63,963 bases of DNA from Chloroflexota bacterium (lineage in GTDB: Bacteria > Chloroflexota > Anaerolineae > UBA1429): assembly GCA_012729455.1 (NCBI GenBank), contig JAAYDC010000026.1, positions 1 to 63,963 of the forward strand, given 5' to 3'. Below the pieces are notes generated by a model that was not told where the DNA came from, did not search any database, and worked only from the letters and a program-made list of their open reading frames with translations. This document shows positions 1 to 63,963 of this stretch, piece by piece. The translations under genes were made by a program, and so were the position numbers. Positions within the stretch are counted from its first letter, which is position 1, and the number at the start of each line of letters is the position of its first letter.

Positions 1-114
1 AATTTACAAGTGGATACTCACACATCAATGAGATAGAGGAAAAAATAGCGCAAAGCGGCTACGGAAAGTTATCCGTGGCCACTTTGCTGCTAAAATATCA
101 TTTACCCCCTTGAC
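1..114. mobile_element. Probable end of an insertion sequence (IS21-like?) interrupting cas3
   Basis: The first ~114 bases are AT-rich and break the cas3 reading frame. Read leftward, cas3 runs to the conserved helicase segment IIEQN and then, about three codons later, meets TGTCAAGGGGGT, which has the 5'-TG start typical of many insertion-sequence ends. Inside is an imperfect inverted repeat at 50-87: arms 50-65 and 72-87, 14 of 16 positions paired, 6-base loop, containing GTGGCCACTTTGC. GTGGCCACTTT-like subterminal repeats are reminiscent of IS21-family ends. No transposase is visible because the window starts here, so element family and extent are inference; a contig-end or assembly junction is the alternative. 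Confidence 0.35.
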
Positions 115-985
115 AGAAATCGTTCTGCTCAATGATGGTAGTGTAGGGGATCACATAGATGACACGGTCGAGTTTGTAGCGCACAGCATGGTTGAGAGCG
201 AACGCCAGGGACGAGAGCGTCTTTCCACCGCCTGTCGGTACAGTTAGTGTAAAGAACCCTTGTGGCCTTTCAGCACCCGCTATGCAGGCACGCAGGATGT
301 CAGTGCGCACGCGATCTATATCACGCTTGGGGCTGGCAAATCGCTCCAGATAGGCATTTAACCGTTCACATAAAACCGGAATGGACTCGAACTCACCCCG
401 TGCGACACTGCCCCGCATAAAGGTCTCGGTCTCCAAAAAGTCAGCATCCACCAGGGCTGAGTAGACCATACGCGTCAGGAATGCGAACGAAAAGCCAAAT
501 GCCTCCGGGTTAGGCCTAAAACCTGGTAACTTTAAAGGTAACTGGATTTCCTCGAGCTGGAGATCGGTTTGGAAATCAGAATAGTCTTGCACCTTACCCT
601 TCAAACGCGAACACAGAGTAGCTTCTCCTGCGAGGTCGGTCGCACTACCATAATTCGGTAGGCCCGTGTGATGACCGGCAATGCAATATGCCATCATGTA
701 TGCAAGCGCTGACTGCTGAGCGTCTTGGTATTTCTCGATCAACACCTTGGCGCCTGCCGTCGAGTGGTCGACGCCCTGGGTGGCGCCACGCAGACGCGCT
801 TGAAACGCGTTCGAGTACTTGCCCAAGTCGTGTACCAGCGCAGCGGTGTAGGCGAGTTCACCGACCCCCGCTGAAGCGCCCAGCTGCCTCGCCAGCTCTG
901 CGGTGTTGCGTAGGTGGTCGATCAGCCGTTGCCACTGTTCCTCGCTCTGCTCATTTGTATGTGCGTAATACACTTTCCTCTCCAT
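98..985 (-). pseudogene. cas3: Truncated CRISPR-associated Cas3 (HD nuclease plus start of helicase)
   Basis: The N-terminal ~235 residues are a Cas3 HD nuclease domain: the HD pair is in LVHDLGKYSNAF (about residue 52) and a further histidine motif is AGHHTGLPNYG (about residue 103). The SF2 helicase domain then begins with Walker A TVPTGGGKT near residue 250 and stops after YTTIIEQN. Full-length Cas3 of this type is about 700-800 residues, so the DEAD box and all later motifs are missing. The last few residues and the stop come from foreign sequence at the left edge. The ATG overlaps the stop of the WYL regulator upstream (TGATG), so the two are translationally coupled. It should lack helicase activity; an autonomous HD nuclease activity cannot be excluded. 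No other cas gene or CRISPR array is present in the window. Confidence 0.85.
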
Positions 986-1971
986 CAGCGTGCCTCCAGG
1001 CCATACAGCGCCATCATGCGCAGCACCTCATCCCGCAGCTCCTTGTGCAGATAATCCGGTTCGAGCACCTCGACCTCGGCGCCCCACCCGCGGATCCAGG
1101 GCATCATCTCCTGCGGCTCTGCAATCTGGGCTTCCCAGATGAGGTAGCCGTCCTTGCCCTCGCAGGTTTCCTCCGAGCGATGCCACTGAGTAGCGCGCAC
1201 CCGTCCGGCGACACGCGGCGAAAAGCGCAGCTTGACGCGGATGGGGTCGCGCTCGGTATACCAGATGCCCCAGGCCCCGCTCAGGAGCTTAGTCGGGTCG
1301 AAGTCGGGTGGAATCTCGTAATGTTCATCAAGGAGATCGACCGATACGATGCGTTCGATCTTGAGCGTGCGCATAGCTGCCTGTGGCTCGCTGTAGCCAA
1401 TCACATAGGTCGATTGTCCCACTGCGTACGGCTCGATAAAGTAGACCGCATAGACATAAGTGCGCGCCGTGGTGCTGGATTCGGGCTTGTAGCAGATGCG
1501 CGCCTTGACCTGGGAAGCCCACGCTAGCGACAGGCGCTCGAGGGCTTTCAGGTAGACGGGATCCTGCTGCCGGCTGGCGCCATCCATCGTGTCAGCCGAC
1601 TGCTGCAGGTGTATCGAGATACGCGGAGCTAGTTTTTCCAGCGACAGCCCCAGCTTGCGCAACGCCGAAGCCGCGTGCGGATTCTGCCGATCCTGCCTGG
1701 CGGCTAACAGGCGCGCCGCCAGGTGCACCGCTACCGCCTCGTGCAGGCTAAAGCGCACGTTCACCAGATAAGCCTCGCGGTCGATAAACAGCTTGCGGCC
1801 TTCCTGATACACGGGCCCCACCAGATCCGGCAGGTAGCGGTAAATGGTCGAGCGGTTGACCCCCAGACGTCTGGCAAGCTCTGCCTGAGTCAGCCCTTCG
1901 GGATGCGCTAATAGCAGTGCTTCGATCTGCAGTAACCTGGCGGCTTTGGCAAGCGCTGAATTGACTGGCAT
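985..1971 (-). CDS. WYL-domain transcriptional regulator (CRISPR-linked type)
   Basis: 328 residues. An N-terminal winged helix-turn-helix (LTQAELARRLGVNRSTIYRYLPDL recognisable across residues ~25-50) is followed by a WYL ligand-sensing domain (about 145-235; QSTYVIGYSEP) and a C-terminal WCX-like segment ending in WGAEVEVLEPDYL. Such proteins are one-component regulators; WYL domains are often found beside CRISPR-cas loci and are thought to sense nucleotides or DNA ends. The gene is directly upstream of, and overlaps by one base, the truncated cas3, so it probably controlled a type I cas operon now broken. A likely leftward promoter and an inverted repeat lie just upstream, suggesting autoregulation. 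The ATG at 1971 follows AGGTGAG. Confidence 0.88.
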   Translation of the reverse strand: MPVNSALAKAARLLQIEALLLAHPEGLTQAELARRLGVNRSTIYRYLPDLVGPVYQEGRKLFIDREAYLVNVRFSLHEAVAVHLAARLLAARQDRQNPHAASALRKLGLSLEKLAPRISIHLQQSADTMDGASRQQDPVYLKALERLSLAWASQVKARICYKPESSTTARTYVYAVYFIEPYAVGQSTYVIGYSEPQAAMRTLKIERIVSVDLLDEHYEIPPDFDPTKLLSGAWGIWYTERDPIRVKLRFSPRVAGRVRATQWHRSEETCEGKDGYLIWEAQIAEPQEMMPWIRGWGAEVEVLEPDYLHKELRDEVLRMMALYGLEAR

Positions 1972-1991
1972 ATCTCACCTACTTTACAGAT

Positions 1992-2024
1992 AATATAGCA
2001 GCTAGACGTTGCAGAATCCGCAAC
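1992..2024 (-). promoter_or_regulatory. Probable promoter and operator of the WYL regulator
   Basis: Leftward extended -10 TGC-TATATT (-10 at 1997-1992) lies ~20 bases upstream of the WYL start codon. The inverted repeat GTTGC-7-GCAAC (2008-2024) sits where the -35 would be, which is a typical place for an autoregulatory operator. The -35 itself is poor. Binding by the WYL protein is inference. Confidence 0.35.
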
Positions 2025-2190
2025 AAAAGGTGGGAGTGCGGCCGATTTATTGACATGATTGGACTAAATGAGGGGGTATGCAGCACTGCAAAAGGTGCTG
2101 AGCACGGTGTTGGCGACTGCGTGCGGCCGTGAGGGGTGCGACAGACAGAATGCTGCATGTGCGAGTAACCTCGCTGGCATAACAATTCTT

Positions 2191-2219
2191 TATATAGCCT
2201 AATCCAGAGAGGGGTGCAA
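2191..2219 (-). promoter_or_regulatory. Second leftward promoter-like site upstream of the WYL regulator
   Basis: TTGCAC (2219-2214), 17-base spacer, TATATA (2196-2191). It would give a ~210-base leader before the WYL gene. Matches are 4/6 in each box, so it is only a candidate. Confidence 0.25.
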
Positions 2220-2277
2220 GCGGTTTTGTCGTAGCATGTGCGGATCAGGAACCTATGACCTGGCGGAGGTTCTGGCT

Positions 2278-2943
2278 TTAACCGAGCACCAGCCAGCCGT
2301 GCTTGAGGCCCATGATGACTGCCTCGGTGCGTGAGCCGACCCCCATTTTGCCAAAAATGTTGGCCATGTGGGTTTGCACTGTACGCGGGCTGACCTGCAG
2401 GGCATCGGCGATCTCGCGGTTAGAGAGTCCCTGACCGGCCAGGCGCAGCACATCCAGCTCGCGTTCGGTGAGCAGGTCGTCGGAAGGGGCTTGCGGGGCG
2501 GCCTTGTCGTGGCTGATGCGCTGCAGCACCTTTTTTGCGATGGATGGGTGCAGCACCGACTCACCGTCATGGACACGCCGCACCGCGTCGATTACTTCGC
2601 TGGAGCGCGCATTCTTTAAAAGATACCCGGCTGCACCGGCTTCGAGGATAGCAAAGACGTATTCGTCATCGTCAAAAGCCGTCAGCACCAGGATGGCTGT
2701 GTTGGGCAGCAAAGCTTTGATCTGTTTGGTGGCCTCAATCCCGTTCATTACCGGCATCGAGATATCTACCACCGCCACGTCGGGTTGGGTCTGCTGTGCC
2801 AGTGCCAGGGCTTCGGCGCCATCGCCGGCTTCGCCCACCACCACCAGGTCGGGCTCTTTTTCCAGAATGCGCCGGGTGCCCTCACGCACCATTATATGGT
2901 CATCCGCCAACAACACCCGGATCTGCCCTGCATGACTTTCCAT
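2278..2943 (-). CDS. NarL/FixJ-family response regulator
   Basis: 221 residues with the classic two-domain layout. The receiver domain (residues ~8-125) has the acidic pair in LLADDH, the phospho-acceptor Asp in VAVVDISMPVMNG, Thr in LVLTAFDDD and Lys in GYLLKNA. A LuxR-type helix-turn-helix follows (about 155-215; LTERELDVLRLAGQGLSNRE, then VQTHMANIFGKMGV). It is the cognate partner of the upstream sensor kinase (3189-4985), transcribed in the same direction with a 245-base spacer. That spacer contains a long hairpin ending 27 bases before the ATG, so expression may be decoupled from the kinase. RBS AGGAG precedes the start. Target genes cannot be told from the sequence. Confidence 0.93.
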   Translation of the reverse strand: MESHAGQIRVLLADDHIMVREGTRRILEKEPDLVVVGEAGDGAEALALAQQTQPDVAVVDISMPVMNGIEATKQIKALLPNTAILVLTAFDDDEYVFAILEAGAAGYLLKNARSSEVIDAVRRVHDGESVLHPSIAKKVLQRISHDKAAPQAPSDDLLTERELDVLRLAGQGLSNREIADALQVSPRTVQTHMANIFGKMGVGSRTEAVIMGLKHGWLVLG

Positions 2944-2970
2944 TAACCATACTCCTGTCGTAAAACTCGA

Positions 2971-3014
2971 ACGAGCCTCGTTAATCGCTGCCCACCGCGA
3001 TTACCGAGGCTCGT
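2971..3014 (-). other. Long stem-loop between sensor kinase and response regulator
   Basis: Arms 2971-2988 and 2997-3014 pair over 18 positions with a single mismatch, around an 8-base loop (tgcccacc). Outer arms are ACGAGCCTCG and CGAGGCTCGT; inner arms are TAATCGC and GCGATTA. Read leftward it is followed by TCGAGTTTTA, too weak a T-tract for a confident terminator. It lies in the leader of the response-regulator gene. It could be an attenuator, an mRNA processing/stability element or a REP-like palindrome. Confidence 0.6.
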
Positions 3015-3188
3015 CCACCAAGGAGGAGAAGAAGCGCTGTCTCTCGCACCAGTTGAGAGCGCAGCTTGTAGTTCAAGCGTCCGTCCAATTCCGGTAGCCC
3101 GGCGACACTGCCGACTACTATGCCCACAGTATACAAGAGTCCATTTTCAGTTACATCGGTACAATTAACCATTTTTAATTCAGCAATA

Positions 3189-4985
3189 TTACCTAGGATG
3201 CTCGACCACGTTGAGCGGCCGGTAGCTCTGAGCTATGGGCAGTTCTACCAGCACGCGGGTGCCCTTGCCGGGGCGCGACTCGATCTGTGCCGACCCGCCA
3301 AACAGCCTGGCACGCTCATAGATTCCCATCAGCCCTAGCCGTCCCGATTTTATCAGTTCGTTGACGTTGGCAGAAGGTTCAAAACCGACCCCGTCATCAA
3401 CCACCAGCAGTTGTACCGCTTTGGATAGGTAGCTCAGTACCACCTGGACGTGCTCGGCATGGGCGTGCCGGCGCACGTTGTTGAGGCACTCCTGGGCGAT
3501 GCGGTAAAGCCCCAGCTCAAGCTCGTCCGAGAGTTTGGCTTCTTCGCCGACAATCTCGAAATCAACGCTAAAGGGTTCGCCGCGCTCCATTTTGTCGCCC
3601 AGCAGCTGCAGGGTGCGCGGCAAGCCCAGCTCGGCCAAAAGGGGCGGACGCAGGTCGCTGGTAAAATTGCGCACCTCCTGCAGCGTTTCGTCGACCTGGT
3701 CACGCAGGAGCTCTATTTCAGCCTCGAGTTCCTCGCGGTCGTCGATCTCGCTGAGCGACTCGATGCGCCGGCCGAGCACGATCAGCGCCTGGGCGGTCTC
3801 GTCGTGCAGGTCGCGCGCGATGCGCTTGCGCTCCTGTTCCTGCCCGTTGAGCACCGAGGCGACGTAATTCTGGATATCGGCGCGATATCGCCGCAGCTGC
3901 TCTGTCATGGTATTGAACGAATCTTCCAACACCCGCACTTCGCGCGGAGCCCGCGAGGTCGCTACATTGCCGTCAAACTCGCCCGATGCGATGCGCCCTG
4001 CCTGGCCAGCCAGGCTTTGCAGCGGTGCGGCGATGCGCCGTGAGTTCGTAAAGATAATCAGGAACGGCAAAAGGATTACCAAAACCGAGAGAACGATCAT
4101 ATAAGGGGTGTATGGGCGCAGCGGGTTGAGGATGTCAGCCATCGATTCGCTGGTCACCAGATACCAGTTGCCCCAGCTCTCGTCGGCAAACACTGAGCTG
4201 CCCAGATCGCGCAGCGGCACCTTGGCATAGCCGACCACCTGCAGGTTTCCACCCGAGGCGATTGTCTCGGCGCCGCCGCGGTTGTTGGTCAGGGCCAGGT
4301 AGCCCGGGTCGTCGTGCGCGACAGTGCCCACCAGGCTGTTATCGGGGTGTACCAGAATCGTGCCGTCAGCATCCAAAAGGTAGGCACGTCCGGCTGTGCC
4401 AATGCTGATGTTGGCGATCGGCCGGCCCAGGCGTTCGCCATCCAGCCGCCACACCCCCACCACATACCCCACCATGCGTCCGCGGTTATCAAACAACGGG
4501 ATCGAGACGCACAGGAGCGGCCTGCCCTGGCGGTCGCTCAGACGCCCCGATAGCACCGGTCGGCGCAGCCGCCCCGAGCGCTCCATCCACGGCTCGCCGC
4601 GCAACGGGATGCTGTTGTCATCCGCGGTGGAAGCCACCAGATTGCCTTTCGGATCGGTGATGATCACCTGGTCAAAGCGCTGGCTGAGGGTGATATTGGC
4701 CTGCAGGATCTCAACCTTGGCCTGCGGATCGCCCTCACGCACGGCATCGTTGGCGGCCACACTGGCCAGCAGCGTTACCGAGTCATACCAATAGTAGGCG
4801 ATCTGCCGCGCCGCCAGATATACCAGCTGGGCGTCGCGCTCCTTGATGAGCGTGCGCGTCAGGCGAAAGGCGCCCACAAGGGCAGCGATCGTCAGCACGA
4901 TCAGCATGATCGTCACTGGCGTGACGATCGAAACGATCAGCTGCGTGCGCAGGCTGTGGGTGGTGCGGTGCTTTCCGCTATCCAT
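3189..4985 (-). CDS. Membrane sensor histidine kinase (Cache-HAMP-HisKA_3, NarX/LiaS-like)
   Basis: About 598 residues from ATG 4985; a TTG at 5003 is the alternative but sits only ~8 bases from the likely transcription start. Order: TM1 near residues 15-40 (LIVSIVTPVTIMLIVLTI), a large extracytoplasmic Cache-type sensor (~45-300; GRAYLLDADGTILVHPD is typical of dCache), TM2 (YMIVLSVLVILLPFLIIFT), a HAMP linker, a HisKA_3 dimerisation box with the phospho-accepting His in RIARDLHDETAQALI, and an HATPase domain (ECLNNVRRHAHA, VVDDGVGFEP, GLMGIYERARLFGG). It should sense a small extracellular ligand and phosphorylate the downstream NarL-type regulator. The ligand is not predictable from sequence. 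Confidence 0.92.
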   Translation of the reverse strand: MDSGKHRTTHSLRTQLIVSIVTPVTIMLIVLTIAALVGAFRLTRTLIKERDAQLVYLAARQIAYYWYDSVTLLASVAANDAVREGDPQAKVEILQANITLSQRFDQVIITDPKGNLVASTADDNSIPLRGEPWMERSGRLRRPVLSGRLSDRQGRPLLCVSIPLFDNRGRMVGYVVGVWRLDGERLGRPIANISIGTAGRAYLLDADGTILVHPDNSLVGTVAHDDPGYLALTNNRGGAETIASGGNLQVVGYAKVPLRDLGSSVFADESWGNWYLVTSESMADILNPLRPYTPYMIVLSVLVILLPFLIIFTNSRRIAAPLQSLAGQAGRIASGEFDGNVATSRAPREVRVLEDSFNTMTEQLRRYRADIQNYVASVLNGQEQERKRIARDLHDETAQALIVLGRRIESLSEIDDREELEAEIELLRDQVDETLQEVRNFTSDLRPPLLAELGLPRTLQLLGDKMERGEPFSVDFEIVGEEAKLSDELELGLYRIAQECLNNVRRHAHAEHVQVVLSYLSKAVQLLVVDDGVGFEPSANVNELIKSGRLGLMGIYERARLFGGSAQIESRPGKGTRVLVELPIAQSYRPLNVVEHPR

Positions 4986-5016
4986 AGGTTCCAAGGTGGG
5001 CAAGTCCTCTGCCTCT

Positions 5017-5022
5017 ATTATA
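5017..5022 (-). promoter_or_regulatory. Likely -10 box for the sensor-kinase gene
   Basis: A leftward TATAAT lies about 32 bases upstream of the preferred ATG at 4985. The corresponding -35 (TTTCGG at 17 bases) is weak. Confidence 0.3.
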
Positions 5023-5049
5023 AGTGTGTTGTCGTATATCCGAAAGGGC

Positions 5050-5078
5050 TTGCACCGGCGGCCATTTTCAGGTTAAAT
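5050..5078 (+). promoter_or_regulatory. Promoter of the aldo/keto reductase gene
   Basis: TTGCAC (5050-5055), 17-base spacer, TTAAAT (5073-5078). Transcription would begin near 5086, which excludes an upstream in-frame ATG at 5077 and supports the start at 5104. Confidence 0.45.
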
Positions 5079-5103
5079 GATTATGATCGGTGAAAGGAGC
5101 AAG

Positions 5104-6087
5104 ATGCAATATCGACGCTTAGGGAATGCGGGTGTACAGGTTTCGCAGATCTGCCTGGGCACCATGACCTTTGGCCGCGAGGCAGATGAAGCCACCTCGT
5201 TCAAGTTAATGGATCGCTTTATCGAGCTGGGCGGCAACTTTATCGATACCGCCGATATGTATTCGGATGGCCTGAGCGAGGAGATTATCGGACGCTGGTT
5301 CCGGCAGCGCGGCGGCAAGAAGGACCTTTTGCTGGCGACCAAGGTTTATGCCACGATGGGCAAAGGCCCCAATGATGGCGGGCTTTCGCGCTACCACATC
5401 TTTAAGGGAGTCGAGGCCAGCCTGCGGCGGTTGCAGATCGAGACGATCGACCTGTACCAGATACATCGTTGGGATCCCAACACCCCCGTCGAAGAGACCC
5501 TCGAGGCGCTCAACGACCTGGTGCGCCAGGGCAAGGTGCGCTACATCGGCTGCTCCAACCTAGCAGCCTGGCATCTGGCCAAGTACCTGCAGGCGGCCAA
5601 GGAAAACCATTGGACACGCTTTATCAGCCTGCAGCCAGTCTATAACGCCCTCAACCGCAGCATCGAAAACGAGCTGCTGCCGTTGTGCGCCGCCGATGGG
5701 CTTGGCGTGATCGCCTATAACCCGCTGGCTGGCGGCATGCTGACGGGCAAGTACGAGCGCGGTAAGCCCATCCCGGAAGGTGTGCGTTTGCAGGTGATGC
5801 CACTGTATGCGCATCGCTACCTGTACAAAGACGCCTTTGACGTGATCGAAGCCTTTACCCGGCACGCCGCCGAGCGCGGTGTGACACCGGCGCAGCTGGC
5901 ACTGGCCTGGGTGATTGCTGAGCCCAGGGTCACCTGCCCGATCATAGGCGCACGCAACCTGGAGCAGCTGGAAGACACCCTCGGCGGCCTCGACCTCAAG
6001 CTGACGCCCGAGGAACGTGCTGCCGTGCCGACGGTCGCGCCGCGCCGCTGGGTGGGGGTCGATCCGGTCTACGATCGCGAGGAATAG
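5104..6087 (+). CDS. Aldo/keto reductase
   Basis: 327 residues from ATG 5104, which follows AAAGGAG by 4 bases. Fold and motifs are those of AKR-superfamily NAD(P)H oxidoreductases: the N-terminal beta-hairpin YRRLGNAGVQVSQICLGTM, catalytic Asp and Tyr in DTADMYSDGLSEE, Lys in LLATKVY, His in DLYQIHRWD, and the C-terminal cofactor-binding segment CPIIGARNLEQLED. It resembles the YajO/IolS group acting on small aldehydes or sugars. It has its own promoter and converges tail-to-tail with the sugar kinase gene, only 6 bases between stops and no obvious terminator. Substrate unknown; possibly sugar or methylglyoxal detoxification. Confidence 0.92.
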   Translation: MQYRRLGNAGVQVSQICLGTMTFGREADEATSFKLMDRFIELGGNFIDTADMYSDGLSEEIIGRWFRQRGGKKDLLLATKVYATMGKGPNDGGLSRYHIFKGVEASLRRLQIETIDLYQIHRWDPNTPVEETLEALNDLVRQGKVRYIGCSNLAAWHLAKYLQAAKENHWTRFISLQPVYNALNRSIENELLPLCAADGLGVIAYNPLAGGMLTGKYERGKPIPEGVRLQVMPLYAHRYLYKDAFDVIEAFTRHAAERGVTPAQLALAWVIAEPRVTCPIIGARNLEQLEDTLGGLDLKLTPEERAAVPTVAPRRWVGVDPVYDREE

Positions 6088-6093
6088 CTGCCT

Positions 6094-7098
6094 CTAACGG
6101 ATGGTGATGCCCTGCGTCACCACTTTCGCATCCATCACGCGCGCGCCGTTGGCATTCAGGGCGCGCTGCACCGCCTCGCGCTGGGCCGGCTCGGTGACGG
6201 TGATCATACAGCCGCCGCCGCCGGCGCCGCAGATCTTGCTCGCAACGGCTCCGGCACCGCGCGCAGCTGCCATAGCGCGCTCGATCTCGGCATTGGTCAC
6301 GCCCTCGGCCAGGCCGCGGCGCAGCTGCCATTCCGCCTCGACCAGTTCGCCAAAGAGTGCAAAATCACCCACCAGGAGGCACGCGCGCATGTCGTCGGCG
6401 ATGCTGCGGATGGCGTGCATGTTGGCGACCGTGCTGCCCTGACGCTCGATATAGCTCTTGAGCATCGCCCAGTTGGTGATGGCAGAATCGTGCGGCACGC
6501 CGGTATAAGAGATGATCAGCCGGCGGTTGAGCTCGGCGATCAAGTCGGAATCGGCATGCAGCTGCTCGATCGTCCAGCCATCCACGTCAAACCACATGGC
6601 GCACACCCCGCCATAGATCGGCGGGAAATAATCCTGCTTGCCGGTGGGGATGCCGATCACCTGGGCTTCTATATTGGCACCCAGGTCGATGATCCGCTCC
6701 GAAGTAAAACCGCGCCCCGTCAGCTGGTTGAGGCCGTGTGCCAGTGCCATCAGCAGCGCCGATGACGCCCCCAGACCAGAGCCGTTGGGCGCTGCCGAAG
6801 CGATGGTGATATCGAGTCCCATCTCGGGCTTAAAGTACGCCAGCGCGCGCTTGACCAGGTCGAGCCGCCCGCCAAAGGTCATCGCCTCGAGCGAGGGCAA
6901 CTCCTCGGTAAGCTGCAGGTCACGCGAGTGGATTGTGAATTGGGTGTCGGGGCGCGTCTCTAGGATGGCTTCGGCATGCACGTCGATGGCGGCATTCACC
7001 GTCAACCCGCCGCCCTCGAACAGATAGAGCGGGTAGACGTCGAGGGTTGAACCGGCGAAATCAACACGCGTCGGCACCGTGATATGGATGCTGGTCAT
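6094..7098 (-). CDS. GHMP-family sugar kinase (HddA-like)
   Basis: 334 residues from ATG 7098, preceded by AAGGAG; a longer frame to 7233 overlaps the next gene and is rejected. The GHMP kinase signatures are present: N-terminal substrate motif PTRVDFAGSTLDV, the ATP-binding loop APNGSGLGASSAL (about residue 102) and the C-terminal motif KICGAGGGGCMITV. The segment IPTGKQDYFPPIYGG resembles heptose-7-phosphate kinases and related nucleotide-sugar precursor kinases, so a sugar (possibly heptose) 1-phosphate product is likely, for example for surface glycans. It is the last gene of the long leftward string, 16 bases after herA. Confidence 0.85.
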   Translation of the reverse strand: MTSIHITVPTRVDFAGSTLDVYPLYLFEGGGLTVNAAIDVHAEAILETRPDTQFTIHSRDLQLTEELPSLEAMTFGGRLDLVKRALAYFKPEMGLDITIASAAPNGSGLGASSALLMALAHGLNQLTGRGFTSERIIDLGANIEAQVIGIPTGKQDYFPPIYGGVCAMWFDVDGWTIEQLHADSDLIAELNRRLIISYTGVPHDSAITNWAMLKSYIERQGSTVANMHAIRSIADDMRACLLVGDFALFGELVEAEWQLRRGLAEGVTNAEIERAMAAARGAGAVASKICGAGGGGCMITVTEPAQREAVQRALNANGARVMDAKVVTQGITIR

Positions 7099-7114
7099 GC
7101 AGGCTCCTTGTCGA

Positions 7115-8758
7115 TCAGAATGGGTCGTCTTCGTGGAACGTAAGCACCGGATAGGCGCCTGGCGGGATGCCGCGCGCCGGATGCGGCTCGGGAGGCTCGT
7201 CGTTGCGGTAGCTGCGCCACTGGCTGGGTGCATCCGGGTCCGGCGCGCCGTGCGGGGTGAGGCGCGTGCGTACCTGGATCAGCACGGGCGTGTTGACAGA
7301 CGCCCCAGCAATGATCGCCTGGCCTTTGCTCAGGTTGGGCAGCTCGTCCAGCAGGTCGCGCCCCACCGAGCCGACACTTTCGGCGATGCGTGCCTGGTCG
7401 ACCGAGTTGACCACGCGCAGGATGCACTGTGTCATGCACTGCGAAAGCACGTCGCTATCCAGCTTGCCGGGGCGCTGGCTGATCAGCCCCACCCCCAGGC
7501 CAAACTTGCGCCCTTCGGAGAGGATCTGTTTGAGCACCGCAGAGGTGATGATGTCGTCGCTGGCAGGCGCATAGTTGTGCGCCTCTTCGATCAGCACAAA
7601 GACGGGGTAGGGCAGATAGTTCTCGGCCCCGCGCACCGTGCGGCCGCGCACCGTATCCATGCGCGCCTGGTTGAGGCGCCGCAGGATAGTGGCCACGATC
7701 ACGCGCTGCTCGCGCTCGGGGATCTCGTTGAGCTGCAGGATGGTGCACAACCCGGGGCGCACCAGCTCGCCCAGTTTGAGGTCCTGGTCGGCATCAAACA
7801 GCTTGTTTTCCGCAAGCGCTTCTACTCGCCAAAGCAACGCGCCGACGGTTGGGTCTGTAGTGGCCTCCGGGGTGTCATCGGCAGGCTTGGTGATCGCCTC
7901 GCGCAGGTGTTGAAAGGTCCAGCGCCCGCGGGCACGGGCACCGCTGCGCGAATCCTTGAAGGCGCGGTTGAGGTTATTGTGCATCTTTTCGGAGAGGTTG
8001 GGCATCAGATAGCGCAGGTCGCCGATTTCGAGCGACGACATGCGTACCTTGATATCCGCCGGCCTCAGGATCTGTACCTGGGGAGCGTAATCCGCGGCGG
8101 CAAACTGCGGCAGGCGCTGCAGGTCCTCGAGGGTGTCGTATTCGGCGTGCGGATCAATCACCAGCACCGCTGCACGGTTGTGCGGCATCATCAGCTCTTC
8201 GACTATCACCCCTGCCAGATAGCTCTTGCCGGCGCCGGTCGAGGCGATGATCGCCAGGTGGGTGCTGGTAAAGCCGCGCGCATCCAGCTGCAGCGGTACC
8301 CTTCCGCTCTCACGCGTCAGCAGCGACCCAATCTGCACCGCGCCGGTAGCCTCGGCGCTCAAGCGCGAGAGAAGGGCGGTGAGCTGTGCATCGGCCGCCA
8401 GATAGATGGGCGTGCCCGGCACGGGCAGGGCGTGCGGGTTCACAAAACCGAGCGCTTTGTCCAGATAACCCAGCAGGCTAACGCTCAGGCGATACAACCC
8501 GCTGGGGGGCGGATCAAGCCCCAGCAGGCCGGCCAGATGGTCGGGCGAGACGGCCGGGTCGGCCAGCAGGTTATCCGGCAGACTGCGCGCCAGTTCGCGC
8601 TTGCTGATGCGTCCCAGTACCATGCGCTCTTCGGCCTGATAGTAGACGAATTCGCCGTGCCTCAGGTGGTTGTGCGGGTCGCGCGCGATGAAGACATAGC
8701 TGTTGGCGGTTTCGCCCGGCCCCTGGGTGATGCCGACCGCTGCATGTAGCGCGCTCAC
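7115..8758 (-). CDS. herA: HerA-like hexameric DNA translocase/helicase
   Basis: 547 residues. The N-terminus (1-~60) reads as a HAS-barrel, followed by a RecA/FtsK-like ATPase: Walker A ASTGAGKSY at about residue 172-180, Walker B VLVIDPHAEYD at about 200, and a late FVLIEEAHNYAP motif typical of HerA. HerA forms a hexameric ring that stimulates the NurA nuclease and resects DNA ends together with Mre11-Rad50. Here it lies in one operon with exactly those partners: the HAS protein, nurA, sbcC and sbcD. ATGA overlap with the upstream gene indicates tight coupling. A DUF87-type ATPase of another role is possible, but the neighbourhood argues strongly for HerA. Confidence 0.9.
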   Translation of the reverse strand: MSALHAAVGITQGPGETANSYVFIARDPHNHLRHGEFVYYQAEERMVLGRISKRELARSLPDNLLADPAVSPDHLAGLLGLDPPPSGLYRLSVSLLGYLDKALGFVNPHALPVPGTPIYLAADAQLTALLSRLSAEATGAVQIGSLLTRESGRVPLQLDARGFTSTHLAIIASTGAGKSYLAGVIVEELMMPHNRAAVLVIDPHAEYDTLEDLQRLPQFAAADYAPQVQILRPADIKVRMSSLEIGDLRYLMPNLSEKMHNNLNRAFKDSRSGARARGRWTFQHLREAITKPADDTPEATTDPTVGALLWRVEALAENKLFDADQDLKLGELVRPGLCTILQLNEIPEREQRVIVATILRRLNQARMDTVRGRTVRGAENYLPYPVFVLIEEAHNYAPASDDIITSAVLKQILSEGRKFGLGVGLISQRPGKLDSDVLSQCMTQCILRVVNSVDQARIAESVGSVGRDLLDELPNLSKGQAIIAGASVNTPVLIQVRTRLTPHGAPDPDAPSQWRSYRNDEPPEPHPARGIPPGAYPVLTFHEDDPF

Positions 8759-9345
8759 AGGCGCGCCTCCAGCGGACGGATGCTGGTGCGCCAGGCAATA
8801 TCATCCGCCAGCAGCTGCAAGCTGGGGGCCTCATCGGGGTAGCGCTCTGCCAGCACAGCCAGCAGCCTCGTGAGCACCTGTAGCATCTGCGGCTGCGGAT
8901 TAGCCAGCAGCCCTGGAAGATAGGCGATGCGCAGTGAACCGCCCGCGGTATGAAAGGCATCGAACTCGGCCTCGCTGAGGGTGCTGACGACTGTGCCGAT
9001 GCTGGCTGCCAGGCTGGCGCAGCCCTGCTGGGCGCTGCCATCCTCGGCCAGGCTGCCGATGACCGTCAGCTCCACCAAAGTAGCGAGCTCGTCGAGGTAA
9101 TCAGGCGCAAAGACAGCCAGAGCGTCGGGCTGGGTGATGCGCGGCGAGCGGCTGCCGTAATCCGGGTTGTAGAGCTGCGTATCCGTGAGGATCGCCACCA
9201 GTGTGACGTCCTCCAGGCGCATGCCCACCAGCGTACCGAGGGCGTGGTCGGCCGGGCTGAATGCCTCAGCCGCTTCGCCGCGTCCCAGAATGCGGCAGGT
9301 GTAGAGGGTATGCGAGCGCGAACTGACGATCGTGCCGATCTGCAT
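8755..9345 (-). CDS. Small HAS-barrel-like protein of the HerA/NurA operon
   Basis: 196 residues. The first ~60 (MQIGTIVSSRSHTLYTCRIL onward) look like a small beta-barrel similar to the HerA N-terminal HAS-barrel; the remainder is helical with no motif I recognise. It sits between nurA (15-base gap) and herA (ATGA overlap), so a structural role in the HerA/NurA complex, such as clamp, adaptor or regulator, is reasonable inference. HerA itself already starts with a barrel, so this is a second one. No enzymatic residues are evident. Confidence 0.6.
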   Translation of the reverse strand: MQIGTIVSSRSHTLYTCRILGRGEAAEAFSPADHALGTLVGMRLEDVTLVAILTDTQLYNPDYGSRSPRITQPDALAVFAPDYLDELATLVELTVIGSLAEDGSAQQGCASLAASIGTVVSTLSEAEFDAFHTAGGSLRIAYLPGLLANPQPQMLQVLTRLLAVLAERYPDEAPSLQLLADDIAWRTSIRPLEARL

Positions 9346-9360
9346 GCGGGTTCCGTTCCT

Positions 9361-10545
9361 TTATTGTCGACGTTGTTTGGCAGCAGCCTTGGCGGCTAAC
9401 TGCAGCTCAAAGCCCTGCTCATGGAGTAAACGATCAAGCAGCCGCCAGAGGCGCAGGGCATCTGGCTGGGAAAGCACCGCCTGGGAATGCGCCGAGCTGA
9501 GCGCATAGGGGTAACCGCTCCCGACGATGCATTCGGCGCGCACGACGTCGGCCACCTCATCCGCCAAGCCGGCTGTCTGTACCCAGGCGGGCAACTCGAT
9601 ACGCGCAGGAGGATTATCGCTGGAGGTCTTTAAATACGCAAAATGGAGCTCGCGATAATAGTCGATCCCATCCGGCGGGTTTTGCGAGAGGCGGTCGTCG
9701 CGCGCTACGACCCACAAGTCACTGCGCATTCCCCATTCAAGCACACGATCCAGCAGTGCCGCATCGGGTACCTCAATCATGCCGGCGGACGTGTCCAGCA
9801 GGGAGAGCATGCGCGTCAGATCGCGGGCATAAGAGCGGTCGATAAACCCCACCAGGGGGACGCGTGTCTCCTTCGAACATGCAAGCATGGCCTGCACCGC
9901 TTGTACATAGCATGTGCGCAGGGTCGGGTGCAGCATGCCGGCGAATGAAAGCGTCAGTGAGCCATCCACCAGGACGAGGGCCATCCTGGACGTGCACGCC
10001 AGTTGCTGCATGACCTGACAGGCGCTGCGGCATTCGAGTTCATAGCGTGCCTGGTTGACGAGTGCCTCAGAGGCGCTCTCGGGATCATTGCCGTCCAGTC
10101 CGAGGTCGTCGGGGGTGAGCAGTTCAAGCCAACGCGGCGTCTCATAACTGCCGTCAGCCGTATGGCGGTTGATATAGGCAGCGGCCTGCACCACCCCCAG
10201 CGGCAGGGCGATGTCGCGACTGGGCATGATCTGTGAGCCATCGATGGCGGCCACGCTGCGCCCGGCAAGCATCTCCTGAGCCCAAGCAAGTGCGGCGGGC
10301 CGGTTGTGCCAAGGAGCGTCAAACGGGCGTGCCAGTGGCTGGCCGGGGAGCCGTTCCGGGGTGGGCAGCGCTCCGGGGCGCGCATGAGCCGCAAGGCGCG
10401 CACGAATGGTTTCGGCATCCAGCTCAGCCAGTTCTGCCAGGGCATCAGCGCCGGCAACGGCGCTTGCCCTGAAGCGCTGCATCCAGGCGAGCAGCTCTGG
10501 GCTGCGTTCGTTCAGGGCGTTGAGCAGGAGTTCGGAATCCAGCAT
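9361..10545 (-). CDS. nurA: NurA-like 5'-3' DNA nuclease
   Basis: 394 residues. The NurA core is recognisable from the metal-binding AAIDGSQIMPSR (about residue 100), a second acidic strand LVLVDGSLTLSF (about 195), DRSYARDL, and the C-terminal YPYALSSAHSQAVLS segment that contributes the conserved His. NurA is a manganese-dependent single- and double-strand DNA exonuclease with an endonuclease activity, RNase H-like fold, acting as a dimer on the HerA hexamer. Its stop is 15 bases before the HAS protein and its start shares one base with the sbcC stop (TGATG). Confidence 0.85.
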   Translation of the reverse strand: MLDSELLLNALNERSPELLAWMQRFRASAVAGADALAELAELDAETIRARLAAHARPGALPTPERLPGQPLARPFDAPWHNRPAALAWAQEMLAGRSVAAIDGSQIMPSRDIALPLGVVQAAAYINRHTADGSYETPRWLELLTPDDLGLDGNDPESASEALVNQARYELECRSACQVMQQLACTSRMALVLVDGSLTLSFAGMLHPTLRTCYVQAVQAMLACSKETRVPLVGFIDRSYARDLTRMLSLLDTSAGMIEVPDAALLDRVLEWGMRSDLWVVARDDRLSQNPPDGIDYYRELHFAYLKTSSDNPPARIELPAWVQTAGLADEVADVVRAECIVGSGYPYALSSAHSQAVLSQPDALRLWRLLDRLLHEQGFELQLAAKAAAKQRRQ

Positions 10546-13262
10546 CAGGCTTGCTCAACAGGGCGCGAGCCGCGCTCGTCGCGGATAATGTGCACGCGGT
10601 GGTGGGCATAGCGTTCAAAGGTGTCGTCGTGGCTGACAACCAGAATCTGCCCAAAGCCGCGGATCAGGGCCAGCCGCTCGGAAAGGTTTTCGCGGCGCTC
10701 GGCATCCAGATGGGCGGTCGGCTCGTCAAAGATCGCCAAGTCGATGCCCGAGGCGTTGCGCAAGAGTGCCAGGCGCAGGGCGAGCGCGGCAGCCATCTGC
10801 TCGCCGCCCGAAAGCTGCGGATAGGCGCGCGTTTCACCGCGCACCGACAGGCTCAGGCTATAGTCGGAATCCCACATCAGCTTGCCCGAGGTATCCGCCA
10901 TGATCTCGCGGTAGATTGCACTGGCTTCGTAAGCGATGCGCTCGGTCAGCCGCCGGGTGATCTGCGGACCGGCCTCCTTAAGCCAGCCGCGGATGCGCTC
11001 GCCACTCATGCGCGCCAGGTCGCTGCGTGCGATCTGCGCTTGCGCCTCGGCCAGCTTGTCGCGCGCGGTGACCAGCTCGCTCAGGCGCTTTTGGGCGATG
11101 CTAGCCTGAGCGTTGTGCAGCTCCAGTTGCGCCCGGGAGGCGGCCAACTCACTGGCGTACTGGGTCTGCTGGCGGCGCAGCTCGGCGTGGGCAGGAGCAT
11201 CATAAGCGGTTTGCCTGCCGGCAGCCTCGATTTGGGCACACTCGAGCTCTTTACTACGGTCGGCCGCTTCAGCCAGCTGGGTACGCGCTCTGGCTGCGCG
11301 CTCGTTATACTCACCGGCTACCTGGATATTGGCCAGATAGCGCTCGTGGTCAGGCTGGTTGGCGCGCAGTTCGCGCTGGTTGGTATCCAGCTGGTCTTCG
11401 AGCCCGGCATAGGCTGCCAGCTCGCTCTGCAGCTGGGTCTCCTCGGCGTCCAGCGCCTCCAGGCTAACCCGTACAGCCGCCAGTTCGCTGGCTACCTGCG
11501 GATGGCGCTCGGCAGCGCGTTGCAAGGTAGCTGCCCTGGTGCGCGGGTTGCCCAAAGCCTCGAGCTGCCGGCAGGTTGCATCGCGCAGTGCCGGCGCATC
11601 GCCAAGCGCTTGCAGGGCGGTACGCGCTTTCTCGACTTGTGCATGCGCATTGGCCTCGCCCTTAGTGGCTGCCTCGACGGCATCAGCGGCAGGCAGTTTA
11701 CGCAAGCTGGCATAGAGCTTGTCGATCTCGCGCTGCCCGCTTTGCACCGCGCCGCGCACGTCGGTAGCATGGGCGCTCGCTTTGGCGAGCTCCTGCTGCA
11801 GTTGCTCGAGTTGCACGGTGTTGAGCTCCAGTAGCTCATGACGATGCTCGGGCGTCAGCTCAGCCATACACACCGGACAGGTGGCGAGGTCACTTTGGCA
11901 CAGCTGCTGGTTAGCGTGCTCAATGCGTTCTATCTCGGTTTTAGCTCTGGCCATGGCGTCCAGGGTGGCGCGTTCGTCGCTGCGTGCAGCCTCGAGGGCA
12001 TCGCTGCGGAGCTTGAGGCTAGCCTCCAGGCTGAGGGACTCTTTATGGCTTGAACGGGTGCGCTCAAGCTCTTGCCGGGCACGCTCAAGCCCGCGCTGGG
12101 CGTCGGCCAGTGCGCGTTGGGCTTGCTCAAAATGGCTGACGGCACTGTTTTGCTGTGCCAGATGCAGCTCCAGACGCGACTGTTCGGCAACCTCTGGTTC
12201 AAGGGCACGATATTCGGCTTCGGCTCGCGCGGTGGATTGCTGTTCGCGTTCAAGCTGAGAGACCTGGCCGCTCAGTTCGGCGCGCTGGCTCGCCAGTTTG
12301 GCGGCCGACTGGGTGAGCTTGTCGCGTGCCACGCGTGCATTTTGCAGCTCACGGCCAGCTTCTTCGGCGCGCTGATAAGCCAGATGCCCCGGCTCGCTGG
12401 CTACACAGGTACTGCGGGCGCGCTCAGCGGATTGCGCGGCTTCGGCAGCGGTCTCGGCGCGCTGCTGGGCCAGGTCGTGTGTGCGTCGGGCGATCGTGAC
12501 GGCCTGGTTGGCACGTTCCAGCGCCTCGGAGGCTAGTTCATAGCCATGTATGCGCTGTTCTAGCTCCACAAGAGCCCCGGAGAGCTCATCCGTCCGCGCC
12601 GCCGCCTGTGCTGCGGCTGCCTGATGCGCAGCCAGGTCGGCCTCCAATCGGGGCTGCTCTTCCAGTTGGCCCTCAAGCCTTGCGGCGATGCTGCGTTCAT
12701 TCGCCAGGCGCTGCTCGATATGGCGCACCGTTTCGCGCAGTTTGTCGGCACTTACCGCATAGTCGCTCACCTGCAGAAGCGGGCCAAAGAGGCTGCGGCG
12801 CTCTGCCGGGCGTGCCAGAAAGGGCGCCGTCATGGTGCCCTGCGGTACCCCGATGGTGTTTTCAAAGAGCGATGCCAGGTCTGCGCCGGAATCCAGGCGC
12901 AGGTGGCGCCGCATCCAGCCCTGTACGCCGGAGACACCCTCCGCCACCACCTCGTTAAGTTCGCAATCGCGCACGCGATACTGGGTGGTGGTGCTTGCGG
13001 TAAAACGCCGTTCGGCCTCGTATTGGCGTTCATCCAGTGCCGAGATAAAGCGCACCAGGGCGCGCCCGGATTTACTGCCCTCGCGCAACAGGCTTCCGGC
13101 GGTACCACTGGTATGGTTAAAGAGCACAAAACCAATCGCCTCGAGGATTGAGCTCTTGCCAGCACCGTTGCGCCCCAAGATGGCGTTGACCCCTGGCGCA
13201 AACATGATCTCGGCATCAACATAGCTCTTGAAATCCTGTAGCCTGACCGAGTGGATCAGCAT
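10545..13262 (-). CDS. sbcC: SbcC/Rad50 SMC-like ATPase
   Basis: 905 residues. N-terminal Walker A GRNGAGKSSILEA (about residue 34), two long Ala/Gln/Glu/Arg-rich coiled-coil arms, and between them the zinc hook CPVC near residue 461. The C-terminal half has the ABC signature LSGGEQMAAALALR (about 816) and Walker B LAIFDEPTAHLD (about 839). It tethers and processes DNA ends with SbcD/Mre11, overlapping sbcD by 7 bases. The length is near that of archaeal Rad50 (~880-900), shorter than E. coli SbcC (1048). Together with herA and nurA it completes an archaeal-type end-resection set. Confidence 0.93.
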   Translation of the reverse strand: MLIHSVRLQDFKSYVDAEIMFAPGVNAILGRNGAGKSSILEAIGFVLFNHTSGTAGSLLREGSKSGRALVRFISALDERQYEAERRFTASTTTQYRVRDCELNEVVAEGVSGVQGWMRRHLRLDSGADLASLFENTIGVPQGTMTAPFLARPAERRSLFGPLLQVSDYAVSADKLRETVRHIEQRLANERSIAARLEGQLEEQPRLEADLAAHQAAAAQAAARTDELSGALVELEQRIHGYELASEALERANQAVTIARRTHDLAQQRAETAAEAAQSAERARSTCVASEPGHLAYQRAEEAGRELQNARVARDKLTQSAAKLASQRAELSGQVSQLEREQQSTARAEAEYRALEPEVAEQSRLELHLAQQNSAVSHFEQAQRALADAQRGLERARQELERTRSSHKESLSLEASLKLRSDALEAARSDERATLDAMARAKTEIERIEHANQQLCQSDLATCPVCMAELTPEHRHELLELNTVQLEQLQQELAKASAHATDVRGAVQSGQREIDKLYASLRKLPAADAVEAATKGEANAHAQVEKARTALQALGDAPALRDATCRQLEALGNPRTRAATLQRAAERHPQVASELAAVRVSLEALDAEETQLQSELAAYAGLEDQLDTNQRELRANQPDHERYLANIQVAGEYNERAARARTQLAEAADRSKELECAQIEAAGRQTAYDAPAHAELRRQQTQYASELAASRAQLELHNAQASIAQKRLSELVTARDKLAEAQAQIARSDLARMSGERIRGWLKEAGPQITRRLTERIAYEASAIYREIMADTSGKLMWDSDYSLSLSVRGETRAYPQLSGGEQMAAALALRLALLRNASGIDLAIFDEPTAHLDAERRENLSERLALIRGFGQILVVSHDDTFERYAHHRVHIIRDERGSRPVEQA

Positions 13263-14542
13263 GCGTCCGCCTCCGCGGGGTGGGCGGCCAAAAAGGCTTC
13301 CAGCTCATCCACGATCTCGGCTGACGGGCGGCCCGCCAGGGCCCTCTCCTTCATACGCGCCGCCAGAGCAGCCCAGGCATCCGCCTCCTCGACCAGCTGC
13401 ACGTCGCGGCTGATCAGCTCGGTCAGTACATGCCGTTCAAGTTCGCTGCGTGTCAGGTCGTCGGGCAGGGCAACTTCGCCGGCCTCGGCCGAGGCGCGAT
13501 TGGTGATGCGCACCACCAGGGCGCGAAAGCGCTCGCGGATGTGGCTTTGCAGTTCGGCCTCATCCACCTGGGATGGGTCGAACTGCAGCACGCCCGTCAG
13601 CGTCACCTCTACGACCGGAGGGCGCTGCCTGTTATCGAGGCGCTCGGCCAGCAGCTGGGCATCGATCGCATCGAGCAGCTCCTGCGCTGAATAGATCGTA
13701 TCCATGCGCACCAGCACGCGCACATAAGGCCGGCGCGGCACAACCACCTGCTCGACTCGCTGCACTGGCGGTTCGCCCGGCTCTACAGAAACCTGCAGCA
13801 GGCCGCGCTGGGGCCAGGCGGTTTCGTCCGAGCTGACCGTCTCGAGCGAGCCGGGATTGTAGAGCCAGTCATCCTGGATAAAGGGCTTGTGAAAGTGCCC
13901 CAGGGCGACATAATCCGTCAGCTCGCGGAAAGGGTTGAGCGCGCTACGGGTGATGCTGAGGGCATGCGCATCCATCATGCCCTCCAGGCCGGTGTGCAGC
14001 ATCAGGATAGTATAGGGCGCATGCGGCAGGGAGCGCAGATCGCGCAGATAGATCTCGAGCATGCGCGCCGTGCTGGCGCCATAGTAGCGCATCCCCACCA
14101 CCCTGGCGCCGCAGTGCAGGTCGATATAAGTGCCGCGGCGGATAGCGCCATCCCACGGCAGCACGACTTTAAAGCCATCTGCACCGGTCTGCGCATCCAG
14201 CAGGATCAGGCTGCCGTGAGCTGAAAGGTAATCCAGCCAGCTCATCTCGTCGGCATAGGTGGGGTTGTCGTGGTTGCCGATCACCGCCAGCAGGGGGATG
14301 CCAGCCGCGCTCAGCGGCTTGAGCAGCTCTGTCACCTGATGCAGCAGCTGCGGACTGATGTTGTGCTTGTGAAACAGGTCGCCGGCTACCAGCACAAAGT
14401 CGACGCGCTGGTTGATGGCGCGCTCTACGGCAAAGTGCAGCATCAGCGCCATATCGTTGGCGCGTTGTTCGCTGCCAAACTGCTGGTAGCCGAGATGCAG
14501 ATCAGCCAAGTGTAGAAAGCGAAAGGCCTTGAGGGGTGGCAT
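13256..14542 (-). CDS. sbcD: SbcD/Mre11 DNA exonuclease
   Basis: 428 residues. Metallophosphoesterase motifs are in order: HLADLHLGY (residue ~10), LVAGDLFHKH (~50), GNHDNP (~92), HTGLEG (~185) and GHFHKP (~215). These coordinate two manganese ions for 3'-5' exonuclease and endonuclease action at DNA ends. The C-terminal ~170 residues form the capping and Rad50-binding region. ATG 14542 leaves a 14-base gap after the upstream membrane regulator; the downstream overlap with sbcC is standard. Confidence 0.93.
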   Translation of the reverse strand: MPPLKAFRFLHLADLHLGYQQFGSEQRANDMALMLHFAVERAINQRVDFVLVAGDLFHKHNISPQLLHQVTELLKPLSAAGIPLLAVIGNHDNPTYADEMSWLDYLSAHGSLILLDAQTGADGFKVVLPWDGAIRRGTYIDLHCGARVVGMRYYGASTARMLEIYLRDLRSLPHAPYTILMLHTGLEGMMDAHALSITRSALNPFRELTDYVALGHFHKPFIQDDWLYNPGSLETVSSDETAWPQRGLLQVSVEPGEPPVQRVEQVVVPRRPYVRVLVRMDTIYSAQELLDAIDAQLLAERLDNRQRPPVVEVTLTGVLQFDPSQVDEAELQSHIRERFRALVVRITNRASAEAGEVALPDDLTRSELERHVLTELISRDVQLVEEADAWAALAARMKERALAGRPSAEIVDELEAFLAAHPAEADAC

Positions 14543-14556
14543 GTGGTTCGTCCGTA

Positions 14557-16479
14557 TCAGTCTCTATGCTCGCCTTCGAGGGCGTTGCGTTCCATCTGCA
14601 GCAGCGTCTCGGCTACCTGGTCAATGGCAATGCGCTGCTTGCGGTAAAAGTCGCTCTCGCTCATCGCCAGGCGCTGCGCTATGTGGCGGATGCGCTGACC
14701 CTGGATAAAGCGCAGTTCGAGGATGTTGTAGAGCATCCACTCGTTCGAGGTCATGCTGCGCTGGCCATCCGGGCGCAGGCGTTCGATCGCTTCCTGCAGG
14801 ATAGCGCGGATTGCCCGGGTGGGAATGTTACCGAACTCGCTCAGGCGTGCGCGCACGATCTCCATGCTCGAAAGCGGGCTGTGCGAAAGTTTTGGGCCGC
14901 CCCACAGCTGCACCAGGGCATCCTTGACGCTTTGGCCAAAGCCGGCATCGACGGTGCTGCTTGTCAGGACTTGACCATCGGAGCTGCTGTAAGCCGTGAT
15001 CGAACGCCAACCCTGCACTAGGTTGAGCTCTGCCTCCAGGCTGCGCAGCACGCCAAAGATCTGTTCCTGCAGGGCTTTATCCTCCAACGCCAGCTCGGTG
15101 CGGCGCACCAGCGAATAGGCGCTATCCAGCTGTTCGGGCTCAAAGTGGGCCTGCGGTCCGTCGGCACGGATCGCCAGCAGCCCCAGCTCGACGCGGCTCT
15201 CGCTGGACTGCAGCGGTAGCACCCAATAGCCATCCGCAGCGCGAAAATCGCTGTTTTCTACCAGCCCCTCGGGACGGCTGGAACACAGCTCGTTCACCAG
15301 GTGGGGCAGGTCGAGACGATCCAGGAACTGGGCGGCATGGGAGCGCTGTCCGCTATAAACACGCAGCTGCAGCTCGCTATCAGTGATGGTGGCGATAAAG
15401 CCATCCGGCACGCGCAACAGGTCGCACAGCGAGATCAACGAGTTTTCTAAAAGCTGCGAAAGGTCTGTGCTGGTAAGCAGCCGGCGTTCCATGGTCTGGA
15501 TCAACTCAATCTCATTCCGGTCGCGGTAATAGATCAGCCGGTCAAAGGCTGGCTTGAACAGGTTGGCCAACAGCTGAAAGGACACAATGGCAGCTGCCAC
15601 TGCCACGATCAGCACCATCTCGCGCGGCAGCCCCAGGATGATGTCGACGCGCGGCACCACCAGCATGATCACGATCACAAGAATCGCCACCACCGGCCCG
15701 CGCAGCAGAAAGTGCAACATGTCGTGCTTGATGACGCGGTCGGGCGAGAGTACCCCCTGATACGCCACAATGTAGCCGATCAGCACCGTTACCGCGGCAG
15801 TGCCGAGGTTGCCCAGGAGCGCCAGGAATTCAATGCTCGTGGCACTAAATGAATGCGCTGTGGTCGGGAACAAGAGATACGGAAAGACCCCCAGGCTGGG
15901 CACAGCAAAGGCCAGTAACAGGTACGACATGCGCCGGCGCGAGGTGGTGGTGACACAGCGCATGCGTGCATAAGCAATGTGCAACCAGGCCATCACCAGC
16001 ACTGAGATGTAATAGAGCGCAAAGAGCACGAAATAGCGCCCCGCTACCAGGTGGTAGAATCCGTTGGTTTGGGTCGCCCCGTTCACCAGCCAGTCTGTCG
16101 TCAGCGTTACCAGTATCGTAAGAGTACCGATAGCATAGCCCAGCCATACCAGGGCGTGCCGCCAGCGCTGGGTATCGCCGGTGGTGCGCAGCACCGCCAC
16201 GCCAAAGTGCATATAGGCGGCTGGGATAAAGCTGATCCCTATCCACTGAAAGCGCAGCCAAGTATAGGCGCTCTCTACTGAAGAGACCTCCGCCAGGCTG
16301 ACATCTGCTAGATAGATCATGCTGACAAAGGTGATCAGTGCGCAGTAGGCGCGCGCGACCGGACTGGAAGGGTTGTGCGCGGCGATATAAATGAGTAATG
16401 AAAAGCCAATGATGACGTTGGCCGAGGAGAGGATCAGGTTGCCAAAGCTAAGCACCATCGGGAGCGTGATTGTCTGCAT
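14557..16479 (-). CDS. Membrane-integrated regulator: 7TM sensor, GAF-like domain, C-terminal HTH
   Basis: 640 residues. The first ~250 form about seven hydrophobic helices like the N-terminal 7TM sensor of some histidine kinases, followed by two further membrane segments (GPVVAILVIVIMLVVPRVDI and MVLIVAVAAAIVSFQLLANL). A GAF-like region spans roughly 330-470. There is no kinase or cyclase catalytic domain. The C-terminal ~75 residues contain a helix-turn-helix-like stretch, RIRHIAQRLAMSESDFYRKQ, so the protein may be a membrane-tethered DNA-binding one-component regulator. It lies between cdsA (17-base gap) and sbcD (14-base gap) in the same orientation. Ligand and targets are unknown. The HTH call is by eye. 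Confidence 0.65.
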   Translation of the reverse strand: MQTITLPMVLSFGNLILSSANVIIGFSLLIYIAAHNPSSPVARAYCALITFVSMIYLADVSLAEVSSVESAYTWLRFQWIGISFIPAAYMHFGVAVLRTTGDTQRWRHALVWLGYAIGTLTILVTLTTDWLVNGATQTNGFYHLVAGRYFVLFALYYISVLVMAWLHIAYARMRCVTTTSRRRMSYLLLAFAVPSLGVFPYLLFPTTAHSFSATSIEFLALLGNLGTAAVTVLIGYIVAYQGVLSPDRVIKHDMLHFLLRGPVVAILVIVIMLVVPRVDIILGLPREMVLIVAVAAAIVSFQLLANLFKPAFDRLIYYRDRNEIELIQTMERRLLTSTDLSQLLENSLISLCDLLRVPDGFIATITDSELQLRVYSGQRSHAAQFLDRLDLPHLVNELCSSRPEGLVENSDFRAADGYWVLPLQSSESRVELGLLAIRADGPQAHFEPEQLDSAYSLVRRTELALEDKALQEQIFGVLRSLEAELNLVQGWRSITAYSSSDGQVLTSSTVDAGFGQSVKDALVQLWGGPKLSHSPLSSMEIVRARLSEFGNIPTRAIRAILQEAIERLRPDGQRSMTSNEWMLYNILELRFIQGQRIRHIAQRLAMSESDFYRKQRIAIDQVAETLLQMERNALEGEHRD

Positions 16480-16496
16480 AGCTCTATTGTATGCGT

Positions 16497-17306
16497 TTAC
16501 ATGAAATAATCGATTCCGTGTGTCACCAGGTGGGCGACCAGGTAGGCGACTGTGACGGTGTACATCAGGCTGTCGATGCGATCGAGCATGCCACCGTGGC
16601 CTGGGATCAGGTTGCCCGAATCTTTGCGATGCAGCTGCCGTTTGATAACCGACTCCGCCAGGTCACCAAAGATGGCCCCAATCGCGATGCCCACGCCTGC
16701 TGCCAATGCCCAATACCAGGGGATCTGCATAAAGACAACTAACGGGATGACCACGACCAGCAGGCTGGTCAGCCCGCCGGCGATGGCGCCTTCCAGGGTC
16801 TTGTGCGGGCTGATGTCTTTGAAAAAGGGCGTCTTGCCATAGCGCGAGCCGATAAAATAGGCTGTCGTATCGCCCAGCCAGGTGGCCGCCATGGTGACCA
16901 CGATCCAATAAGCCCCCTGTGGCAGCACGCGCAGGTTAAGTATGGCATAAAACGGAAAGCCGATAAACAGGCTGCCGGCGATCGTCAGCGCCCAGCTCAG
17001 GAGCGACCCGGGACGGTTGTGATGGCGCACTTCGAGCGCCAGGGTCGTGAGGGTAGCGATCGGCACCACCAGCCAGGCGGCGCGCAAGTTGATTGGCGGA
17101 CTGTGCAGTAAAAAGCTGACCACGATCACCAGCCCCCAGAACCAGTTCGGGTGCAGCTCCTGCGAGGTAGCCAGGCGATACAGCTCATAGCCAGCCAGCA
17201 GGGCAGCCAGGGTGGCCAGCACCCATAGCCAGTATCCGCCCAGCCAGACTGCCGCTACCACGATCGGGATCAGGATGACAGCACTCAGGATGCGTTTTCC
17301 CAGCAT
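16497..17306 (-). CDS. cdsA: Phosphatidate cytidylyltransferase
   Basis: 269 residues with about eight membrane helices. The CDP-diglyceride synthetase signature is near the C-terminus: ESVIKRQLHRKDSGNLIPGH then GGMLDRIDS, which contains the metal-binding Asp residues. It makes CDP-diacylglycerol from CTP and phosphatidic acid at the inner membrane, the entry to phospholipid synthesis. It follows uppS in the conserved rpsB-tsf-pyrH-frr-uppS-cdsA order. The usual next genes dxr and rseP are absent; a membrane regulator and the DNA-end-processing genes take their place. Confidence 0.95.
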   Translation of the reverse strand: MLGKRILSAVILIPIVVAAVWLGGYWLWVLATLAALLAGYELYRLATSQELHPNWFWGLVIVVSFLLHSPPINLRAAWLVVPIATLTTLALEVRHHNRPGSLLSWALTIAGSLFIGFPFYAILNLRVLPQGAYWIVVTMAATWLGDTTAYFIGSRYGKTPFFKDISPHKTLEGAIAGGLTSLLVVVIPLVVFMQIPWYWALAAGVGIAIGAIFGDLAESVIKRQLHRKDSGNLIPGHGGMLDRIDSLMYTVTVAYLVAHLVTHGIDYFM

Positions 17307-17351
17307 AGTCTCCTCAGGCTGCTATGGTGTTGCGATGTGTGTGCCGGCTGT

Positions 17352-18080
17352 TTATTGGTTGAGCTTGCCAAAACGGCGCTTGCGCTGCCCAAATGCCAGC
17401 AATGCCTCGTAAAACGCCTCACGGCCAAACTCTGGCCAAGTGAGCGGTGTGCTATAGTATTCGGCGTAAGCGGCTTGCCACAATAAAAAGTTGCTCAGGC
17501 GCATCTCGCCGGCGGTGCGGATGATCAGGTCGGGGTCGGGCTGGCCGGCGGTACCGAGGTGCTCAGAGATCAGCACTTCACTAACCATCTCGGGCGGCGT
17601 GCCTGCGGCGATGATGGCTCTCACGGCTTCAGAGATCTCGGCGCGCCCGCCATAGTTAATCGCCACGTTGACGGTCAGGCCGGTGTTGTTGGCGGTATCG
17701 GCGATGATCTGATCGAGCCTGGTTGCCAGGCTGCGGCCGAGCCTCTCTTTGCTGCCGAGGTGCCGCACGCGCACATTGTTTTCCATCAGCGCGGCATACT
17801 CGCGCTCCATGGCCTGCCCAAACAGGGCCATCAGGGCGCGCACTTCGGATTCAGGCCGTCCCCAGTTCTCGGTGGAAAAGGCATACACGCTGAGGATCTT
17901 GACGCCGAACTCGGCGGCGGCGCGCATCACCGTGCGCAGGTTCTCGACCCCTGCCTGGTGCCCAGCCGTGCGCTGCAGCCCGCGAGCAGTGGCCCAACGG
18001 CCGTTGCCATCCATGATGATGCCAACGTGAACGGGAACCTTAACCAGAGCGGAGAGGTCGAGCGGAGCGCTCTCGCCCAT
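17352..18080 (-). CDS. uppS: Isoprenyl (undecaprenyl) diphosphate synthase
   Basis: 242 residues. cis-Prenyltransferase motifs: IIMDGNGRWATARGL with the catalytic Asp (~residue 22), HQAGVENLRTVM, SVYAFSTENWGRP and the C-terminal PDLIIRTAGEMRLSNFLLWQ with the RxxGExRLSNFLLWQ pattern. It condenses isopentenyl diphosphate units to the C55 carrier lipid for peptidoglycan and surface glycans. The start overlaps the frr stop by one base. Confidence 0.95.
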   Translation of the reverse strand: MGESAPLDLSALVKVPVHVGIIMDGNGRWATARGLQRTAGHQAGVENLRTVMRAAAEFGVKILSVYAFSTENWGRPESEVRALMALFGQAMEREYAALMENNVRVRHLGSKERLGRSLATRLDQIIADTANNTGLTVNVAINYGGRAEISEAVRAIIAAGTPPEMVSEVLISEHLGTAGQPDPDLIIRTAGEMRLSNFLLWQAAYAEYYSTPLTWPEFGREAFYEALLAFGQRKRRFGKLNQ

Positions 18081-18637
18081 TAGCTTTCCAGGATCTCGGT
18101 CTGCTTGAGCTCGCCGACGTGATCGACTTTGGCAATATAGTCGTCCGTCAGTTTCTGCAGGTCCTCTTTGGCTTTGAACTCGTCATCTTCCGAGATCTGT
18201 TTGTCTTTTTCGAGCTCACCGATATCGCGCAGGGCGTCGCGGCGGATATTGCGCACTGCCACACGCGCCTCTTCGACGCGCCGGTTGACGAGCTTGGCCA
18301 GGTCGCGCCGGCGCTCGTCCGTCAACGATGGGATCGGCAAGCGGATCAGTTTGCCGTCGTTTTGCGGCGTCAGGCCGAGGTCGGATTTCAGGATCGCCTT
18401 TTCGATGGCTGAAAGCGACCCGGCATCCCACGGGCGGATGGTGATCAGCCGCGGCTCGGGCACAGCGATGGTGGCGAGCTGGTTGAGCGGCATGGTCGAG
18501 CCATAGTAATCGACCTTGACCGGCTCTACCAACGCCGACGAGGCGCGTCCGGTACGTACCGTCATCAGCTCGTGGCGCAGTGCCTCAACGGTCTTTTCCA
18601 TCTTTTCTTCGGATTCAAACATCACTTCATCAATCAT
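18080..18637 (-). CDS. frr: Ribosome recycling factor
   Basis: 185 residues, the normal RRF length. The three-helix-bundle N-terminus carries [20 protein letters not shown] and the C-terminal long helices end in [16 protein letters not shown] splits the post-termination ribosome with EF-G. One base separates it from pyrH, and it shares one base with uppS, so all are co-transcribed. Confidence 0.96.
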
Positions 18638-18638
18638 T

Positions 18639-19397
18639 TCACACCTCGCTTGACGGGACGCTGGGCTTGTGGTCGACCAGCGTGCCGAGAGCTTCGCCCC
18701 GCAAGACGCGTTCCAGACTGTCGGGCGGCGAAAGCTTGAACACCACCAGCGGCAGGTTGTTATCCATACACAACGAGAGCGCTGTGCTATCCATCACCTT
18801 GACGCCCATATTGAGCGCATCCAGGTATGAAAGGTGCTCAAAACGCTTGGCTTTGGCAAACTTGATGGGATCTTTGTCGTAGATGCCGTCGACCTTGGTT
18901 GCCTTGAGCAGGATATCGGCGCCGATCTCGGTGGCGCGCAGGGCGGCGGCTGTGTCGGTGGTAAAGAACGGGTTGCCCGTACCGGCAGCAAAGATCACCA
19001 CGCGCCCCTTTTCGAGGTGGCGGATGGCACGCCGGCGGATGTAGGGCTCGGCCACCTGACGGATCTCGAAAGCCGTCTGCACGCGCGTGACCACATCGTG
19101 GCGCTCGAGCGAATCCTGCAGGGCGAGGGCGTTGATCACGGTGCCCAGCATGCCCATATAGTCGGCCGTAGCGCGCTCCATGCCCATGGCGATCGAGTCG
19201 GCGCCGCGCCAGATGTTGCCGGCGCCGATCACAATAGCAATATCAACATTGCAGCGCAGCGCGCCAATGATCTGCAGCGAGATCTCGTCGACCGTAGCCG
19301 GATCGACGCCAAACGAGCCTTTGCTCGACATGAACTCTCCGCTCAGCTTGAGCATGACGCGTTTGTATGGCGAGCTTGGCATCTTTACCTCACTCAA
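18639..19397 (-). CDS. pyrH: UMP kinase
   Basis: 252 residues. Amino-acid-kinase fold with [14 protein letters not shown], the nucleotide segment [12 protein letters not shown], and [17 protein letters not shown], all diagnostic of bacterial PyrH, which phosphorylates UMP to UDP as a hexamer. Start at 19397, or at the internal Met MPSSPYKRV as an alternative. Canonical operon position between tsf and frr. Confidence 0.95.
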
Positions 19398-19423
19398 ATC
19401 GTGGTTGGGTTAACCCCAGTATA

Positions 19424-20014
19424 CTAGCCGATCTTGAAACGGGCGAACCGCTGGATCTGTACGTTTTCGCGCAGCTTGGCTACCAGGTTGGTGACGAGCT
19501 GGCCAACGGTCTGCGACTCGTCCTTTATAAAGGGCTGTTCGAGCAGGCAGTTTTCCTGGTAAAAGCGCGCCATCTTGCCCTCCAGGGCTTTGGCGATGAC
19601 CGCCTCGGGCTTGTTCTGACCGGCAAGGTCGGCGCGCGCCTGCTCCATCTCCTGGTTGATGATCTCTTCGGGCACATCGTCGCGCGAGACCCAGCGCGGG
19701 TTGATGGCCGCCACCTGCATAGCCACGTCGTGGCACAGGGCGATGAATTCCTCGGTGCGCGCCACAAAGTCGGTCTCGCAGCTTACCTCGACCACAGCCA
19801 CCAGCTTGTTGCCGGGGTGCACATAGGCCTCAATACGCCCGTCCTTCATCTCGCGCTCGGCTTTTTTGGCCGCCGTCGAGAGCCCCTTTTCCATGAGGAT
19901 CGCTTCGGCCTTTTCATAGTCGCCGCCGGTGGCTTCGAGCGCTTTTTTGCTATCCAACACTCCGGCGCCCGTGGCAGCACGGAGTTTTTTGATCATTTCG
20001 GTCAGAGTTGCCAT
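19424..20014 (-). CDS. tsf: Elongation factor Ts (short form)
   Basis: 196 residues; E. coli EF-Ts is 283 but the Thermus/cyanobacterial-type short form is about 196, which this matches. N-terminal UBA-like MIKKLRAATGAGVLDSKKAL, the nucleotide-exchange core KAEREMKDGRIEAYVHPGNK and VSCETDFVARTEEF. It exchanges GDP for GTP on EF-Tu. 12 bases downstream of rpsB. Confidence 0.96.
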   Translation of the reverse strand: MATLTEMIKKLRAATGAGVLDSKKALEATGGDYEKAEAILMEKGLSTAAKKAEREMKDGRIEAYVHPGNKLVAVVEVSCETDFVARTEEFIALCHDVAMQVAAINPRWVSRDDVPEEIINQEMEQARADLAGQNKPEAVIAKALEGKMARFYQENCLLEQPFIKDESQTVGQLVTNLVAKLRENVQIQRFARFKIG

Positions 20015-20026
20015 GGGAGAGTCTCC

Positions 20027-20905
20027 TTAGTTATCCAGCTCGTCGCTGTCGTCGTCATCGTCATCGATGATGATCATGTCGTCATCGGCCTCTTCGGCGT
20101 CGTCCGAGATATTCAGGTAGCCGGTGCCGTCCAGGTCAGCCCCATAACCGGCCGAGCTGATCACTTTGGGCGCTTCAAATTCGCCCACGGTGTCGACACC
20201 TTCTTCTTCCATGATCACGCCGCGCATCTGCTGGCCTTCATTGGCGGCATCCGCAACTTTGCTGGTGATCAGCAGGATGGCGCGGATGGCATCGTCGTTG
20301 GCCGGGATGACGTAATCGATCATATCCGGGTCGCAGTTGGTATCGACAATGGCGATCACCGGGATGCCCAGACGATGGGCTTCCTTGACGGCGATCTCAT
20401 CCGATATCACGTCCACCAAAAAGAGGGCGTCGGGCAGGCGGTTCAGGTTGCGCAGGCCGCCCAGACGGCGGTGCAGCTTGCCCAGTTCGCGCTCTTTAAG
20501 GGTGGCTTCCTTCTTGGGGAGCACATCCAAGCGCCCGGTGGCAGAAAGGTCCTCGAGGTCGAGCATGTACTCGATACGCGAGCGGATGGTACGAAAGTTG
20601 GTGAGCGTGCCGCCCAGCCAGCGGTCGGTGATGTAGGGCATACCGCAGCGCTCAGCCTGGGCCTGCACGTTTTCCTGCGCCTGACGCTTGGTGCCCACAA
20701 AGAGCACAGTGCCGCCCTCGGCCACGGTATCACGTACAAAGTTATAAGCTCTTTCGAGCCCGCGAATGGTCTGCTGCAGGTCGATGATGTGGATGCCGTT
20801 GCGCTCGGTAAAGATGTAGGGGCGCATCTTGGGGTTCCAACGGCGGCTGCGGTGCCCAAAATGGACGCCGGCTTCGAGTAACTGCTTCATGCTGATAACT
20901 GCCAC
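20027..20905 (-). CDS. rpsB: 30S ribosomal protein S2 with an acidic C-terminal tail
   Basis: 292 residues, longer than the usual ~235-260. Typical S2 motifs: [20 protein letters not shown] at the N-terminus, FVGTKRQAQ, and [13 protein letters not shown]. The last ~30 residues are an Asp/Glu-rich tail ([20 protein letters not shown]), beyond the conserved fold. The start is GTG at 20905, five bases after GGAGAG; an ATG at 20890 is less well placed. It heads the long leftward transcript and has a structured leader. Confidence 0.96.
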
Positions 20906-21008
20906 GATCTCTCCTTTTTTCTTCCGCCGACCCAGCCGAGCGAACCCCTCGCGGGGCAGGACGCTGGCTTTCAGGCAGGCGTGTATGATGTTCGGGCATT
21001 GCCCGAAC
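20906..21008 (-). promoter_or_regulatory. Structured leader of the rpsB operon (possible S2 autoregulatory RNA)
   Basis: About 100 bases between predicted transcription start (~21006) and the GTG. It starts with a perfect hairpin GTTCGGGCAATGCCCGAAC (21008-20990, 8-bp arms, 3-base loop). A second compound hairpin spans 20967-20932 (CCAGC/GCTGG outside, CCCC-GCGA-GGGG inside), then an A-rich RBS region. rpsB leaders are known autoregulatory elements in several phyla, so feedback by S2 is plausible inference. Confidence 0.45.
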
Positions 21009-21012
21009 GACG

Positions 21013-21042
21013 ATTATACTCCGAGACCCTCGCGGGTGGCAA
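21013..21042 (-). promoter_or_regulatory. Promoter of the rpsB operon
   Basis: Leftward TTGCCA (21042-21037), 18-base spacer, perfect -10 TATAAT (21018-21013). It lies inside the 148-base gap between aspartate aminotransferase and rpsB. Confidence 0.62.
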
Positions 21043-21053
21043 ATCGCCGTTTG

Positions 21054-22223
21054 TCAGTGCTCAGCCAAGGCAGCGGCGATGCGCTCTAGGGCCAGTTCGA
21101 GGTTGGCAGTCGAGTTGGCGTACGAAAAGCGCACAAAACCCTCGCCCTCGGCGCCAAAACTGGTGCCCGAAAGACAGGCTACACCGGCTTCTTCGAGGAA
21201 AAAGCGCGCACACGTACGGCTATCCATGCCGGTGCCGCGGATGTTGGCAAACGCGTAAAAGGCGCCTTTGGGTGTGCGGCAGCTGATGCCCGGGATGCGG
21301 TTGAGCCCTGCCACGAACAGGTCGCGGCGCTCATGAAAGGCGCGCATCATGGCATCTACCTCTCGTTGGGTGCCCTGCAGGGCGGCCAGCCCGGCCCACT
21401 GGGTGGCGGCGGCGGTGCACGAGTTTGAGTTGACCATCAGCTTACCGACATGATCGGCCAGCTCGAGCGGCATCACGCCATAGCCCAGGCGCCAGCCCGT
21501 CATGGCATAGGTCTTGGAGAACCCGTGCAGGATGATGGTGCGCTCGCGGGTCGACATGCCGGGGAACTCGGCGATTGAGCTAAAGGGTTCGTCATAGACC
21601 ATCCGCTCATAGATCTCGTCCGAGAGCACCGGGATGTCGCGCTCGGCGGCGATCTCGGCCACACGCGCCAGGTCGGAGCGCGGGATGACCCCGCCAGTGG
21701 GGTTCTGTGGCGAATTGAGGATGATCAGGCGTGTGCGGTCGTTGATCAGGCTGATGAGCTCGTCGGCATCGCAGCTGAAATCGCGTTCCTCGCGCAGCGG
21801 CAACGGTACAGCGCGCGCCCCCGCAAACGACACCACTGACTGGTAGATCGGAAAGCCCGGGTCGGGGCAGATCACCTCGGTGCCTTCTTCTGCCAGCGCT
21901 AGGATAACATAAAACATGATCGGCTTGGCGCCAGGGGTCACCACCACCTGCTCGGGGACGATCTCGTGGCCGCGGCGCTGCGAAAGCCCGCGCGCGATCT
22001 CGCTGCGCAGCTCGATAATGCCCGGCGCGGCGGTATAGTGGGTGGCGCCGCGGCGCAGCGCATCGCAGGCAGCTTCGACGATGTGGGGCGCCGTGGCAAA
22101 ATCCGGCTCGCCGATCTCCAGGTGTACGATACTGCGTCCCCGCACCTCGAGCGCTTTGGCGCGTGCCAGCACCTCAAAGGCGGATTCTGAACCCAGACGA
22201 GACATACGTGCGGCAAGTTTCAT
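21054..22223 (-). CDS. Class I pyridoxal-phosphate aminotransferase (aspartate aminotransferase-like)
   Basis: 389 residues, fold type I. Visible features: HLEIGEPDFATAPHIVEAA near the N-terminus, the substrate loop HYTAAPGI, NSPQNPTGGVIPRSDL, Asp and Tyr in VLSDEIYERMVYD, the PLP-binding Lys in HGFSKTYAMTGWRLGY (about residue 235) and the C-terminal Arg in FVRFSYANS. It resembles the AspB/AlaT group that uses 2-oxoglutarate, with aspartate, alanine or aromatic acids as donors. It starts 11 bases after the glycosyltransferase gene, so it probably shares the polysaccharide operon transcript, though a metabolic rather than a glycan role is likely. Confidence 0.9.
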   Translation of the reverse strand: MKLAARMSRLGSESAFEVLARAKALEVRGRSIVHLEIGEPDFATAPHIVEAACDALRRGATHYTAAPGIIELRSEIARGLSQRRGHEIVPEQVVVTPGAKPIMFYVILALAEEGTEVICPDPGFPIYQSVVSFAGARAVPLPLREERDFSCDADELISLINDRTRLIILNSPQNPTGGVIPRSDLARVAEIAAERDIPVLSDEIYERMVYDEPFSSIAEFPGMSTRERTIILHGFSKTYAMTGWRLGYGVMPLELADHVGKLMVNSNSCTAAATQWAGLAALQGTQREVDAMMRAFHERRDLFVAGLNRIPGISCRTPKGAFYAFANIRGTGMDSRTCARFFLEEAGVACLSGTSFGAEGEGFVRFSYANSTANLELALERIAAALAEH

Positions 22224-22234
22224 GGCTGGTTCCT

Positions 22235-23353
22235 CTAACTAAAACGACGATAGACAGACAGTAGCATCTCGGCGGCAGCCTGCCAGCTGAACACCTGGGT
22301 ACGCGCAAATCCGCGCTCGCACAGGCTGCTCCGCAGGGTGTCGTCCGAGAGCACGCGCCACATGGCAGCTGCCAGAGCTTCGGCGTCGCGTGGCTCAACC
22401 AGGATGGCCGCATCGCCGGCCACTTCGGGCAGCGACGAGTTGTTGGAGGCTACCACCGGCGTGCCGCAGCCCATCGCCTCGAGCAGCGGAATGCCAAAGC
22501 CCTCGTACAGGGAGGGGAAGGCAAACAGCGCCGCGCCGCGGTAGAGGGCCGGCAGGTCGGCATCCGGCGTAAAGCCCAGCACACGAATGCGCTCGGTGAT
22601 GCCCGAATCGGCGATGGCGCGGTCGATCTCTTCTGTCAGCCAGCCGCGTTCGCCGGCGATCACCAGTTGGTGAGGGATATCCTGTTCCGCCACCAGGCGG
22701 GAATAGGCGCGGATCAGCGTGGGATAGTTCTTGCGCGGCTGCAGGGTGCCCACGCTTAGAATATAGGGCGTGCTCAGGCCGTGGCGCGTCAGTACCTCGG
22801 CATCATCGGCGGCTGGAACTGCCGTAAAGACCGGGTCAAAGCCGGCATAGATCACCGTGATGCGCTGCGGATCGATGTTGTAGACCTCGGCCAGGTCGCG
22901 CTTGCTGGCGTGCGAATCAGCCAGCAGATGGTCGGCGCGCGCGATAGAAGGCGGTACGGCATCCAGCAGGTAACGCAGCAGCGCCGGCGACGAGCACTCT
23001 GGCAGGCGCACAAACGACAGGTCGTGGATGGTGAGCACCTTGGCGGCGCGCACCAGCGGCGGCAGCACAAAATCGGGCGAGTGGAACAGATCGATCCGCC
23101 CGGTAAACAGCTCCGCCGGCAGCGGCAGCTTCAGGCGCTGCCACAGGATCGCCAGGTGGCGATCGTTAATGGGCAGTTCGCGCCGACTAAAGTTCGCCGG
23201 CCAGGGCGGGGGAGCCGGATCACGCCCGGCCGAAAAGAGCACATACTGGTTGCTCTGGTCGAGCTCTGCCAGCGCGCCTACCAGGTTGCGCGTATAGCGC
23301 CCGATGCCGGCGTGCTGCTGGATCGCCGCGGTATAGTCGATGGCGATGCGCAT
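22235..23353 (-). CDS. GT4-family glycosyltransferase
   Basis: 372 residues from ATG 23353; a longer frame runs antisense into gtrA and is rejected. N-terminal Rossmann half with GIGRYTRNLVGAL, then the GT-B C-terminal half with SVGTLQPRKNYPTLIRA and the EX7E nucleotide-sugar motif in YEGFGIPLLEAMGCGTPVVA (about residue 285). Retaining GT4 enzymes transfer mannosyl, glucosyl or similar residues; no signal or membrane segment, so cytoplasmic face. Its start overlaps the gtrA stop (TGATG). Confidence 0.92.
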   Translation of the reverse strand: MRIAIDYTAAIQQHAGIGRYTRNLVGALAELDQSNQYVLFSAGRDPAPPPWPANFSRRELPINDRHLAILWQRLKLPLPAELFTGRIDLFHSPDFVLPPLVRAAKVLTIHDLSFVRLPECSSPALLRYLLDAVPPSIARADHLLADSHASKRDLAEVYNIDPQRITVIYAGFDPVFTAVPAADDAEVLTRHGLSTPYILSVGTLQPRKNYPTLIRAYSRLVAEQDIPHQLVIAGERGWLTEEIDRAIADSGITERIRVLGFTPDADLPALYRGAALFAFPSLYEGFGIPLLEAMGCGTPVVASNNSSLPEVAGDAAILVEPRDAEALAAAMWRVLSDDTLRSSLCERGFARTQVFSWQAAAEMLLSVYRRFS

Positions 23354-23799
23354 CAGGCCACCTTTCGGTAGGTCCAGACGCGGTTTACAAAGAAGTTCCA
23401 GAACAAAACCACGCCGATGGCGATGGCCTTGGAGATGTTGTATCCCCAGGTGCCCCAGCTGCTGAACACCCAGCGATCGAGCGAGAGAAACACCACCTGG
23501 TTGATGCCATATCCCGCTAGGTTGACCAGCAGAAACTGCCCCAGCTGCGGAAAATAGGGCAAACTGCGTGATTCGGGATAGGTCCACAGGCGGTTCCAGG
23601 TAAAGTTGGAGAACACCGCGGCACTGAACGAAAAGGTGTTGGCCAGCCACTTGGCCAGGTGAAACACCTGGATGCCCAAGTTGAGCACGCTGAAATCCAC
23701 CACCGCGCCGATCGCGCCGACCACCAGGAATTTGCCAAAGCGCACCAGCTCGCGCCGGTGGGTGCTCTTCAGGCTTTTGAGGCGTTCGGTGAAGGTCAT
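23353..23799 (-). CDS. GtrA-like membrane protein
   Basis: 148 residues from ATG 23799, which follows AGGAG by 7 bases and overlaps the upstream ligase stop by 4 (ATGA). About four membrane helices; LVRFGKFLVVGAIGAVVDFS is the usual GtrA opening. GtrA proteins are small flippase-like partners that move polyprenyl-phosphate-linked sugars across the membrane for glycan decoration. Position between an O-antigen ligase and a glycosyltransferase fits. Confidence 0.88.
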   Translation of the reverse strand: MTFTERLKSLKSTHRRELVRFGKFLVVGAIGAVVDFSVLNLGIQVFHLAKWLANTFSFSAAVFSNFTWNRLWTYPESRSLPYFPQLGQFLLVNLAGYGINQVVFLSLDRWVFSSWGTWGYNISKAIAIGVVLFWNFFVNRVWTYRKVA

Positions 23800-25250
23800 G
23801 TGCGGTCTCCTGTCAGTCCGCAGTCTGCGCCGCGGCACAGTACCACCAGCCCCAGCAGCATGGCCGGCAGGAGCTGAATATAATGCACATACAGGTTATC
23901 GACCAGGTTGTGGGTCATCAGGGCGCACCACATGCCCACCGCAGCCAACCCCAGCAGACGAGAAGAACGGTCGCCTCGGCGAACTGCTGTAATCGCTAGC
24001 CATAGCCAGGCGGCCTGCAGCATGAGGTAGCTGACCAGACCGACGATGCCGCCTTCTGCCATCGTGTTTATGATATAGTTGTGGGCGTGCCCGAGCGGCT
24101 GCTGCCAGCGCAGCGACGCCACCTGCGGGTAGACGATGTCGTACTGGCCGAGGCCCACCCCCAGCCAGGGAGAGCGCTCAAACATGCGCCAACCGGCCAG
24201 CCAGTGCGCCGAGCGCTCGACCAGCGAAAAGTTGGCATGGGTGAGCTCGACGGTATCAACGTTTACCTTCAACCCTACGGTTAGTAGATCGCTGATACGC
24301 TCAAGGTAGGTAACCGGCACCACCTGCTGCCACACCGAGTAGGATGCCGCCAGGATGGCAATCCCGACGGCTAGCCAGAGGCGCTGGCGCGGTCCCGCAA
24401 CGATCAGCAGACCCACGATGCCGGCCACGAGGCCCAATATAGCCCCGCGCGATCCGCTCGCCGCCAGGCCCATACCCATCAGTGCCGCCGCGGCAGCTGC
24501 CAGCCACCACAGCACCATCTCGCGTCGGCGGTACGGACGCAGCACCAGCAGCACACTGAAAGCAATCGGCAGCAGCAGGCCGAGATAACCGCCAAAGGGG
24601 TTGGGCTGCTCGAAGGTGCCGTAGGCGCGCGAAAGGCCATTCTGCAGAGCAAAGCTCGCTGGTCCATCGCTGGATAGAAACTGGCTGATGCCCACCAACG
24701 CCTGCAGGCTGCCGGCGATCAACAGGCTGGCAACAACACCCCCTGCCAGGCGACGGTCGGCGCCATAGGCGGTAAAAACCCATACCAGGGCGAACTCGAC
24801 CCATTTGAGCAGCTCCTTGGCCGCCTCGGAAAGATCCAATGCCGGCAGGAGCCCCAACAATGCGACATAGAGAAACAGGATCAGCACCAGTATCCAGCGC
24901 CCCGGTTTGCGCACCGCGGTTGGCTGGACGGTCTGGCGCATCAGCCAGGAGATCATGATCAGGCCGATGAGCAGGTCGGAGGCATCCACCGTAAAACCGC
25001 CCAGTGCCAGTTGCTTGATCCCGCCAAAGGGGATGGTAAAGGCCAACAGACACAGCCCCAGGGTGGGATGCAGCAATACCAGGATGGCTGCTGCCACGCC
25101 GCCCAGCAGCGCAATACTGAGCATCAGCGACTGGGTGTGGATGAGGATAGCCAGTACCGCCACCAGCAGCAGCGTTAACGCAAGGCTCACACCACGCTTC
25201 AGCGCCGCGAGGGGCAGGCGCTGCTCGAGGCTGAAACTGTTCGTCAGCAT
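23796..25250 (-). CDS. O-antigen ligase/polymerase-like membrane protein
   Basis: 484 residues with about 11-12 hydrophobic helices and a large periplasmic loop. The Wzy_C motif region is [18 protein letters not shown] then [19 protein letters not shown], with the conserved His-containing [20 protein letters not shown] carries the basic residue before it. These proteins join undecaprenyl-linked glycan to an acceptor. Overlaps the epimerase gene by 7 bases and gtrA by 4. Chloroflexota are thought to lack LPS, so the acceptor may be a wall or S-layer glycan (inference). Confidence 0.85.
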
Positions 25251-26194
25251 GTGCTCAGCTGCTGACGGAACCAGGCGATGGTGTGCTGCAGCCCTTCGGC
25301 CAGCCCCACCTTTGGCTGCCAGCCCAGCACGCTCTGCGCCAGGGTAATATCGGGCTGGCGGGTAAGCGGGTCGTCCTGGGTGCGCGCGTCCTGCGGCACG
25401 ATAAAGCGAATCTCAGAACGCGACCCTGTCGCTGCCTGTACTGCCCTGGCAAATTCCAGTACCGTCATCTCGCAGGGGTTGCCGAGGTTTACCGGACCGA
25501 CGTGCTCAGACATCAGCAAACGGTAGAGCCCTTCTACCAGGTCAGAGACATAACAAAAGCTGCGCGTGCGCGAGCCGTCATCATAGACGGTGAGAGGCTC
25601 GCCCAGTAATGCCTGGCGCACAAAGTTGGGCACCACGCGCCCATCGTTGAGGCGCATGCGCGGTCCGTACGTGTTGAAAATGCGCGCGATGCGCGTCTGC
25701 AGGCCATGCGCGCGGTGATAGGCCATCGTGAGCGCCTCGGAAAAGCGCTTGGATTCGTCGTATACGCCGCGCGGACCGATCGGATTGACGTTGCCCCAGT
25801 AACTTTCGGGCTGGGGGTGCACCAGTGGGTTGCCATAAACCTCGGAGGTGGAGGCCAGCAAAAAGCGCGCGCCGGCGCTCTTGGCCAGTCCGAGGGTGTT
25901 GAGCGTCCCCAGCGAGCCGACCTTCATGGTTTTGATGGGCATCTCGAGGTAATCGACCGGGCTGGGCAGCGATGCCAGATGAAAGACAGCGTCGACCTTT
26001 TTCCCCAGCGTGATCTTTTCGGTCACGTCGGCGCGCACAAAGCTAAAGCCTGCGTTGCCGCGCAGATGAGCAATGTTGGCTTCACTGCCGGTGATCAGGT
26101 TATCGAGGGCGATCACCTGATGTCCGCGGGCGATCAAAAGATCCGCCAGGTGCGAGCCGATAAAGCCGGCTCCGCCGGTGACGAGAACTAGCAT
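25244..26194 (-). CDS. NAD-dependent sugar epimerase/dehydratase (UDP-glucuronate decarboxylase-like)
   Basis: 316 residues from ATG 26194, after GAGGT. Extended [23 protein letters not shown] for [23 protein letters not shown], and the YxxxK pair in [13 protein letters not shown] (about residue 145). The VHPQPE...[10 protein letters not shown] pattern is characteristic of UDP-glucuronate decarboxylases that make UDP-xylose, although dTDP-glucose 4,6-dehydratases are similar. It supplies a nucleotide sugar to the surrounding glycan operon. Confidence 0.88.
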
Positions 26195-26238
26195 GGGCAC
26201 TTACCTCTGGATCAAGTATAAGCTCAGCGGTATTCTGG

Positions 26239-29145
26239 TCAAGAGGCGGTCTCGAGGGTCAGCTGTTGGGCGGTTGCCAGCCAGGCGAGCACGATCGCCG
26301 CCCAATAGGCCAACTCGGTGACAAAGAAGGAGCTGTCGATCAACCCATGCGCCGGCATAGCCGCCAGCCCCGCCAGGCAAGCCAGCGCCAGATGCCCCAG
26401 TGCCGTTCCGCGCGCCCCGCGCAGGATGCGCCGCAGCGCTCCGACAATGCCCGCTGTGATTACCCCCAGCGCTGCCAGTCCTGCTGCACCGCCGCGCAGC
26501 CAGAAATCCAGCGCGATGTTGTGGGGATGCGAGAGGTTGGGCTCTACCAGGGCGTTGGCGGCGATATAATCGCGATAGTAGGCGATAAAGTTATCCGGCC
26601 CGACCCCCCACAGGGGGTGATCGAGCGCCAGGCGCCACGAGGCTTGCCATAGCCCGACGCGGATCAGGGTGGTGCCGCGCGCAGGGTCAAAGAGCTGCGC
26701 CAGGCGTTCCGAGCCCAGCATGGCCACGACTGCTACCAGCAGGGATACTCCCAGCCCCGCCACCAGCCAGCGCTGCGATCCGCGCAGCATAAATAACAGC
26801 ACCAGGGCGGCGGCCGGAAGCCCCAGCAGGAGCGCCCCGCGCGAAAAGCTTAGGATGATCGCCATCAGGATCAGCCCGGCGCCCGCCAGCCACATTCCGC
26901 GCTTGCGCTCGCGAACCAGGGTTGCCAGCCCGACGGCCATCGGCAGGACCCGTTCGAGATAGAGCGCCAGGTTGTTGGGCGAGCCGTAAAAAGCGCGCGC
27001 CCGGCGCACACCCTCGGCGGCCACCACGCCGCTGGGGAAGAGATACCACACCAGCGCCACCAGCGCCACGCACACCCCCGAGATGACCAGCACGCGCTGC
27101 ATATGTACCAGCTCGTGCGGCTCCCAACTCTGTAGCCGGATTAGGCCATACCACAGGAAGCTCCCGAGTATCACCACCCGAAACTCGCGCCACGCCACCC
27201 GCTGGTACTCGGCCAATATCGTGCTGGTAAGCATCGCTGCAAGCAGGAGGATCACACCTGCATCCAGCCAGCTCAGGCGCAGCCTGGGACGCGGCGCCCC
27301 CATGCCGAGCAGCCAGTTCCACACCTGCGCGGCCACCGCGGCCAACAGCGTGACCTCGGCCACCGAAAAAGTCAGCGAAAGAGGCCGCAGCTGCAGCGGT
27401 GCAAAGGGCACCGTCAGCATGGCTGCCCACAATGCTGAGCGCGGGTTAAAGAGCGCGAACAGCCCATAGAGAGCCAGGGCGGCAAGCGGTAGCATCCCCG
27501 GGCGCACCAGGGCGACCCCCAGCAGCACCAGCATAGCTGCCAGCAGCACCCAAGCCGGCAGCTGGATTCTGGCGCGCAGCTGGCGCCACAGAACGCCCGG
27601 CTTTAGTGCGCGCAGGTTGCGGTAGACGGCATAAAAGAGGTAGGCCAGTGCCAGGATGGCTGCCAGCGACTGCCAGTGCAGCATACCTGGTCTGGCGAGG
27701 TTCAGCACCTGCACCGCGGAGATAGTGGGATTGCCGCCGCGGCTGGAGATCGCCAGGCGGTGGGCATGCCTGGCGAGATGCTCGCCAGCGTGCACGCGTA
27801 AAGTCTCGGCGCCCTGCGGCCAGGAGATGTCCTGCGGCGGGTCATCGTCGATCGCCAGGCTGATCTCCATGCCCGGCTTGAGCCCTGCCAGTTCGACCCA
27901 CACATCGCTGCCATAGAACGATATCATCTGGGTATTGGCATCTGGCTGCATGATAGCTTCATCCAGTGCTCGCGTAACGCCCGGAAAGAGCAGCCTGGGG
28001 CGCTGCAGCAGCCTGGCAGCCACCGCCAGCGCGTGCCGGCCTTCTCCCAAGGGGCTCAGCAGGGCATAGCCCCAAGCGGGGTCATCCAGGGCGGCCTCGG
28101 GCTGCAGTGCCGGCAGGCACACCAGCCCCAGCCAAGGCCATTCGCGTTCGGCACGCAGCATGGCGCGCCACAGCCGTTCAGCCTGCAGCAGCTCATCGTC
28201 CGAGCCGCTCGGTGAGGGCTGCCCCTGCCAACCGGGCGGAAGGGCACACCAGCCGCTTTCGAGCGCCCAGATGTCCTTGCTGCCCAGGCCGCGCGCGAGC
28301 ATTTCTTCGCGCAAGAGGATCGCCCGCGAAAAGTTGAGTACCTCTTCCGAGACCCGGCGATCCTCGGGAGCGCTCCAAAAACCCAGCACGCGGATGCCCA
28401 GCACGTCATAGTAGGCGCCCGCACCGCGCCGATTGATCTCACGCAGATACTGCACATCGCTCAGGTTCAACCCCGAGCGCTCGGTGGTGGGCGCCATGTT
28501 GCCGCCGATTATCAGGGCATCCGGGTCGGCTGCGTGCAATACCGCACTGGCTTGGCGTAACAGCTCGACATAACGCTGCGGGTTGATCTCGCCATGCCAG
28601 TGGTCGTTGATGTTGGGCTGGTCCCAGATCTGGTAAGCTATGATCTGGCGGCCATAGCGCTCCGCCACCAGCCCGGCAAAGCGGGCATAGTCGGCGGCGT
28701 CATCCGGCGGGGCATAGCGTTTGGCGGGGTTAGTTCCCGGCCGCGCCCAAGCGGGGGAGGTATCCAGAACGGCGATCAGCTGCAGGTCATGCGCCGCGCA
28801 CTCTGCCAATACAGAGTCGTAGACAGACCAATCATAGGTACCCGGATTGGGCTCGATCACATCCCAGGCGATGCGCTGACGGATCACCCGTACTCCCAAC
28901 GTGACAGTGGTATCGAGCATATCCGCGGCGCTCAGTTCGCTGGGGCTGCCCAGCAGGGCGGTATTGAGCCCGTAGCGCGGTACCGTGAGCTTGCTGAGGG
29001 GTTCCCGCTCGCTGCGCGGCAGGCCGCGTTCCCAGGTGCGGTGGCTGGAATACTCGGCGATCCACACAAACAGGATCCCGCCGATCATCACCAGCGCCAG
29101 CACCAAGCGCAGCAGACGGAAAACGGGGGCAGCGCGCGGCCGCAT
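26239..29145 (-). CDS. Fusion: glycosidase-like domain plus O-antigen ligase membrane domain
   Basis: 968 residues. After TM1 (LLRLVLALVMIGGILFVWIA) comes an extracytoplasmic (beta/alpha)8 glycosidase-like domain (~55-430) resembling GH39/GH5: VIRQRIAWDVIEPNPGTYDW, a VLDTSPAWARPG strand, and AYQIWDQPNINDHW where the usual acid/base Glu of WNEPN is replaced by Gln; a possible nucleophile is in IWALESGWCALPP. The C-terminal ~520 residues have 10 or more helices and the Wzy_C signature GVGPDNFIAYY then LSHPHNIALDFWLRGG. It seems to combine glycan binding or cleavage with a ligase/polymerase. First gene of the leftward polysaccharide operon; 38 bases to the epimerase. Confidence 0.8.
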   Translation of the reverse strand: MRPRAAPVFRLLRLVLALVMIGGILFVWIAEYSSHRTWERGLPRSEREPLSKLTVPRYGLNTALLGSPSELSAADMLDTTVTLGVRVIRQRIAWDVIEPNPGTYDWSVYDSVLAECAAHDLQLIAVLDTSPAWARPGTNPAKRYAPPDDAADYARFAGLVAERYGRQIIAYQIWDQPNINDHWHGEINPQRYVELLRQASAVLHAADPDALIIGGNMAPTTERSGLNLSDVQYLREINRRGAGAYYDVLGIRVLGFWSAPEDRRVSEEVLNFSRAILLREEMLARGLGSKDIWALESGWCALPPGWQGQPSPSGSDDELLQAERLWRAMLRAEREWPWLGLVCLPALQPEAALDDPAWGYALLSPLGEGRHALAVAARLLQRPRLLFPGVTRALDEAIMQPDANTQMISFYGSDVWVELAGLKPGMEISLAIDDDPPQDISWPQGAETLRVHAGEHLARHAHRLAISSRGGNPTISAVQVLNLARPGMLHWQSLAAILALAYLFYAVYRNLRALKPGVLWRQLRARIQLPAWVLLAAMLVLLGVALVRPGMLPLAALALYGLFALFNPRSALWAAMLTVPFAPLQLRPLSLTFSVAEVTLLAAVAAQVWNWLLGMGAPRPRLRLSWLDAGVILLLAAMLTSTILAEYQRVAWREFRVVILGSFLWYGLIRLQSWEPHELVHMQRVLVISGVCVALVALVWYLFPSGVVAAEGVRRARAFYGSPNNLALYLERVLPMAVGLATLVRERKRGMWLAGAGLILMAIILSFSRGALLLGLPAAALVLLFMLRGSQRWLVAGLGVSLLVAVVAMLGSERLAQLFDPARGTTLIRVGLWQASWRLALDHPLWGVGPDNFIAYYRDYIAANALVEPNLSHPHNIALDFWLRGGAAGLAALGVITAGIVGALRRILRGARGTALGHLALACLAGLAAMPAHGLIDSSFFVTELAYWAAIVLAWLATAQQLTLETAS

Positions 29146-29170
29146 TCACTCACCTTTCTGTTTGACGGTG

Positions 29171-29199
29171 AATATATCATAGCGGCTCACGACGAGCAA
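29171..29199 (-). promoter_or_regulatory. Promoter of the polysaccharide operon
   Basis: Leftward TTGCTC (29199-29194), 17-base spacer, extended -10 TGA-TATATT (29176-29171), about 25 bases before the start codon at 29145. Divergent to the mreB promoter. Confidence 0.5.
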
Positions 29200-29218
29200 A
29201 GCGCCTACAAGTAGAGCC

Positions 29219-29247
29219 TTTTGAGTTTCTTGGCAGTGTGGTATAAT
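29219..29247 (+). promoter_or_regulatory. Promoter of the mreBCD operon
   Basis: Extended -10 TGG-TATAAT (29242-29247) with a weak -35 TTTTGA (29219-29224) at 17 bases. Transcription near 29254 fixes the mreB start downstream at 29287. Confidence 0.55.
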
Positions 29248-29286
29248 CAGAAAGCCAACAATCAGCCAGCCGTGAGGAATGCCATT

Positions 29287-30354
29287 GTGTGGAACCCGCT
29301 AGCTTCTCTGCTGGGTGTCTTTGCCCGCGACATTGGAATTGACCTGGGAACCGCTACGACCCTGGTGACCGTGCGCGGTCAGGGGATCGTCATTCACGAA
29401 CCCTCGGTGGTCGCTATCGACCGCCGCACCCGCCGTCCATTAGCTATTGGCGCCGAAGCGCGCGAGATGGTGGGGCGTACGCCCGGCCAGATCGTGGCCA
29501 TCCGCCCCCTGCGCGATGGTGTTATCTCGGATTTCGACATCACCGAGCGCATGCTCTATTACTTTATCAATAAAGTACACCCCAAAAAGGGTCTATTTCG
29601 TTCCAGCCCGCGTGTGGTGGTGGGCATTCCTTCCGGCGTGACGGAAGTTGAAAAGCGTGCCGTACACGAAGCCGCCATCAGTGCCGGCGCGCGCGAGGCC
29701 TACCTGGTGGAGGAGCCTATGGCGGCCGCCATCGGTGCGGGGCTGCCCGTCAGCGAATCGGTGGGCAGCATGATCGTGGATATCGGCGGCGGCACCACCG
29801 AAGTGGCCGTCATCTCGCTGGGCGGTATTGTGGTATCGCGCTCGATCCGCGTGGCCGGCGACGAGATGGACGATGAGATCGTCAACTATTGCCGCCAAAA
29901 GTACAACCTGCTGATCGGCGAGCGCATGTCGGAGCGCTCCAAAGTCGCGATCGGCTCGGCTCATCCGCTGCCCGAAGAGCAGACCATTACCATCCGCGGC
30001 CGTAACCTGATCACCGGCCTGCCCCAGGCCATCGAAGTCAGCAGCGTCGAGATGCGTGAGGCGCTTTCCAGCTCGGTGCAGGATATTGTGGATGCCGTCA
30101 AGGCTACCATCGATGAGACGCCTCCCGAGCTCGTCTCGGACTTGATGGAGCAGGGTATTGTGTTGGCCGGCGGTGCCTCACAGCTGCAGGGCTTGCCAGA
30201 GCGCCTCTCCGAAGAGACGCGTATGCACGTCTACCGCGCCGATGACCCCGTAACCTGCGTGGTGCGCGGTGCCGGGGCAGTCGTGGCTGATCTCGACCGC
30301 TATCACAAGGTACTATCGTCTACCCAGCGCGGTGCTCTGCCGCGCTCACGCTAA
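29287..30354 (+). CDS. mreB: Rod-shape-determining actin homologue MreB
   Basis: 355 residues from GTG 29287, eight bases after GAGGA; an in-frame TTG at 29221 lies inside the promoter and is rejected. Actin-fold motifs: IGIDLGTATTLVTVRGQG (phosphate 1), MIVDIGGGTTEVAVISLGG (phosphate 2) and GIVLAGGASQLQGL (adenosine). MreB filaments at the inner membrane organise elongation of the cell wall. First gene of mreB-mreC-mreD-mrdA-rodA, so the organism is expected to be a rod or filament with peptidoglycan. Confidence 0.97.
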   Translation: MWNPLASLLGVFARDIGIDLGTATTLVTVRGQGIVIHEPSVVAIDRRTRRPLAIGAEAREMVGRTPGQIVAIRPLRDGVISDFDITERMLYYFINKVHPKKGLFRSSPRVVVGIPSGVTEVEKRAVHEAAISAGAREAYLVEEPMAAAIGAGLPVSESVGSMIVDIGGGTTEVAVISLGGIVVSRSIRVAGDEMDDEIVNYCRQKYNLLIGERMSERSKVAIGSAHPLPEEQTITIRGRNLITGLPQAIEVSSVEMREALSSSVQDIVDAVKATIDETPPELVSDLMEQGIVLAGGASQLQGLPERLSEETRMHVYRADDPVTCVVRGAGAVVADLDRYHKVLSSTQRGALPRSR

Positions 30355-30363
30355 TATGGGCGC

Positions 30364-31230
30364 GTGTCGACTCGGTCGAGTGAGATGAAAGAGTCGCGTG
30401 GGCGTGTTATCACGTTGATCGCGATCCTCGCCATCGTACTGGTTTGGCTGGTGCTGGATAGCCTGGCGCCTTCTAACCCGATCCGTACCACCGTTTCGCG
30501 CATCGTTTCACCCGTGCAGTACGCCATTCACTGGCTGGGCACCCCTTTTCGTGCCATGGCGGATAGCTTCAAGAGTGTGCAGGCCCTGTGCGACGAAAAC
30601 GAGGCCCTGCGCGAAGAAAACTCGAGCCTGCGCAACCAGATTATTATCCTGCAGGAAGCCCAGCTGGAAAACGAGTTCCTGCGCAAGCAGCTGGCGTTCA
30701 AGGATACCGTCCCCAGCTATCGCCTGCTCTCAGCCGAGGTGATCGGCCGCGATCCCAGCGAGATATTCCAGTACCTGATCATCGACCGCGGCAGCGAAGA
30801 CGGCGTGCGGGTCAAGATGCCGGTGATTACCGCCGACGGCCTGGTGGGGCGCATCAGCGAGGTGGGGCCGGTGACCTCCAGGGTGATGCTGCTGACGGAT
30901 GCCTCCAGCTCGGTGAGCACCCTGATCCAGCGTTCACGCGCCACCGGCATGACGCAGGGCTACCCCGGGCGAGGCCTGATGATGCGTTACATCGCCCAGA
31001 CAGATAGCGTCAAGGAGCGCGACCTGGTCCTCACCTCCGGGCTGGGGGGTGCCTTTCCGCCGAAACTGGTGGTGGGGCAGGTGGTTGAGGTGCGCCAGCT
31101 GGATGTGGCCATGTTCCAGGAAGCGCTGGTGATCCCGGCCGTCAACTTTACCTCACTGGAAAACGTGATGGTGGTGATCAGTTTCGAAGAGCAGCCCGTC
31201 GAGCCGCAGCCCACGCCGGAAGGTCCCTGA
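30364..31230 (+). CDS. mreC: Cell-shape protein MreC
   Basis: 288 residues from GTG 30364; ATG 30385 is an equally possible start. A short cytoplasmic N-terminus, one TM helix (VITLIAILAIVLVWLVLDSL), a coiled coil (~65-110; ALCDENEALREENSSLRNQI) and a beta-domain with AEVIGRDPSEIFQYLIIDRG. MreC links MreB filaments to PBP2/RodA on the outer face. Nine bases after mreB. Confidence 0.93.
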   Translation: MSTRSSEMKESRGRVITLIAILAIVLVWLVLDSLAPSNPIRTTVSRIVSPVQYAIHWLGTPFRAMADSFKSVQALCDENEALREENSSLRNQIIILQEAQLENEFLRKQLAFKDTVPSYRLLSAEVIGRDPSEIFQYLIIDRGSEDGVRVKMPVITADGLVGRISEVGPVTSRVMLLTDASSSVSTLIQRSRATGMTQGYPGRGLMMRYIAQTDSVKERDLVLTSGLGGAFPPKLVVGQVVEVRQLDVAMFQEALVIPAVNFTSLENVMVVISFEEQPVEPQPTPEGP

Positions 31231-31242
31231 GCGAGCAGGTGA

Positions 31243-31746
31243 ATGCGTTACTATATTACCATCCCGATCGTCGCGTTGATCGCCATCTTTCAGGCGACGA
31301 TATCTCCCGAGTTTCGCCTGTTTGGCGTCAACCCCGATCTGACGCTGGTGGTTACCATCGTATGGGTGTTGATCCGCGGTGAGCAGGAGGGGGTGCTGGC
31401 TGCCCTGATAGGCGGTGCGGCGGTGGCGGCGCTCTCGGGCGGACCGCGGCTGCTGATCATCGCCTCGTTTGTGGCGTGTAACTTGCTCGTGGGGTATGCT
31501 TATCGCCATCTGCCGCGTATGGCGGGTATTATCCCGTATCTGGCGATCGTCGTCAGCACCCTGTTGGTCAAGATCGTACTGATATTCTGGCTCAGTACCA
31601 CCACCGATCTTCTCTATCTGCGGGGGCTTGTCGTCCAAAAAGTCCTCCCAGCACTGTTGTATAACCTGGTGCTGATGGTGGTGATCTATAACCTGGCAGA
31701 CCGCATCGATCGGAGGCTGGGCCCCCCGACGGTAGAATGGCAATAA
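31243..31746 (+). CDS. mreD: Rod-shape-determining protein MreD
   Basis: 167 residues, about five membrane helices with very little loop. MRYYITIPIVALIAIFQATI and the following FRLFGVNPDLTLVVTI match MreD, a poorly conserved scaffold of the elongasome. Assignment rests on size, topology and position between mreC and mrdA. Confidence 0.88.
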   Translation: MRYYITIPIVALIAIFQATISPEFRLFGVNPDLTLVVTIVWVLIRGEQEGVLAALIGGAAVAALSGGPRLLIIASFVACNLLVGYAYRHLPRMAGIIPYLAIVVSTLLVKIVLIFWLSTTTDLLYLRGLVVQKVLPALLYNLVLMVVIYNLADRIDRRLGPPTVEWQ

Positions 31747-31747
31747 G

Positions 31748-33754
31748 ATGGATACCAACTGGTATATCAAGTCGCGCTATCTCGTTTTCCGGGTTTTGGT
31801 GATCGGCGCCTTTGCGCTGATCGGCTTTAAACTGTGGAATCTGCAGATCCAGGCGTCAGAGTCTTTCCAAAAGCAGGCGGATGTGAACCGCTTCCGGCTG
31901 GTGCAGGTCGATGCTCCGCGCGGGATCATCTACGACCAAAAGGGGCGCCTGCTGGTGCGCAATGTGCCCAGCTTTACCGTCTTTATCACCCCGGGGGCAT
32001 TGCCGACCGACCGCAGCGAGCGCCGCAAGGTGCTGGAGCGCGTGGGTGAGTATCTGGGGATGCGGGTTGAAGCGCCCGAGCTGGATGCAGTGCTCTATTC
32101 GGGCCAGGGCGACTCGCTGCAGCCCATCGCGGTCGAGCCCAAACACGAATACAGCATCGAAGAACTGCTCAACCTGCGCTATAGCGGCGAATGGACCGCG
32201 ATCGCCATCAAAACCAACGTGCCGCGCGAGCTGGCTTTTGAGATGGACCAGGACCAGCTGGCATTGCTGGGGGTGAGCGTGGTGGCTACCCCGATTCGCG
32301 AGTACCTTGAGGGACCCCTGATGGGCCAGATCATTGGCTATGAGGGGCGCATTCCGGCCGACGCGCTGGCAGATTACCAGGCCGATACCGAGGCAAAATA
32401 CCTGCCGGGAGACCTGGTGGGTCTGGCGGGCATTGAGGCTACCCAGGAGCGCTGGCTGCGCGGCGCTGTAGGCCAAAAGCACATCGAGGTGGATGCCTAC
32501 GAGCGCGAAGTAGCCGTACTGGCTGAGCAGGCGCCCGTCCCGGGGTACAACATCCGCCTGACGATCGACACGGAATATCAGCGCGCCGTCGAGGAAATCC
32601 TGCGGGCCGGCATGAAAAACGCCAACACCGAGGTGGGCGTGGCGATCGCCATGGACCCGCGCGACGGGCGTCTCCTGGCATTGGTGACGCTGCCCACCTA
32701 TGACAACAACCTCTTTTCGGGCGGTATTTCGTACGACGACTTTAACCGCCTCAGCACCGACCCGAACCATCCGCTGATCAACCATGCCATCAGCGGGCAG
32801 TATCCGCCCGGCTCGACCTTTAAAGTCATCCCGGCTGTGGCTGCCCTGCAGGAGGGCATCATTAGCCTGGGCAGCACCGTCACCTGCCACGGTACAATGC
32901 GGGTGCCCAACAAATACTACCCGGATAACCCTGCCCTGGAACAGACCTTTTACTGCTGGGCACAGTGGGGGCATGGCCCTGTCAACGTCACCACCGCCCT
33001 TATGGGCTCGTGCGACATCTTTTTCTATGTAGTGACGGGCGGCAACGAAGCCCTCGGGGTCAATGGTTTGGGCATCAAGACCTATGACGAGTACATGAAG
33101 CTGTTTGGCTTTGGCGAGCGCACCGGTGTCGAGTTGGTGGGTGAGTACAAGGGCCTCGTGCCCGATCCGCGCTGGAAGATCCAGAATTATAGCGAATCAT
33201 GGGCTTTGGGTGATACCTACAACGCCGCCATCGGGCAGGGCTTTGTGCTAGTGACGCCGCTGCAGCTTGTGAACGCCATATCTGCCATCGCTAACGGCGG
33301 TACGCTTTATAAACCGCAGATTGTTGAAGAGATCACCGATGCGGATGGCAACGTGGTGCGCCCTTTCAAGGCTGAGGTGATCCGCGAAATCCCGGTGGAT
33401 CCTGAAATCTTGGCCTACATCCGTTCGGCCCTGCGCGAGACCATTACCGACGGCACCGCCAGCCGCGCCGATATCCCCGGCGTCACCATCGCCGGCAAGA
33501 CGGGCTCGGCCGAGTATGCCGTGTGGGATGAAAACGGCAACCTGATACGCGACGAACATGGCGCACTGTTGACGCACTCGTGGTTCGTCGCCTTTGCGCC
33601 CTATGACGAACCCGAGATCGCCGTGGTGGTCTTTCTGCAGGGCGGCGGCACAGGCGCCTATACCGCGGCACCAGTGGCCGGCAACATCATCCGCCAGTAT
33701 TACGGCATCGAGCTGGGACCGCTGACCAGCCCCTCGGGCCAGCTGCTCGACTGA
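31748..33754 (+). CDS. mrdA: Penicillin-binding protein 2 (elongasome transpeptidase)
   Basis: 668 residues. One N-terminal TM (YLVFRVLVIGAFALIGFKLW), a pedestal domain with RGIIYDQKGRLLVRNVPSF, and a class B transpeptidase domain: active-site SxxK in YPPGSTFKVIP (about residue 355), SCD in ALMGSCDIFFY in place of SxN, and KTGSAEYA (about 583). It cross-links peptidoglycan during elongation as partner of RodA. One base after mreD. Confidence 0.95.
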   Translation: MDTNWYIKSRYLVFRVLVIGAFALIGFKLWNLQIQASESFQKQADVNRFRLVQVDAPRGIIYDQKGRLLVRNVPSFTVFITPGALPTDRSERRKVLERVGEYLGMRVEAPELDAVLYSGQGDSLQPIAVEPKHEYSIEELLNLRYSGEWTAIAIKTNVPRELAFEMDQDQLALLGVSVVATPIREYLEGPLMGQIIGYEGRIPADALADYQADTEAKYLPGDLVGLAGIEATQERWLRGAVGQKHIEVDAYEREVAVLAEQAPVPGYNIRLTIDTEYQRAVEEILRAGMKNANTEVGVAIAMDPRDGRLLALVTLPTYDNNLFSGGISYDDFNRLSTDPNHPLINHAISGQYPPGSTFKVIPAVAALQEGIISLGSTVTCHGTMRVPNKYYPDNPALEQTFYCWAQWGHGPVNVTTALMGSCDIFFYVVTGGNEALGVNGLGIKTYDEYMKLFGFGERTGVELVGEYKGLVPDPRWKIQNYSESWALGDTYNAAIGQGFVLVTPLQLVNAISAIANGGTLYKPQIVEEITDADGNVVRPFKAEVIREIPVDPEILAYIRSALRETITDGTASRADIPGVTIAGKTGSAEYAVWDENGNLIRDEHGALLTHSWFVAFAPYDEPEIAVVVFLQGGGTGAYTAAPVAGNIIRQYYGIELGPLTSPSGQLLD

Positions 33755-33773
33755 TGCCAAGGGCCAGCATAGC

Positions 33774-34916
33774 ATGAGTACCACACGCACCTACCATTCC
33801 GTGCCGTTTTGGCGGCGCTTTGATTGGCTGCTCTTGTTGTTCATCCTCATCCTGATGGGGCTGGGCCTGGTGATGATCTATTCGTCTTACGAGTACGCCG
33901 CCCCCAAGGAAGGACGCATCTGGTCGGATAACCTCGTGATCCGTCAGGCCATATTCGGGGCAATTGGGCTGGTGCTCTTTGTGGCGGTGACGATCATCGA
34001 CTATCGCTATATCATGACGATGTCGCTTGTGCTGATCGCGGGTACCGTGGTGATGCTGGGTATCACCTATGTACTGGGACACACCTCCTTTGGCGCACAG
34101 AGCTGGATCCGCATTCAGAATCTGACGCTGCAGCCTTCCGAGCTGGCCAAGGTGATCGTGATCCTGGCGGGCGCCAACGTGCTGGGCGTTCCAGACGAGC
34201 GCCATGACACGCTCTGGCCGGTGATCCTCTCGGCCATTACGGTGCTGCCGATCGTGGCTCTCATCTATCTGCAGCCCGACGCCGGCACAGCCATGGTTTT
34301 GTTCATCACCTGGGTGATCATGGTCTTTATGTCGGGCATTCGTTGGCGTTACATCGCCATTGCGGCCGGCCTATCGGCGGTGGCGCTGCCGATCATCTGG
34401 TTCCGCCTGCGTCAGTACCAGCGCGACCGCATCCTTGACTTTTTGTATCCCTCACGCGCGCCGCTTGAGCGCAGGTACAACATCATCCAGGCTCTCATCA
34501 GCGTCGGCTCGGGCGGATGGTGGGGCAAGGGGTTGCTGAATGGCACCCAGAGCCAGCTGTACTTTTTGCGCGTGCGCCATACCGACTTTATCTTTTCGGT
34601 GTGGGCTGAAGAGATGGGCTTTGTCGGCGCAATGGTGCTGATCGGCATTATCGTGGCGCTCATCAGCCGCTGCGTGCGCATCGGACTGCGTGCGCGCGAC
34701 CAAAAGGGCCGGTTGATCGCGGTGGGTGTGGCGGCGATGATCTTTATCCAGTCGTTTATCAATATCGGCATGAATATCGAACTCCTGCCGGTGACGGGTT
34801 TGCCGTTGCCGTTGATCAGCTATGGCGGTAGCTCGCTGGTAGCCACGCTGATCGCCCTGGGGTTGGTAGAGAACGTGGCGCTGCATTCGCACGCCATGGA
34901 AGCCGACCTATTCTAG
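33774..34916 (+). CDS. rodA: SEDS peptidoglycan polymerase RodA
   Basis: 380 residues, about ten membrane helices. SEDS motifs: LGHTSFGAQSWIRI, LQPSELAKVIVIL, LQPDAGTAMV, the catalytic region RVRHTDFIFSVWAEEMGF and the C-terminal LPVTGLPLPLISYGGSSL. It polymerises lipid II and pairs with PBP2 encoded 19 bases upstream. RodA rather than FtsW because of the mre context. Confidence 0.95.
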   Translation: MSTTRTYHSVPFWRRFDWLLLLFILILMGLGLVMIYSSYEYAAPKEGRIWSDNLVIRQAIFGAIGLVLFVAVTIIDYRYIMTMSLVLIAGTVVMLGITYVLGHTSFGAQSWIRIQNLTLQPSELAKVIVILAGANVLGVPDERHDTLWPVILSAITVLPIVALIYLQPDAGTAMVLFITWVIMVFMSGIRWRYIAIAAGLSAVALPIIWFRLRQYQRDRILDFLYPSRAPLERRYNIIQALISVGSGGWWGKGLLNGTQSQLYFLRVRHTDFIFSVWAEEMGFVGAMVLIGIIVALISRCVRIGLRARDQKGRLIAVGVAAMIFIQSFINIGMNIELLPVTGLPLPLISYGGSSLVATLIALGLVENVALHSHAMEADLF

Positions 34917-34935
34917 CTCACGAACCAGGAGAGCC

Positions 34936-36414
34936 ATGCAAACAACTCATGTACGCGTGCGCTTTGCGCCCAGCCCAACCGGGTATTTCCATGTGGGGGG
35001 CTTACGCACTGCCCTGTTCAACTGGCTGTTTGCCCGCCGGCACCATGGGCAGTTCATTCTGCGTATCGAGGATACCGACCGCACACGTTACAACCCGGCT
35101 GCCATCCCCGACCTGTTGAGTTCACTGAGCTGGCTGGGTCTGAACTGGGATGAGGGCCCGGACGTGGGCGGCGCTTACGGGCCGTATTACCAATCCGACA
35201 GGCTGGAACTATATCGGCAGTATGCCGAGCAGCTGGTCGCCGAGGGCAAGGCTTACCGCTGTTATTGCTCGCCCGAACGGCTGGAGGGCTTGCGCAAGGG
35301 GCAACCAGGTGGCGAACACAGCACCGGCTATGACCGCCATTGCCGCCACCTCACGGCTGCGCAGAAAGCCGAGTATCAGGCGCAGGGCGTCCAACCGGTG
35401 ATAAGGTTTGCCATGCCGCTCGAGGGCGTGACGGTGGCTGAGGACCTGCTGCGCGGCCAGGTGACCTTTGAAAATGCCCAGCAGGATGACCTGGTGCTGT
35501 TGAAATCGGATGGCTTTCCCACCTATCACCTGGCGGTGGTGGTGGATGATCACCTGATGCAGATCTCGCACATTCTGCGCGGTGAGGAATGGCTCTCGTC
35601 GACGCCCAAACATGTGCAGCTCTACCGGGCGTTTGACTGGCCGATGCCGGTGATGGTGCACCTGCCGACCATTCTTGACCCGTCCGGGCACGGCAAGATG
35701 AGCAAGCGCAAAAAACAGGCGCCGGATGGCAGCGAATATCTCACGCTGGTGCACGAGTTCCGCGAGGCTGGCTATCTGCCGGAGGCGATGGTTAACTTTA
35801 TTGCGCTGGTGGGCTGGTCGCCGGATGACAAGACCGAGTTCATGGAACGCGCCGATCTGGTGCGCTTGTTCGACCTGAGCAAGGTCAGCAAAGCGGCAGC
35901 GGCATTTTCGTACGACAAGCTCAACCATATGAACGCGGCATATATCCGCAGCCTGGGAGCCAACGACCTGGCCGGCCGTTTGCAGCGCGTCTTGCTTGCA
36001 GCTGGGTATCAGGTCGATTTTATGACTATGCTGGCCTGGGTGCCGCTGGTGCGCGAGCGCCTCGAGACACTCGAGGATATCGAAGAGCTGATCGGCTTTA
36101 GCCTGCAGCCGATAGAGTATGCCGCGGAACAGCTGATCGCGGAAAAACTCGACCGAGAAACGGCTGGAAGGGTGCTCGCAAGCGCTATCGAGGTGCTGCA
36201 GAGAACCGAGTTCGAGGAGGCGGCACTCGAGGCTGCCCTGCGCTCCGAGGTCGAGCGCCTGGCGATCAAGGCGCGCCAGTATTTCGGCTGCCTGCGCACA
36301 GCCATCACCGGCAAGAGCGTCTCGCCGCCCTTGGTAGGCTGCCTAGTGGTGATGGGGCGCGCGCCTGTACTCGAGCGTCTGCAGCAGGCACAGGATAAAC
36401 TCGCAGCGCTCTAG
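34936..36414 (+). CDS. gltX: Glutamyl-tRNA synthetase
   Basis: 492 residues, class I synthetase. ATP-binding HIGH-type motif in FAPSPTGYFHVGGLRTALFN, KMSKR-type KMSKRKK (about residue 254), and the LLRGQVTFEN insert. The C-terminal anticodon-binding cage is all-helical. It charges tRNA-Glu, and in organisms lacking GlnRS it also mischarges tRNA-Gln for the amidotransferase. A tRNA-Gln gene follows directly, which is a pleasing but not proven functional link. 19 bases after rodA, so probably read from the mre transcript. Confidence 0.95.
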   Translation: MQTTHVRVRFAPSPTGYFHVGGLRTALFNWLFARRHHGQFILRIEDTDRTRYNPAAIPDLLSSLSWLGLNWDEGPDVGGAYGPYYQSDRLELYRQYAEQLVAEGKAYRCYCSPERLEGLRKGQPGGEHSTGYDRHCRHLTAAQKAEYQAQGVQPVIRFAMPLEGVTVAEDLLRGQVTFENAQQDDLVLLKSDGFPTYHLAVVVDDHLMQISHILRGEEWLSSTPKHVQLYRAFDWPMPVMVHLPTILDPSGHGKMSKRKKQAPDGSEYLTLVHEFREAGYLPEAMVNFIALVGWSPDDKTEFMERADLVRLFDLSKVSKAAAAFSYDKLNHMNAAYIRSLGANDLAGRLQRVLLAAGYQVDFMTMLAWVPLVRERLETLEDIEELIGFSLQPIEYAAEQLIAEKLDRETAGRVLASAIEVLQRTEFEEAALEAALRSEVERLAIKARQYFGCLRTAITGKSVSPPLVGCLVVMGRAPVLERLQQAQDKLAAL

Positions 36415-36419
36415 TGCTT

Positions 36420-36448
36420 TTGCCTCGCGTGGGCGAATGTGCTAGAAT
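36420..36448 (+). promoter_or_regulatory. Promoter of tRNA-Gln
   Basis: TTGCCT (36420-36425), 17-base spacer, extended -10 TGC-TAGAAT (36443-36448). Starts a few bases before the tRNA. Confidence 0.5.
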
Positions 36449-36460
36449 ACAGCCTGCTTT

Positions 36461-36531
36461 TGAGGGATCGTCCAATGGTAGGACACCTGACTCTGGATCA
36501 GGCGATCGGGGTTCGAATCCCTGTCCCTCAG
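36461..36531 (+). tRNA. tRNA-Gln (CTG anticodon)
   Basis: Acceptor arms TGAGGGA/TCCCTCA (36461-36467, 36524-36530) with U1-A72 as usual for tRNA-Gln, discriminator G 36531. Anticodon stem CCTGA/TCAGG around loop CTCTGGA gives anticodon CTG (36493-36495). T-loop TTCGAAT is standard. CCA is not encoded. Confidence 0.93.
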
Positions 36532-36538
36532 CTCACAT

Positions 36539-36571
36539 AATCCGGTGTAGCGCACAGCTCGCCGGATTTTT
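36539..36571 (+). terminator. Rho-independent terminator after tRNA-Gln
   Basis: AATCCGG (36539-36545) pairs with CCGGATT (36562-36568), followed by TTT (run of T from 36567 to 36571). Confidence 0.72.
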
Positions 36572-36623
36572 CGTTGTCAGCCATAAGAAGGCATTTTTAA
36601 GTAAATAGCACACACAGTGCGTT

Positions 36624-37127
36624 TTATTTAGTAAAGAACTCCCAATTGCTTAACCCGAATTTGCTTGCCACACCGTTGAATATTGGGGCTAATCGGGTAT
36701 CTCTGGCTGATTCAACGGGCTTGTAGTCTTGGAATATAGTCTCAAACCCGTAATTGGGATCTTGTAGTGGGTGGAGTCCTGTCAACTTAGTGAGCTGCCT
36801 GGATGGTAGCTTTAAGCCGTCCACATTGCATAAAGAAACCGACATCACTATTGGTAAATCGACATTATGCTCACAATAGAGTCTTAACATGTTTTTAGCA
36901 GAAATATAAATAAACTTCTCAAAATCTATTGGCTTAAGAAGGTTATCTGAATCAGAACGCCTAAGAAGAAAAGAATCCACTATCTCACTAGAACAAGAAT
37001 CGTTCAACTCAACATACCGCAGTGTACTATAACACCACCTGATATAGTTACTCCCATCTGAATCGCAAAAATCCCCTTCCCAAGGGTACACTTCCTGCCA
37101 CGACGAAGAGCCTTTTACTGTTGTCAA
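36624..37127 (-). pseudogene. C-terminal part of a frameshifted AlbA_2/Schlafen-type gene
   Basis: 167 codons, one base out of phase with the N-terminal part (37048-37752) and overlapping it by 80 bases; no RBS, and its first start codon is a TTG. The natural fusion point is near 37128-37140 (CCACCGAAACTTGACAACAG), where a single-base shift joins the two into one ~376-residue protein. The sequence (NMLRLYCEHNVDLPIVMSVS and following) is not recognised. It could be a real mutation, a sequencing indel, or less likely a programmed +1 shift. AT-rich and unlike its neighbours. Confidence 0.55.
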
Positions 37128-37752
37128 GTTTCGGTGGGCTCAAGCGATTTGGTGCGATAAAATGCAGTACTAGTAGAGCATCATCGAGCTTACCTGAGTT
37201 GATGCTCTGTCTAAGGTCTCGAATACGATCGCAGCGCCACCTTATTAGGTCCCTATATGGTTCTCTCGTCATAACTAAATTCAACACCTTTTCTTCAGAT
37301 AGAGGTTGGTTAGCTGCACCCCGTCTGACATATGTATGGAGTGTTGATTCTTCTCGCACTGAGTAAACGCGCTGCTGGTTAGCTCCCACGCGGAGAGCCA
37401 ATACCCAAGCCTGATCGCTAATATCTATCACTTTATACTGAATATCCAGCAAGGAAGGTTGGACGCAGCTCCTAGCCCACTGTACCAACCTAATATGCTC
37501 TTCATCAGCGTTGCCTGTCGAACCAAGGATCTCCTTGCACAAACCAGCTTCTTCATCAATCCCAAATAACAGGAAGCCACCATGGGTGTTAGCAAGTGCA
37601 GTTACGTCCTTCAAAAACTCAAGGCGACCTCGCGAATCGGAGGAGGGCAGTTCCCTTTTAAAATCGATTCGCTCTGTCTCTCGTTCAACTCCCACCATCG
37701 CATGAAGATCATCAGAAGATAGATTTTGCCATTTTTCATCAAGAATACTCAT
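37048..37752 (-). CDS. AlbA_2 (Schlafen-like) DNA-binding domain protein, N-terminal part
   Basis: 234 residues from ATG 37752, preceded by GGAGA. The AlbA_2 domain covers residues ~10-155: RETERIDFKRELPSSD, LKDVTALANTHGGFLLFGID, and STLHTYVRRGAANQPLSEE are the three usual blocks. These divergent AAA/Schlafen-like modules occur in regulators and in phage-defence proteins. The last ~30 residues after RLSPPKL look like out-of-frame sequence. The region is clearly AT-richer than its surroundings, sits beside tRNA-Gln and has its own promoter, so horizontal acquisition is likely. Function is unknown; nucleic-acid binding or defence is inference. Confidence 0.75.
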   Translation of the reverse strand: MSILDEKWQNLSSDDLHAMVGVERETERIDFKRELPSSDSRGRLEFLKDVTALANTHGGFLLFGIDEEAGLCKEILGSTGNADEEHIRLVQWARSCVQPSLLDIQYKVIDISDQAWVLALRVGANQQRVYSVREESTLHTYVRRGAANQPLSEEKVLNLVMTREPYRDLIRWRCDRIRDLRQSINSGKLDDALLVLHFIAPNRLSPPKLDNSKRLFVVAGSVPLGRGFLRFRWE

Positions 37753-37855
37753 GATTCTCCATAGCTTTCCAACAGTTAGTAAGGTCTCGTACCTACCACA
37801 ATGTAAAGTCATAGATTAGCTGAAACCTATATGGATCTTTTACCACGATGGATTC

Positions 37856-37883
37856 ACTATACATAAAGTACGGCTAGAGTCAA
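37856..37883 (-). promoter_or_regulatory. Promoter of the AlbA_2 gene
   Basis: Leftward TTGACT (37883-37878), 16-base spacer, TATAGT (37861-37856). Gives a ~97-base leader to ATG 37752. Confidence 0.55.
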
Positions 37884-38017
37884 GACGAATTCATGTGTTT
37901 TCAACAGTCGCAAACAACAAATCGGTATCCCTCGAAACAGTGGATTATCAATTCCCGCCCTTGTCGCCAGGCCTCGGGCGTGTTAAGGTAGCAGCAGCAT
38001 GATTGAGAGGAACCCCT

Positions 38018-41000
38018 ATGGCCAGCACCCGCTATCTGCCAGTGAATGGCGCGCTCAGTGCCCACAACCTCGACCTGTTCGGCAACCGGCCGATCTATTG
38101 CGCCAACACCGACACCTACATCTTGGTAGGCGACCTGCCGCTCCTGCGCCTTGGCAAGGGACGCAGGATACTCGGCACCCTCGAGTTTGCGCTAAAGACC
38201 GCCGAGGGCTTCAAGCCGCTCTATCGCTGTGCCGAGGTGGGGTTCAGCTACCAGGCGGGGCTGGTGCGGTGGGAGATCACCGACCCTGACCTGGCCGGCA
38301 CGATCAGCCTGACGGTTGCTGCACCCGAGGGCCGCGAGGCCATGCTGGTAGAGTTGCGCGGGCCAGCCGGCAGTGCCGTCTATTGGCGCTATGGCGGGTT
38401 GCAGTATTACCCCGGCTCGTGGGGCATTGACCCGTTGGTCGAGCCCGAGTGGCTCACGCGTACCTTTGTTACTGAAGACTGCCATAATAACACAGCCGTC
38501 TGCCGCGACGGGCGCTTTATCCTGCGCGCCGATGGTATCTGGGCAGATGCTCAGCCCCTGCAAGTCGTGGGCAGCTGCTCGCAGCACAGCTACGCCGTCT
38601 CGGTGGGCTCCAGCCCTTATATCGCGGGCTGTCTTGATCTCGGAGAGGTACCGGTGGTGTGGGGTGCCTATCTGGCGCCGGCTGACCAGCCTGCCAGCAA
38701 GGTGCCGATCGACCTTTCGGCAGATCTGGCGTCTGCCATCGCCCGCTCGCGTGCTCTCGCCAGCCGGGTCGAGGCGCACACCCCTGAGCCCGCCCTGGAC
38801 GCGGTGCTGAGCGCCGTGGTACACGAAGTCGACGGCGCCTGGTATCCGCCGCGCACGATGCACTCGACCCTGACGTGGAATGGCCCTTATTTGGGCTGGA
38901 ACAATCGCTATGGCAATACCCTCTGCGGTTGGCACGAACGCATGCTGGACGAGGTCAGTTACTATACCGCGCGCATGCACACGGCCGACGATAAACAGGG
39001 CTTTGCTGCTGATCCAGCCCGCAAGATGACGGTGGCAGCCCCCGATTCGCGCTTTTACGGCCTCGGGCACGTGGATGCCGACCAGCACATGTACAACATG
39101 CAGACCCAATTCTTTGACCAGGCCATCCACGCCTGGTATGCCACGGGAGACGAGGCCCTTTTGGAGCGCCTGCGTCCTGCCCTCGAGCTGCACACGCGCT
39201 GGCAGGATGAATGCTTTGATCCCGACGGCGACGGCATCTATGAGAGCTGTATCAACTCCTGGCCGACCGATTCGGTCTGGTATAACGGCGGCGGATCCGT
39301 CGAAGAGACCTGTTACGCCTGGCGATCTCACTGCGCGGCCGCCGAGATGGCTGAGCTCGCCGGCGACGAGGCCTGTGCCAGGCACCATCGCGAGATGCTG
39401 TCTCGCATCCGTGAAGGCTTTTTTAGGCTGCTGTGGATCACGGACAGGGGCCATCCCGGCAAGTACCGCGAGCAGGGCGGACATCGCCGATTGCACCCCA
39501 ACCCGTGGCTGTATGGGCTGTTTATGCCGGTGGATGTGGGGCTCCTAGATGCCCAGCAAGCCGTTCAGGCGCTCGACTATACCCGCTGGGCGCTGCAGAA
39601 TGACCATTTCGAGTATGGCGGACGCATGGTGTGGATGTCCAACTGGGTGCCGAGTATCTGGTCGGTGCGCGAACTGGCTGCCGGCGAAAACTTGCAGCTG
39701 GCCTATGCTTATTTCCGCGCCGGCATGCCCGCCGATGGCTTGGATGTCCTGATGGGTACTGTACTGCACACCGGTTATAATGGGCGTTCACCGGCACGCA
39801 TCGCCAGCGAGGCCGGGTCGCTCCTCTACCGCGCGGTTATTGACGGCCTCTTTGGCTATCAGCCCGATTACCCGCACAAGCGCGTGCGTCTGGCGCCCGA
39901 GTTCCCGCCCGCCTGGCGCGAGGCATCTATCAAAACCCCCGACGTTGAGTTGGAATATCACAAAGATGCCCAGCGCATCACACTGCGCTACCAGTTGCAT
40001 CGCCCGGTCGAGGTCGAGGTGCTGCTGCCGATCTATAACCAAAGGGTTGTCGGCCCAGGCGATGGCATCATCGAGCCGCATTTCGGCCGGCAGATCCTGC
40101 GGCTGCCGCAGGGGTATGGCGATCGTGGCGAGGTGGTGGTCGAACTGGATGGCAAGGAACGCGTCATCGCCCCGCTTTCGCTCTCTGCCGAGCCGCTCGC
40201 GCAGCTCACACTGCGTGCCGAGGGCGCGATTACCGCACTAGATGACCCGCAAGGCATCCTGACAGCTTCTGAGCTGCGGGATGGCATCGCGCACCTGCAG
40301 CTGGCAGAGCGCAGCGGCCAGCACATGCTCTTTGCGCAAGTGGGCGAGGGTGCTGCACGCTACTGGCAAGTCATGCGCCTGGATCTGGCTCCCACCGCGG
40401 CAGAACTCGCGCAGCGCGTCGCCGCCAACCCGGCGGTGCGGCCCGATGCGCGCTACCAGCCGCTGGCGCTGGATAGCATCCTCAATGCCGATGTGCGCAC
40501 GATATACCGCCAGCAATACCTGGAGCCGCGCCCGGCCACTACTTCGGTGCGCATCGGCACTGACGGTTATTCACCCTGGACCTTTACCTTCTGGGAGAAT
40601 GATCCCCCCGTGGTCAAGCTCGACCGCATCCCCGAGCTGGTGGGTGAGGATGAACTGCTGCAGTCGCCGCGCGGGGTGCCCTTTAGCTGGCCGAGAGGGG
40701 CACACAACATCGCCTTTACCTCGTTGTGGGAAAACTGGCCCGCCAGGGTCGAGCTGACTGTCGGGCGGGCTGCGGAGGCGGTCTGGCTGCACCTGTGCGG
40801 TACCACCAACCCAATGCAGTGCGGGGTTCCCAACGCGCGGGTCGTCTTTCACTATGCGGATGGCGTACAGCAGGCCCTCGACCTGGTGAATCCAGACAAC
40901 TTTTGGAGCCTGTGCCCCCTCTCGGCTCAGCCGACCGCGCTGGGGCAGGGCTCGAATAACGACTATAACTATAGCACCGACGGCTTTGCCCTGCCTGTTG

Positions 41001-41158
41001 AGCCGCCTGAGACGCTGCAGCTGGGCGAAAACTGCCGCAGCGTGATCGCCGGGTATACCCTGCGCCCGGATGTGCCGCTCGAGAGTATCAGCCTGATGGC
41101 GCTTTCGCAGGAGGTCGTGATCGGCCTGATGGGCGTGACTCTGCAGCTGCCCGAGTGA
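38018..41158 (+). CDS. Large glycoside-hydrolase-like protein (DUF4450-like, six-hairpin fold)
   Basis: 1046 residues from ATG 38018, six bases after GAGAGGAA. N-terminal ~250 residues are beta-rich; the middle (~275-620) is an alpha-helical toroid with TWNGPYLGWNNRYGNTLCGW, DPDGDGIYESCINSWPTDS and YNGGGSVEETCYAWRSH, typical of six-hairpin glycosidases; the C-terminal third is beta-sandwich. No signal peptide, so possibly cytoplasmic. Acidic residues in the WPTDS and EETCYAW blocks are catalytic candidates. I am fairly sure of the fold class but not of family or substrate. It is followed by an isomerase-like and another hydrolase-like gene, suggesting uptake and intracellular breakdown of an oligosaccharide. 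Confidence 0.6.
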   Translation: MASTRYLPVNGALSAHNLDLFGNRPIYCANTDTYILVGDLPLLRLGKGRRILGTLEFALKTAEGFKPLYRCAEVGFSYQAGLVRWEITDPDLAGTISLTVAAPEGREAMLVELRGPAGSAVYWRYGGLQYYPGSWGIDPLVEPEWLTRTFVTEDCHNNTAVCRDGRFILRADGIWADAQPLQVVGSCSQHSYAVSVGSSPYIAGCLDLGEVPVVWGAYLAPADQPASKVPIDLSADLASAIARSRALASRVEAHTPEPALDAVLSAVVHEVDGAWYPPRTMHSTLTWNGPYLGWNNRYGNTLCGWHERMLDEVSYYTARMHTADDKQGFAADPARKMTVAAPDSRFYGLGHVDADQHMYNMQTQFFDQAIHAWYATGDEALLERLRPALELHTRWQDECFDPDGDGIYESCINSWPTDSVWYNGGGSVEETCYAWRSHCAAAEMAELAGDEACARHHREMLSRIREGFFRLLWITDRGHPGKYREQGGHRRLHPNPWLYGLFMPVDVGLLDAQQAVQALDYTRWALQNDHFEYGGRMVWMSNWVPSIWSVRELAAGENLQLAYAYFRAGMPADGLDVLMGTVLHTGYNGRSPARIASEAGSLLYRAVIDGLFGYQPDYPHKRVRLAPEFPPAWREASIKTPDVELEYHKDAQRITLRYQLHRPVEVEVLLPIYNQRVVGPGDGIIEPHFGRQILRLPQGYGDRGEVVVELDGKERVIAPLSLSAEPLAQLTLRAEGAITALDDPQGILTASELRDGIAHLQLAERSGQHMLFAQVGEGAARYWQVMRLDLAPTAAELAQRVAANPAVRPDARYQPLALDSILNADVRTIYRQQYLEPRPATTSVRIGTDGYSPWTFTFWENDPPVVKLDRIPELVGEDELLQSPRGVPFSWPRGAHNIAFTSLWENWPARVELTVGRAAEAVWLHLCGTTNPMQCGVPNARVVFHYADGVQQALDLVNPDNFWSLCPLSAQPTALGQGSNNDYNYSTDGFALPVEPPETLQLGENCRSVIAGYTLRPDVPLESISLMALSQEVVIGLMGVTLQLPE

Positions 41159-41160
41159 GC

Positions 41161-41188
41161 TTGCGGAGGACGCGGAGCGCCTTATAAT
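41161..41188 (+). promoter_or_regulatory. Promoter of the isomerase-like gene
   Basis: TTGCGG (41161-41166), 16-base spacer, perfect TATAAT (41183-41188), with the isomerase ATG at 41216. The gene pair 41216-44242 can thus be expressed separately from 38018-41158. Confidence 0.6.
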
Positions 41189-41215
41189 GCGCGCATCGCT
41201 TTAACAGAGGTAAGG

Positions 41216-42655
41216 ATGATCACGAGTACCAATGCCAGGGCGCGTATCGGCATCATGTTGGCCGGGCATCGCGAGTATTGGCCGCAGTTTCCGGGTCTAA
41301 AGGAAGAGCTGATCAAGAATGGCGAGTATTTTACCTCGCTCATCGCCCAGCACAGCGTCGAGATCCTCGGCAGCGTCTTTGTCGACACCCTAGAGGATGC
41401 CTATGCCGCCGGTGTGCAGTTCAAGTCGCAGGATGTCGACCTCCTGTTCGTCTATCTGACAACCTATGTCTCCTCGGGACGCTATGTGCAGGGCGCCCTT
41501 GCGGCTGGCTGTCCGGTGGTGCTGGTGGGCCTGCAGCGCCCCATCCTGCTCGAGGGCGAGACCACCCTCATCTCACTGACCGGTGCTGGCTCACCCTGCC
41601 AGATGCCAGAGGCTTGGAATGCCTTTGAGCGCAGCGGGAAACCGGCTGTGGATCTGATCTTTGGCGAGCTCTATAACGACAAGCGCGTGCAGACCAAACT
41701 GGCCGACTGGTGCCGTGCTGCCACCGCCATCCGCGCCATGAAGGGCGCCATCTTTGGCTCGCTCGGGCATACCTATGAGGGCATGCTCGACATGAACTAT
41801 GACCCGACCTCGATCACCAAGCAGTTTGGTGTGCATGTGCGTTTTGTCGAGATGTGCGAGCTGGTCGAGTACGTCGAGGGCTGCAGCGATGCCGAGCTCA
41901 AGCGCAAACTTGACGAGGTTAACACAATCTTTGAGTATCAGGACAAGAGCTTTGACCCGACCACCAAGGATATTGTCGACGACGATGTGATCTGGGCAGC
42001 CAGGTGCGCCGTCGGCCTCGAAAATCTGGTGGATAACAACAACCTCTCCGGGCTGGCCTATTATTATATGGGCGAAAACAACAGCATCTATGAGCGGGTC
42101 GCCTCCAACCTGATGATCGGCAACTCGCTCCTCACCACCCGCGGCATCGCGCTGGCCGGCGAATCCGATATGAAGACCTGCCTGGCGATGTACATCACCT
42201 CCGCTTTGGGCGCGGGCGGTTCGTTTGCCGAGTTGGCTTATACCGATTTTGCCAACGACATCGTCATCGTCGGGCATGACGGCCCGCATGACTTGCGCAT
42301 CAGCGACAAGAAACCCACTATCCGCGGGCTCTCGCTGATGCACGGCAAAAAGGGCTATGGCGTCTCGGTCGAGTTCTCGATCCGCACCGGCCCCATGACG
42401 ATGGTGGGGATCGGCTCCGACATGCACGGCGATTACCGCTTTATCGTGGCGGAGGGCGAGAGCCAGGCTGGCTGGGTGCCGCCGATCGGCAACACACTCA
42501 CGCGCGGTTACTTCGGCCCCGATATAGCCGATTTCATCGAGGAGTGGAGCAAGGCCATGACCTGCCACCACATGTCGCTCTCGATTGGCCATAATGGCGC
42601 TGCTATTGAAAAGGTCGGCAAGCTGTTGGGCATGCCGGTCGTACACATCCGCTAG
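41216..42655 (+). CDS. L-arabinose/L-fucose isomerase-family protein
   Basis: 479 residues. N-terminal Rossmann-like domain (ARIGIMLAGHREYWPQFPGL), a middle domain with CLAMYITSALGAGGSFAELA, and a C-terminal metal-site-like region: VGHDGPHDL, GIGSDMHGDYRF, and CHHMSLSIGHNG. Arabinose isomerase uses two Glu and two His to bind manganese; His and acidic residues are in the corresponding places but the sequence is divergent, so aldose-ketose isomerisation is likely while the sugar is not known. It could also be a catalytically altered family member. ATG follows GAGGTAAGG; 12 bases before the next gene. Confidence 0.75.
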   Translation: MITSTNARARIGIMLAGHREYWPQFPGLKEELIKNGEYFTSLIAQHSVEILGSVFVDTLEDAYAAGVQFKSQDVDLLFVYLTTYVSSGRYVQGALAAGCPVVLVGLQRPILLEGETTLISLTGAGSPCQMPEAWNAFERSGKPAVDLIFGELYNDKRVQTKLADWCRAATAIRAMKGAIFGSLGHTYEGMLDMNYDPTSITKQFGVHVRFVEMCELVEYVEGCSDAELKRKLDEVNTIFEYQDKSFDPTTKDIVDDDVIWAARCAVGLENLVDNNNLSGLAYYYMGENNSIYERVASNLMIGNSLLTTRGIALAGESDMKTCLAMYITSALGAGGSFAELAYTDFANDIVIVGHDGPHDLRISDKKPTIRGLSLMHGKKGYGVSVEFSIRTGPMTMVGIGSDMHGDYRFIVAEGESQAGWVPPIGNTLTRGYFGPDIADFIEEWSKAMTCHHMSLSIGHNGAAIEKVGKLLGMPVVHIR

Positions 42656-42667
42656 GAGGAGAGTATC

Positions 42668-44242
42668 ATGTACGTCGAATCAATTACTGCTGAACGCGAA
42701 TCCCTGGTTTTCAAGCTAAAGGAGGCTGCCTGCGGGGCACCGTGGGTGCAAGAGCTTGTGCCGACCGTCTCGTGCGTGCCGGCCGCTCAGCTCAGTCTGG
42801 CGCAGGCGCAGGCTGGCGCTCAGCCGGGCGTGGTCATGATCCCGCGCTACGAGGGCGAGCGCGACCGCCTGACCAGCCGCTTTGTGGTGTGGTCGGCGGA
42901 TGGCCGCGACAGGGCCTGTGGGGTGGCTTATGTATCGGCCTTTGGCGCGGATGCCCACCGCTCGACGGTACCCTATCAGGAGCAGCCCTCCAAGAAGGGC
43001 ACCCACGCGCACGGTCCCGACGCCAAAGCGCTGGGCGTCTGCCACGCCACCATGAACGTCAACCTGCCCGAACTGTTCAGCCCGATCCCGGGCGATGACA
43101 TCGAGGAATACCGCTACAACGGCCGGGTCTATTACATCCGCAGCGTCACGGCGCGCAGCTATGACAAGGCCATTAGTGCATATGCCGCCGATGGCACTAC
43201 ACTCACCCTGATCCTGCTGAACTCGCCCAGCCGCTTTGGCGGGCAAAACAATGCCCTGCTCAACAGCTTGACGCAGCACCCGAGCTATGACGCCGAGGGC
43301 TTTATTAGTGCCTTTAACATGCGTTCGGCCGACGGGGTGGAATACTATGCCGCGTATTGCGACTACTTGGCCAACCGCTACATGCGCGACGACAACGCTC
43401 ACGGGCGTGTGGCTGGCTTTATCATCTCCAACGAAGTGAACAGCCAGTGGGCGTGGGGTAATGCCGGCGAGATGCCCGTCGAACAGTATGTGGCCGAATA
43501 CACGGTTGCGCTGCGCATTGCCTGGCAGATTGTGCAGCACTATCGCGCCTCGGGGCGCGCCTACATCTCGCTCGATCACCTGTTTAACATTTCGAACGAC
43601 CTCGCCAAACCGCTGCGTTGGTACAAGGGCCGCGAGGTGCTCGAGCTGCTGGCCGCCAACGGCGAGGCAGAAGGCGATTTTGGCTGGGATGTGGCCTATC
43701 ATCCTTACCCCGAGAACCTGGTATATCCCGACTTTTGGAACGACCGCTCCACCAGCTTTGATTTCCTGACGCCGCGCATTACCTTTAAAAACATCGAGGT
43801 GCTGCCGGCATATCTGGGGCAGCCGCGCTTCCTTTACCAGGGCAAGCTGCGCAAGATCATCTTTTCCGAACAGGGACTTAACAGCTACGATAAGCGTACC
43901 GAAGAACTCGGATTTGCCGCGTACTGTCTGGCGTACAAGAAAATCGCGCAGCAGCCGGCGATCGAGTCGTTCATCTACCACGCCTATGCCGATAACAAGT
44001 TCGAGTTTGGCCTGAACCTGGGCCTGCGGCGCGGCAGCGACACGCCCGGCCAGCTCGGCGAGGCCAAACCCGCCTGGCACGCCATGGCGGCGATGGGCAC
44101 CGAGCGCGAGGCCGAAGCGCTTGAGCGCGCCCGCGCCATGATCGGCGCCGAGGTATGGGATGCCCTCGTGAACCCCAAGGTCATCACGGGGGAGCGCGAC
44201 ACCGCCAAAGAAGAAGAGTTTGGATTCCAGACGGGTAACTGA
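42668..44242 (+). CDS. DUF5722-like putative glycoside hydrolase
   Basis: 524 residues, no signal peptide. The central region is (beta/alpha)8-like: ISAYAADGTTLTLILLNSPS, VAGFIISNEVNSQWAW (an NE pair in the place of a GH clan-A acid/base Glu), DVAYHPYPENLVYPDFW, and IIFSEQGLNSYDKRT with a Glu suited to be the nucleophile. Families annotated DUF5722 have this pattern in polysaccharide-use loci; I assign it by memory of such motifs and could be wrong. RBS GGAGGAG precedes ATG 42668. Cytoplasmic breakdown of the same sugar as handled by the isomerase-like protein is inference. Confidence 0.6.
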   Translation: MYVESITAERESLVFKLKEAACGAPWVQELVPTVSCVPAAQLSLAQAQAGAQPGVVMIPRYEGERDRLTSRFVVWSADGRDRACGVAYVSAFGADAHRSTVPYQEQPSKKGTHAHGPDAKALGVCHATMNVNLPELFSPIPGDDIEEYRYNGRVYYIRSVTARSYDKAISAYAADGTTLTLILLNSPSRFGGQNNALLNSLTQHPSYDAEGFISAFNMRSADGVEYYAAYCDYLANRYMRDDNAHGRVAGFIISNEVNSQWAWGNAGEMPVEQYVAEYTVALRIAWQIVQHYRASGRAYISLDHLFNISNDLAKPLRWYKGREVLELLAANGEAEGDFGWDVAYHPYPENLVYPDFWNDRSTSFDFLTPRITFKNIEVLPAYLGQPRFLYQGKLRKIIFSEQGLNSYDKRTEELGFAAYCLAYKKIAQQPAIESFIYHAYADNKFEFGLNLGLRRGSDTPGQLGEAKPAWHAMAAMGTEREAEALERARAMIGAEVWDALVNPKVITGERDTAKEEEFGFQTGN

Positions 44243-44251
44243 CGCATAACC

Positions 44252-44286
44252 AAACAGGCGGACGCATTTCGTGTCTGCCTGTTTTT
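44252..44286 (+). terminator. Rho-independent terminator of the carbohydrate cluster
   Basis: AAACAGGCGGAC (44252-44263) pairs with GTCTGCCTGTTT (44273-44284; one G-T pair), then a run of T through 44286. Strong canonical terminator right after the hydrolase stop. Confidence 0.82.
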
Positions 44287-44569
44287 GTGAGCAGCATACC
44301 TAGTTTAGGCCTTTGAACAGGTCGTCAGGTCAGCCAACTGATTATCTGCGGCGGCGCCGCTTACCCTGCCTGTGCCAAAAAGGCGTCGATCTGGCTGTCA
44401 TTGGGCCCGGGCAGGCGCTCTCTGGAAGAATGCACCTACCACCTGGCGGGCGGTTGCCTCGAGAACGCCGGTGTTTCGCAAATCAGCTGGATTCACTCGT
44501 CTATGTGATTCGCCTGAGGGACTATAACCATCCCGTCTTGTTGGAACTCTGATAACGCGCTAGGAAATC
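44287..44569. other. Gene-free stretch with possible decayed coding remnant
   Basis: No gene supported. Read leftward from ~44535 to 44420 there is protein-like sequence (GESHRRVNPADLRNTG then VLEATARQVVGAFFQRA) that resembles the C-terminus of an M28/M20-type peptidase; a one-base shift continues it into LPGPNDSQIDAFLAQAG and a stop. This could be a degraded gene tail. The rightward 79-codon frame 44313-44552 looks spurious. Confidence 0.25.
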
Positions 44570-44598
44570 TTGAGCAGCGCACCGCGATGTGATATACT
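44570..44598 (+). promoter_or_regulatory. Promoter of the Trm112-like/peptidase/mutM operon
   Basis: TTGAGC (44570-44575), 17-base spacer, extended -10 TGA-TATACT (44593-44598). Start near 44605, 19 bases before the first ATG at 44624. Confidence 0.62.
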
Positions 44599-44623
44599 GG
44601 TGCCGATCTTGACGAGGTGGAAT

Positions 44624-44827
44624 ATGCTGAAAGAAGAATTCCTTGCGATCCTGGCGTGCCCGGCGTGTCACAGCAAGCTGGTACAACACCGGGAATGGTT
44701 GCTCTGCCAAAATGACGAGTGCCGCCGCAAGTACCCCATCCGCCGCGATATCCCGGTGATGCTCATTCCCGAAGGAGACAAGTACCGTGACATTGCCCCC
44801 GAGGATTTGCCCGACCCCAACCAATAG
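44624..44827 (+). CDS. Trm112/UPF0434-like zinc protein
   Basis: 67 residues from ATG 44624 after GAGGTGG. One CxxC (LACPACHSKL) and a later Cys pair (LLCQNDECRRKYPI) make a small zinc ribbon, then IRRDIPVMLIPE, the typical Trm112-like ending. Homologues activate methyltransferases; YcaR-type proteins sit with cell-envelope genes. The gene overlaps the peptidase gene by 41 bases. Confidence 0.85.
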   Translation: MLKEEFLAILACPACHSKLVQHREWLLCQNDECRRKYPIRRDIPVMLIPEGDKYRDIAPEDLPDPNQ

Positions 44828-45980
44828 CCGCAGGCGCGCACCGCGCGTGCTGTGGATGCTTGTACTGGCGGTGGTACTGGCTGCCGTGCTGCCCGTCGGT
44901 GCGCTGCACGCGGCGAGCGGCATCAAAGTACAGGAAAACACAGCCAGCTATGTCTTTTCGGAGCGTATCGACTTTAAGCTGAAAGCCAAGGCCGATAGCC
45001 GTATCACGAATGTGATCCTGTTCTACGGGCAAGTCGGAAAGCCGCTGGTACGGCGTATCTACCCCGATTTCAATCCGGGCAAGTCTATCAGCGCCTCTTT
45101 CAGCGAGGAGCTTTATGCCGGCCAGTACGCCCCCGGCACCGAGATGCAATACTACTGGCAGCTCAGCACGGAAGATGGCAATACCCTGCGCACCAGCCCG
45201 AAAACATTCGAGTATAACGATACCAACCAAAAGTGGATCAAGATCAGCGGCGAATTTGTCGACCTGTATTATTACGCCAACGAAAAGCTGGCCAAGGAGC
45301 TGGCCGTCAAGGCCAATGCCGACGCTTCCGAGCTGGCCGAGCGGTACGGGACGGAACTGCATCTGCATTTAAAGGTTTACCTCTACAACTCGCGTAACGA
45401 CATGGCACTGGCGATCGCCTCGCGCAGCGAAGGCTATGACGACGCTGTTACCACCTTGGGCGTGGCCGTTAACGAGACTACCCTGCTCCTGTTGGGCAGC
45501 CACCGCGATGTGCGCGGCACCCTGGCGCACGAGCTCAGCCATCTGGTGATCGGCTTGGCGACCGATAACCCCTTTACCGCGCTGCCCAGATGGCTTGACG
45601 AGGGACTGGCGATGTATGCCGAAGGCCCGCTGCGTTCCAGCAACAGGACCGCTCTGGAGATGGGTATCCGCACTGATAGCCTGCTTTCGATCCGTTCGAT
45701 GACCAGCTATAGCGGGTTGGCGAGCGAAGTGGACCTCTTTTATGGCGAAGCCTACTCGATCGTTGACTTTATGATCAATGACCTGGGCGAGGACAAGCTG
45801 CACGCCCTACTAGACGTGCTGGCCAAGGGCGAGCGCCAGGAAGTTGCCCTGAGCCAGGTGTATGGTTTTGGGCTGGATGAACTCGACCGGCGCTGGCGCA
45901 TCAGCATCGGCGCGGAACCCTCCTCGTCGCTGCGCATGCCCTTGCTGGCTTATCTTCCGAGCCTGGCGGACGCGTTCTAA
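44787..45980 (+). CDS. Secreted gluzincin-type metallopeptidase (Peptidase MA family)
   Basis: 397 residues from GTG 44787, after GAAGGAG at 44771. An N-terminal hydrophobic segment (VLWMLVLAVVLAAVLPVGAL) ending in ALHAAS suggests a signal peptide. An Ig-like/beta region (~45-150) is followed by the catalytic domain with zinc motif TLAHELSHLVIG (about residue 250) and downstream WLDEGLAMYAEG supplying the third ligand Glu. The next block LFYGEAYSIVDFMINDLGE is usual for the MA_2 family. It acts outside the membrane, perhaps on the wall or on peptides. Starts inside the upstream gene, a marked overlap suggesting coupling. Confidence 0.85.
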   Translation: MTLPPRICPTPTNSRRRAPRVLWMLVLAVVLAAVLPVGALHAASGIKVQENTASYVFSERIDFKLKAKADSRITNVILFYGQVGKPLVRRIYPDFNPGKSISASFSEELYAGQYAPGTEMQYYWQLSTEDGNTLRTSPKTFEYNDTNQKWIKISGEFVDLYYYANEKLAKELAVKANADASELAERYGTELHLHLKVYLYNSRNDMALAIASRSEGYDDAVTTLGVAVNETTLLLLGSHRDVRGTLAHELSHLVIGLATDNPFTALPRWLDEGLAMYAEGPLRSSNRTALEMGIRTDSLLSIRSMTSYSGLASEVDLFYGEAYSIVDFMINDLGEDKLHALLDVLAKGERQEVALSQVYGFGLDELDRRWRISIGAEPSSSLRMPLLAYLPSLADAF

Positions 45981-45989
45981 GGAGCAGGC

Positions 45990-46826
45990 ATGCCCGAGCT
46001 CCCGGAAGTCGAAACGATCGTACGCAAACTGCGCCCGCTCGTTACTGGCCAGGAGATCGCCGGCGTTGAGGTGGCATGGGCGCGCTCCGTGGCGGTTCCG
46101 TCGGCCGAAGCGTTCATCGCCGAGTTACCGGGGCACCGCATTAGGGCTGTGACGCGGCGCGGCAAGTTCATCGTCATGCCGCTTGATCCGTCAGCCGTAT
46201 TTGTAGCGCACCTGCGCATGTCCGGCCGGATGGTATACATCGCCGCCGACGCCCTCGCCCACCCTTTGGATGGCGCCAAACACACCCAGGTGATGATTAC
46301 CTTGCGCACGGGCGACCGCCTGGCTTTTTACGACCCGCGCAAGTTCGGCAGGCTGTGGCTGGTGGAATCGGGCGATGCCGTGACTGCCCTGTTGGGCTGC
46401 GAACCGTTGGATGACACCTTTACCCCCGCGCTGCTGGGCGAGCTCTTGCACGGCTGCCGACGCCAGTTAAAGCCAGCCCTTCTGGATCAGCACCTCATTG
46501 CCGGGCTGGGCAACATCTATGCCGACGAAGCCCTGTGGCACGCCGGTCTGCATCCGCTGCGGCTTGCCAGTTCGCTGGATGAGGCTGAGATCGAGCGCCT
46601 GCATAGCGCTATCGTCGAGACTTTGCAGCTCGCTATCAGCCATTATGGCACCACTCTGCGCGACTATCGCGACCCAGCCAACGAGCCCGGCGAGCATCTC
46701 ACCAGCCTGAACGTCTACCAGCGTACCGGCCAGACCTGCCGGCGCTGCGGATCGACCATCGAACGCATTGTGGTGGGGCAGCGCGGCACGCATCTATGCC
46801 CCCAGTGCCAGGCACTCGACCGATGA
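45990..46826 (+). CDS. mutM: Formamidopyrimidine-DNA glycosylase (Fpg/MutM)
   Basis: 278 residues. N-terminal catalytic Pro2-Glu3 in MPELPEVETIVRKLRP, the lesion-recognition Met in HLRMSGRM, H2TH segment DQHLIAGLGNIYADEALW, and the zinc finger CRRC...CPQC at the C-terminus. It removes 8-oxoguanine and formamidopyrimidines and nicks DNA. Nine bases after the peptidase; ATGA overlap with the next gene. Confidence 0.96.
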   Translation: MPELPEVETIVRKLRPLVTGQEIAGVEVAWARSVAVPSAEAFIAELPGHRIRAVTRRGKFIVMPLDPSAVFVAHLRMSGRMVYIAADALAHPLDGAKHTQVMITLRTGDRLAFYDPRKFGRLWLVESGDAVTALLGCEPLDDTFTPALLGELLHGCRRQLKPALLDQHLIAGLGNIYADEALWHAGLHPLRLASSLDEAEIERLHSAIVETLQLAISHYGTTLRDYRDPANEPGEHLTSLNVYQRTGQTCRRCGSTIERIVVGQRGTHLCPQCQALDR

Positions 46827-47656
46827 GCGGCTTGCTGGATACCCTCCGCCGCGAGATCCGCGCGGCTGCCAGTGATGATCCGCCTGGCATCGCGCTGGCT
46901 GCGCTGAGCCGTATTGCTGCGGTGCACGGTATCGGCCTGCGCACCGCCGAGTGCGAATCCCTCGCGATTGGCGTGGTACCGGAGCGCTACCGCCGTAACC
47001 TGGGCTGCCTTGGGATGGACGGACAGTGTCAGCTCCTGCAGAGCTGCGTGGCGGTGATGGGGGCTGGCGGCTTGGGCGGCTTTGTGATCGAGGGTTTGGC
47101 CAGGCTGGGGATCGGTCGGCTGACGGTGATCGATCATGATAGCTTTGTCGAGTCCAACCTCAACCGACAGTTGGGCGCCGCTGAGGCGGATCTGGGCCGC
47201 CGCAAAGCCGAGGTGATTTGCGAACGTGTCAGCCGGATCAACCGCGCTGTCGAAACCACGGCGCGGATAGAGCGGTTGGATGGTGATAACGCCGCCGAAC
47301 TCCTGCAGGGCGCACAGGTGGCGGTAGATGCTCTCGACAACGTGCCCGATCGCCTGGTGTTGGCGCACGCTGCGCGTGGGCTGGGCATCCCGCTGGTGCA
47401 CGGCGCGGTTGCTGGCATGACTGGCCAGGTGATGACGCTGTCTCCTGAGAGCGACGCCCTCGATCGGTTGTATGGGCAGACCGGCGGGCTCTGCCAGGGG
47501 GGCGAGGCGCAGGCCGGCACACTGGTAGCGGCTCCCATGCTGGTGGCAGCCTGGCAGATCGCCCAGGTAGTGCAGCTGCTGCTGCTCAACGCGCCCGATA
47601 GTGCGCTGCGCATGTTCGACCTCGAACAGGGCGACTGTTTGACTCTCGCGCTCTAG
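46823..47656 (+). CDS. ThiF/MoeB/HesA-family adenylyltransferase
   Basis: 277 residues from ATG 46823 (ATGA with mutM). An N-terminal ~70-residue extension precedes the E1-like fold: [20 protein letters not shown] (nucleotide loop, about residue 75-95), [16 protein letters not shown] with the catalytic Asp and Arg, and [13 protein letters not shown]. It lacks the two CxxC pairs that bind zinc in MoeB/ThiF, so it may be a divergent ubiquitin-like activator such as HesA or TcdA. Its stop and the secA stop overlap on the palindrome CTAG, with no terminator between the convergent genes. Confidence 0.82.
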
Positions 47657-50547
47657 CCCTTCTTTTTGGCTGCGTCGGCGCGTATCTGGCGCCCTTTGGC
47701 GGCCGCCTGCTCGGGGCTGAGGCCTTGTGTCAGGCAGCAGTTTTTATACTTGCGGCCGCTCCCGCACGGACACGGGTCGTTGCGCCCCACCTTGGTCTTT
47801 AACACCGGCGAGGGCTTGCTCCCGGAAGCCTGGCTCCCGCCGGCACCGCTGTATTGGGTAGCACGCGGCTTGGGAGCCGGCGCGCTCAGGCGCACGTTCA
47901 GGATCATGCCGGCCACGTCGCTCTTGATCGTATCCAGCAGTGCCTCAAAGGCCATAAAGGCCTCGCGCTTGTACTCTACCAGCGGGTTGCGCTGGCCCAC
48001 CGCGCGCAGGCCGATGCCCTCGCGCAGTTCATCCAGCGAGGTCAGGTGGCGAACCCAGCGGCTGTCGATCACCCTCAGCATCACCAGGCGTTCGATCTGG
48101 CGCATCTCGTCGCCCAGTTCGCGTTCGCGCGCGTTATAGGTTTGCCGCGCCAGATCCTGGGCTTGCGCAATGATCTGCTCGCTCGAGGCATCCGCCCAGG
48201 CTTCGGGGAGCGTGGCAGGGTCCACACCGACGATGCGCCCCACCGCGGTGTGCAGGCCTTTCAGGTCATAGCCGTCGTCATCGGATTGGGTGTGCTCATT
48301 GACGGCCTCAATAAGGGCATCATCGATAATATCTTCAATGATCGGGCGCAGGTTGGATTCGCTGAGCACCAAACGGCGCTGGTCATAGATCACCTGGCGC
48401 TGCTGGTTCATCACGTCGTCGTATTCGAGGATGTGCTTGCGCAGATCAAAGTTCTGTCCCTCGATGCGCACCTGAGCGCTCTCGATCGAGCGGTTGATCA
48501 GGTTGTGCTCGATGGGGGTATTCTCATCTACCCCCAGGCGCTCCATCATGTCGGCCACCGAATCACCCCCGAAACGGCGCATCAGCTCGTCATCCAGCGC
48601 CACGTAAAAGCGCGACGAGCCCGGATCGCCCTGGCGCCCGGCGCGCCCGCGCAGCTGGTTATCGATGCGGCGCGCCTCGTATCGCTCGGTGCCCACCACA
48701 TGCAAGCCGCCGGCCGCCAGCACGTTGGCGCGGTCGGCCTCGCAGGCGGCTTTGGCCCGTGTATAGGCCTCTTCCCAGATAGCTGGGTCGATGTCGGTCA
48801 GGTCGATGCCCTGGCGGCGCAGCTCTTCGCGTGCCATACCCTCGGGGTTGCCGCCCAGCAGGATGTCGACGCCGCGGCCGGCCATGTTAGTGGCGATCGT
48901 CACCGCCCCCGAACGGCCCGCCTGCGCGATGATGGTAGCCTCGCGCTCGTGGTGCTTGGCATTCAACACCTCGTGAGGGATGCCCATGCGATGCAGGCGC
49001 TTGCTGATCATCTCGCTGGTCTCGATCGCCAGCGTCCCCACCAGCACGGGCTGGCCATGTTCGTGGCGCTCCTGGATCTCGCCCAGGTAGGCGCGCACCT
49101 TGCCTTCGTTGGTCTTGTAGACCAGGTCGGGGTGGTCGACGCGTACCATCGGCCGATGTGTGGGGATCGGCACCACATCCAGGCCATAGATCTGGTGAAA
49201 CTCTTCTTCCTCGGTGATGGCCGTGCCCGTCATACCTGCCAGGCGGCGATACATGCGAAAATAGTTCTGGAAGGTGATCGTCGCCAGGGTCAGGCTCTCG
49301 CGCTGTACCCGCACGCCTTCCTTGGCCTCGATCGCCTGGTGCAGGCCTTCCGAGTAGCGCCGGCCATACATCAGGCGGCCGGTGAACTCGTCGACGATGA
49401 TCACCTCGCCATCTTTGATGATATAGTCGCGGTCCAGGTTAAAGAGCGCCTTGGCCTTGAGGGCGTTTTCGAGGTAGGGGGTCAGCTCAAAGTGCTCGGG
49501 GGCATACAGGTTGGTGATGCCCAGGGCGTGCTCGACCTTGTTGATGCCATCTTCGGTGATGGTGACGCTGCGCAGCTTTTCGTCGACGATGTAATCCAGC
49601 TCGGGGCGCAGGCTGCGCGCGATGGCGGCAAAGCGCTGGTACGAGCTGGTGGATTCCTCTGCCTGGCCCGAGATGATCAGCGGTGTGCGCGCCTCGTCAA
49701 TGAGGATGTTGTCGACCTCGTCCACGATGGCGTAATACAGCTCGCGCTGGGTGAGCTGCCCGTTATCCAGGACCATGTTATCGCGCAGATAATCAAAGCC
49801 GAACTCGTTGTTGGTGCCATAGGTGATATCAGCGCGGTAGGCATCATGACGGCTGACCGGCTCGAGGTAGAGGTAGCGGTCATCCGCCGAGACATATTCG
49901 GGATTGTAGATAAAGGAGGCCATGGATGGGTCCTGCCCGAGCGACTGCACTACCCCCACCGAGAGCCCCAGCAGGTGATAGACCGGGCCCATCCACTGCG
50001 CGCCGATCTTGGAAAGATAGTCGTTGGGGGTTACCAGATGCACACCGCGGCCCGTGAGGGCGTTGAGGTATAGCGGCAGGATAGCAGTCTGAGTCTTGCC
50101 TTCGCCGGTGCGCATCTCGGCGATCTTGCCCTGATGCAGCACGATGCCGCCGATCAGCTGCTCGTCAAAGTGGCGCGTGCCCAGGGTGCGTACGGTGGCT
50201 TCGCGCACGGCGGCAAAAGCACGCGGAAGGATGCTACCCAGGATGCGGGATTCCTCGCGGTCGCGCGCCGATTGCTGAGCTTCGATCTCGCGGCGGATGC
50301 TGCGGCGCTGGTCGTCATCCTGCTCGCGGTCGGCCTCTTCCTGCAGCTCGTTGATGCGCGCCACAAACTGGTCAGAGGCGGCCGCCAGCTGGCGCTGGAA
50401 ATCGCGTGTCTGTTCGACCAGCCCATCGGCCGAGAGGCGCTGCATCTCGGGCTCGAGGGCATTGATCTGGTCGACCACACCCTGCAGTCGTTTCACTTCG
50501 CGCTCACCGGGGTTCCCCAGGATCAAGCGCATGATATTCTTTAACAT
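47653..50547 (-). CDS. secA: Preprotein translocase ATPase SecA
   Basis: 964 residues from ATG 50547, after GGAG; a longer frame to 51177 overlaps the methylase gene and is rejected. DEAD-like motor with [20 protein letters not shown] (Walker A), [20 protein letters not shown] (Walker B), [20 protein letters not shown], helical scaffold and wing domains, and the C-terminal SEC-C zinc motif [18 protein letters not shown]. It drives proteins through SecYEG. Convergent with the ThiF-like gene. Confidence 0.97.
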
Positions 50548-50587
50548 CACAACTCCATGCGGGGGCTCAAGGCTATCCTGGCACGTT

Positions 50588-50593
50588 ATTATA
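50588..50593 (-). promoter_or_regulatory. Extended -10 promoter of secA
   Basis: Leftward TGG-TATAAT, with -10 at 50593-50588 and start near 50581, 34 bases before the ATG. The -35 (CACGGC) is weak, as often for extended -10 promoters. Confidence 0.45.
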
Positions 50594-50618
50594 CCACAAG
50601 CCGCCCCGCAGCCGTGAT

Positions 50619-51947
50619 TTATCCTTGCTCGCTGCGCGCCAGGCGTTCGCGGGCGGCGGCAGCCAGGTCGCGGATGTGCGCGTCTCGGTCTTGGGCGAAT
50701 GCTGCGGCAGCCTCGAGCAGGGTTCGCTCGCTGGAGCGTGCACAGGCACGCAGGGCACGCAGCCGCAGGGGCGCATAGGGATGTGCCAGGCATCCGAGCA
50801 GCGCGGAACGCACCACCTCGCCCATCGCCTGGTCTTCGTCGTGCCAGCGTGCAAACGGCCGCAGCGGACCGAGCGGGCGCCTTTGCTTGATAAACACGCA
50901 GATGCTCGGGTGGCTGCCATACAGGCTGATCGGCTGGGCCAGCGCCAGCTGCAGGCTGCCCTGTGCGGCACAGGCCTCCAGAAGGCTCTCGATCTGGTCC
51001 GTCAGCAGCACGGCGCGCCCAAAGGGGGTCAGGGTGCGCACCAGCTCGGCGGCCAATGCGGTGTGAAAAGCGGGAGAATCCGCCAGCTGCACCTGACGCC
51101 CCCATGGCAGGTTCGAACACACCGCCGCGAGCGCGCCATCGGAGCAGGGGAGAGCGGCTGCGTCCGCCAGCAGCCATTCGGCCGAGGCCCTGGCGTTTTG
51201 GGCGTTAGCACACGCCGCCGCGATAGCAGCCGGGTCGTGGTCGCTGCCGACAAGCTGGCCAGGATCCCAGTTGGTCTCGGCTTCCAGCAGGATCGTGCCG
51301 GCACCGCACAGCAGGTCAGCCAGGGTATGGCCGGGGCGCGGATTGGCCAACATGAGCATGCAGTACGCCACCGGCACCTTGAGCGAGCCAGGCACCGAGG
51401 CAAGTTTGTATGCCCGGCGGTGCAGCGGCTCCTGGGCGAGGCGCAGGCCAAGCAGGGCGCGCGGCGGCTCGAGCAGGACGCGCACATCCAGGTCGCAGGC
51501 GGCGCTGGTGCTGCGCTGGTCGACATAACGCCAGGGGAGCGTGCCGGCGAGGGCTTGCTGCAGGGAGTCGGCGGCGTCGTAGCGGGAATAGTTAGCGCTG
51601 GCCCCCAGGCTGGCGGTGATGGTGTACTCGGGCACATCCGGCAACGCGCGTACCTGGCGGACGGTCGCCTCCGCCTTCCGCCACGCCAAACCGCGGGCGT
51701 GCTCGGCGAAGCGAGCCAGGCTTGGGTGGGTGTGGTCAAGTCCCGGCAGCTCGCCAAGGCTTATATAGACGTCGTCGACACTGCCGAGCAGCGTCAGGCG
51801 CGCAGGAGGCGCGGCGGTTGTGAACACAATAGTGCGCGCATCGCTCGATACGCATGCGGCATCCAGGGCCGCGGCGATCTCGCCCCACGCCAGGGCAGCT
51901 GTGCCGGCAGTTACACGCGCGAAATAGGTTGGTTGAGATGCGGACAT
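50619..51947 (-). CDS. THUMP/UPF0020-type RNA guanine methyltransferase with C-terminal helical repeats
   Basis: 442 residues. N-terminal THUMP-like beta region (~1-150), then an SAM-dependent Rossmann domain: [20 protein letters not shown] (motif I), [16 protein letters not shown], and the catalytic SNLPWGRQV (an NPPY-type motif) near 285. This is the layout of tRNA N2-guanine methylases such as Trm14/TrmN or Trm-G10. The last ~70 residues, [21 protein letters not shown] and onward, look like a HEAT/PBS-lyase repeat pair, unusual for this group. Target RNA not known. Separated from oadB by a terminator. Confidence 0.8.
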
Positions 51948-51967
51948 CGCTTACTTGCAATAATAAA

Positions 51968-51999
51968 CCGGGTCAGGAGCGCTCACACTCCCGACCCGG
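51968..51999 (-). terminator. Terminator of the mmdA-oadB operon
   Basis: Leftward hairpin: arms CCGGGTC..GGAG/CTCC..GACCCGG (51999-51988 and 51979-51968, 11 of 12 pairs, 8-base loop), then TTTATTATT. It lies between oadB and the methylase gene. Confidence 0.68.
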
Positions 52000-52021
52000 G
52001 GGCTCACTAAGGAGGCACGAA

Positions 52022-53155
52022 CTAGGACAGGAGCGCCAGAATCACACCGCCCGCCATCACCGAGGCGATCTGCCCCGAGGTGTTGGAGGCCATGGCGTGC
52101 ATCAGCAAAAAGTTGCCGTGGTCTTCGTCGTGGCCGATCTTTTGCACCACGCGCGCCGACATCGGAAAGGCCGAGATGCCGCAGCCGCCCAGGAGCGGGT
52201 TGATCTTTTTGCCCGAAAGCAGGTAGGCCAGCTTGCCCACCAGCACTCCGGCGGCGGTATCCAGGATAAAGGCTATCAGCCCCATGCCGATGATCAGCAG
52301 GGTGTCGCGGGTGAGGAAATCGACCGCCACCATGGTCGAGCCGATCGTGATACCCAGGAAAGTCGTCACGATGTTGGACAGCTCGTTCTGGGCGGCCAGG
52401 CTGATGCGTTCGACCACACCGGCTTCGCGCACCAGGTTGCCAAACATGAGCATGCCGATCAGCGCGGTGGCCTTGGGGGCGATCAGCGCGCACACGATCG
52501 TCACCACAATCGGGAAGATGATGCGCGTAAAGCGCGAGACCGGATGGGTGGTATAGGGCATGCGCGTAGCGCGCTCTGCGCGCGTTGTCAGCAGTTTCAT
52601 TACCGGCGGTTGGATGATCGGCACCAGCGACATATACGAGTAGGCTGCCACAGTGATGGGCCCGACCAAACGCGGCGCCAGCTCTGATGCCACAAAGATC
52701 GAGGTGGGGCCGTCGGCAGCACCAATGATGCCGATTGAGGCGGCTTCGTTGATGGTAAAGCCGAGCGCGGTCGCCAGAATGCAGGTGCCAAAGATGCCGA
52801 ACTGGGCCACAGCGCCAAAGAGCGCATAGAAAGGGTTTTCCAGGAGCGGCCCAAAGTCGGTCATGGCGCCGATGCCGATAAAGATCAAGCTCGGGAAGAG
52901 CTCGTTCTCGATGCCAAAGTCGTACAACGTCGCCAGCAGCCCGATGGCGTTGCCGGTTGCGTCGCGGTCAAGCAGGCCGGTGCCGGGCAGGTTGGCCAGG
53001 ATACAGCCCAGGCCAATCGGCAGCAACAGGAGCGGCTCGTATTCCTTCGAGATCGCCAGCCAGATCAGAACCCCGCCCACCAGCATCATCACGATGGCCT
53101 GCCAAGTCATCGATGTGATGCCTATCAGTAACTCGTTGAGTGAGAATAGGTTCAT
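52022..53155 (-). CDS. oadB: Sodium-translocating decarboxylase beta subunit
   Basis: 377 residues from ATG 53155; a longer frame reaching 53257 overlaps the biotin-carrier gene and is rejected. Nine or more membrane helices. The pump motif GFTINEAASIGIIGAADGPT carries the conserved acidic residue (Asp in ADGPT) implicated in Na+ and carboxybiotin decarboxylation. Other landmarks are LIFIGIGAMTDFGPLLENP and GCGISAFPMSARVVQKIG. It decarboxylates carboxybiotin while pumping 1-2 Na+ out. Last gene of the operon before a terminator; 13 bases from the biotin carrier. Confidence 0.95.
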   Translation of the reverse strand: MNLFSLNELLIGITSMTWQAIVMMLVGGVLIWLAISKEYEPLLLLPIGLGCILANLPGTGLLDRDATGNAIGLLATLYDFGIENELFPSLIFIGIGAMTDFGPLLENPFYALFGAVAQFGIFGTCILATALGFTINEAASIGIIGAADGPTSIFVASELAPRLVGPITVAAYSYMSLVPIIQPPVMKLLTTRAERATRMPYTTHPVSRFTRIIFPIVVTIVCALIAPKATALIGMLMFGNLVREAGVVERISLAAQNELSNIVTTFLGITIGSTMVAVDFLTRDTLLIIGMGLIAFILDTAAGVLVGKLAYLLSGKKINPLLGGCGISAFPMSARVVQKIGHDEDHGNFLLMHAMASNTSGQIASVMAGGVILALLS

Positions 53156-53168
53156 CCTATGCCCTCCC

Positions 53169-53606
53169 TTAACCGATCGAGATGAGCGGGTCGTCATAAG
53201 CCACCGAATCGCCCGGATGGACATGGATAGCCAGCACGGTGCCAGAGGCGGCCGCACTGATCGGCATCTCCATCTTCATGGCTTCCAGGGTGCAGACTGT
53301 GGCACCCTCTTTGACGGCCTCGCCGACCTTGACGGTAACGGAAAGGATCTTGCCGGGCATTGGCGCGGTGACCTTGGTCCCGCCAGCGGCCGAGGCCGGC
53401 GTGGCGGGCGCAGCAGGCTGCGGGGCGGGCTGTGCGGGGGCTGCCACTGCCGCGACGGGCGCGGCAGGCGCAGCTGCCTGGGCTTGTTCGCTAAAAGCTA
53501 CCGACTTGGCTACGCCGTTCACCACTACCTGGGCGGGTGAGCTGGAGGCATCCCGCACCTCGACCACAAATACTTTACCGTCGATCGTAATGCTATAAGT
53601 GCTCAT
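53169..53606 (-). CDS. Biotin carboxyl carrier protein
   Basis: 145 residues. N-terminal ~55 a small beta domain (YSITIDGKVFVVEV), an Ala/Pro linker of ~45 residues, and a C-terminal biotinyl domain with EAMKMEM (Lys is biotinylated), preceded by APMPGKILSVTVKVGEAVKE and followed by PGDSVAYDDPLISIG. It shuttles carboxybiotin between the carboxyltransferases and the OadB pump; resembles GcdC/MmdC and the transcarboxylase 1.3S subunit. Ten bases separate it from oadG and 13 from oadB. Confidence 0.95.
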   Translation of the reverse strand: MSTYSITIDGKVFVVEVRDASSSPAQVVVNGVAKSVAFSEQAQAAAPAAPVAAVAAPAQPAPQPAAPATPASAAGGTKVTAPMPGKILSVTVKVGEAVKEGATVCTLEAMKMEMPISAAASGTVLAIHVHPGDSVAYDDPLISIG

Positions 53607-53616
53607 TCTCTCTCTC

Positions 53617-54012
53617 CTACCTGGTTGATTGCAGACGCCCGGCATTACCCCAGGCGGCGTTTTCTGGCTCAACGGCAATGATTGGCACAACCTCACCGAT
53701 CACTTCGACATCGGTGTAGGTGATAGCGCGCCGGCTGATGCCGCCCATACGCGGCTGGCGCGCCAGATGCAGCGCCAGGGTGATGGCGGCGGCCTCGTCG
53801 CTGTGATCAGCAGCGGCCTCGGCGGCGAAAGCAGGGGCTGCCGGCAGTTCGTCGGCGTCATCATCGTCGCCGTCTTCAGCGGTCTTGGCAGCGACTCTGC
53901 CCGAGATGCTGCGCAGGAGCATAATCAGCACGGCAATGATCAGGAGCGCTAGAATCACCAGCCCCATTCCTACGGCCGTGAGCTGCAGAGCCTGATTAAT
54001 GTTTGGGTTCAC
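53617..54012 (-). CDS. oadG: OadG-like gamma subunit of the sodium-pump decarboxylase
   Basis: 131 residues. One N-terminal TM (LTAVGMGLVILALLIIAVLI), then a charged linker with an Asp-rich patch (EDGDDDDADEL) and Ala-rich region. OadG/MmdD proteins are small single-helix subunits that assemble alpha, beta and carrier and may bind zinc; assignment rests on topology, length and position between oadA and the carrier gene. Pairs of His are seen (ADHSDE, LALHLARQ). Confidence 0.82.
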   Translation of the reverse strand: MNPNINQALQLTAVGMGLVILALLIIAVLIMLLRSISGRVAAKTAEDGDDDDADELPAAPAFAAEAAADHSDEAAAITLALHLARQPRMGGISRRAITYTDVEVIGEVVPIIAVEPENAAWGNAGRLQSTR

Positions 54013-54045
54013 ACGCTAACTCCTCTCGTTTAGTTTGATACCGTC

Positions 54046-55536
54046 CTAGCAGTTACGCAGGCGGTTAGAGATCCTCCACAAGGGCACCATCGGCTTGGGG
54101 CGTGCCGGAGCGGCAGCCGGAGCCGCCGGTTTGGCCGGCGTTGCCGCGGCAGCCTTTTTGGCAAATACCCGCGGCTCCTCGATGGGCGGCACCTTGCCAT
54201 CACGGCGCAGCTCGAGGAATTCGCGCGCCTGCTGCGGGAAGAGCGTATACGAGATCACGTCTTCGTCGCTGGTGGCCAAGTCGCCGATCTCTTCTTTGGC
54301 CTTTTCAAATCCCGGCTCAATCTCATCCGCCGGGCGGCCGCTGATCGGCGTTCTGTCGCCGATGGCCTTGCGAACCAGCTCGGGATTGAGGGGCGCGGGA
54401 GGGCGCCCGTAAAGGCCCAGGCAGTAATCCTTGACCTCTTTGGAGATGATCTTGTAGCGCTCGCCTGTCAGCACGTTGACGACCGCCTGCGTGCCCACGA
54501 TCTGGCTGGTAGGGGTGACGAGCGGCGGGTAACCCATATCCTCGCGCACGCGCGGTACTTCGGCCAGCACGTCTTCGTAGCGGTTCTCGGCGCCCTGCTG
54601 ACGCAGCTGCGATACCAGGTTCGAGAGCATCCCACCGGGGATCTGATACATCAGCACGCGCACGTCCGCGCCCGTCAGGCCGGTTTCGAACTCGGATAGC
54701 TGATCGCTGCGGACCTTGGTAAAGTACGAGCTGATCTCGGAGAGCAGCTTCAAGTCGAGCCCGGTATCGCGCTCGTGTTCCCGGAAGATCGCTACCACCG
54801 ATTCGATCGGCGGCTGCGACGAGCCGCTGGCTACCGACGAGATGGCCGCGTCGACCACGTCTACGCCGGCTTCGGCGGCTTTCATCAGCGTCGCCACCGA
54901 AAAACCGCTGGTATCGTGGGTGTGCAGTTGCACCGGCAGGCCGACGACTTCTTTGATGCGCCCTACCAGCTCATAGGCGGCGTAGGGGGTGCATAGTGCG
55001 GCCATGTCCTTGATGCAGATCGAGTCGGCGCCCATTTCTTTGAGCTCCTGCGCCAGGGCCACAAAGGCCTCCAGCGAGTGCACCGGGCTGATGGTGTAGC
55101 TGATCGCGCCCTGTACATGCCCGCCGTACTTTTTGACGGCCTGCATGGCATAGGCCATGTTGCGCGTATCGTTCAGCGCGTCAAAGATGCGAAAGATGTT
55201 GATGCCGTTCTTGACGGCCAATTCGACGAACTTTTCGACGATGTCGTCCGGATAGTGGCGGTACCCCAGGATGTTTTGGCCGCGCAGCAGCATCTGGTAG
55301 GGCGTGTTCGGAGCCACCTTTTTGAGGGTGCGGATGCGCTCCCAGGGGTCTTCCTTTAAAAAGCGCATCGCCGAATCAAAGGTTGCTCCGCCCCACATCT
55401 CAAGCGAGTGGTAGCCGACGGCTTCGAGCTTGGCTGCAATCGGCAGCATGGCGCCCGTCGACATACGCGTCGCCAAGAGCGACTGGTGCGCATCGCGCAG
55501 AGTGGTATCGGTAATCCCAAGTGGCTTGGGGCTCAT
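54046..55536 (-). CDS. oadA: OadA/transcarboxylase 5S-type carboxyltransferase (oxaloacetate/pyruvate)
   Basis: 496 residues. HMGL-like TIM-barrel carboxyltransferase: ITDTTLRDAHQSLLATRMST at the start and metal ligands in LHTHDTSGFS (about residue 210). A PYC_OADA domain follows (~290-430), with IPGGMLSNLVSQLRQQG and the carbamylated-Lys region. The C-terminus is an Ala/Pro-rich stretch (~465-485) as if leading to a biotin domain, but that domain is absent and encoded separately. 496 residues match the 5S subunit of transcarboxylase and OadA without tail. It transfers CO2 from oxaloacetate to biotin, or the reverse to pyruvate. Confidence 0.9.
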   Translation of the reverse strand: MSPKPLGITDTTLRDAHQSLLATRMSTGAMLPIAAKLEAVGYHSLEMWGGATFDSAMRFLKEDPWERIRTLKKVAPNTPYQMLLRGQNILGYRHYPDDIVEKFVELAVKNGINIFRIFDALNDTRNMAYAMQAVKKYGGHVQGAISYTISPVHSLEAFVALAQELKEMGADSICIKDMAALCTPYAAYELVGRIKEVVGLPVQLHTHDTSGFSVATLMKAAEAGVDVVDAAISSVASGSSQPPIESVVAIFREHERDTGLDLKLLSEISSYFTKVRSDQLSEFETGLTGADVRVLMYQIPGGMLSNLVSQLRQQGAENRYEDVLAEVPRVREDMGYPPLVTPTSQIVGTQAVVNVLTGERYKIISKEVKDYCLGLYGRPPAPLNPELVRKAIGDRTPISGRPADEIEPGFEKAKEEIGDLATSDEDVISYTLFPQQAREFLELRRDGKVPPIEEPRVFAKKAAAATPAKPAAPAAAPARPKPMVPLWRISNRLRNC

Positions 55537-55555
55537 TAATTATGCTCCTTTCGCC

Positions 55556-57103
55556 TTATAGGGGCATGGTGCCGTGTTTCTTGGCAGGGTTGCTCTCGCG
55601 CTTGTTGACCAGCATGCGCAGGCCGTTGATCAGCACTGCGCGTGTCTGGCTGGGCTCGATTACGGCATCGATCGCGCCGTAGGAAGCCGCCATATAGGGG
55701 CTGGCAAAGCGCTCCTGATATTCGCTGATCAGCTGGGCTTTAAGCGCCGCCGGGTCGGCCGATTTATCGATCTGGTCACGATAGATGATGTTGACGGCGC
55801 CTTCCGGGCCCATCACGGCGATTTCGGCCGACGGCCAGGCCACGTTCAGGTCGCCGCGGATCTCTTTGGAGCTCATCACGATATATGCACCGCCATAGGC
55901 TTTGCGGGTGATGACCGTCAGCTTGGGAATGGTGGCCTCGCAGTAGGCATAGATCAGCTTGGCGCCCTGGCGGATGATCCCGCCGTGCTCTTGCGCCACA
56001 CCGGGCATAAAGCCGGGCACGTCCACCAACGTCACCAGGGGGATGTTGAATGCGTCGCAAAACCGCACAAAGCGGGCGGCCTTGACGGAGGCGTCGATAT
56101 CCAGCGCGCCGGCTTTGACTGCTGGCTGATTGGCGACGATGCCCACCACCGTGCCATCCAGGCGGGCAAAACCCACCAGGATGTTGCCGGCGATGGCTTT
56201 TTGCACCTCAAAGAAGCTGCCCTTGTCGACGATCAGATCGATCACCTTGAGCATGTCATAGGGCTCGTTGGCGCTGGGCGGCACCAGGCTGTTGAGCGCG
56301 GCGCCATCCGGGGTGTTTTCTTCTTTGACGGCAACGAGCGGGGCGTCTTCCAGGTTGTTGGAGGGGAGGTACCCAACCAGCTTGCGCACCTGCGCCAGGC
56401 ACTCGTCTTCGTTGGCGGCTATAAAGTGCGCCACGCCGCTCTTTCCGGTGTGAACGGCGGCGCCGCCGAGCTGATCAAAGGTCACGTCTTCCTGCGTGAC
56501 GGCTTTGACCACTTGCGGGCCGGTGATGAACATGTTGCTGGTGCCCTCGACCATAAAGACAAAGTCAGTCAGGGCCGGTGAATAGACCGCGCCGCCCGCG
56601 CAGGGGCCCATGATCACCGAGATCTGCGGGATCACGCCCGAGGCGAGGGTGTTGTTGAGAAAGATGCCGGCATAGCCGCCCAGCGACTGGATGCCTTCCT
56701 GGATGCGCGCGCCGCCCGAATCGTTGATGCCGATCAGCGGGGAGCCCGTTTTAAGCGCCAGTTCCTGCACCTTGATAATCTTGGCTGCGTGGGCCGCCCC
56801 CAGCGACCCGCCCATGACGGTGAAATCCTGCGCAAAGACGTACACTAGGCGCCCGCCGATGGTGCCCCAGCCGGTCACGACGCCGTCGCCCAGGGGAGTT
56901 TTATCAGCCAGGCCAAAATCGGTGGCGTGGTGCGTCACCAGGGCGTGCAACTCCTGAAAGCTGTTAGCATCCAGTAGCTTGGTAAGGCGTTCGCGCGCGG
57001 TCTGCTTGCCCTTTTCATGCTGGCGGGCTATGGCATCCTCGCCACCACCTTGCTTGGCCTCGTTCAGCATATGGTTCAAGTATCGGAGATTGTCCTCTGC
57101 CAT
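55556..57103 (-). CDS. mmdA: Methylmalonyl-CoA decarboxylase/propionyl-CoA carboxylase-type carboxyltransferase
   Basis: 515 residues from ATG 57103, after GGAGGCACA; a longer frame reaching 57412 lies inside the deaminase gene. Two crotonase-like halves: GGARIQEGIQSLGGYAGIF and GPCAGGAVYSPALTDFVFMV in the first, VDVPGFMPGVAQEHGGIIRQ and AYGGAYIVMSSKEIRGD in the second, both acyl-CoA binding. Highest likeness by eye is to MmdA, PccB and the transcarboxylase 12S subunit. It moves CO2 between methylmalonyl-CoA/propionyl-CoA and biotin. Reading order in the operon is mmdA-oadA-oadG-BCCP-oadB; 19 bases to oadA. Confidence 0.93.
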   Translation of the reverse strand: MAEDNLRYLNHMLNEAKQGGGEDAIARQHEKGKQTARERLTKLLDANSFQELHALVTHHATDFGLADKTPLGDGVVTGWGTIGGRLVYVFAQDFTVMGGSLGAAHAAKIIKVQELALKTGSPLIGINDSGGARIQEGIQSLGGYAGIFLNNTLASGVIPQISVIMGPCAGGAVYSPALTDFVFMVEGTSNMFITGPQVVKAVTQEDVTFDQLGGAAVHTGKSGVAHFIAANEDECLAQVRKLVGYLPSNNLEDAPLVAVKEENTPDGAALNSLVPPSANEPYDMLKVIDLIVDKGSFFEVQKAIAGNILVGFARLDGTVVGIVANQPAVKAGALDIDASVKAARFVRFCDAFNIPLVTLVDVPGFMPGVAQEHGGIIRQGAKLIYAYCEATIPKLTVITRKAYGGAYIVMSSKEIRGDLNVAWPSAEIAVMGPEGAVNIIYRDQIDKSADPAALKAQLISEYQERFASPYMAASYGAIDAVIEPSQTRAVLINGLRMLVNKRESNPAKKHGTMPL

Positions 57104-57162
57104 TGTGCCTCCTCGAATGAATGTTATCCCCATAACCCCGCAGAGTGCGCCGTGTTGCGCAT

Positions 57163-57627
57163 TCAGGGGTTTTGTGCTGTAGACGGTCCTTCCCAGACGT
57201 TGATTTCCATCCCCGATTCGGCCAACAGCTCGCGTGAAAAGGTGTCGGGGTAGGGGTTGGCATAAACCAGCCGCACGATGCCGGCGTTGATCAGCATCTT
57301 GGCACAGATCACGCATGGCTGGTGGGTGCAGTACAGGGTGCTGCCCTCGATGGGTGTGCCATACAGAGCAGCCTGAATGATGGCGTTCTGCTCGGCGTGC
57401 AGGCCGCGGCACAGCTCGGGGCGCTGCCCGGAGGGGATCCCCAGGCGCTCGCGCATGCAGCCCACTTCGGCGCAGTGCGCCAGGCCGCGCGGGGCGCCGT
57501 TATAGCCGGTGGAAAGGATACGCTTGTCGCGCACGATGATCGCTCCGACCGGGCGGCGCAGACAGGTGGTGCGCATCGCCACCCGTTGGGTGATATCCAT
57601 GAAATAGTCGTCCCAGGAGGGTCTCAT
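57163..57627 (-). CDS. dCMP/ComEB-type deoxycytidylate deaminase
   Basis: 154 residues. Zinc deaminase motifs: [14 protein letters not shown] (catalytic Glu) and [12 protein letters not shown] (Cys pair), plus [14 protein letters not shown]. It makes dUMP from dCMP, the substrate of ThyX, whose gene it overlaps by one base (TAATG). Typical pairing of two steps to dTMP. Confidence 0.92.
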
Positions 57628-58241
57628 TATTTTAGCACCACCTGTTGGAATGCTGCAGCCGTGACGGGCATTTTTTCAGCAAACATCGCGAGGATCGCCT
57701 GCGCATATTGGGCATGTTCCCACTGGGCGTGGCTATCCAGCCGCTTTTCCAGCCAGTTCATCAGCGACCAGGCGTTGACCGTCCAGATGAACTCGGTATA
57801 GATGGCGGTGCCCAGCACCCCGCGGGCGACTTCTTTTTTCCAGCCCTGCGCCACCAGGCTCTCGTAAAGATCAAACGAGGCATTCATGTGGGCGATGTAG
57901 GCCTCGCGGCCGCTGGTAATGCGCTCGGGCACGTAATACTCGCGATCGGCGGCGCAATAGCGCAGCGACTTTTCGTTAAAGGTGCCGATGCGATGGCGCA
58001 TCCACTGACGCGCGACAAAGAGCGGGCACTTGACGCCAAAACGAAAGACGGCGTGTTCAAAGACGGTATTGTGCTTGGGGGTGCTAGAGATCAGGCGCGT
58101 GATCAGGCGCTGGTCGGAGGCCTCGTTGGATTTGTCTTCCGACTGGTAGCAGATGCGCGCTGCACGGATGACAGCCTTTTCGGCGCCCATCCACTCCTCG
58201 AGCCTCACCCAGCCACGATCGAGTACTGCGATCTCTGACAA
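57627..58241 (-). CDS. thyX: FAD-dependent thymidylate synthase
   Basis: 204 residues. ThyX signature RHRxxSxNExSxRY appears as [14 protein letters not shown] with Thr for the first Ser, within [20 protein letters not shown]. It methylates dUMP to dTMP with methylenetetrahydrofolate and FADH2, a route typical of many anaerobes. Followed directly by the deaminase; own promoter with a palindrome. Confidence 0.95.
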
Positions 58242-58289
58242 ACCCTGCTACCCCTTTATGCCAAACTCGCGCCAGGAGCCCTAGTGCGC

Positions 58290-58326
58290 ATGATGGACAT
58301 CATACACGTTTTTAAAATGTTGTCAC
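58290..58326 (-). promoter_or_regulatory. thyX promoter with overlapping palindrome
   Basis: Leftward GTGACA (58326-58321), 16-base spacer, TATGAT (58304-58299). A perfect palindrome ATGATGGACATCAT (58290-58303) covers the -10 and start site, a plausible operator. Confidence 0.5.
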
Positions 58327-58826
58327 CTTTGCGCGCTGCCCATCAAACTGTTAATGGCCTCGCGCAGCAGGGCATAGGTCTCTTCCAACCCCTGGCTGAT
58401 CACCCGCACCCCCGCGGTGACGGACAAGAAATTGTTATCGCCCGACCAGCGCGGCACAATGTGCATGTGAAGGTGCTCGCCGATGCCGGCGCCCGCGGCT
58501 TTGCCCATGTTGATGCCAATGTTAAAGCCCTCAGCCTTCAGGCACGCGCGCGCGGCTTCTGCCGTTACGGAGGCCAACTGCATCATCTCGGTCAGCGTTT
58601 CTGGCGGCAGCTCGGTCAGACTGGCACTGTGCTGGTAAGGGATCACCATGCTGTGGCCATTGATGTAGGGGTAGAGGTTCAGCACAATATAGCAGGTTTC
58701 ACCGCGATAGAGCACCAGGTTATCCAGCCCGTCATCAACCGTGGGCAGATGGCAAAAGATACAGCCCTCCGGGCGTTCGCCTCTGATCCAGCCCATGCGC
58801 CAGGGCGCCCACATCTGGTTGTTCAT
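58323..58826 (-). CDS. HIT-family nucleotide hydrolase/phosphorylase
   Basis: 167 residues. Histidine triad HLHMHIVPR (about residue 117) with GRETC YIVLNLYPYINGHSMVIP earlier; EGCIFCHLP holds a possible zinc pair. This long HIT form resembles Ap4A phosphorylase/Aph1-like enzymes. Overlaps the upstream DUF2344 gene by 4 (ATGA). Confidence 0.9.
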   Translation of the reverse strand: MNNQMWAPWRMGWIRGERPEGCIFCHLPTVDDGLDNLVLYRGETCYIVLNLYPYINGHSMVIPYQHSASLTELPPETLTEMMQLASVTAEAARACLKAEGFNIGINMGKAAGAGIGEHLHMHIVPRWSGDNNFLSVTAGVRVISQGLEETYALLREAINSLMGSAQR

Positions 58827-59494
58827 TTTGTCTCCTTGGCATCCCAGCGCAGCGCAGTGCGGTGGATGTGCACGGCACTGGCATCTAGATCGAGCGCGCC
58901 CAGCACCTCTTCCGGGCGTACCGATCCGCTGGTGTGAAAGGCCAGCTCGCAGGTGAGCACATGATCCTCGCCGGAGCGGCCGATATAGCCCAGTGCCAGC
59001 ACCAGCGGTCTCAGGTCAAAGGGTTTGGCCAGCCCCTTGCGCACCCGTTCGATGATCACTTCGTCGGATGCCAGCAGACGCTCGATAGCTGCGGTGATCT
59101 CATCGTGTCGGCGCGGGCTGCGCAGGTGCATGCGGTAACTCAGGCTTTGCAGGGTAGCCTGCGGTGAGGGTGAATCCAGCGGCACCTCTTCGACGGTGTG
59201 AATCGTCAGGCCATCGAGGGCTTCAGCAGCCAGGGCGGCTAGCAACGGGGCACTCTCGCGGCGCTCAGCCAGCCAGATATCGAGCACCTCGCAATCCGAG
59301 GTATAGCCGGTGGCCAGTGCCGCGGCAAACTGCAGGCGCGGATGCGGGTTAAAGCCCTGTGAATAGGCAAGCGGCACGCCGGCGCGGCGCAGGAGCCGCT
59401 CCCACACGCGCCCCATTTCCAACACCGAGGTATAGCTGAGCGCTCCCGCCACACCATAGATCACGCGCAGGCGCTGCAACGGCTGGCTGCTCAT
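58823..59494 (-). CDS. DUF2344 (TIGR03936) radical-SAM-linked protein
   Basis: 223 residues from ATG 59494. Opens with LRVIYGVAGALSYTSVLEMG and GVPLAYSQGFNPHPRLQFA, the standard DUF2344 block. It pairs almost always with a TIGR03960 radical SAM gene, here overlapping upstream by four bases (ATGA). Function unknown; a partner in RNA or cofactor modification is suspected. Confidence 0.88.
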   Translation of the reverse strand: MSSQPLQRLRVIYGVAGALSYTSVLEMGRVWERLLRRAGVPLAYSQGFNPHPRLQFAAALATGYTSDCEVLDIWLAERRESAPLLAALAAEALDGLTIHTVEEVPLDSPSPQATLQSLSYRMHLRSPRRHDEITAAIERLLASDEVIIERVRKGLAKPFDLRPLVLALGYIGRSGEDHVLTCELAFHTSGSVRPEEVLGALDLDASAVHIHRTALRWDAKETK

Positions 59495-61353
59495 GGGCAG
59501 CCCCACGGACGTTCGGCGCTCATTTGGCCGCGTGCCTGGTCCAGTTCGCTGGCATAGGCTGCCAGGATACCGCAGCTGTGGCATTCCTCGCGGCAATCGC
59601 GCGAGAGCTCGCCCGTTAGTGAGCGCGCGTATTCGCGCTGTAAAAAGCGGCGGCTGACGCCCACATCGATGTGCTCCCATGGCAGGTGCTCCTCGAAACC
59701 CCGCCGGCGGTGGTTAAAGGCGTCGGCATCGACGCCGCAATCCTGCGCGGCCTGGTGCCACAGATCCGGCTGAAAGTGCTCCTGCCAGGCGTCGTAACGC
59801 GCCCCCAGCTGCCAGGCGCGCAGGATCACGCGTCTCATACGGCGGTCGCCCCGGCTAAAGAGCGCCTCGAGCCAGGTGGCATCCCAGTCCGACCAGCTGA
59901 ACTTGATATTTCTTTTCGGCAGGCTCTGGCGCAGCAGCGCCTGGCGTTCCTCGAGCACCTCCCGGTCGATGAGCGGCTCCCACTGGAAGGGTGTGTGCGG
60001 TTTGGGCACAAAGGTCGAGGCGGTGATGTTGATCTCGGTACGCACGCCAGCGATGCGCCTGCCCATGGCGAGCAGTTCCGTCACCAGGCGTCCGATCTCG
60101 CGCACATCCTCGTCGGTTTCAGTAGGCAGCCCCAGCATGAAATAGAGCTTGATCTTGTGCCATCCCTGCGAAAAAACGGCTTCGGCGGTGCGCATCAGGT
60201 CAGCCTCGCCAACACCCTTGTTGATCACATCGCGCAGGCGCTGGCTGCCGGCCTCGGGCGCAAAGGTAAAGCCGGTCTTGCGCCCCCGGCTGAGGGCCTG
60301 GGCCAGCCCGACCGAGAACGAATCGATGCGCAGCGAGGGCAGCGAGAGCGCCAGGTTGGGGTGGCGCAGCATGATGGTTTCGACCAGGGTTTGGATATGG
60401 CTGTGGTCGCTGGACGAAAGCGACACCAGCGCGAATTCCTGGTGGCCGGTATTGGCGATGAGCGCCTCCACCGCCTGCAGCACCTCGTCGGCCGAGCGCT
60501 CGCGGATCGGTCGGTAAATCATACCGGCCTGGCAAAAGCGGCACCCGCGCGAGCAGCCGCGGCTGATCTCGATAGCAGCACGGTCGTGGATAACCTCGAT
60601 AGTCGGCACAATCGGCGCCGTTGGCACCGGCGGCAGGGTGGGCACAATGCGCTTGCGGATCACGGCGGGCGCCGCGGGGTTGAGAGCCTCCAGCGCCATC
60701 TGCACATCGCCTTCGTAGCGCGGCTGGTACAGGCTGGGGATATAGACGCCCTCGATCGACGCCAGTGAATCCAGCAGCCCGCGCCGTTCAAGCCCGTGCT
60801 GTTTACCCGCGGCAATGCGCTTGAGCAGTTCCACGAGCACCTCTTCGCCCTCGCCGACCACAAAGGCATCGATAAAATCGGCCAGCGGCTCGGGGTTGAG
60901 GCTGCCGCTGCCGCCGGCGATCACCAATGGGTGTCCCTCGCGGCGGTCAGCCGCCAGCAGGGGGATGTTCGCCAGGTCGAGCATGGTCAGCAGGTTGGTA
61001 TAGGTCAGTTCGTACTGCAGGCTGACGCCAAAAACGTCGTACTCGTCAATGGAGCGGCGCGACTCGAGGCTGTAGAGCGGGATGCCGGCATCCTGCATCT
61101 GGCTGACCATATCGGATGCTGGGCAGAAAACTCGCTCTGCCAGCATTCGGGGCTGCGCGTTAACCACATCATACAGGAGCGCCAGCCCCAGGTTGGACAT
61201 GCCGATCTCGTACAGATCGGGGTAAGCCAGCACCGCCCTCACCGCGGCGGTGTTCCAATCCTTGTGAGTGGCATTCCATTCGCCGCCGACATAACGTCCT
61301 GGCTTTTGCACACGTGCCAGGAGGGGCTCGAGTTGCGCTTGGGTGATCATCAT
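59491..61353 (-). CDS. TIGR03960-family radical SAM protein (B12-binding-like N-terminus)
   Basis: 620 residues. N-terminal ~210 have a cobalamin-binding-like fold (DLYEIGMSNLGLALLYDVVN); the radical SAM cluster is SRGCSRGCRFCQAGMIY (CxxxCxxC, about residue 268-275). A TIM-barrel follows, and a C-terminal CHSCGI Cys group (about 598) may bind an extra cluster. Family of unknown function, linked to DUF2344. First gene of the leftward set. Confidence 0.9.
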   Translation of the reverse strand: MMITQAQLEPLLARVQKPGRYVGGEWNATHKDWNTAAVRAVLAYPDLYEIGMSNLGLALLYDVVNAQPRMLAERVFCPASDMVSQMQDAGIPLYSLESRRSIDEYDVFGVSLQYELTYTNLLTMLDLANIPLLAADRREGHPLVIAGGSGSLNPEPLADFIDAFVVGEGEEVLVELLKRIAAGKQHGLERRGLLDSLASIEGVYIPSLYQPRYEGDVQMALEALNPAAPAVIRKRIVPTLPPVPTAPIVPTIEVIHDRAAIEISRGCSRGCRFCQAGMIYRPIRERSADEVLQAVEALIANTGHQEFALVSLSSSDHSHIQTLVETIMLRHPNLALSLPSLRIDSFSVGLAQALSRGRKTGFTFAPEAGSQRLRDVINKGVGEADLMRTAEAVFSQGWHKIKLYFMLGLPTETDEDVREIGRLVTELLAMGRRIAGVRTEINITASTFVPKPHTPFQWEPLIDREVLEERQALLRQSLPKRNIKFSWSDWDATWLEALFSRGDRRMRRVILRAWQLGARYDAWQEHFQPDLWHQAAQDCGVDADAFNHRRRGFEEHLPWEHIDVGVSRRFLQREYARSLTGELSRDCREECHSCGILAAYASELDQARGQMSAERPWGCP

Positions 61354-61377
61354 GGGTGTCTGATATCCGGTCGCACC

Positions 61378-61383
61378 ATTGTA
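61378..61383 (-). promoter_or_regulatory. Extended -10 for the radical SAM operon
   Basis: Leftward TGC-TACAAT (-10 at 61383-61378), ~25 bases before ATG 61353; weak -35. Divergent to pckG. Confidence 0.35.
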
Positions 61384-61424
61384 GCAGTATCGCGCTCAGA
61401 TTGGAAGTTGCTCGCGCGGGAAAT

Positions 61425-61453
61425 TTGTCAATGGTGCAAGATATTGATACACT
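61425..61453 (+). promoter_or_regulatory. Promoter of pckG
   Basis: TTGTCA (61425-61430), 17-base spacer, extended -10 TGA-TACACT (61448-61453). Start near 61460, about 120 bases before the ATG. Confidence 0.55.
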
Positions 61454-61493
61454 TCTTGACGTGTAAGTTGTGCAAGGGCGCGATTCATATCTG

Positions 61494-61545
61494 AACACCG
61501 TCGTTCAGTTGCCAGGGAATCTGGCATGAAGACGGTGTTTTGTTT
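61494..61545 (+). promoter_or_regulatory. Terminator-like hairpin in the pckG leader (possible attenuator)
   Basis: Outer stem AACACCGTC/GACGGTGTT (61494-61502, 61531-61539), inner stem TGCCAG/CTGGCA (61510-61515, 61521-61526), then TTTTGTTT to 61545. It sits between promoter and RBS. Confidence 0.5.
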
Positions 61546-61580
61546 ATCCACACGCTACGATCATTGAGGAGGCAGGGGCA

Positions 61581-63368
61581 ATGGCATATCAGGTCGCGAA
61601 CAAAAAGCTCAGGGAATGGGTGCAGGAAGTGGCGGAGATGACCAAGCCCGGCCAGGTTTACTGGTGCGATGGCAGCAAGGCCGAATACGACCGCCTGATG
61701 GATGCGATGGTCGCCACGGGCGCCGCGATCAGGCTCGAAAAGCGCCCCAACAGCTTTGCGTTCTTCTCCGATCCGAGCGACGTAGCCAGGGTAGAGGACC
61801 GTACCTATATCAGCTACCCCACCCAGGAAGAAGCCGGCCCTACCAACAACTGGGTGGCGGTTGACGACCTGAAAAAGACCATGCGCGAGCTGTATGACGG
61901 CTGCATGCGCGGCCGCACTATGTACGTGATTCCCTTTTCGATGGCTGCGCTGACCTCGCCGATGGCTAAGTACGGCATCGAGATCACCGACAGCCCCTAC
62001 GTGGTGTGCAACATGCACATCATGACGCGCGTAGGCGTGGATGTGATCAAAGCCCTCGGCACCGATGGTGAGTTCATCCCCTGTCTGCATTCGGTGGGCG
62101 CCCCGCTTGAGCCCGGCCAGAAAGATGCCCTGTGGCCGTGCGCGCCGATCGAGCAAAAGTATATCAGCCACTTTCCGGATGAGAACCTGATCTGGTCGTA
62201 CGGCTCGGGTTACGGCGGCAACGCCCTCTTGGGCAAAAAGTGCCTGGCGCTGCGCATCGCCTCTGCAATGGCGCGCCGTGAGGGCTGGATGGCCGAACAC
62301 ATGCTGATCCTGCGCCTGACCAGCCCGGAAGGCAAGCGCTACCACATCGCCGCGGCCTTCCCCTCAGCCTGTGGCAAGACCAACCTGGCCATGATCATGC
62401 CCACCATCAAGGGCTGGAAGGCCGAGACGCTCGGCGACGACATTGCCTGGATGATGATCGGCAAGGATGGCCGTCTGTACGCCACCAACCCCGAATCGGG
62501 CTTTTTCGGTGTGGCGCCCGGCACGTCCCATTCGTCCAACCCGATGGCGATGGATACCATCAACGAGAATTCGATTTTTACCAACTGCGCCGTGACGGAT
62601 GACGGCGACATCTGGTGGGAGGGCATTGATGCGCCTGCCCCTGAGCATTTGATCGACTGGAAGCGCCGCGATTGGGAGCGCGGCTCCAAGGAGCTGGCTG
62701 CACATCCCAACGCGCGCTTTACCGCGCCGGCGCGCCAGTGCCCGATCATCAGCCCCGACTGGGAAAAGCCCGAGGGTGTGCCGATCGATATCTTTATCTT
62801 TGGTGGGCGGCGTGCCAGCGTTGTGCCCTTGGTGACAGAATCGTTCGATTGGGACCACGGCGTGTATATGGGCGCTACCGCCGGTTCAGAGACCACGGCA
62901 GCCAACATCGGCGCGGTGGGCAACCTGCGGCGTGATCCCTTCGCCATGACGCCTTTCTGTGGCTACAACATGGCCGATTACTTTAGCCACTGGTTCGAGA
63001 TGGGCGACAAGCTGGGCAAGAATGCCCCGCGCATCTTTTACGTGAACTGGTTCCGCAAGTCGCCCGAGGGCAAATGGCTCTGGCCCGGCTTTGGCGAGAA
63101 CTCGCGCGTGCTCAAGTGGATGTGCGAGCGCCTCGAAGGCAAGGTGCAGGGGCGCGAGACGCCCATCGGCATCCTGCCGGCCGATGGCGAGCTGGACCTT
63201 ACTGGGCTCGAGATCTCTGAGGACTACCTCAACGAGTTGATGCGTGTTGACCTGGATGCCTGGCGCGCAGAGCTGCCCGGCGTCGAGAGCTTTTTTGCCA
63301 AATTCGGCGACCGCCTGCCCAAGCGCCTGAGTGCCCAGCTCGAGGCCTTGCGCAAGCGTCTGGCCTAG
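61581..63368 (+). CDS. pckG: Phosphoenolpyruvate carboxykinase (GTP)
   Basis: 595 residues, the length of GTP-type PEPCKs (ATP-type are ~540). Kinase-1a loop [14 protein letters not shown] (about residue 260-275), the metal/oxaloacetate segment GDDIAWM, the hypervariable RxC region and [20 protein letters not shown] near the C-terminus. It interconverts oxaloacetate + GTP and PEP + CO2. GAGGAGG lies ~10 bases before the ATG. Together with the mmdA/oad operon it links PEP, oxaloacetate and methylmalonyl-CoA; a PEP-carboxylating direction in fermentation is inference. Confidence 0.96.
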
Positions 63369-63376
63369 ATATGTCC

Positions 63377-63412
63377 CGCCGCGTGCGGGAGAGCGTCCTC
63401 CCGCACGCGGCG
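63377..63412 (+). terminator. Strong hairpin, probable terminator of pckG
   Basis: Perfect 15-bp arms CGCCGCGTGCGGGAG (63377-63391) and its complement (63398-63412) with a 6-base loop. No T-tract follows, so termination may need help. It abuts the tRNA-Glu -35. Confidence 0.6.
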
Positions 63413-63415
63413 CAT

Positions 63416-63444
63416 TTGACACTGTGCCTTCATCGGCGCATAAT
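63416..63444 (+). promoter_or_regulatory. Promoter of tRNA-Glu
   Basis: TTGACA (63416-63421), 17-base spacer, CATAAT (63439-63444); near-consensus, starting close to the tRNA 5' end. Confidence 0.65.
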
Positions 63445-63459
63445 CAGACGCACTCGTGA

Positions 63460-63533
63460 GCCGCATTCGTCTAGAGGCCTAGGACACTTCCCTCTCAAGG
63501 AAGAGATCGGGGGTTCGAATCCCCCATGCGGTA
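63460..63533 (+). tRNA. tRNA-Glu (CTC anticodon)
   Basis: Acceptor GCCGCAT/ATGCGGT (63460-63466, 63526-63532) with a G1-U72 pair, discriminator A 63533. Anticodon stem CTTCC/GGAAG around CTCTCAA gives CTC. T-arm GGGGG-TTCGAAT-CCCCC. CCA not encoded. The substrate of GltX encoded at 34936-36414. Confidence 0.92.
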
Positions 63534-63544
63534 CAGGACCTGCG

Positions 63545-63576
63545 AAACACCCCCCATGGACGTGGCGGGTGTTTTT
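63545..63576 (+). terminator. Rho-independent terminator after tRNA-Glu
   Basis: AAACACCC (63545-63552) pairs with GGGTGTTT (63567-63574), then T-run to 63576. Confidence 0.75.
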
Positions 63577-63671
63577 CGTATGAGGAACAGCTCCTCAGCC
63601 CGTATCAACGCATTTTCACATTTCGCTCCGCCTTAGGTGTGAATCAAGCGAGTTTCTCTAATATTGGGGTA

Positions 63672-63700
63672 TTGACACGGTACATGGGTTGTGCTATACT
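63672..63700 (+). promoter_or_regulatory. rrn-type promoter P1
   Basis: TTGACA (63672-63677), 17-base spacer, extended -10 TGC-TATACT (63695-63700). Confidence 0.7.
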
Positions 63701-63778
63701 AGAACCCGCCTGTGAATCAGGGCTTTAACAAGTCAGAAGAGCATATCCTCACCGGATGAGGCGGTCGTATCCACGCAG

Positions 63779-63802
63779 CCGACGGCCCAGAGCGTCGGTT
63801 TT
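63779..63802 (+). terminator. Terminator-like hairpin between P1 and P2
   Basis: CCGACG/CGTCGG (63779-63784, 63793-63798), 8-base loop, followed by TTTTGC. A P1 transcript ending here would be ~95 bases. Confidence 0.5.
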
Positions 63803-63839
63803 GCTATCTGAAGGAGCCGCTAGGCGTCCAAATGCGGAT

Positions 63840-63867
63840 TTGACAGGCCCGACGGCATGTGTATAAT
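63840..63867 (+). promoter_or_regulatory. rrn-type promoter P2
   Basis: TTGACA (63840-63845), 16-base spacer, perfect TATAAT (63862-63867). Confidence 0.7.
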
Positions 63868-63963
63868 GAACCGCCGTGCCCAAGGATGGCACAGCGGTTG
63901 AGAGGCACCTTAACAACTGAAGAGTGACAAAAGAGCGAAGAGTAAGAGCGAAGGGGTACCACG

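Follow-up and report, generated by a model that had tools for sequence, protein, structure and literature searches.

A predicted HAS-barrel-like protein without an ATPase motif, encoded within a five-gene mre11-rad50-nurA-SM-herA operon of Chloroflexota

What is a complete set of mre11, rad50, nurA and herA genes doing in a single bacterial operon, and what is the product of the additional gene found among them? A linked herA-mre11-rad50-nurA operon is reportedly present in thermophilic archaea (Constantinesco 2002, 2004). The operon considered here lies instead in a 63,963-nucleotide stretch of DNA, hereafter the window, from a Chloroflexota bacterium (GenBank assembly GCA_012729455.1, contig JAAYDC010000026.1). 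A preliminary description, made from the letters of the window, had placed five overlapping or nearly touching ORFs in one operon, and this is indeed the case: mre11-rad50-nurA-SM-herA runs from 14542 to 7115 on the minus strand, with neighbouring ORFs either overlapping or no more than 15 bp apart.

The first gene of the cassette encodes an Mre11-type nuclease (13256..14542, 428 amino acids) and is followed, all on the minus strand, by genes for a Rad50 ATPase with a CPVC zinc hook (10545..13262, 905 amino acids), the nuclease NurA (9361..10545, 394 amino acids), SM (8755..9345, 196 amino acids) and the hexameric translocase HerA (7115..8758, 547 amino acids). SM is our label for the ~196 amino acid ORF between nurA and herA. 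mre11 and rad50 overlap by 7 bp, rad50 and nurA by 1 bp and SM and herA by 4 bp, whilst a 15-bp gap separates nurA from SM, which has an AAGGA upstream. The five-gene order recurs in many genomes and is therefore not a matter of chance. A co-directional 7TM-sensor gene (14557..16479, minus strand; HisKA_7TM, E 3.5e-11) ends 15 bp before mre11 and probably shares a transcript with the cassette; it is outside the conserved cassette, and is found upstream of it in one relative only (locus L223). A search for RNA folds in the segment that runs from the end of herA into the following gene found nothing.

The identity of the four enzymes is as originally named, with Pfam and NCBIfam agreeing and none of the four falling in an unrelated family. 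Mre11 scores 57.8 bits against PF00149 (Metallophos; cut-off 21.5, E 2.6e-15) and has the calcineurin-like phosphoesterase motifs. Rad50 scores 87.7 bits against PF02463 (SMC_N; cut-off 40, E 1e-24) and has ABC ATPase halves, a coiled coil and a CxxC zinc hook, CPVC in this sequence, for which the Rad50_zn_hook score of 20.7 bits is slightly below the cut-off of 24.3. NurA (PF09376, 114 bits, cut-off 21, E 9.7e-33) has its domain complete with D-E-D residues, and HerA (PF01935/DUF87, 119.5 bits, cut-off 23.2, E 2.9e-34) its ATPase core. The catalytic residues of all four are intact and near-invariant across 19 complete cassettes: the DxH, GDxF, GNHD and GHxH residues of Mre11, the Walker A, LSGGE signature and Walker B of Rad50, D102, E171 and D194 of NurA (catalytic in archaeal NurA) and, within ASTGAGKS and LIEEAH of HerA, K178, E391 and E392 (Walker A and B).

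Profile scores place these enzymes nearer to archaeal than to bacterial models. Mre11 reaches 102 bits with Mre11_Pyroc versus 64.5 with sbcD, Rad50 222 bits with the archaeal PRK03918 versus 66 with sbcC, and HerA 184 and 153 bits with archaeal HerA models versus 92 with antiphage HerA. SbcC and SbcD cut-offs are not reached (TIGR00618, 65.9 versus 478.5 bits; TIGR00619, 64.5 versus 77.65 bits), nor are those of antiphage HerA (NF042943 and NF042944, 85 and 92 bits versus 800 and 850), and the partner of HerA is NurA, not Sir2 or DUF4297. Among solved structures, Mre11 is best matched by Pyrococcus Mre11, ahead of T. maritima SbcD, Rad50 by archaeal Rad50, and HerA by those of T. kodakarensis (9x1l) and S. 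solfataricus (4d2i); a phmmer search of solved-structure sequences with NurA gave no match.

SM has no match in Pfam (even at E<10), NCBIfam or PADLOC, and its alignment found nothing meaningful among solved-structure sequences. It is a conserved gene, 44 members of which align, and its AlphaFold model (mean pLDDT 89.7) has a HAS-barrel-like fold. Foldseek ranks HerA chains first among matches of the model (E 2e-6). In VIA-align the model pairs with HerA N-termini at Z 14.2 (109 residues, 3.0 A), with D. radiodurans HerA at Z 11.3 and then with F1-ATPase N-terminal barrels at ~9.6; an independent model of an SM from a divergent lineage (see below) had the same outcome (Z 11.0). Since these fold matches are led by HerA and the SM sequence has no Walker motif, SM is, on its predicted structure, a stand-alone, ATPase-less HAS-barrel-like protein; HerA of the same operon retains an N-terminal HAS-type domain of its own. 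Profile-profile comparison gives little support for sequence homology of SM to the HerA N-terminus (E 0.14 to 1.6e-4, each from a single comparison), and we therefore claim a relation of fold only. Of eight SM relatives, six match PF09378 (HAS-barrel) below the gathering score (E 0.0045-0.21), more than for any other Pfam family at this level, and window SM gives no match. Given the weak sequence relation and the unreached cut-off, we do not claim PF09378 membership for SM, and the name 'HAS' given to this ORF in the preliminary description holds as an assignment of fold. Seven of the 14 near-invariant residues of SM (T56, P61, G64, P68, R69, P81 and E86) fall within 56-86, a loop and helix between barrel strands and a lower-confidence part of the model. 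In T. kodakarensis HerA, alpha1 and the preceding loop bind NurA (PMC12977600); by topology SM 56-86 matches this element, which together with the near-invariant residues suggests a putative binding element.

How widespread is the arrangement? Among 301 sampled Chloroflexota genomes, NurA was found in 187, window-type SM in 58 and window-type (A-type) HerA in 57. Both SM and A-type HerA are present in 56 of the 59 genomes with either, the remaining three having partial matches or matches at contig ends, and in 53 of those 56 the gene immediately upstream of herA, in the same orientation, is SM. The complete order was read in 15 Chloroflexota loci. Scattering of the genes, which would weaken the idea of a linked set, is seen in part: some families have SM-herA and mre11-rad50-nurA on separate contigs, with SM and herA remaining together. 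Flanking genes vary between families, and in several members of the window's own family a conserved GHMP-kinase gene adjoins the cassette. Two members of that family differ in content: in one, 99% complete (G305), neither A-type HerA nor a full Rad50 is present, which looks like loss, and another (G314) has Rad50 and no HerA match. Loss of herA was ruled out in a further genome (G193), where the gene was found 9 kb away, past an inserted RAMP- and HEPN-encoding cluster that lies between SM and herA (locus L062, 656-8650) and may be an insertion of type III CRISPR or related kind.

The phylum also contains a second and divergent type of HerA (B-type), with ~24% identity to window HerA; here too an ORF homologous to SM (profile-profile E 3e-10) lies between nurA and herA. 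Dehalococcoidia loci fetched by this ORF alone read nurA-SM-herA in 52 cases out of 80 and SM-herA in 19 more. In three genomes of the same class as the window genome (L087, L094 and L095) a divergent nurA-SM-herA is followed by rad50 or mre11, and linkage to Mre11-Rad50 therefore occurs in both HerA lineages. A contig scan reached almost only Chloroflexota (Dehalococcoidia and other Chloroflexi), one record being identical to the SM of a sampled genome, which places the sampled genomes in this phylum. Two loci labelled Deltaproteobacteria (L124 and L170) carry a Dehalococcoidia-type SM gene (68-70% identity), reflecting either mislabelled MAGs or transfer.

Outside the phylum, a search of 72,556 plasmids with window NurA gave four matches only, all haloarchaeal (CP002989.1, NZ_CP084885.1, NZ_CP119991.1 and NZ_CP099995.1); a search of plasmids with haloarchaeal SM matched the same four, and all carry mre11-rad50-nurA-SM-herA. 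In the three plasmids compared, HerA is 39-41% identical to that of the window over 520-560 residues and SM is matched at profile E 1e-40 to 1e-46. In haloarchaea, nurA and herA have been called absent or 'not apparent' (PMC7776575, PMC12977600), and the ancestral nurA has been inferred to be lost (PMC7599335); the plasmid copies therefore look acquired.

The linkage of the four genes had been described as a hallmark of archaea, and the linkage itself is real; the gene set is, however, widespread in Chloroflexota and its order differs from that of the hyperthermophile operon. Could that operon, herA-mre11-rad50-nurA, have been imported recently? Wherever an archaeal and a bacterial model are both available, the four enzymes score higher with the archaeal one, as such an import would lead one to expect, but the different order and extra gene are at odds with it. 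In the HerA tree, moreover, A-type Chloroflexota form one group (90/76) to which the four plasmid HerA are sister (plasmid clade 98/100); the B-type lineage falls outside this grouping, and S. solfataricus HerA far outside it at the end of a very long branch. Members of the window's family have HerA 59-65% identical, with gene order the same wherever contigs permit, and the GC3 of the cassette (0.70-0.81) is within the host range (0.753 +/- 0.048 for 20 neighbours), which disposes of a recent foreign origin by composition. Family-wide presence and host-like composition thus make a recent archaeal import very improbable indeed, and the operon is best regarded as long-established in its host family. 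The distance matrices of the five genes are correlated (r 0.83-0.94, values reached in 0 of 1000 permutations); common descent is enough to give such a correlation, which therefore shows that the genes were inherited together but not that their products interact.

With regard to function, the only SbcC/Rad50 match in the genome is the Rad50 of the operon (E<=0.001, TIGR00618), NurA is present in single copy and B-type HerA was not found. RecBCD or AddAB had been proposed as something to look for, and an AddA- and AddB-like pair is present on another contig of the same genome (C20), so the operon does not replace AddAB. The operon is thus best read as the genome's own Mre11-Rad50 and HerA-NurA machinery, at work alongside AddAB. 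The earlier suggestion of archaeal-type end resection stands insofar as archaeal profiles outscore bacterial ones and end processing is likely, but not as a replacement for AddAB.

With modest confidence, we favour a DNA-end processing machine in which SM acts as an adaptor at the HerA-NurA interface; the biochemical pathway is inferred from the named enzyme families, and the adaptor role is likewise inferred. Mre11-Rad50 would bind and trim a broken end, the HerA hexamer would thread the duplex and drive NurA, and NurA would degrade the duplex such that recombination becomes possible. SM would most likely bind where the HAS ring of HerA meets NurA, serving as a dedicated third subunit or adaptor, and may tune the docking of NurA or link the motor to Mre11-Rad50. 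Consistent with this are the overlapping genes, near-invariant active sites, co-occurrence and adjacency of SM and HerA, the HAS fold, the clustering of near-invariant SM residues in 56-86, the B-type SM ORF in the same place, the presence of only one Rad50/SbcC and one NurA, the correlated distances and a reported Mre11-HerA interaction in Sulfolobus (PMC2288612). Against it, resection may not depend on the operon, since AddAB is present; HerA-NurA of T. kodakarensis cleaved both DNA strands, and the authors of that study doubt a role in resection (PMC12977600); SM and HerA N-termini are alike in fold, their likeness in sequence being unconvincing; and in some families SM-herA is apart from mre11-rad50-nurA.

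That last separation bears on a different role for SM. Where the operon splits, SM stays with HerA and not with NurA, and this, like the gene overlap of SM and HerA in the window and the HAS fold without a motor, would suit a co-translated assembly factor or an inhibitor that lies outside the working enzyme and keeps the HAS/NurA interface occupied until hexamers of HerA have loaded onto DNA. Nothing counts directly against such a factor, the data fitting adaptor and inhibitor alike, and we consider it unlikely. Our preferred reading, SM as an adaptor, can be extended tentatively: it is possible that SM of Chloroflexota and haloarchaeal plasmids forms or completes a collar joining the HerA ring to NurA and couples it to Mre11-Rad50, giving three-component HerA-NurA machines, and that the five-gene cassette has moved as a single unit between bacteria and plasmids of haloarchaea.

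The preliminary description had also raised a role in defence. The cassette would then be primarily a mobile anti-invader system, Mre11-Rad50 sensing free or foreign ends, HerA-NurA destroying the duplex and SM providing a specificity or adaptor factor. The five genes are found in identical order on four haloarchaeal plasmids, flanks vary between Chloroflexota families, other bacterial HerA-nuclease pairs are antiphage and antiviral action of HerA-NurA has been suggested (PMC12977600). In addition, SngC- and SngB-like (Shango) genes adjoin two plasmid cassettes, directly upstream of mre11 (L203, 10634-15001; L204, 1-4104): in DL31 they match SngC at E 9e-270 and SngB at E 5e-59, and the annotation of the Natrinema plasmid shows the same neighbours. 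Against this, nearly all members of the window's family keep the cassette, several with the conserved GHMP-kinase neighbour; its composition is host-like; no Rad50/SbcC other than its own was found in the genome; antiphage HerA models are far below cut-off; and phage and viral collections gave no match. The Shango genes beside the two archaeal cassettes are the only defence context found, and no defence genes adjoin the window operon except for a Cas3c-like fragment ~5 kb away at the contig end. Defence as its primary role seems improbable. The fragment itself (98-1971) consists of two overlapping ORFs matching consecutive parts of one PADLOC Cas3c profile (WYL, then HD), cut by the contig end; it is a putative type I-C-like CRISPR locus, with either a natural split or a frameshift.

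Comparison with known systems underlines what is distinctive about the operon. The archaeal operon links the same four families, and by profile score Mre11, Rad50 and HerA of the window are of archaeal type, but it has four genes in another order and no fifth gene, whereas the window-type operon is found among bacteria of one phylum and on plasmids of haloarchaea, with AddAB also present in the window genome. Deinococcus/Thermus HerA-NurA likewise pairs a bacterial HerA hexamer with NurA, the HAS barrel being the NurA-binding face (PMC9960219), but no fifth gene is reported there, and HerA of the window resembles archaeal HerA more closely; Mre11-Rad50 is said to be missing from D. radiodurans (PMC12977600). 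Antiphage HerA systems (Sir2-HerA and DUF4297-HerA) also combine a HerA ring bearing a HAS barrel with a partner nuclease, and their HerA N-termini are top fold matches of SM, but their effectors differ from the NurA and Mre11-Rad50 of the window. SbcCD has the same enzyme architecture as the window Mre11-Rad50, which falls below SbcC/SbcD cut-offs and sits with HerA-NurA. The haloarchaeal cassettes share all five genes and their order (HerA ~40% identical), differing in being plasmid-borne and, in two cases, in adjoining Shango-like genes.

The open literature searched reports neither a third HerA-NurA component nor an mre11-rad50-nurA-SM-herA operon in Chloroflexota, an earlier mention in Iyer 2004 being possible. 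How HerA-NurA and Mre11-Rad50 cooperate, and whether HerA-NurA carries out resection or plain DNA destruction, is disputed (PMC12977600), and SM, built on the NurA-docking domain of HerA, is a concrete candidate for a missing regulator or coupler. The conserved motorless HAS protein and the five-gene cassette shared with haloarchaeal plasmids were unexpected: a complete linked set is found in bacteria alongside AddAB, and haloarchaea, a group described as lacking NurA and HerA, carry such a set on plasmids. Elsewhere in the window, the segment 36001-38000 has a G+C content of 0.485 versus ~0.61 and lies beside tRNA-Gln (36461-36532), making it a candidate integrated element.
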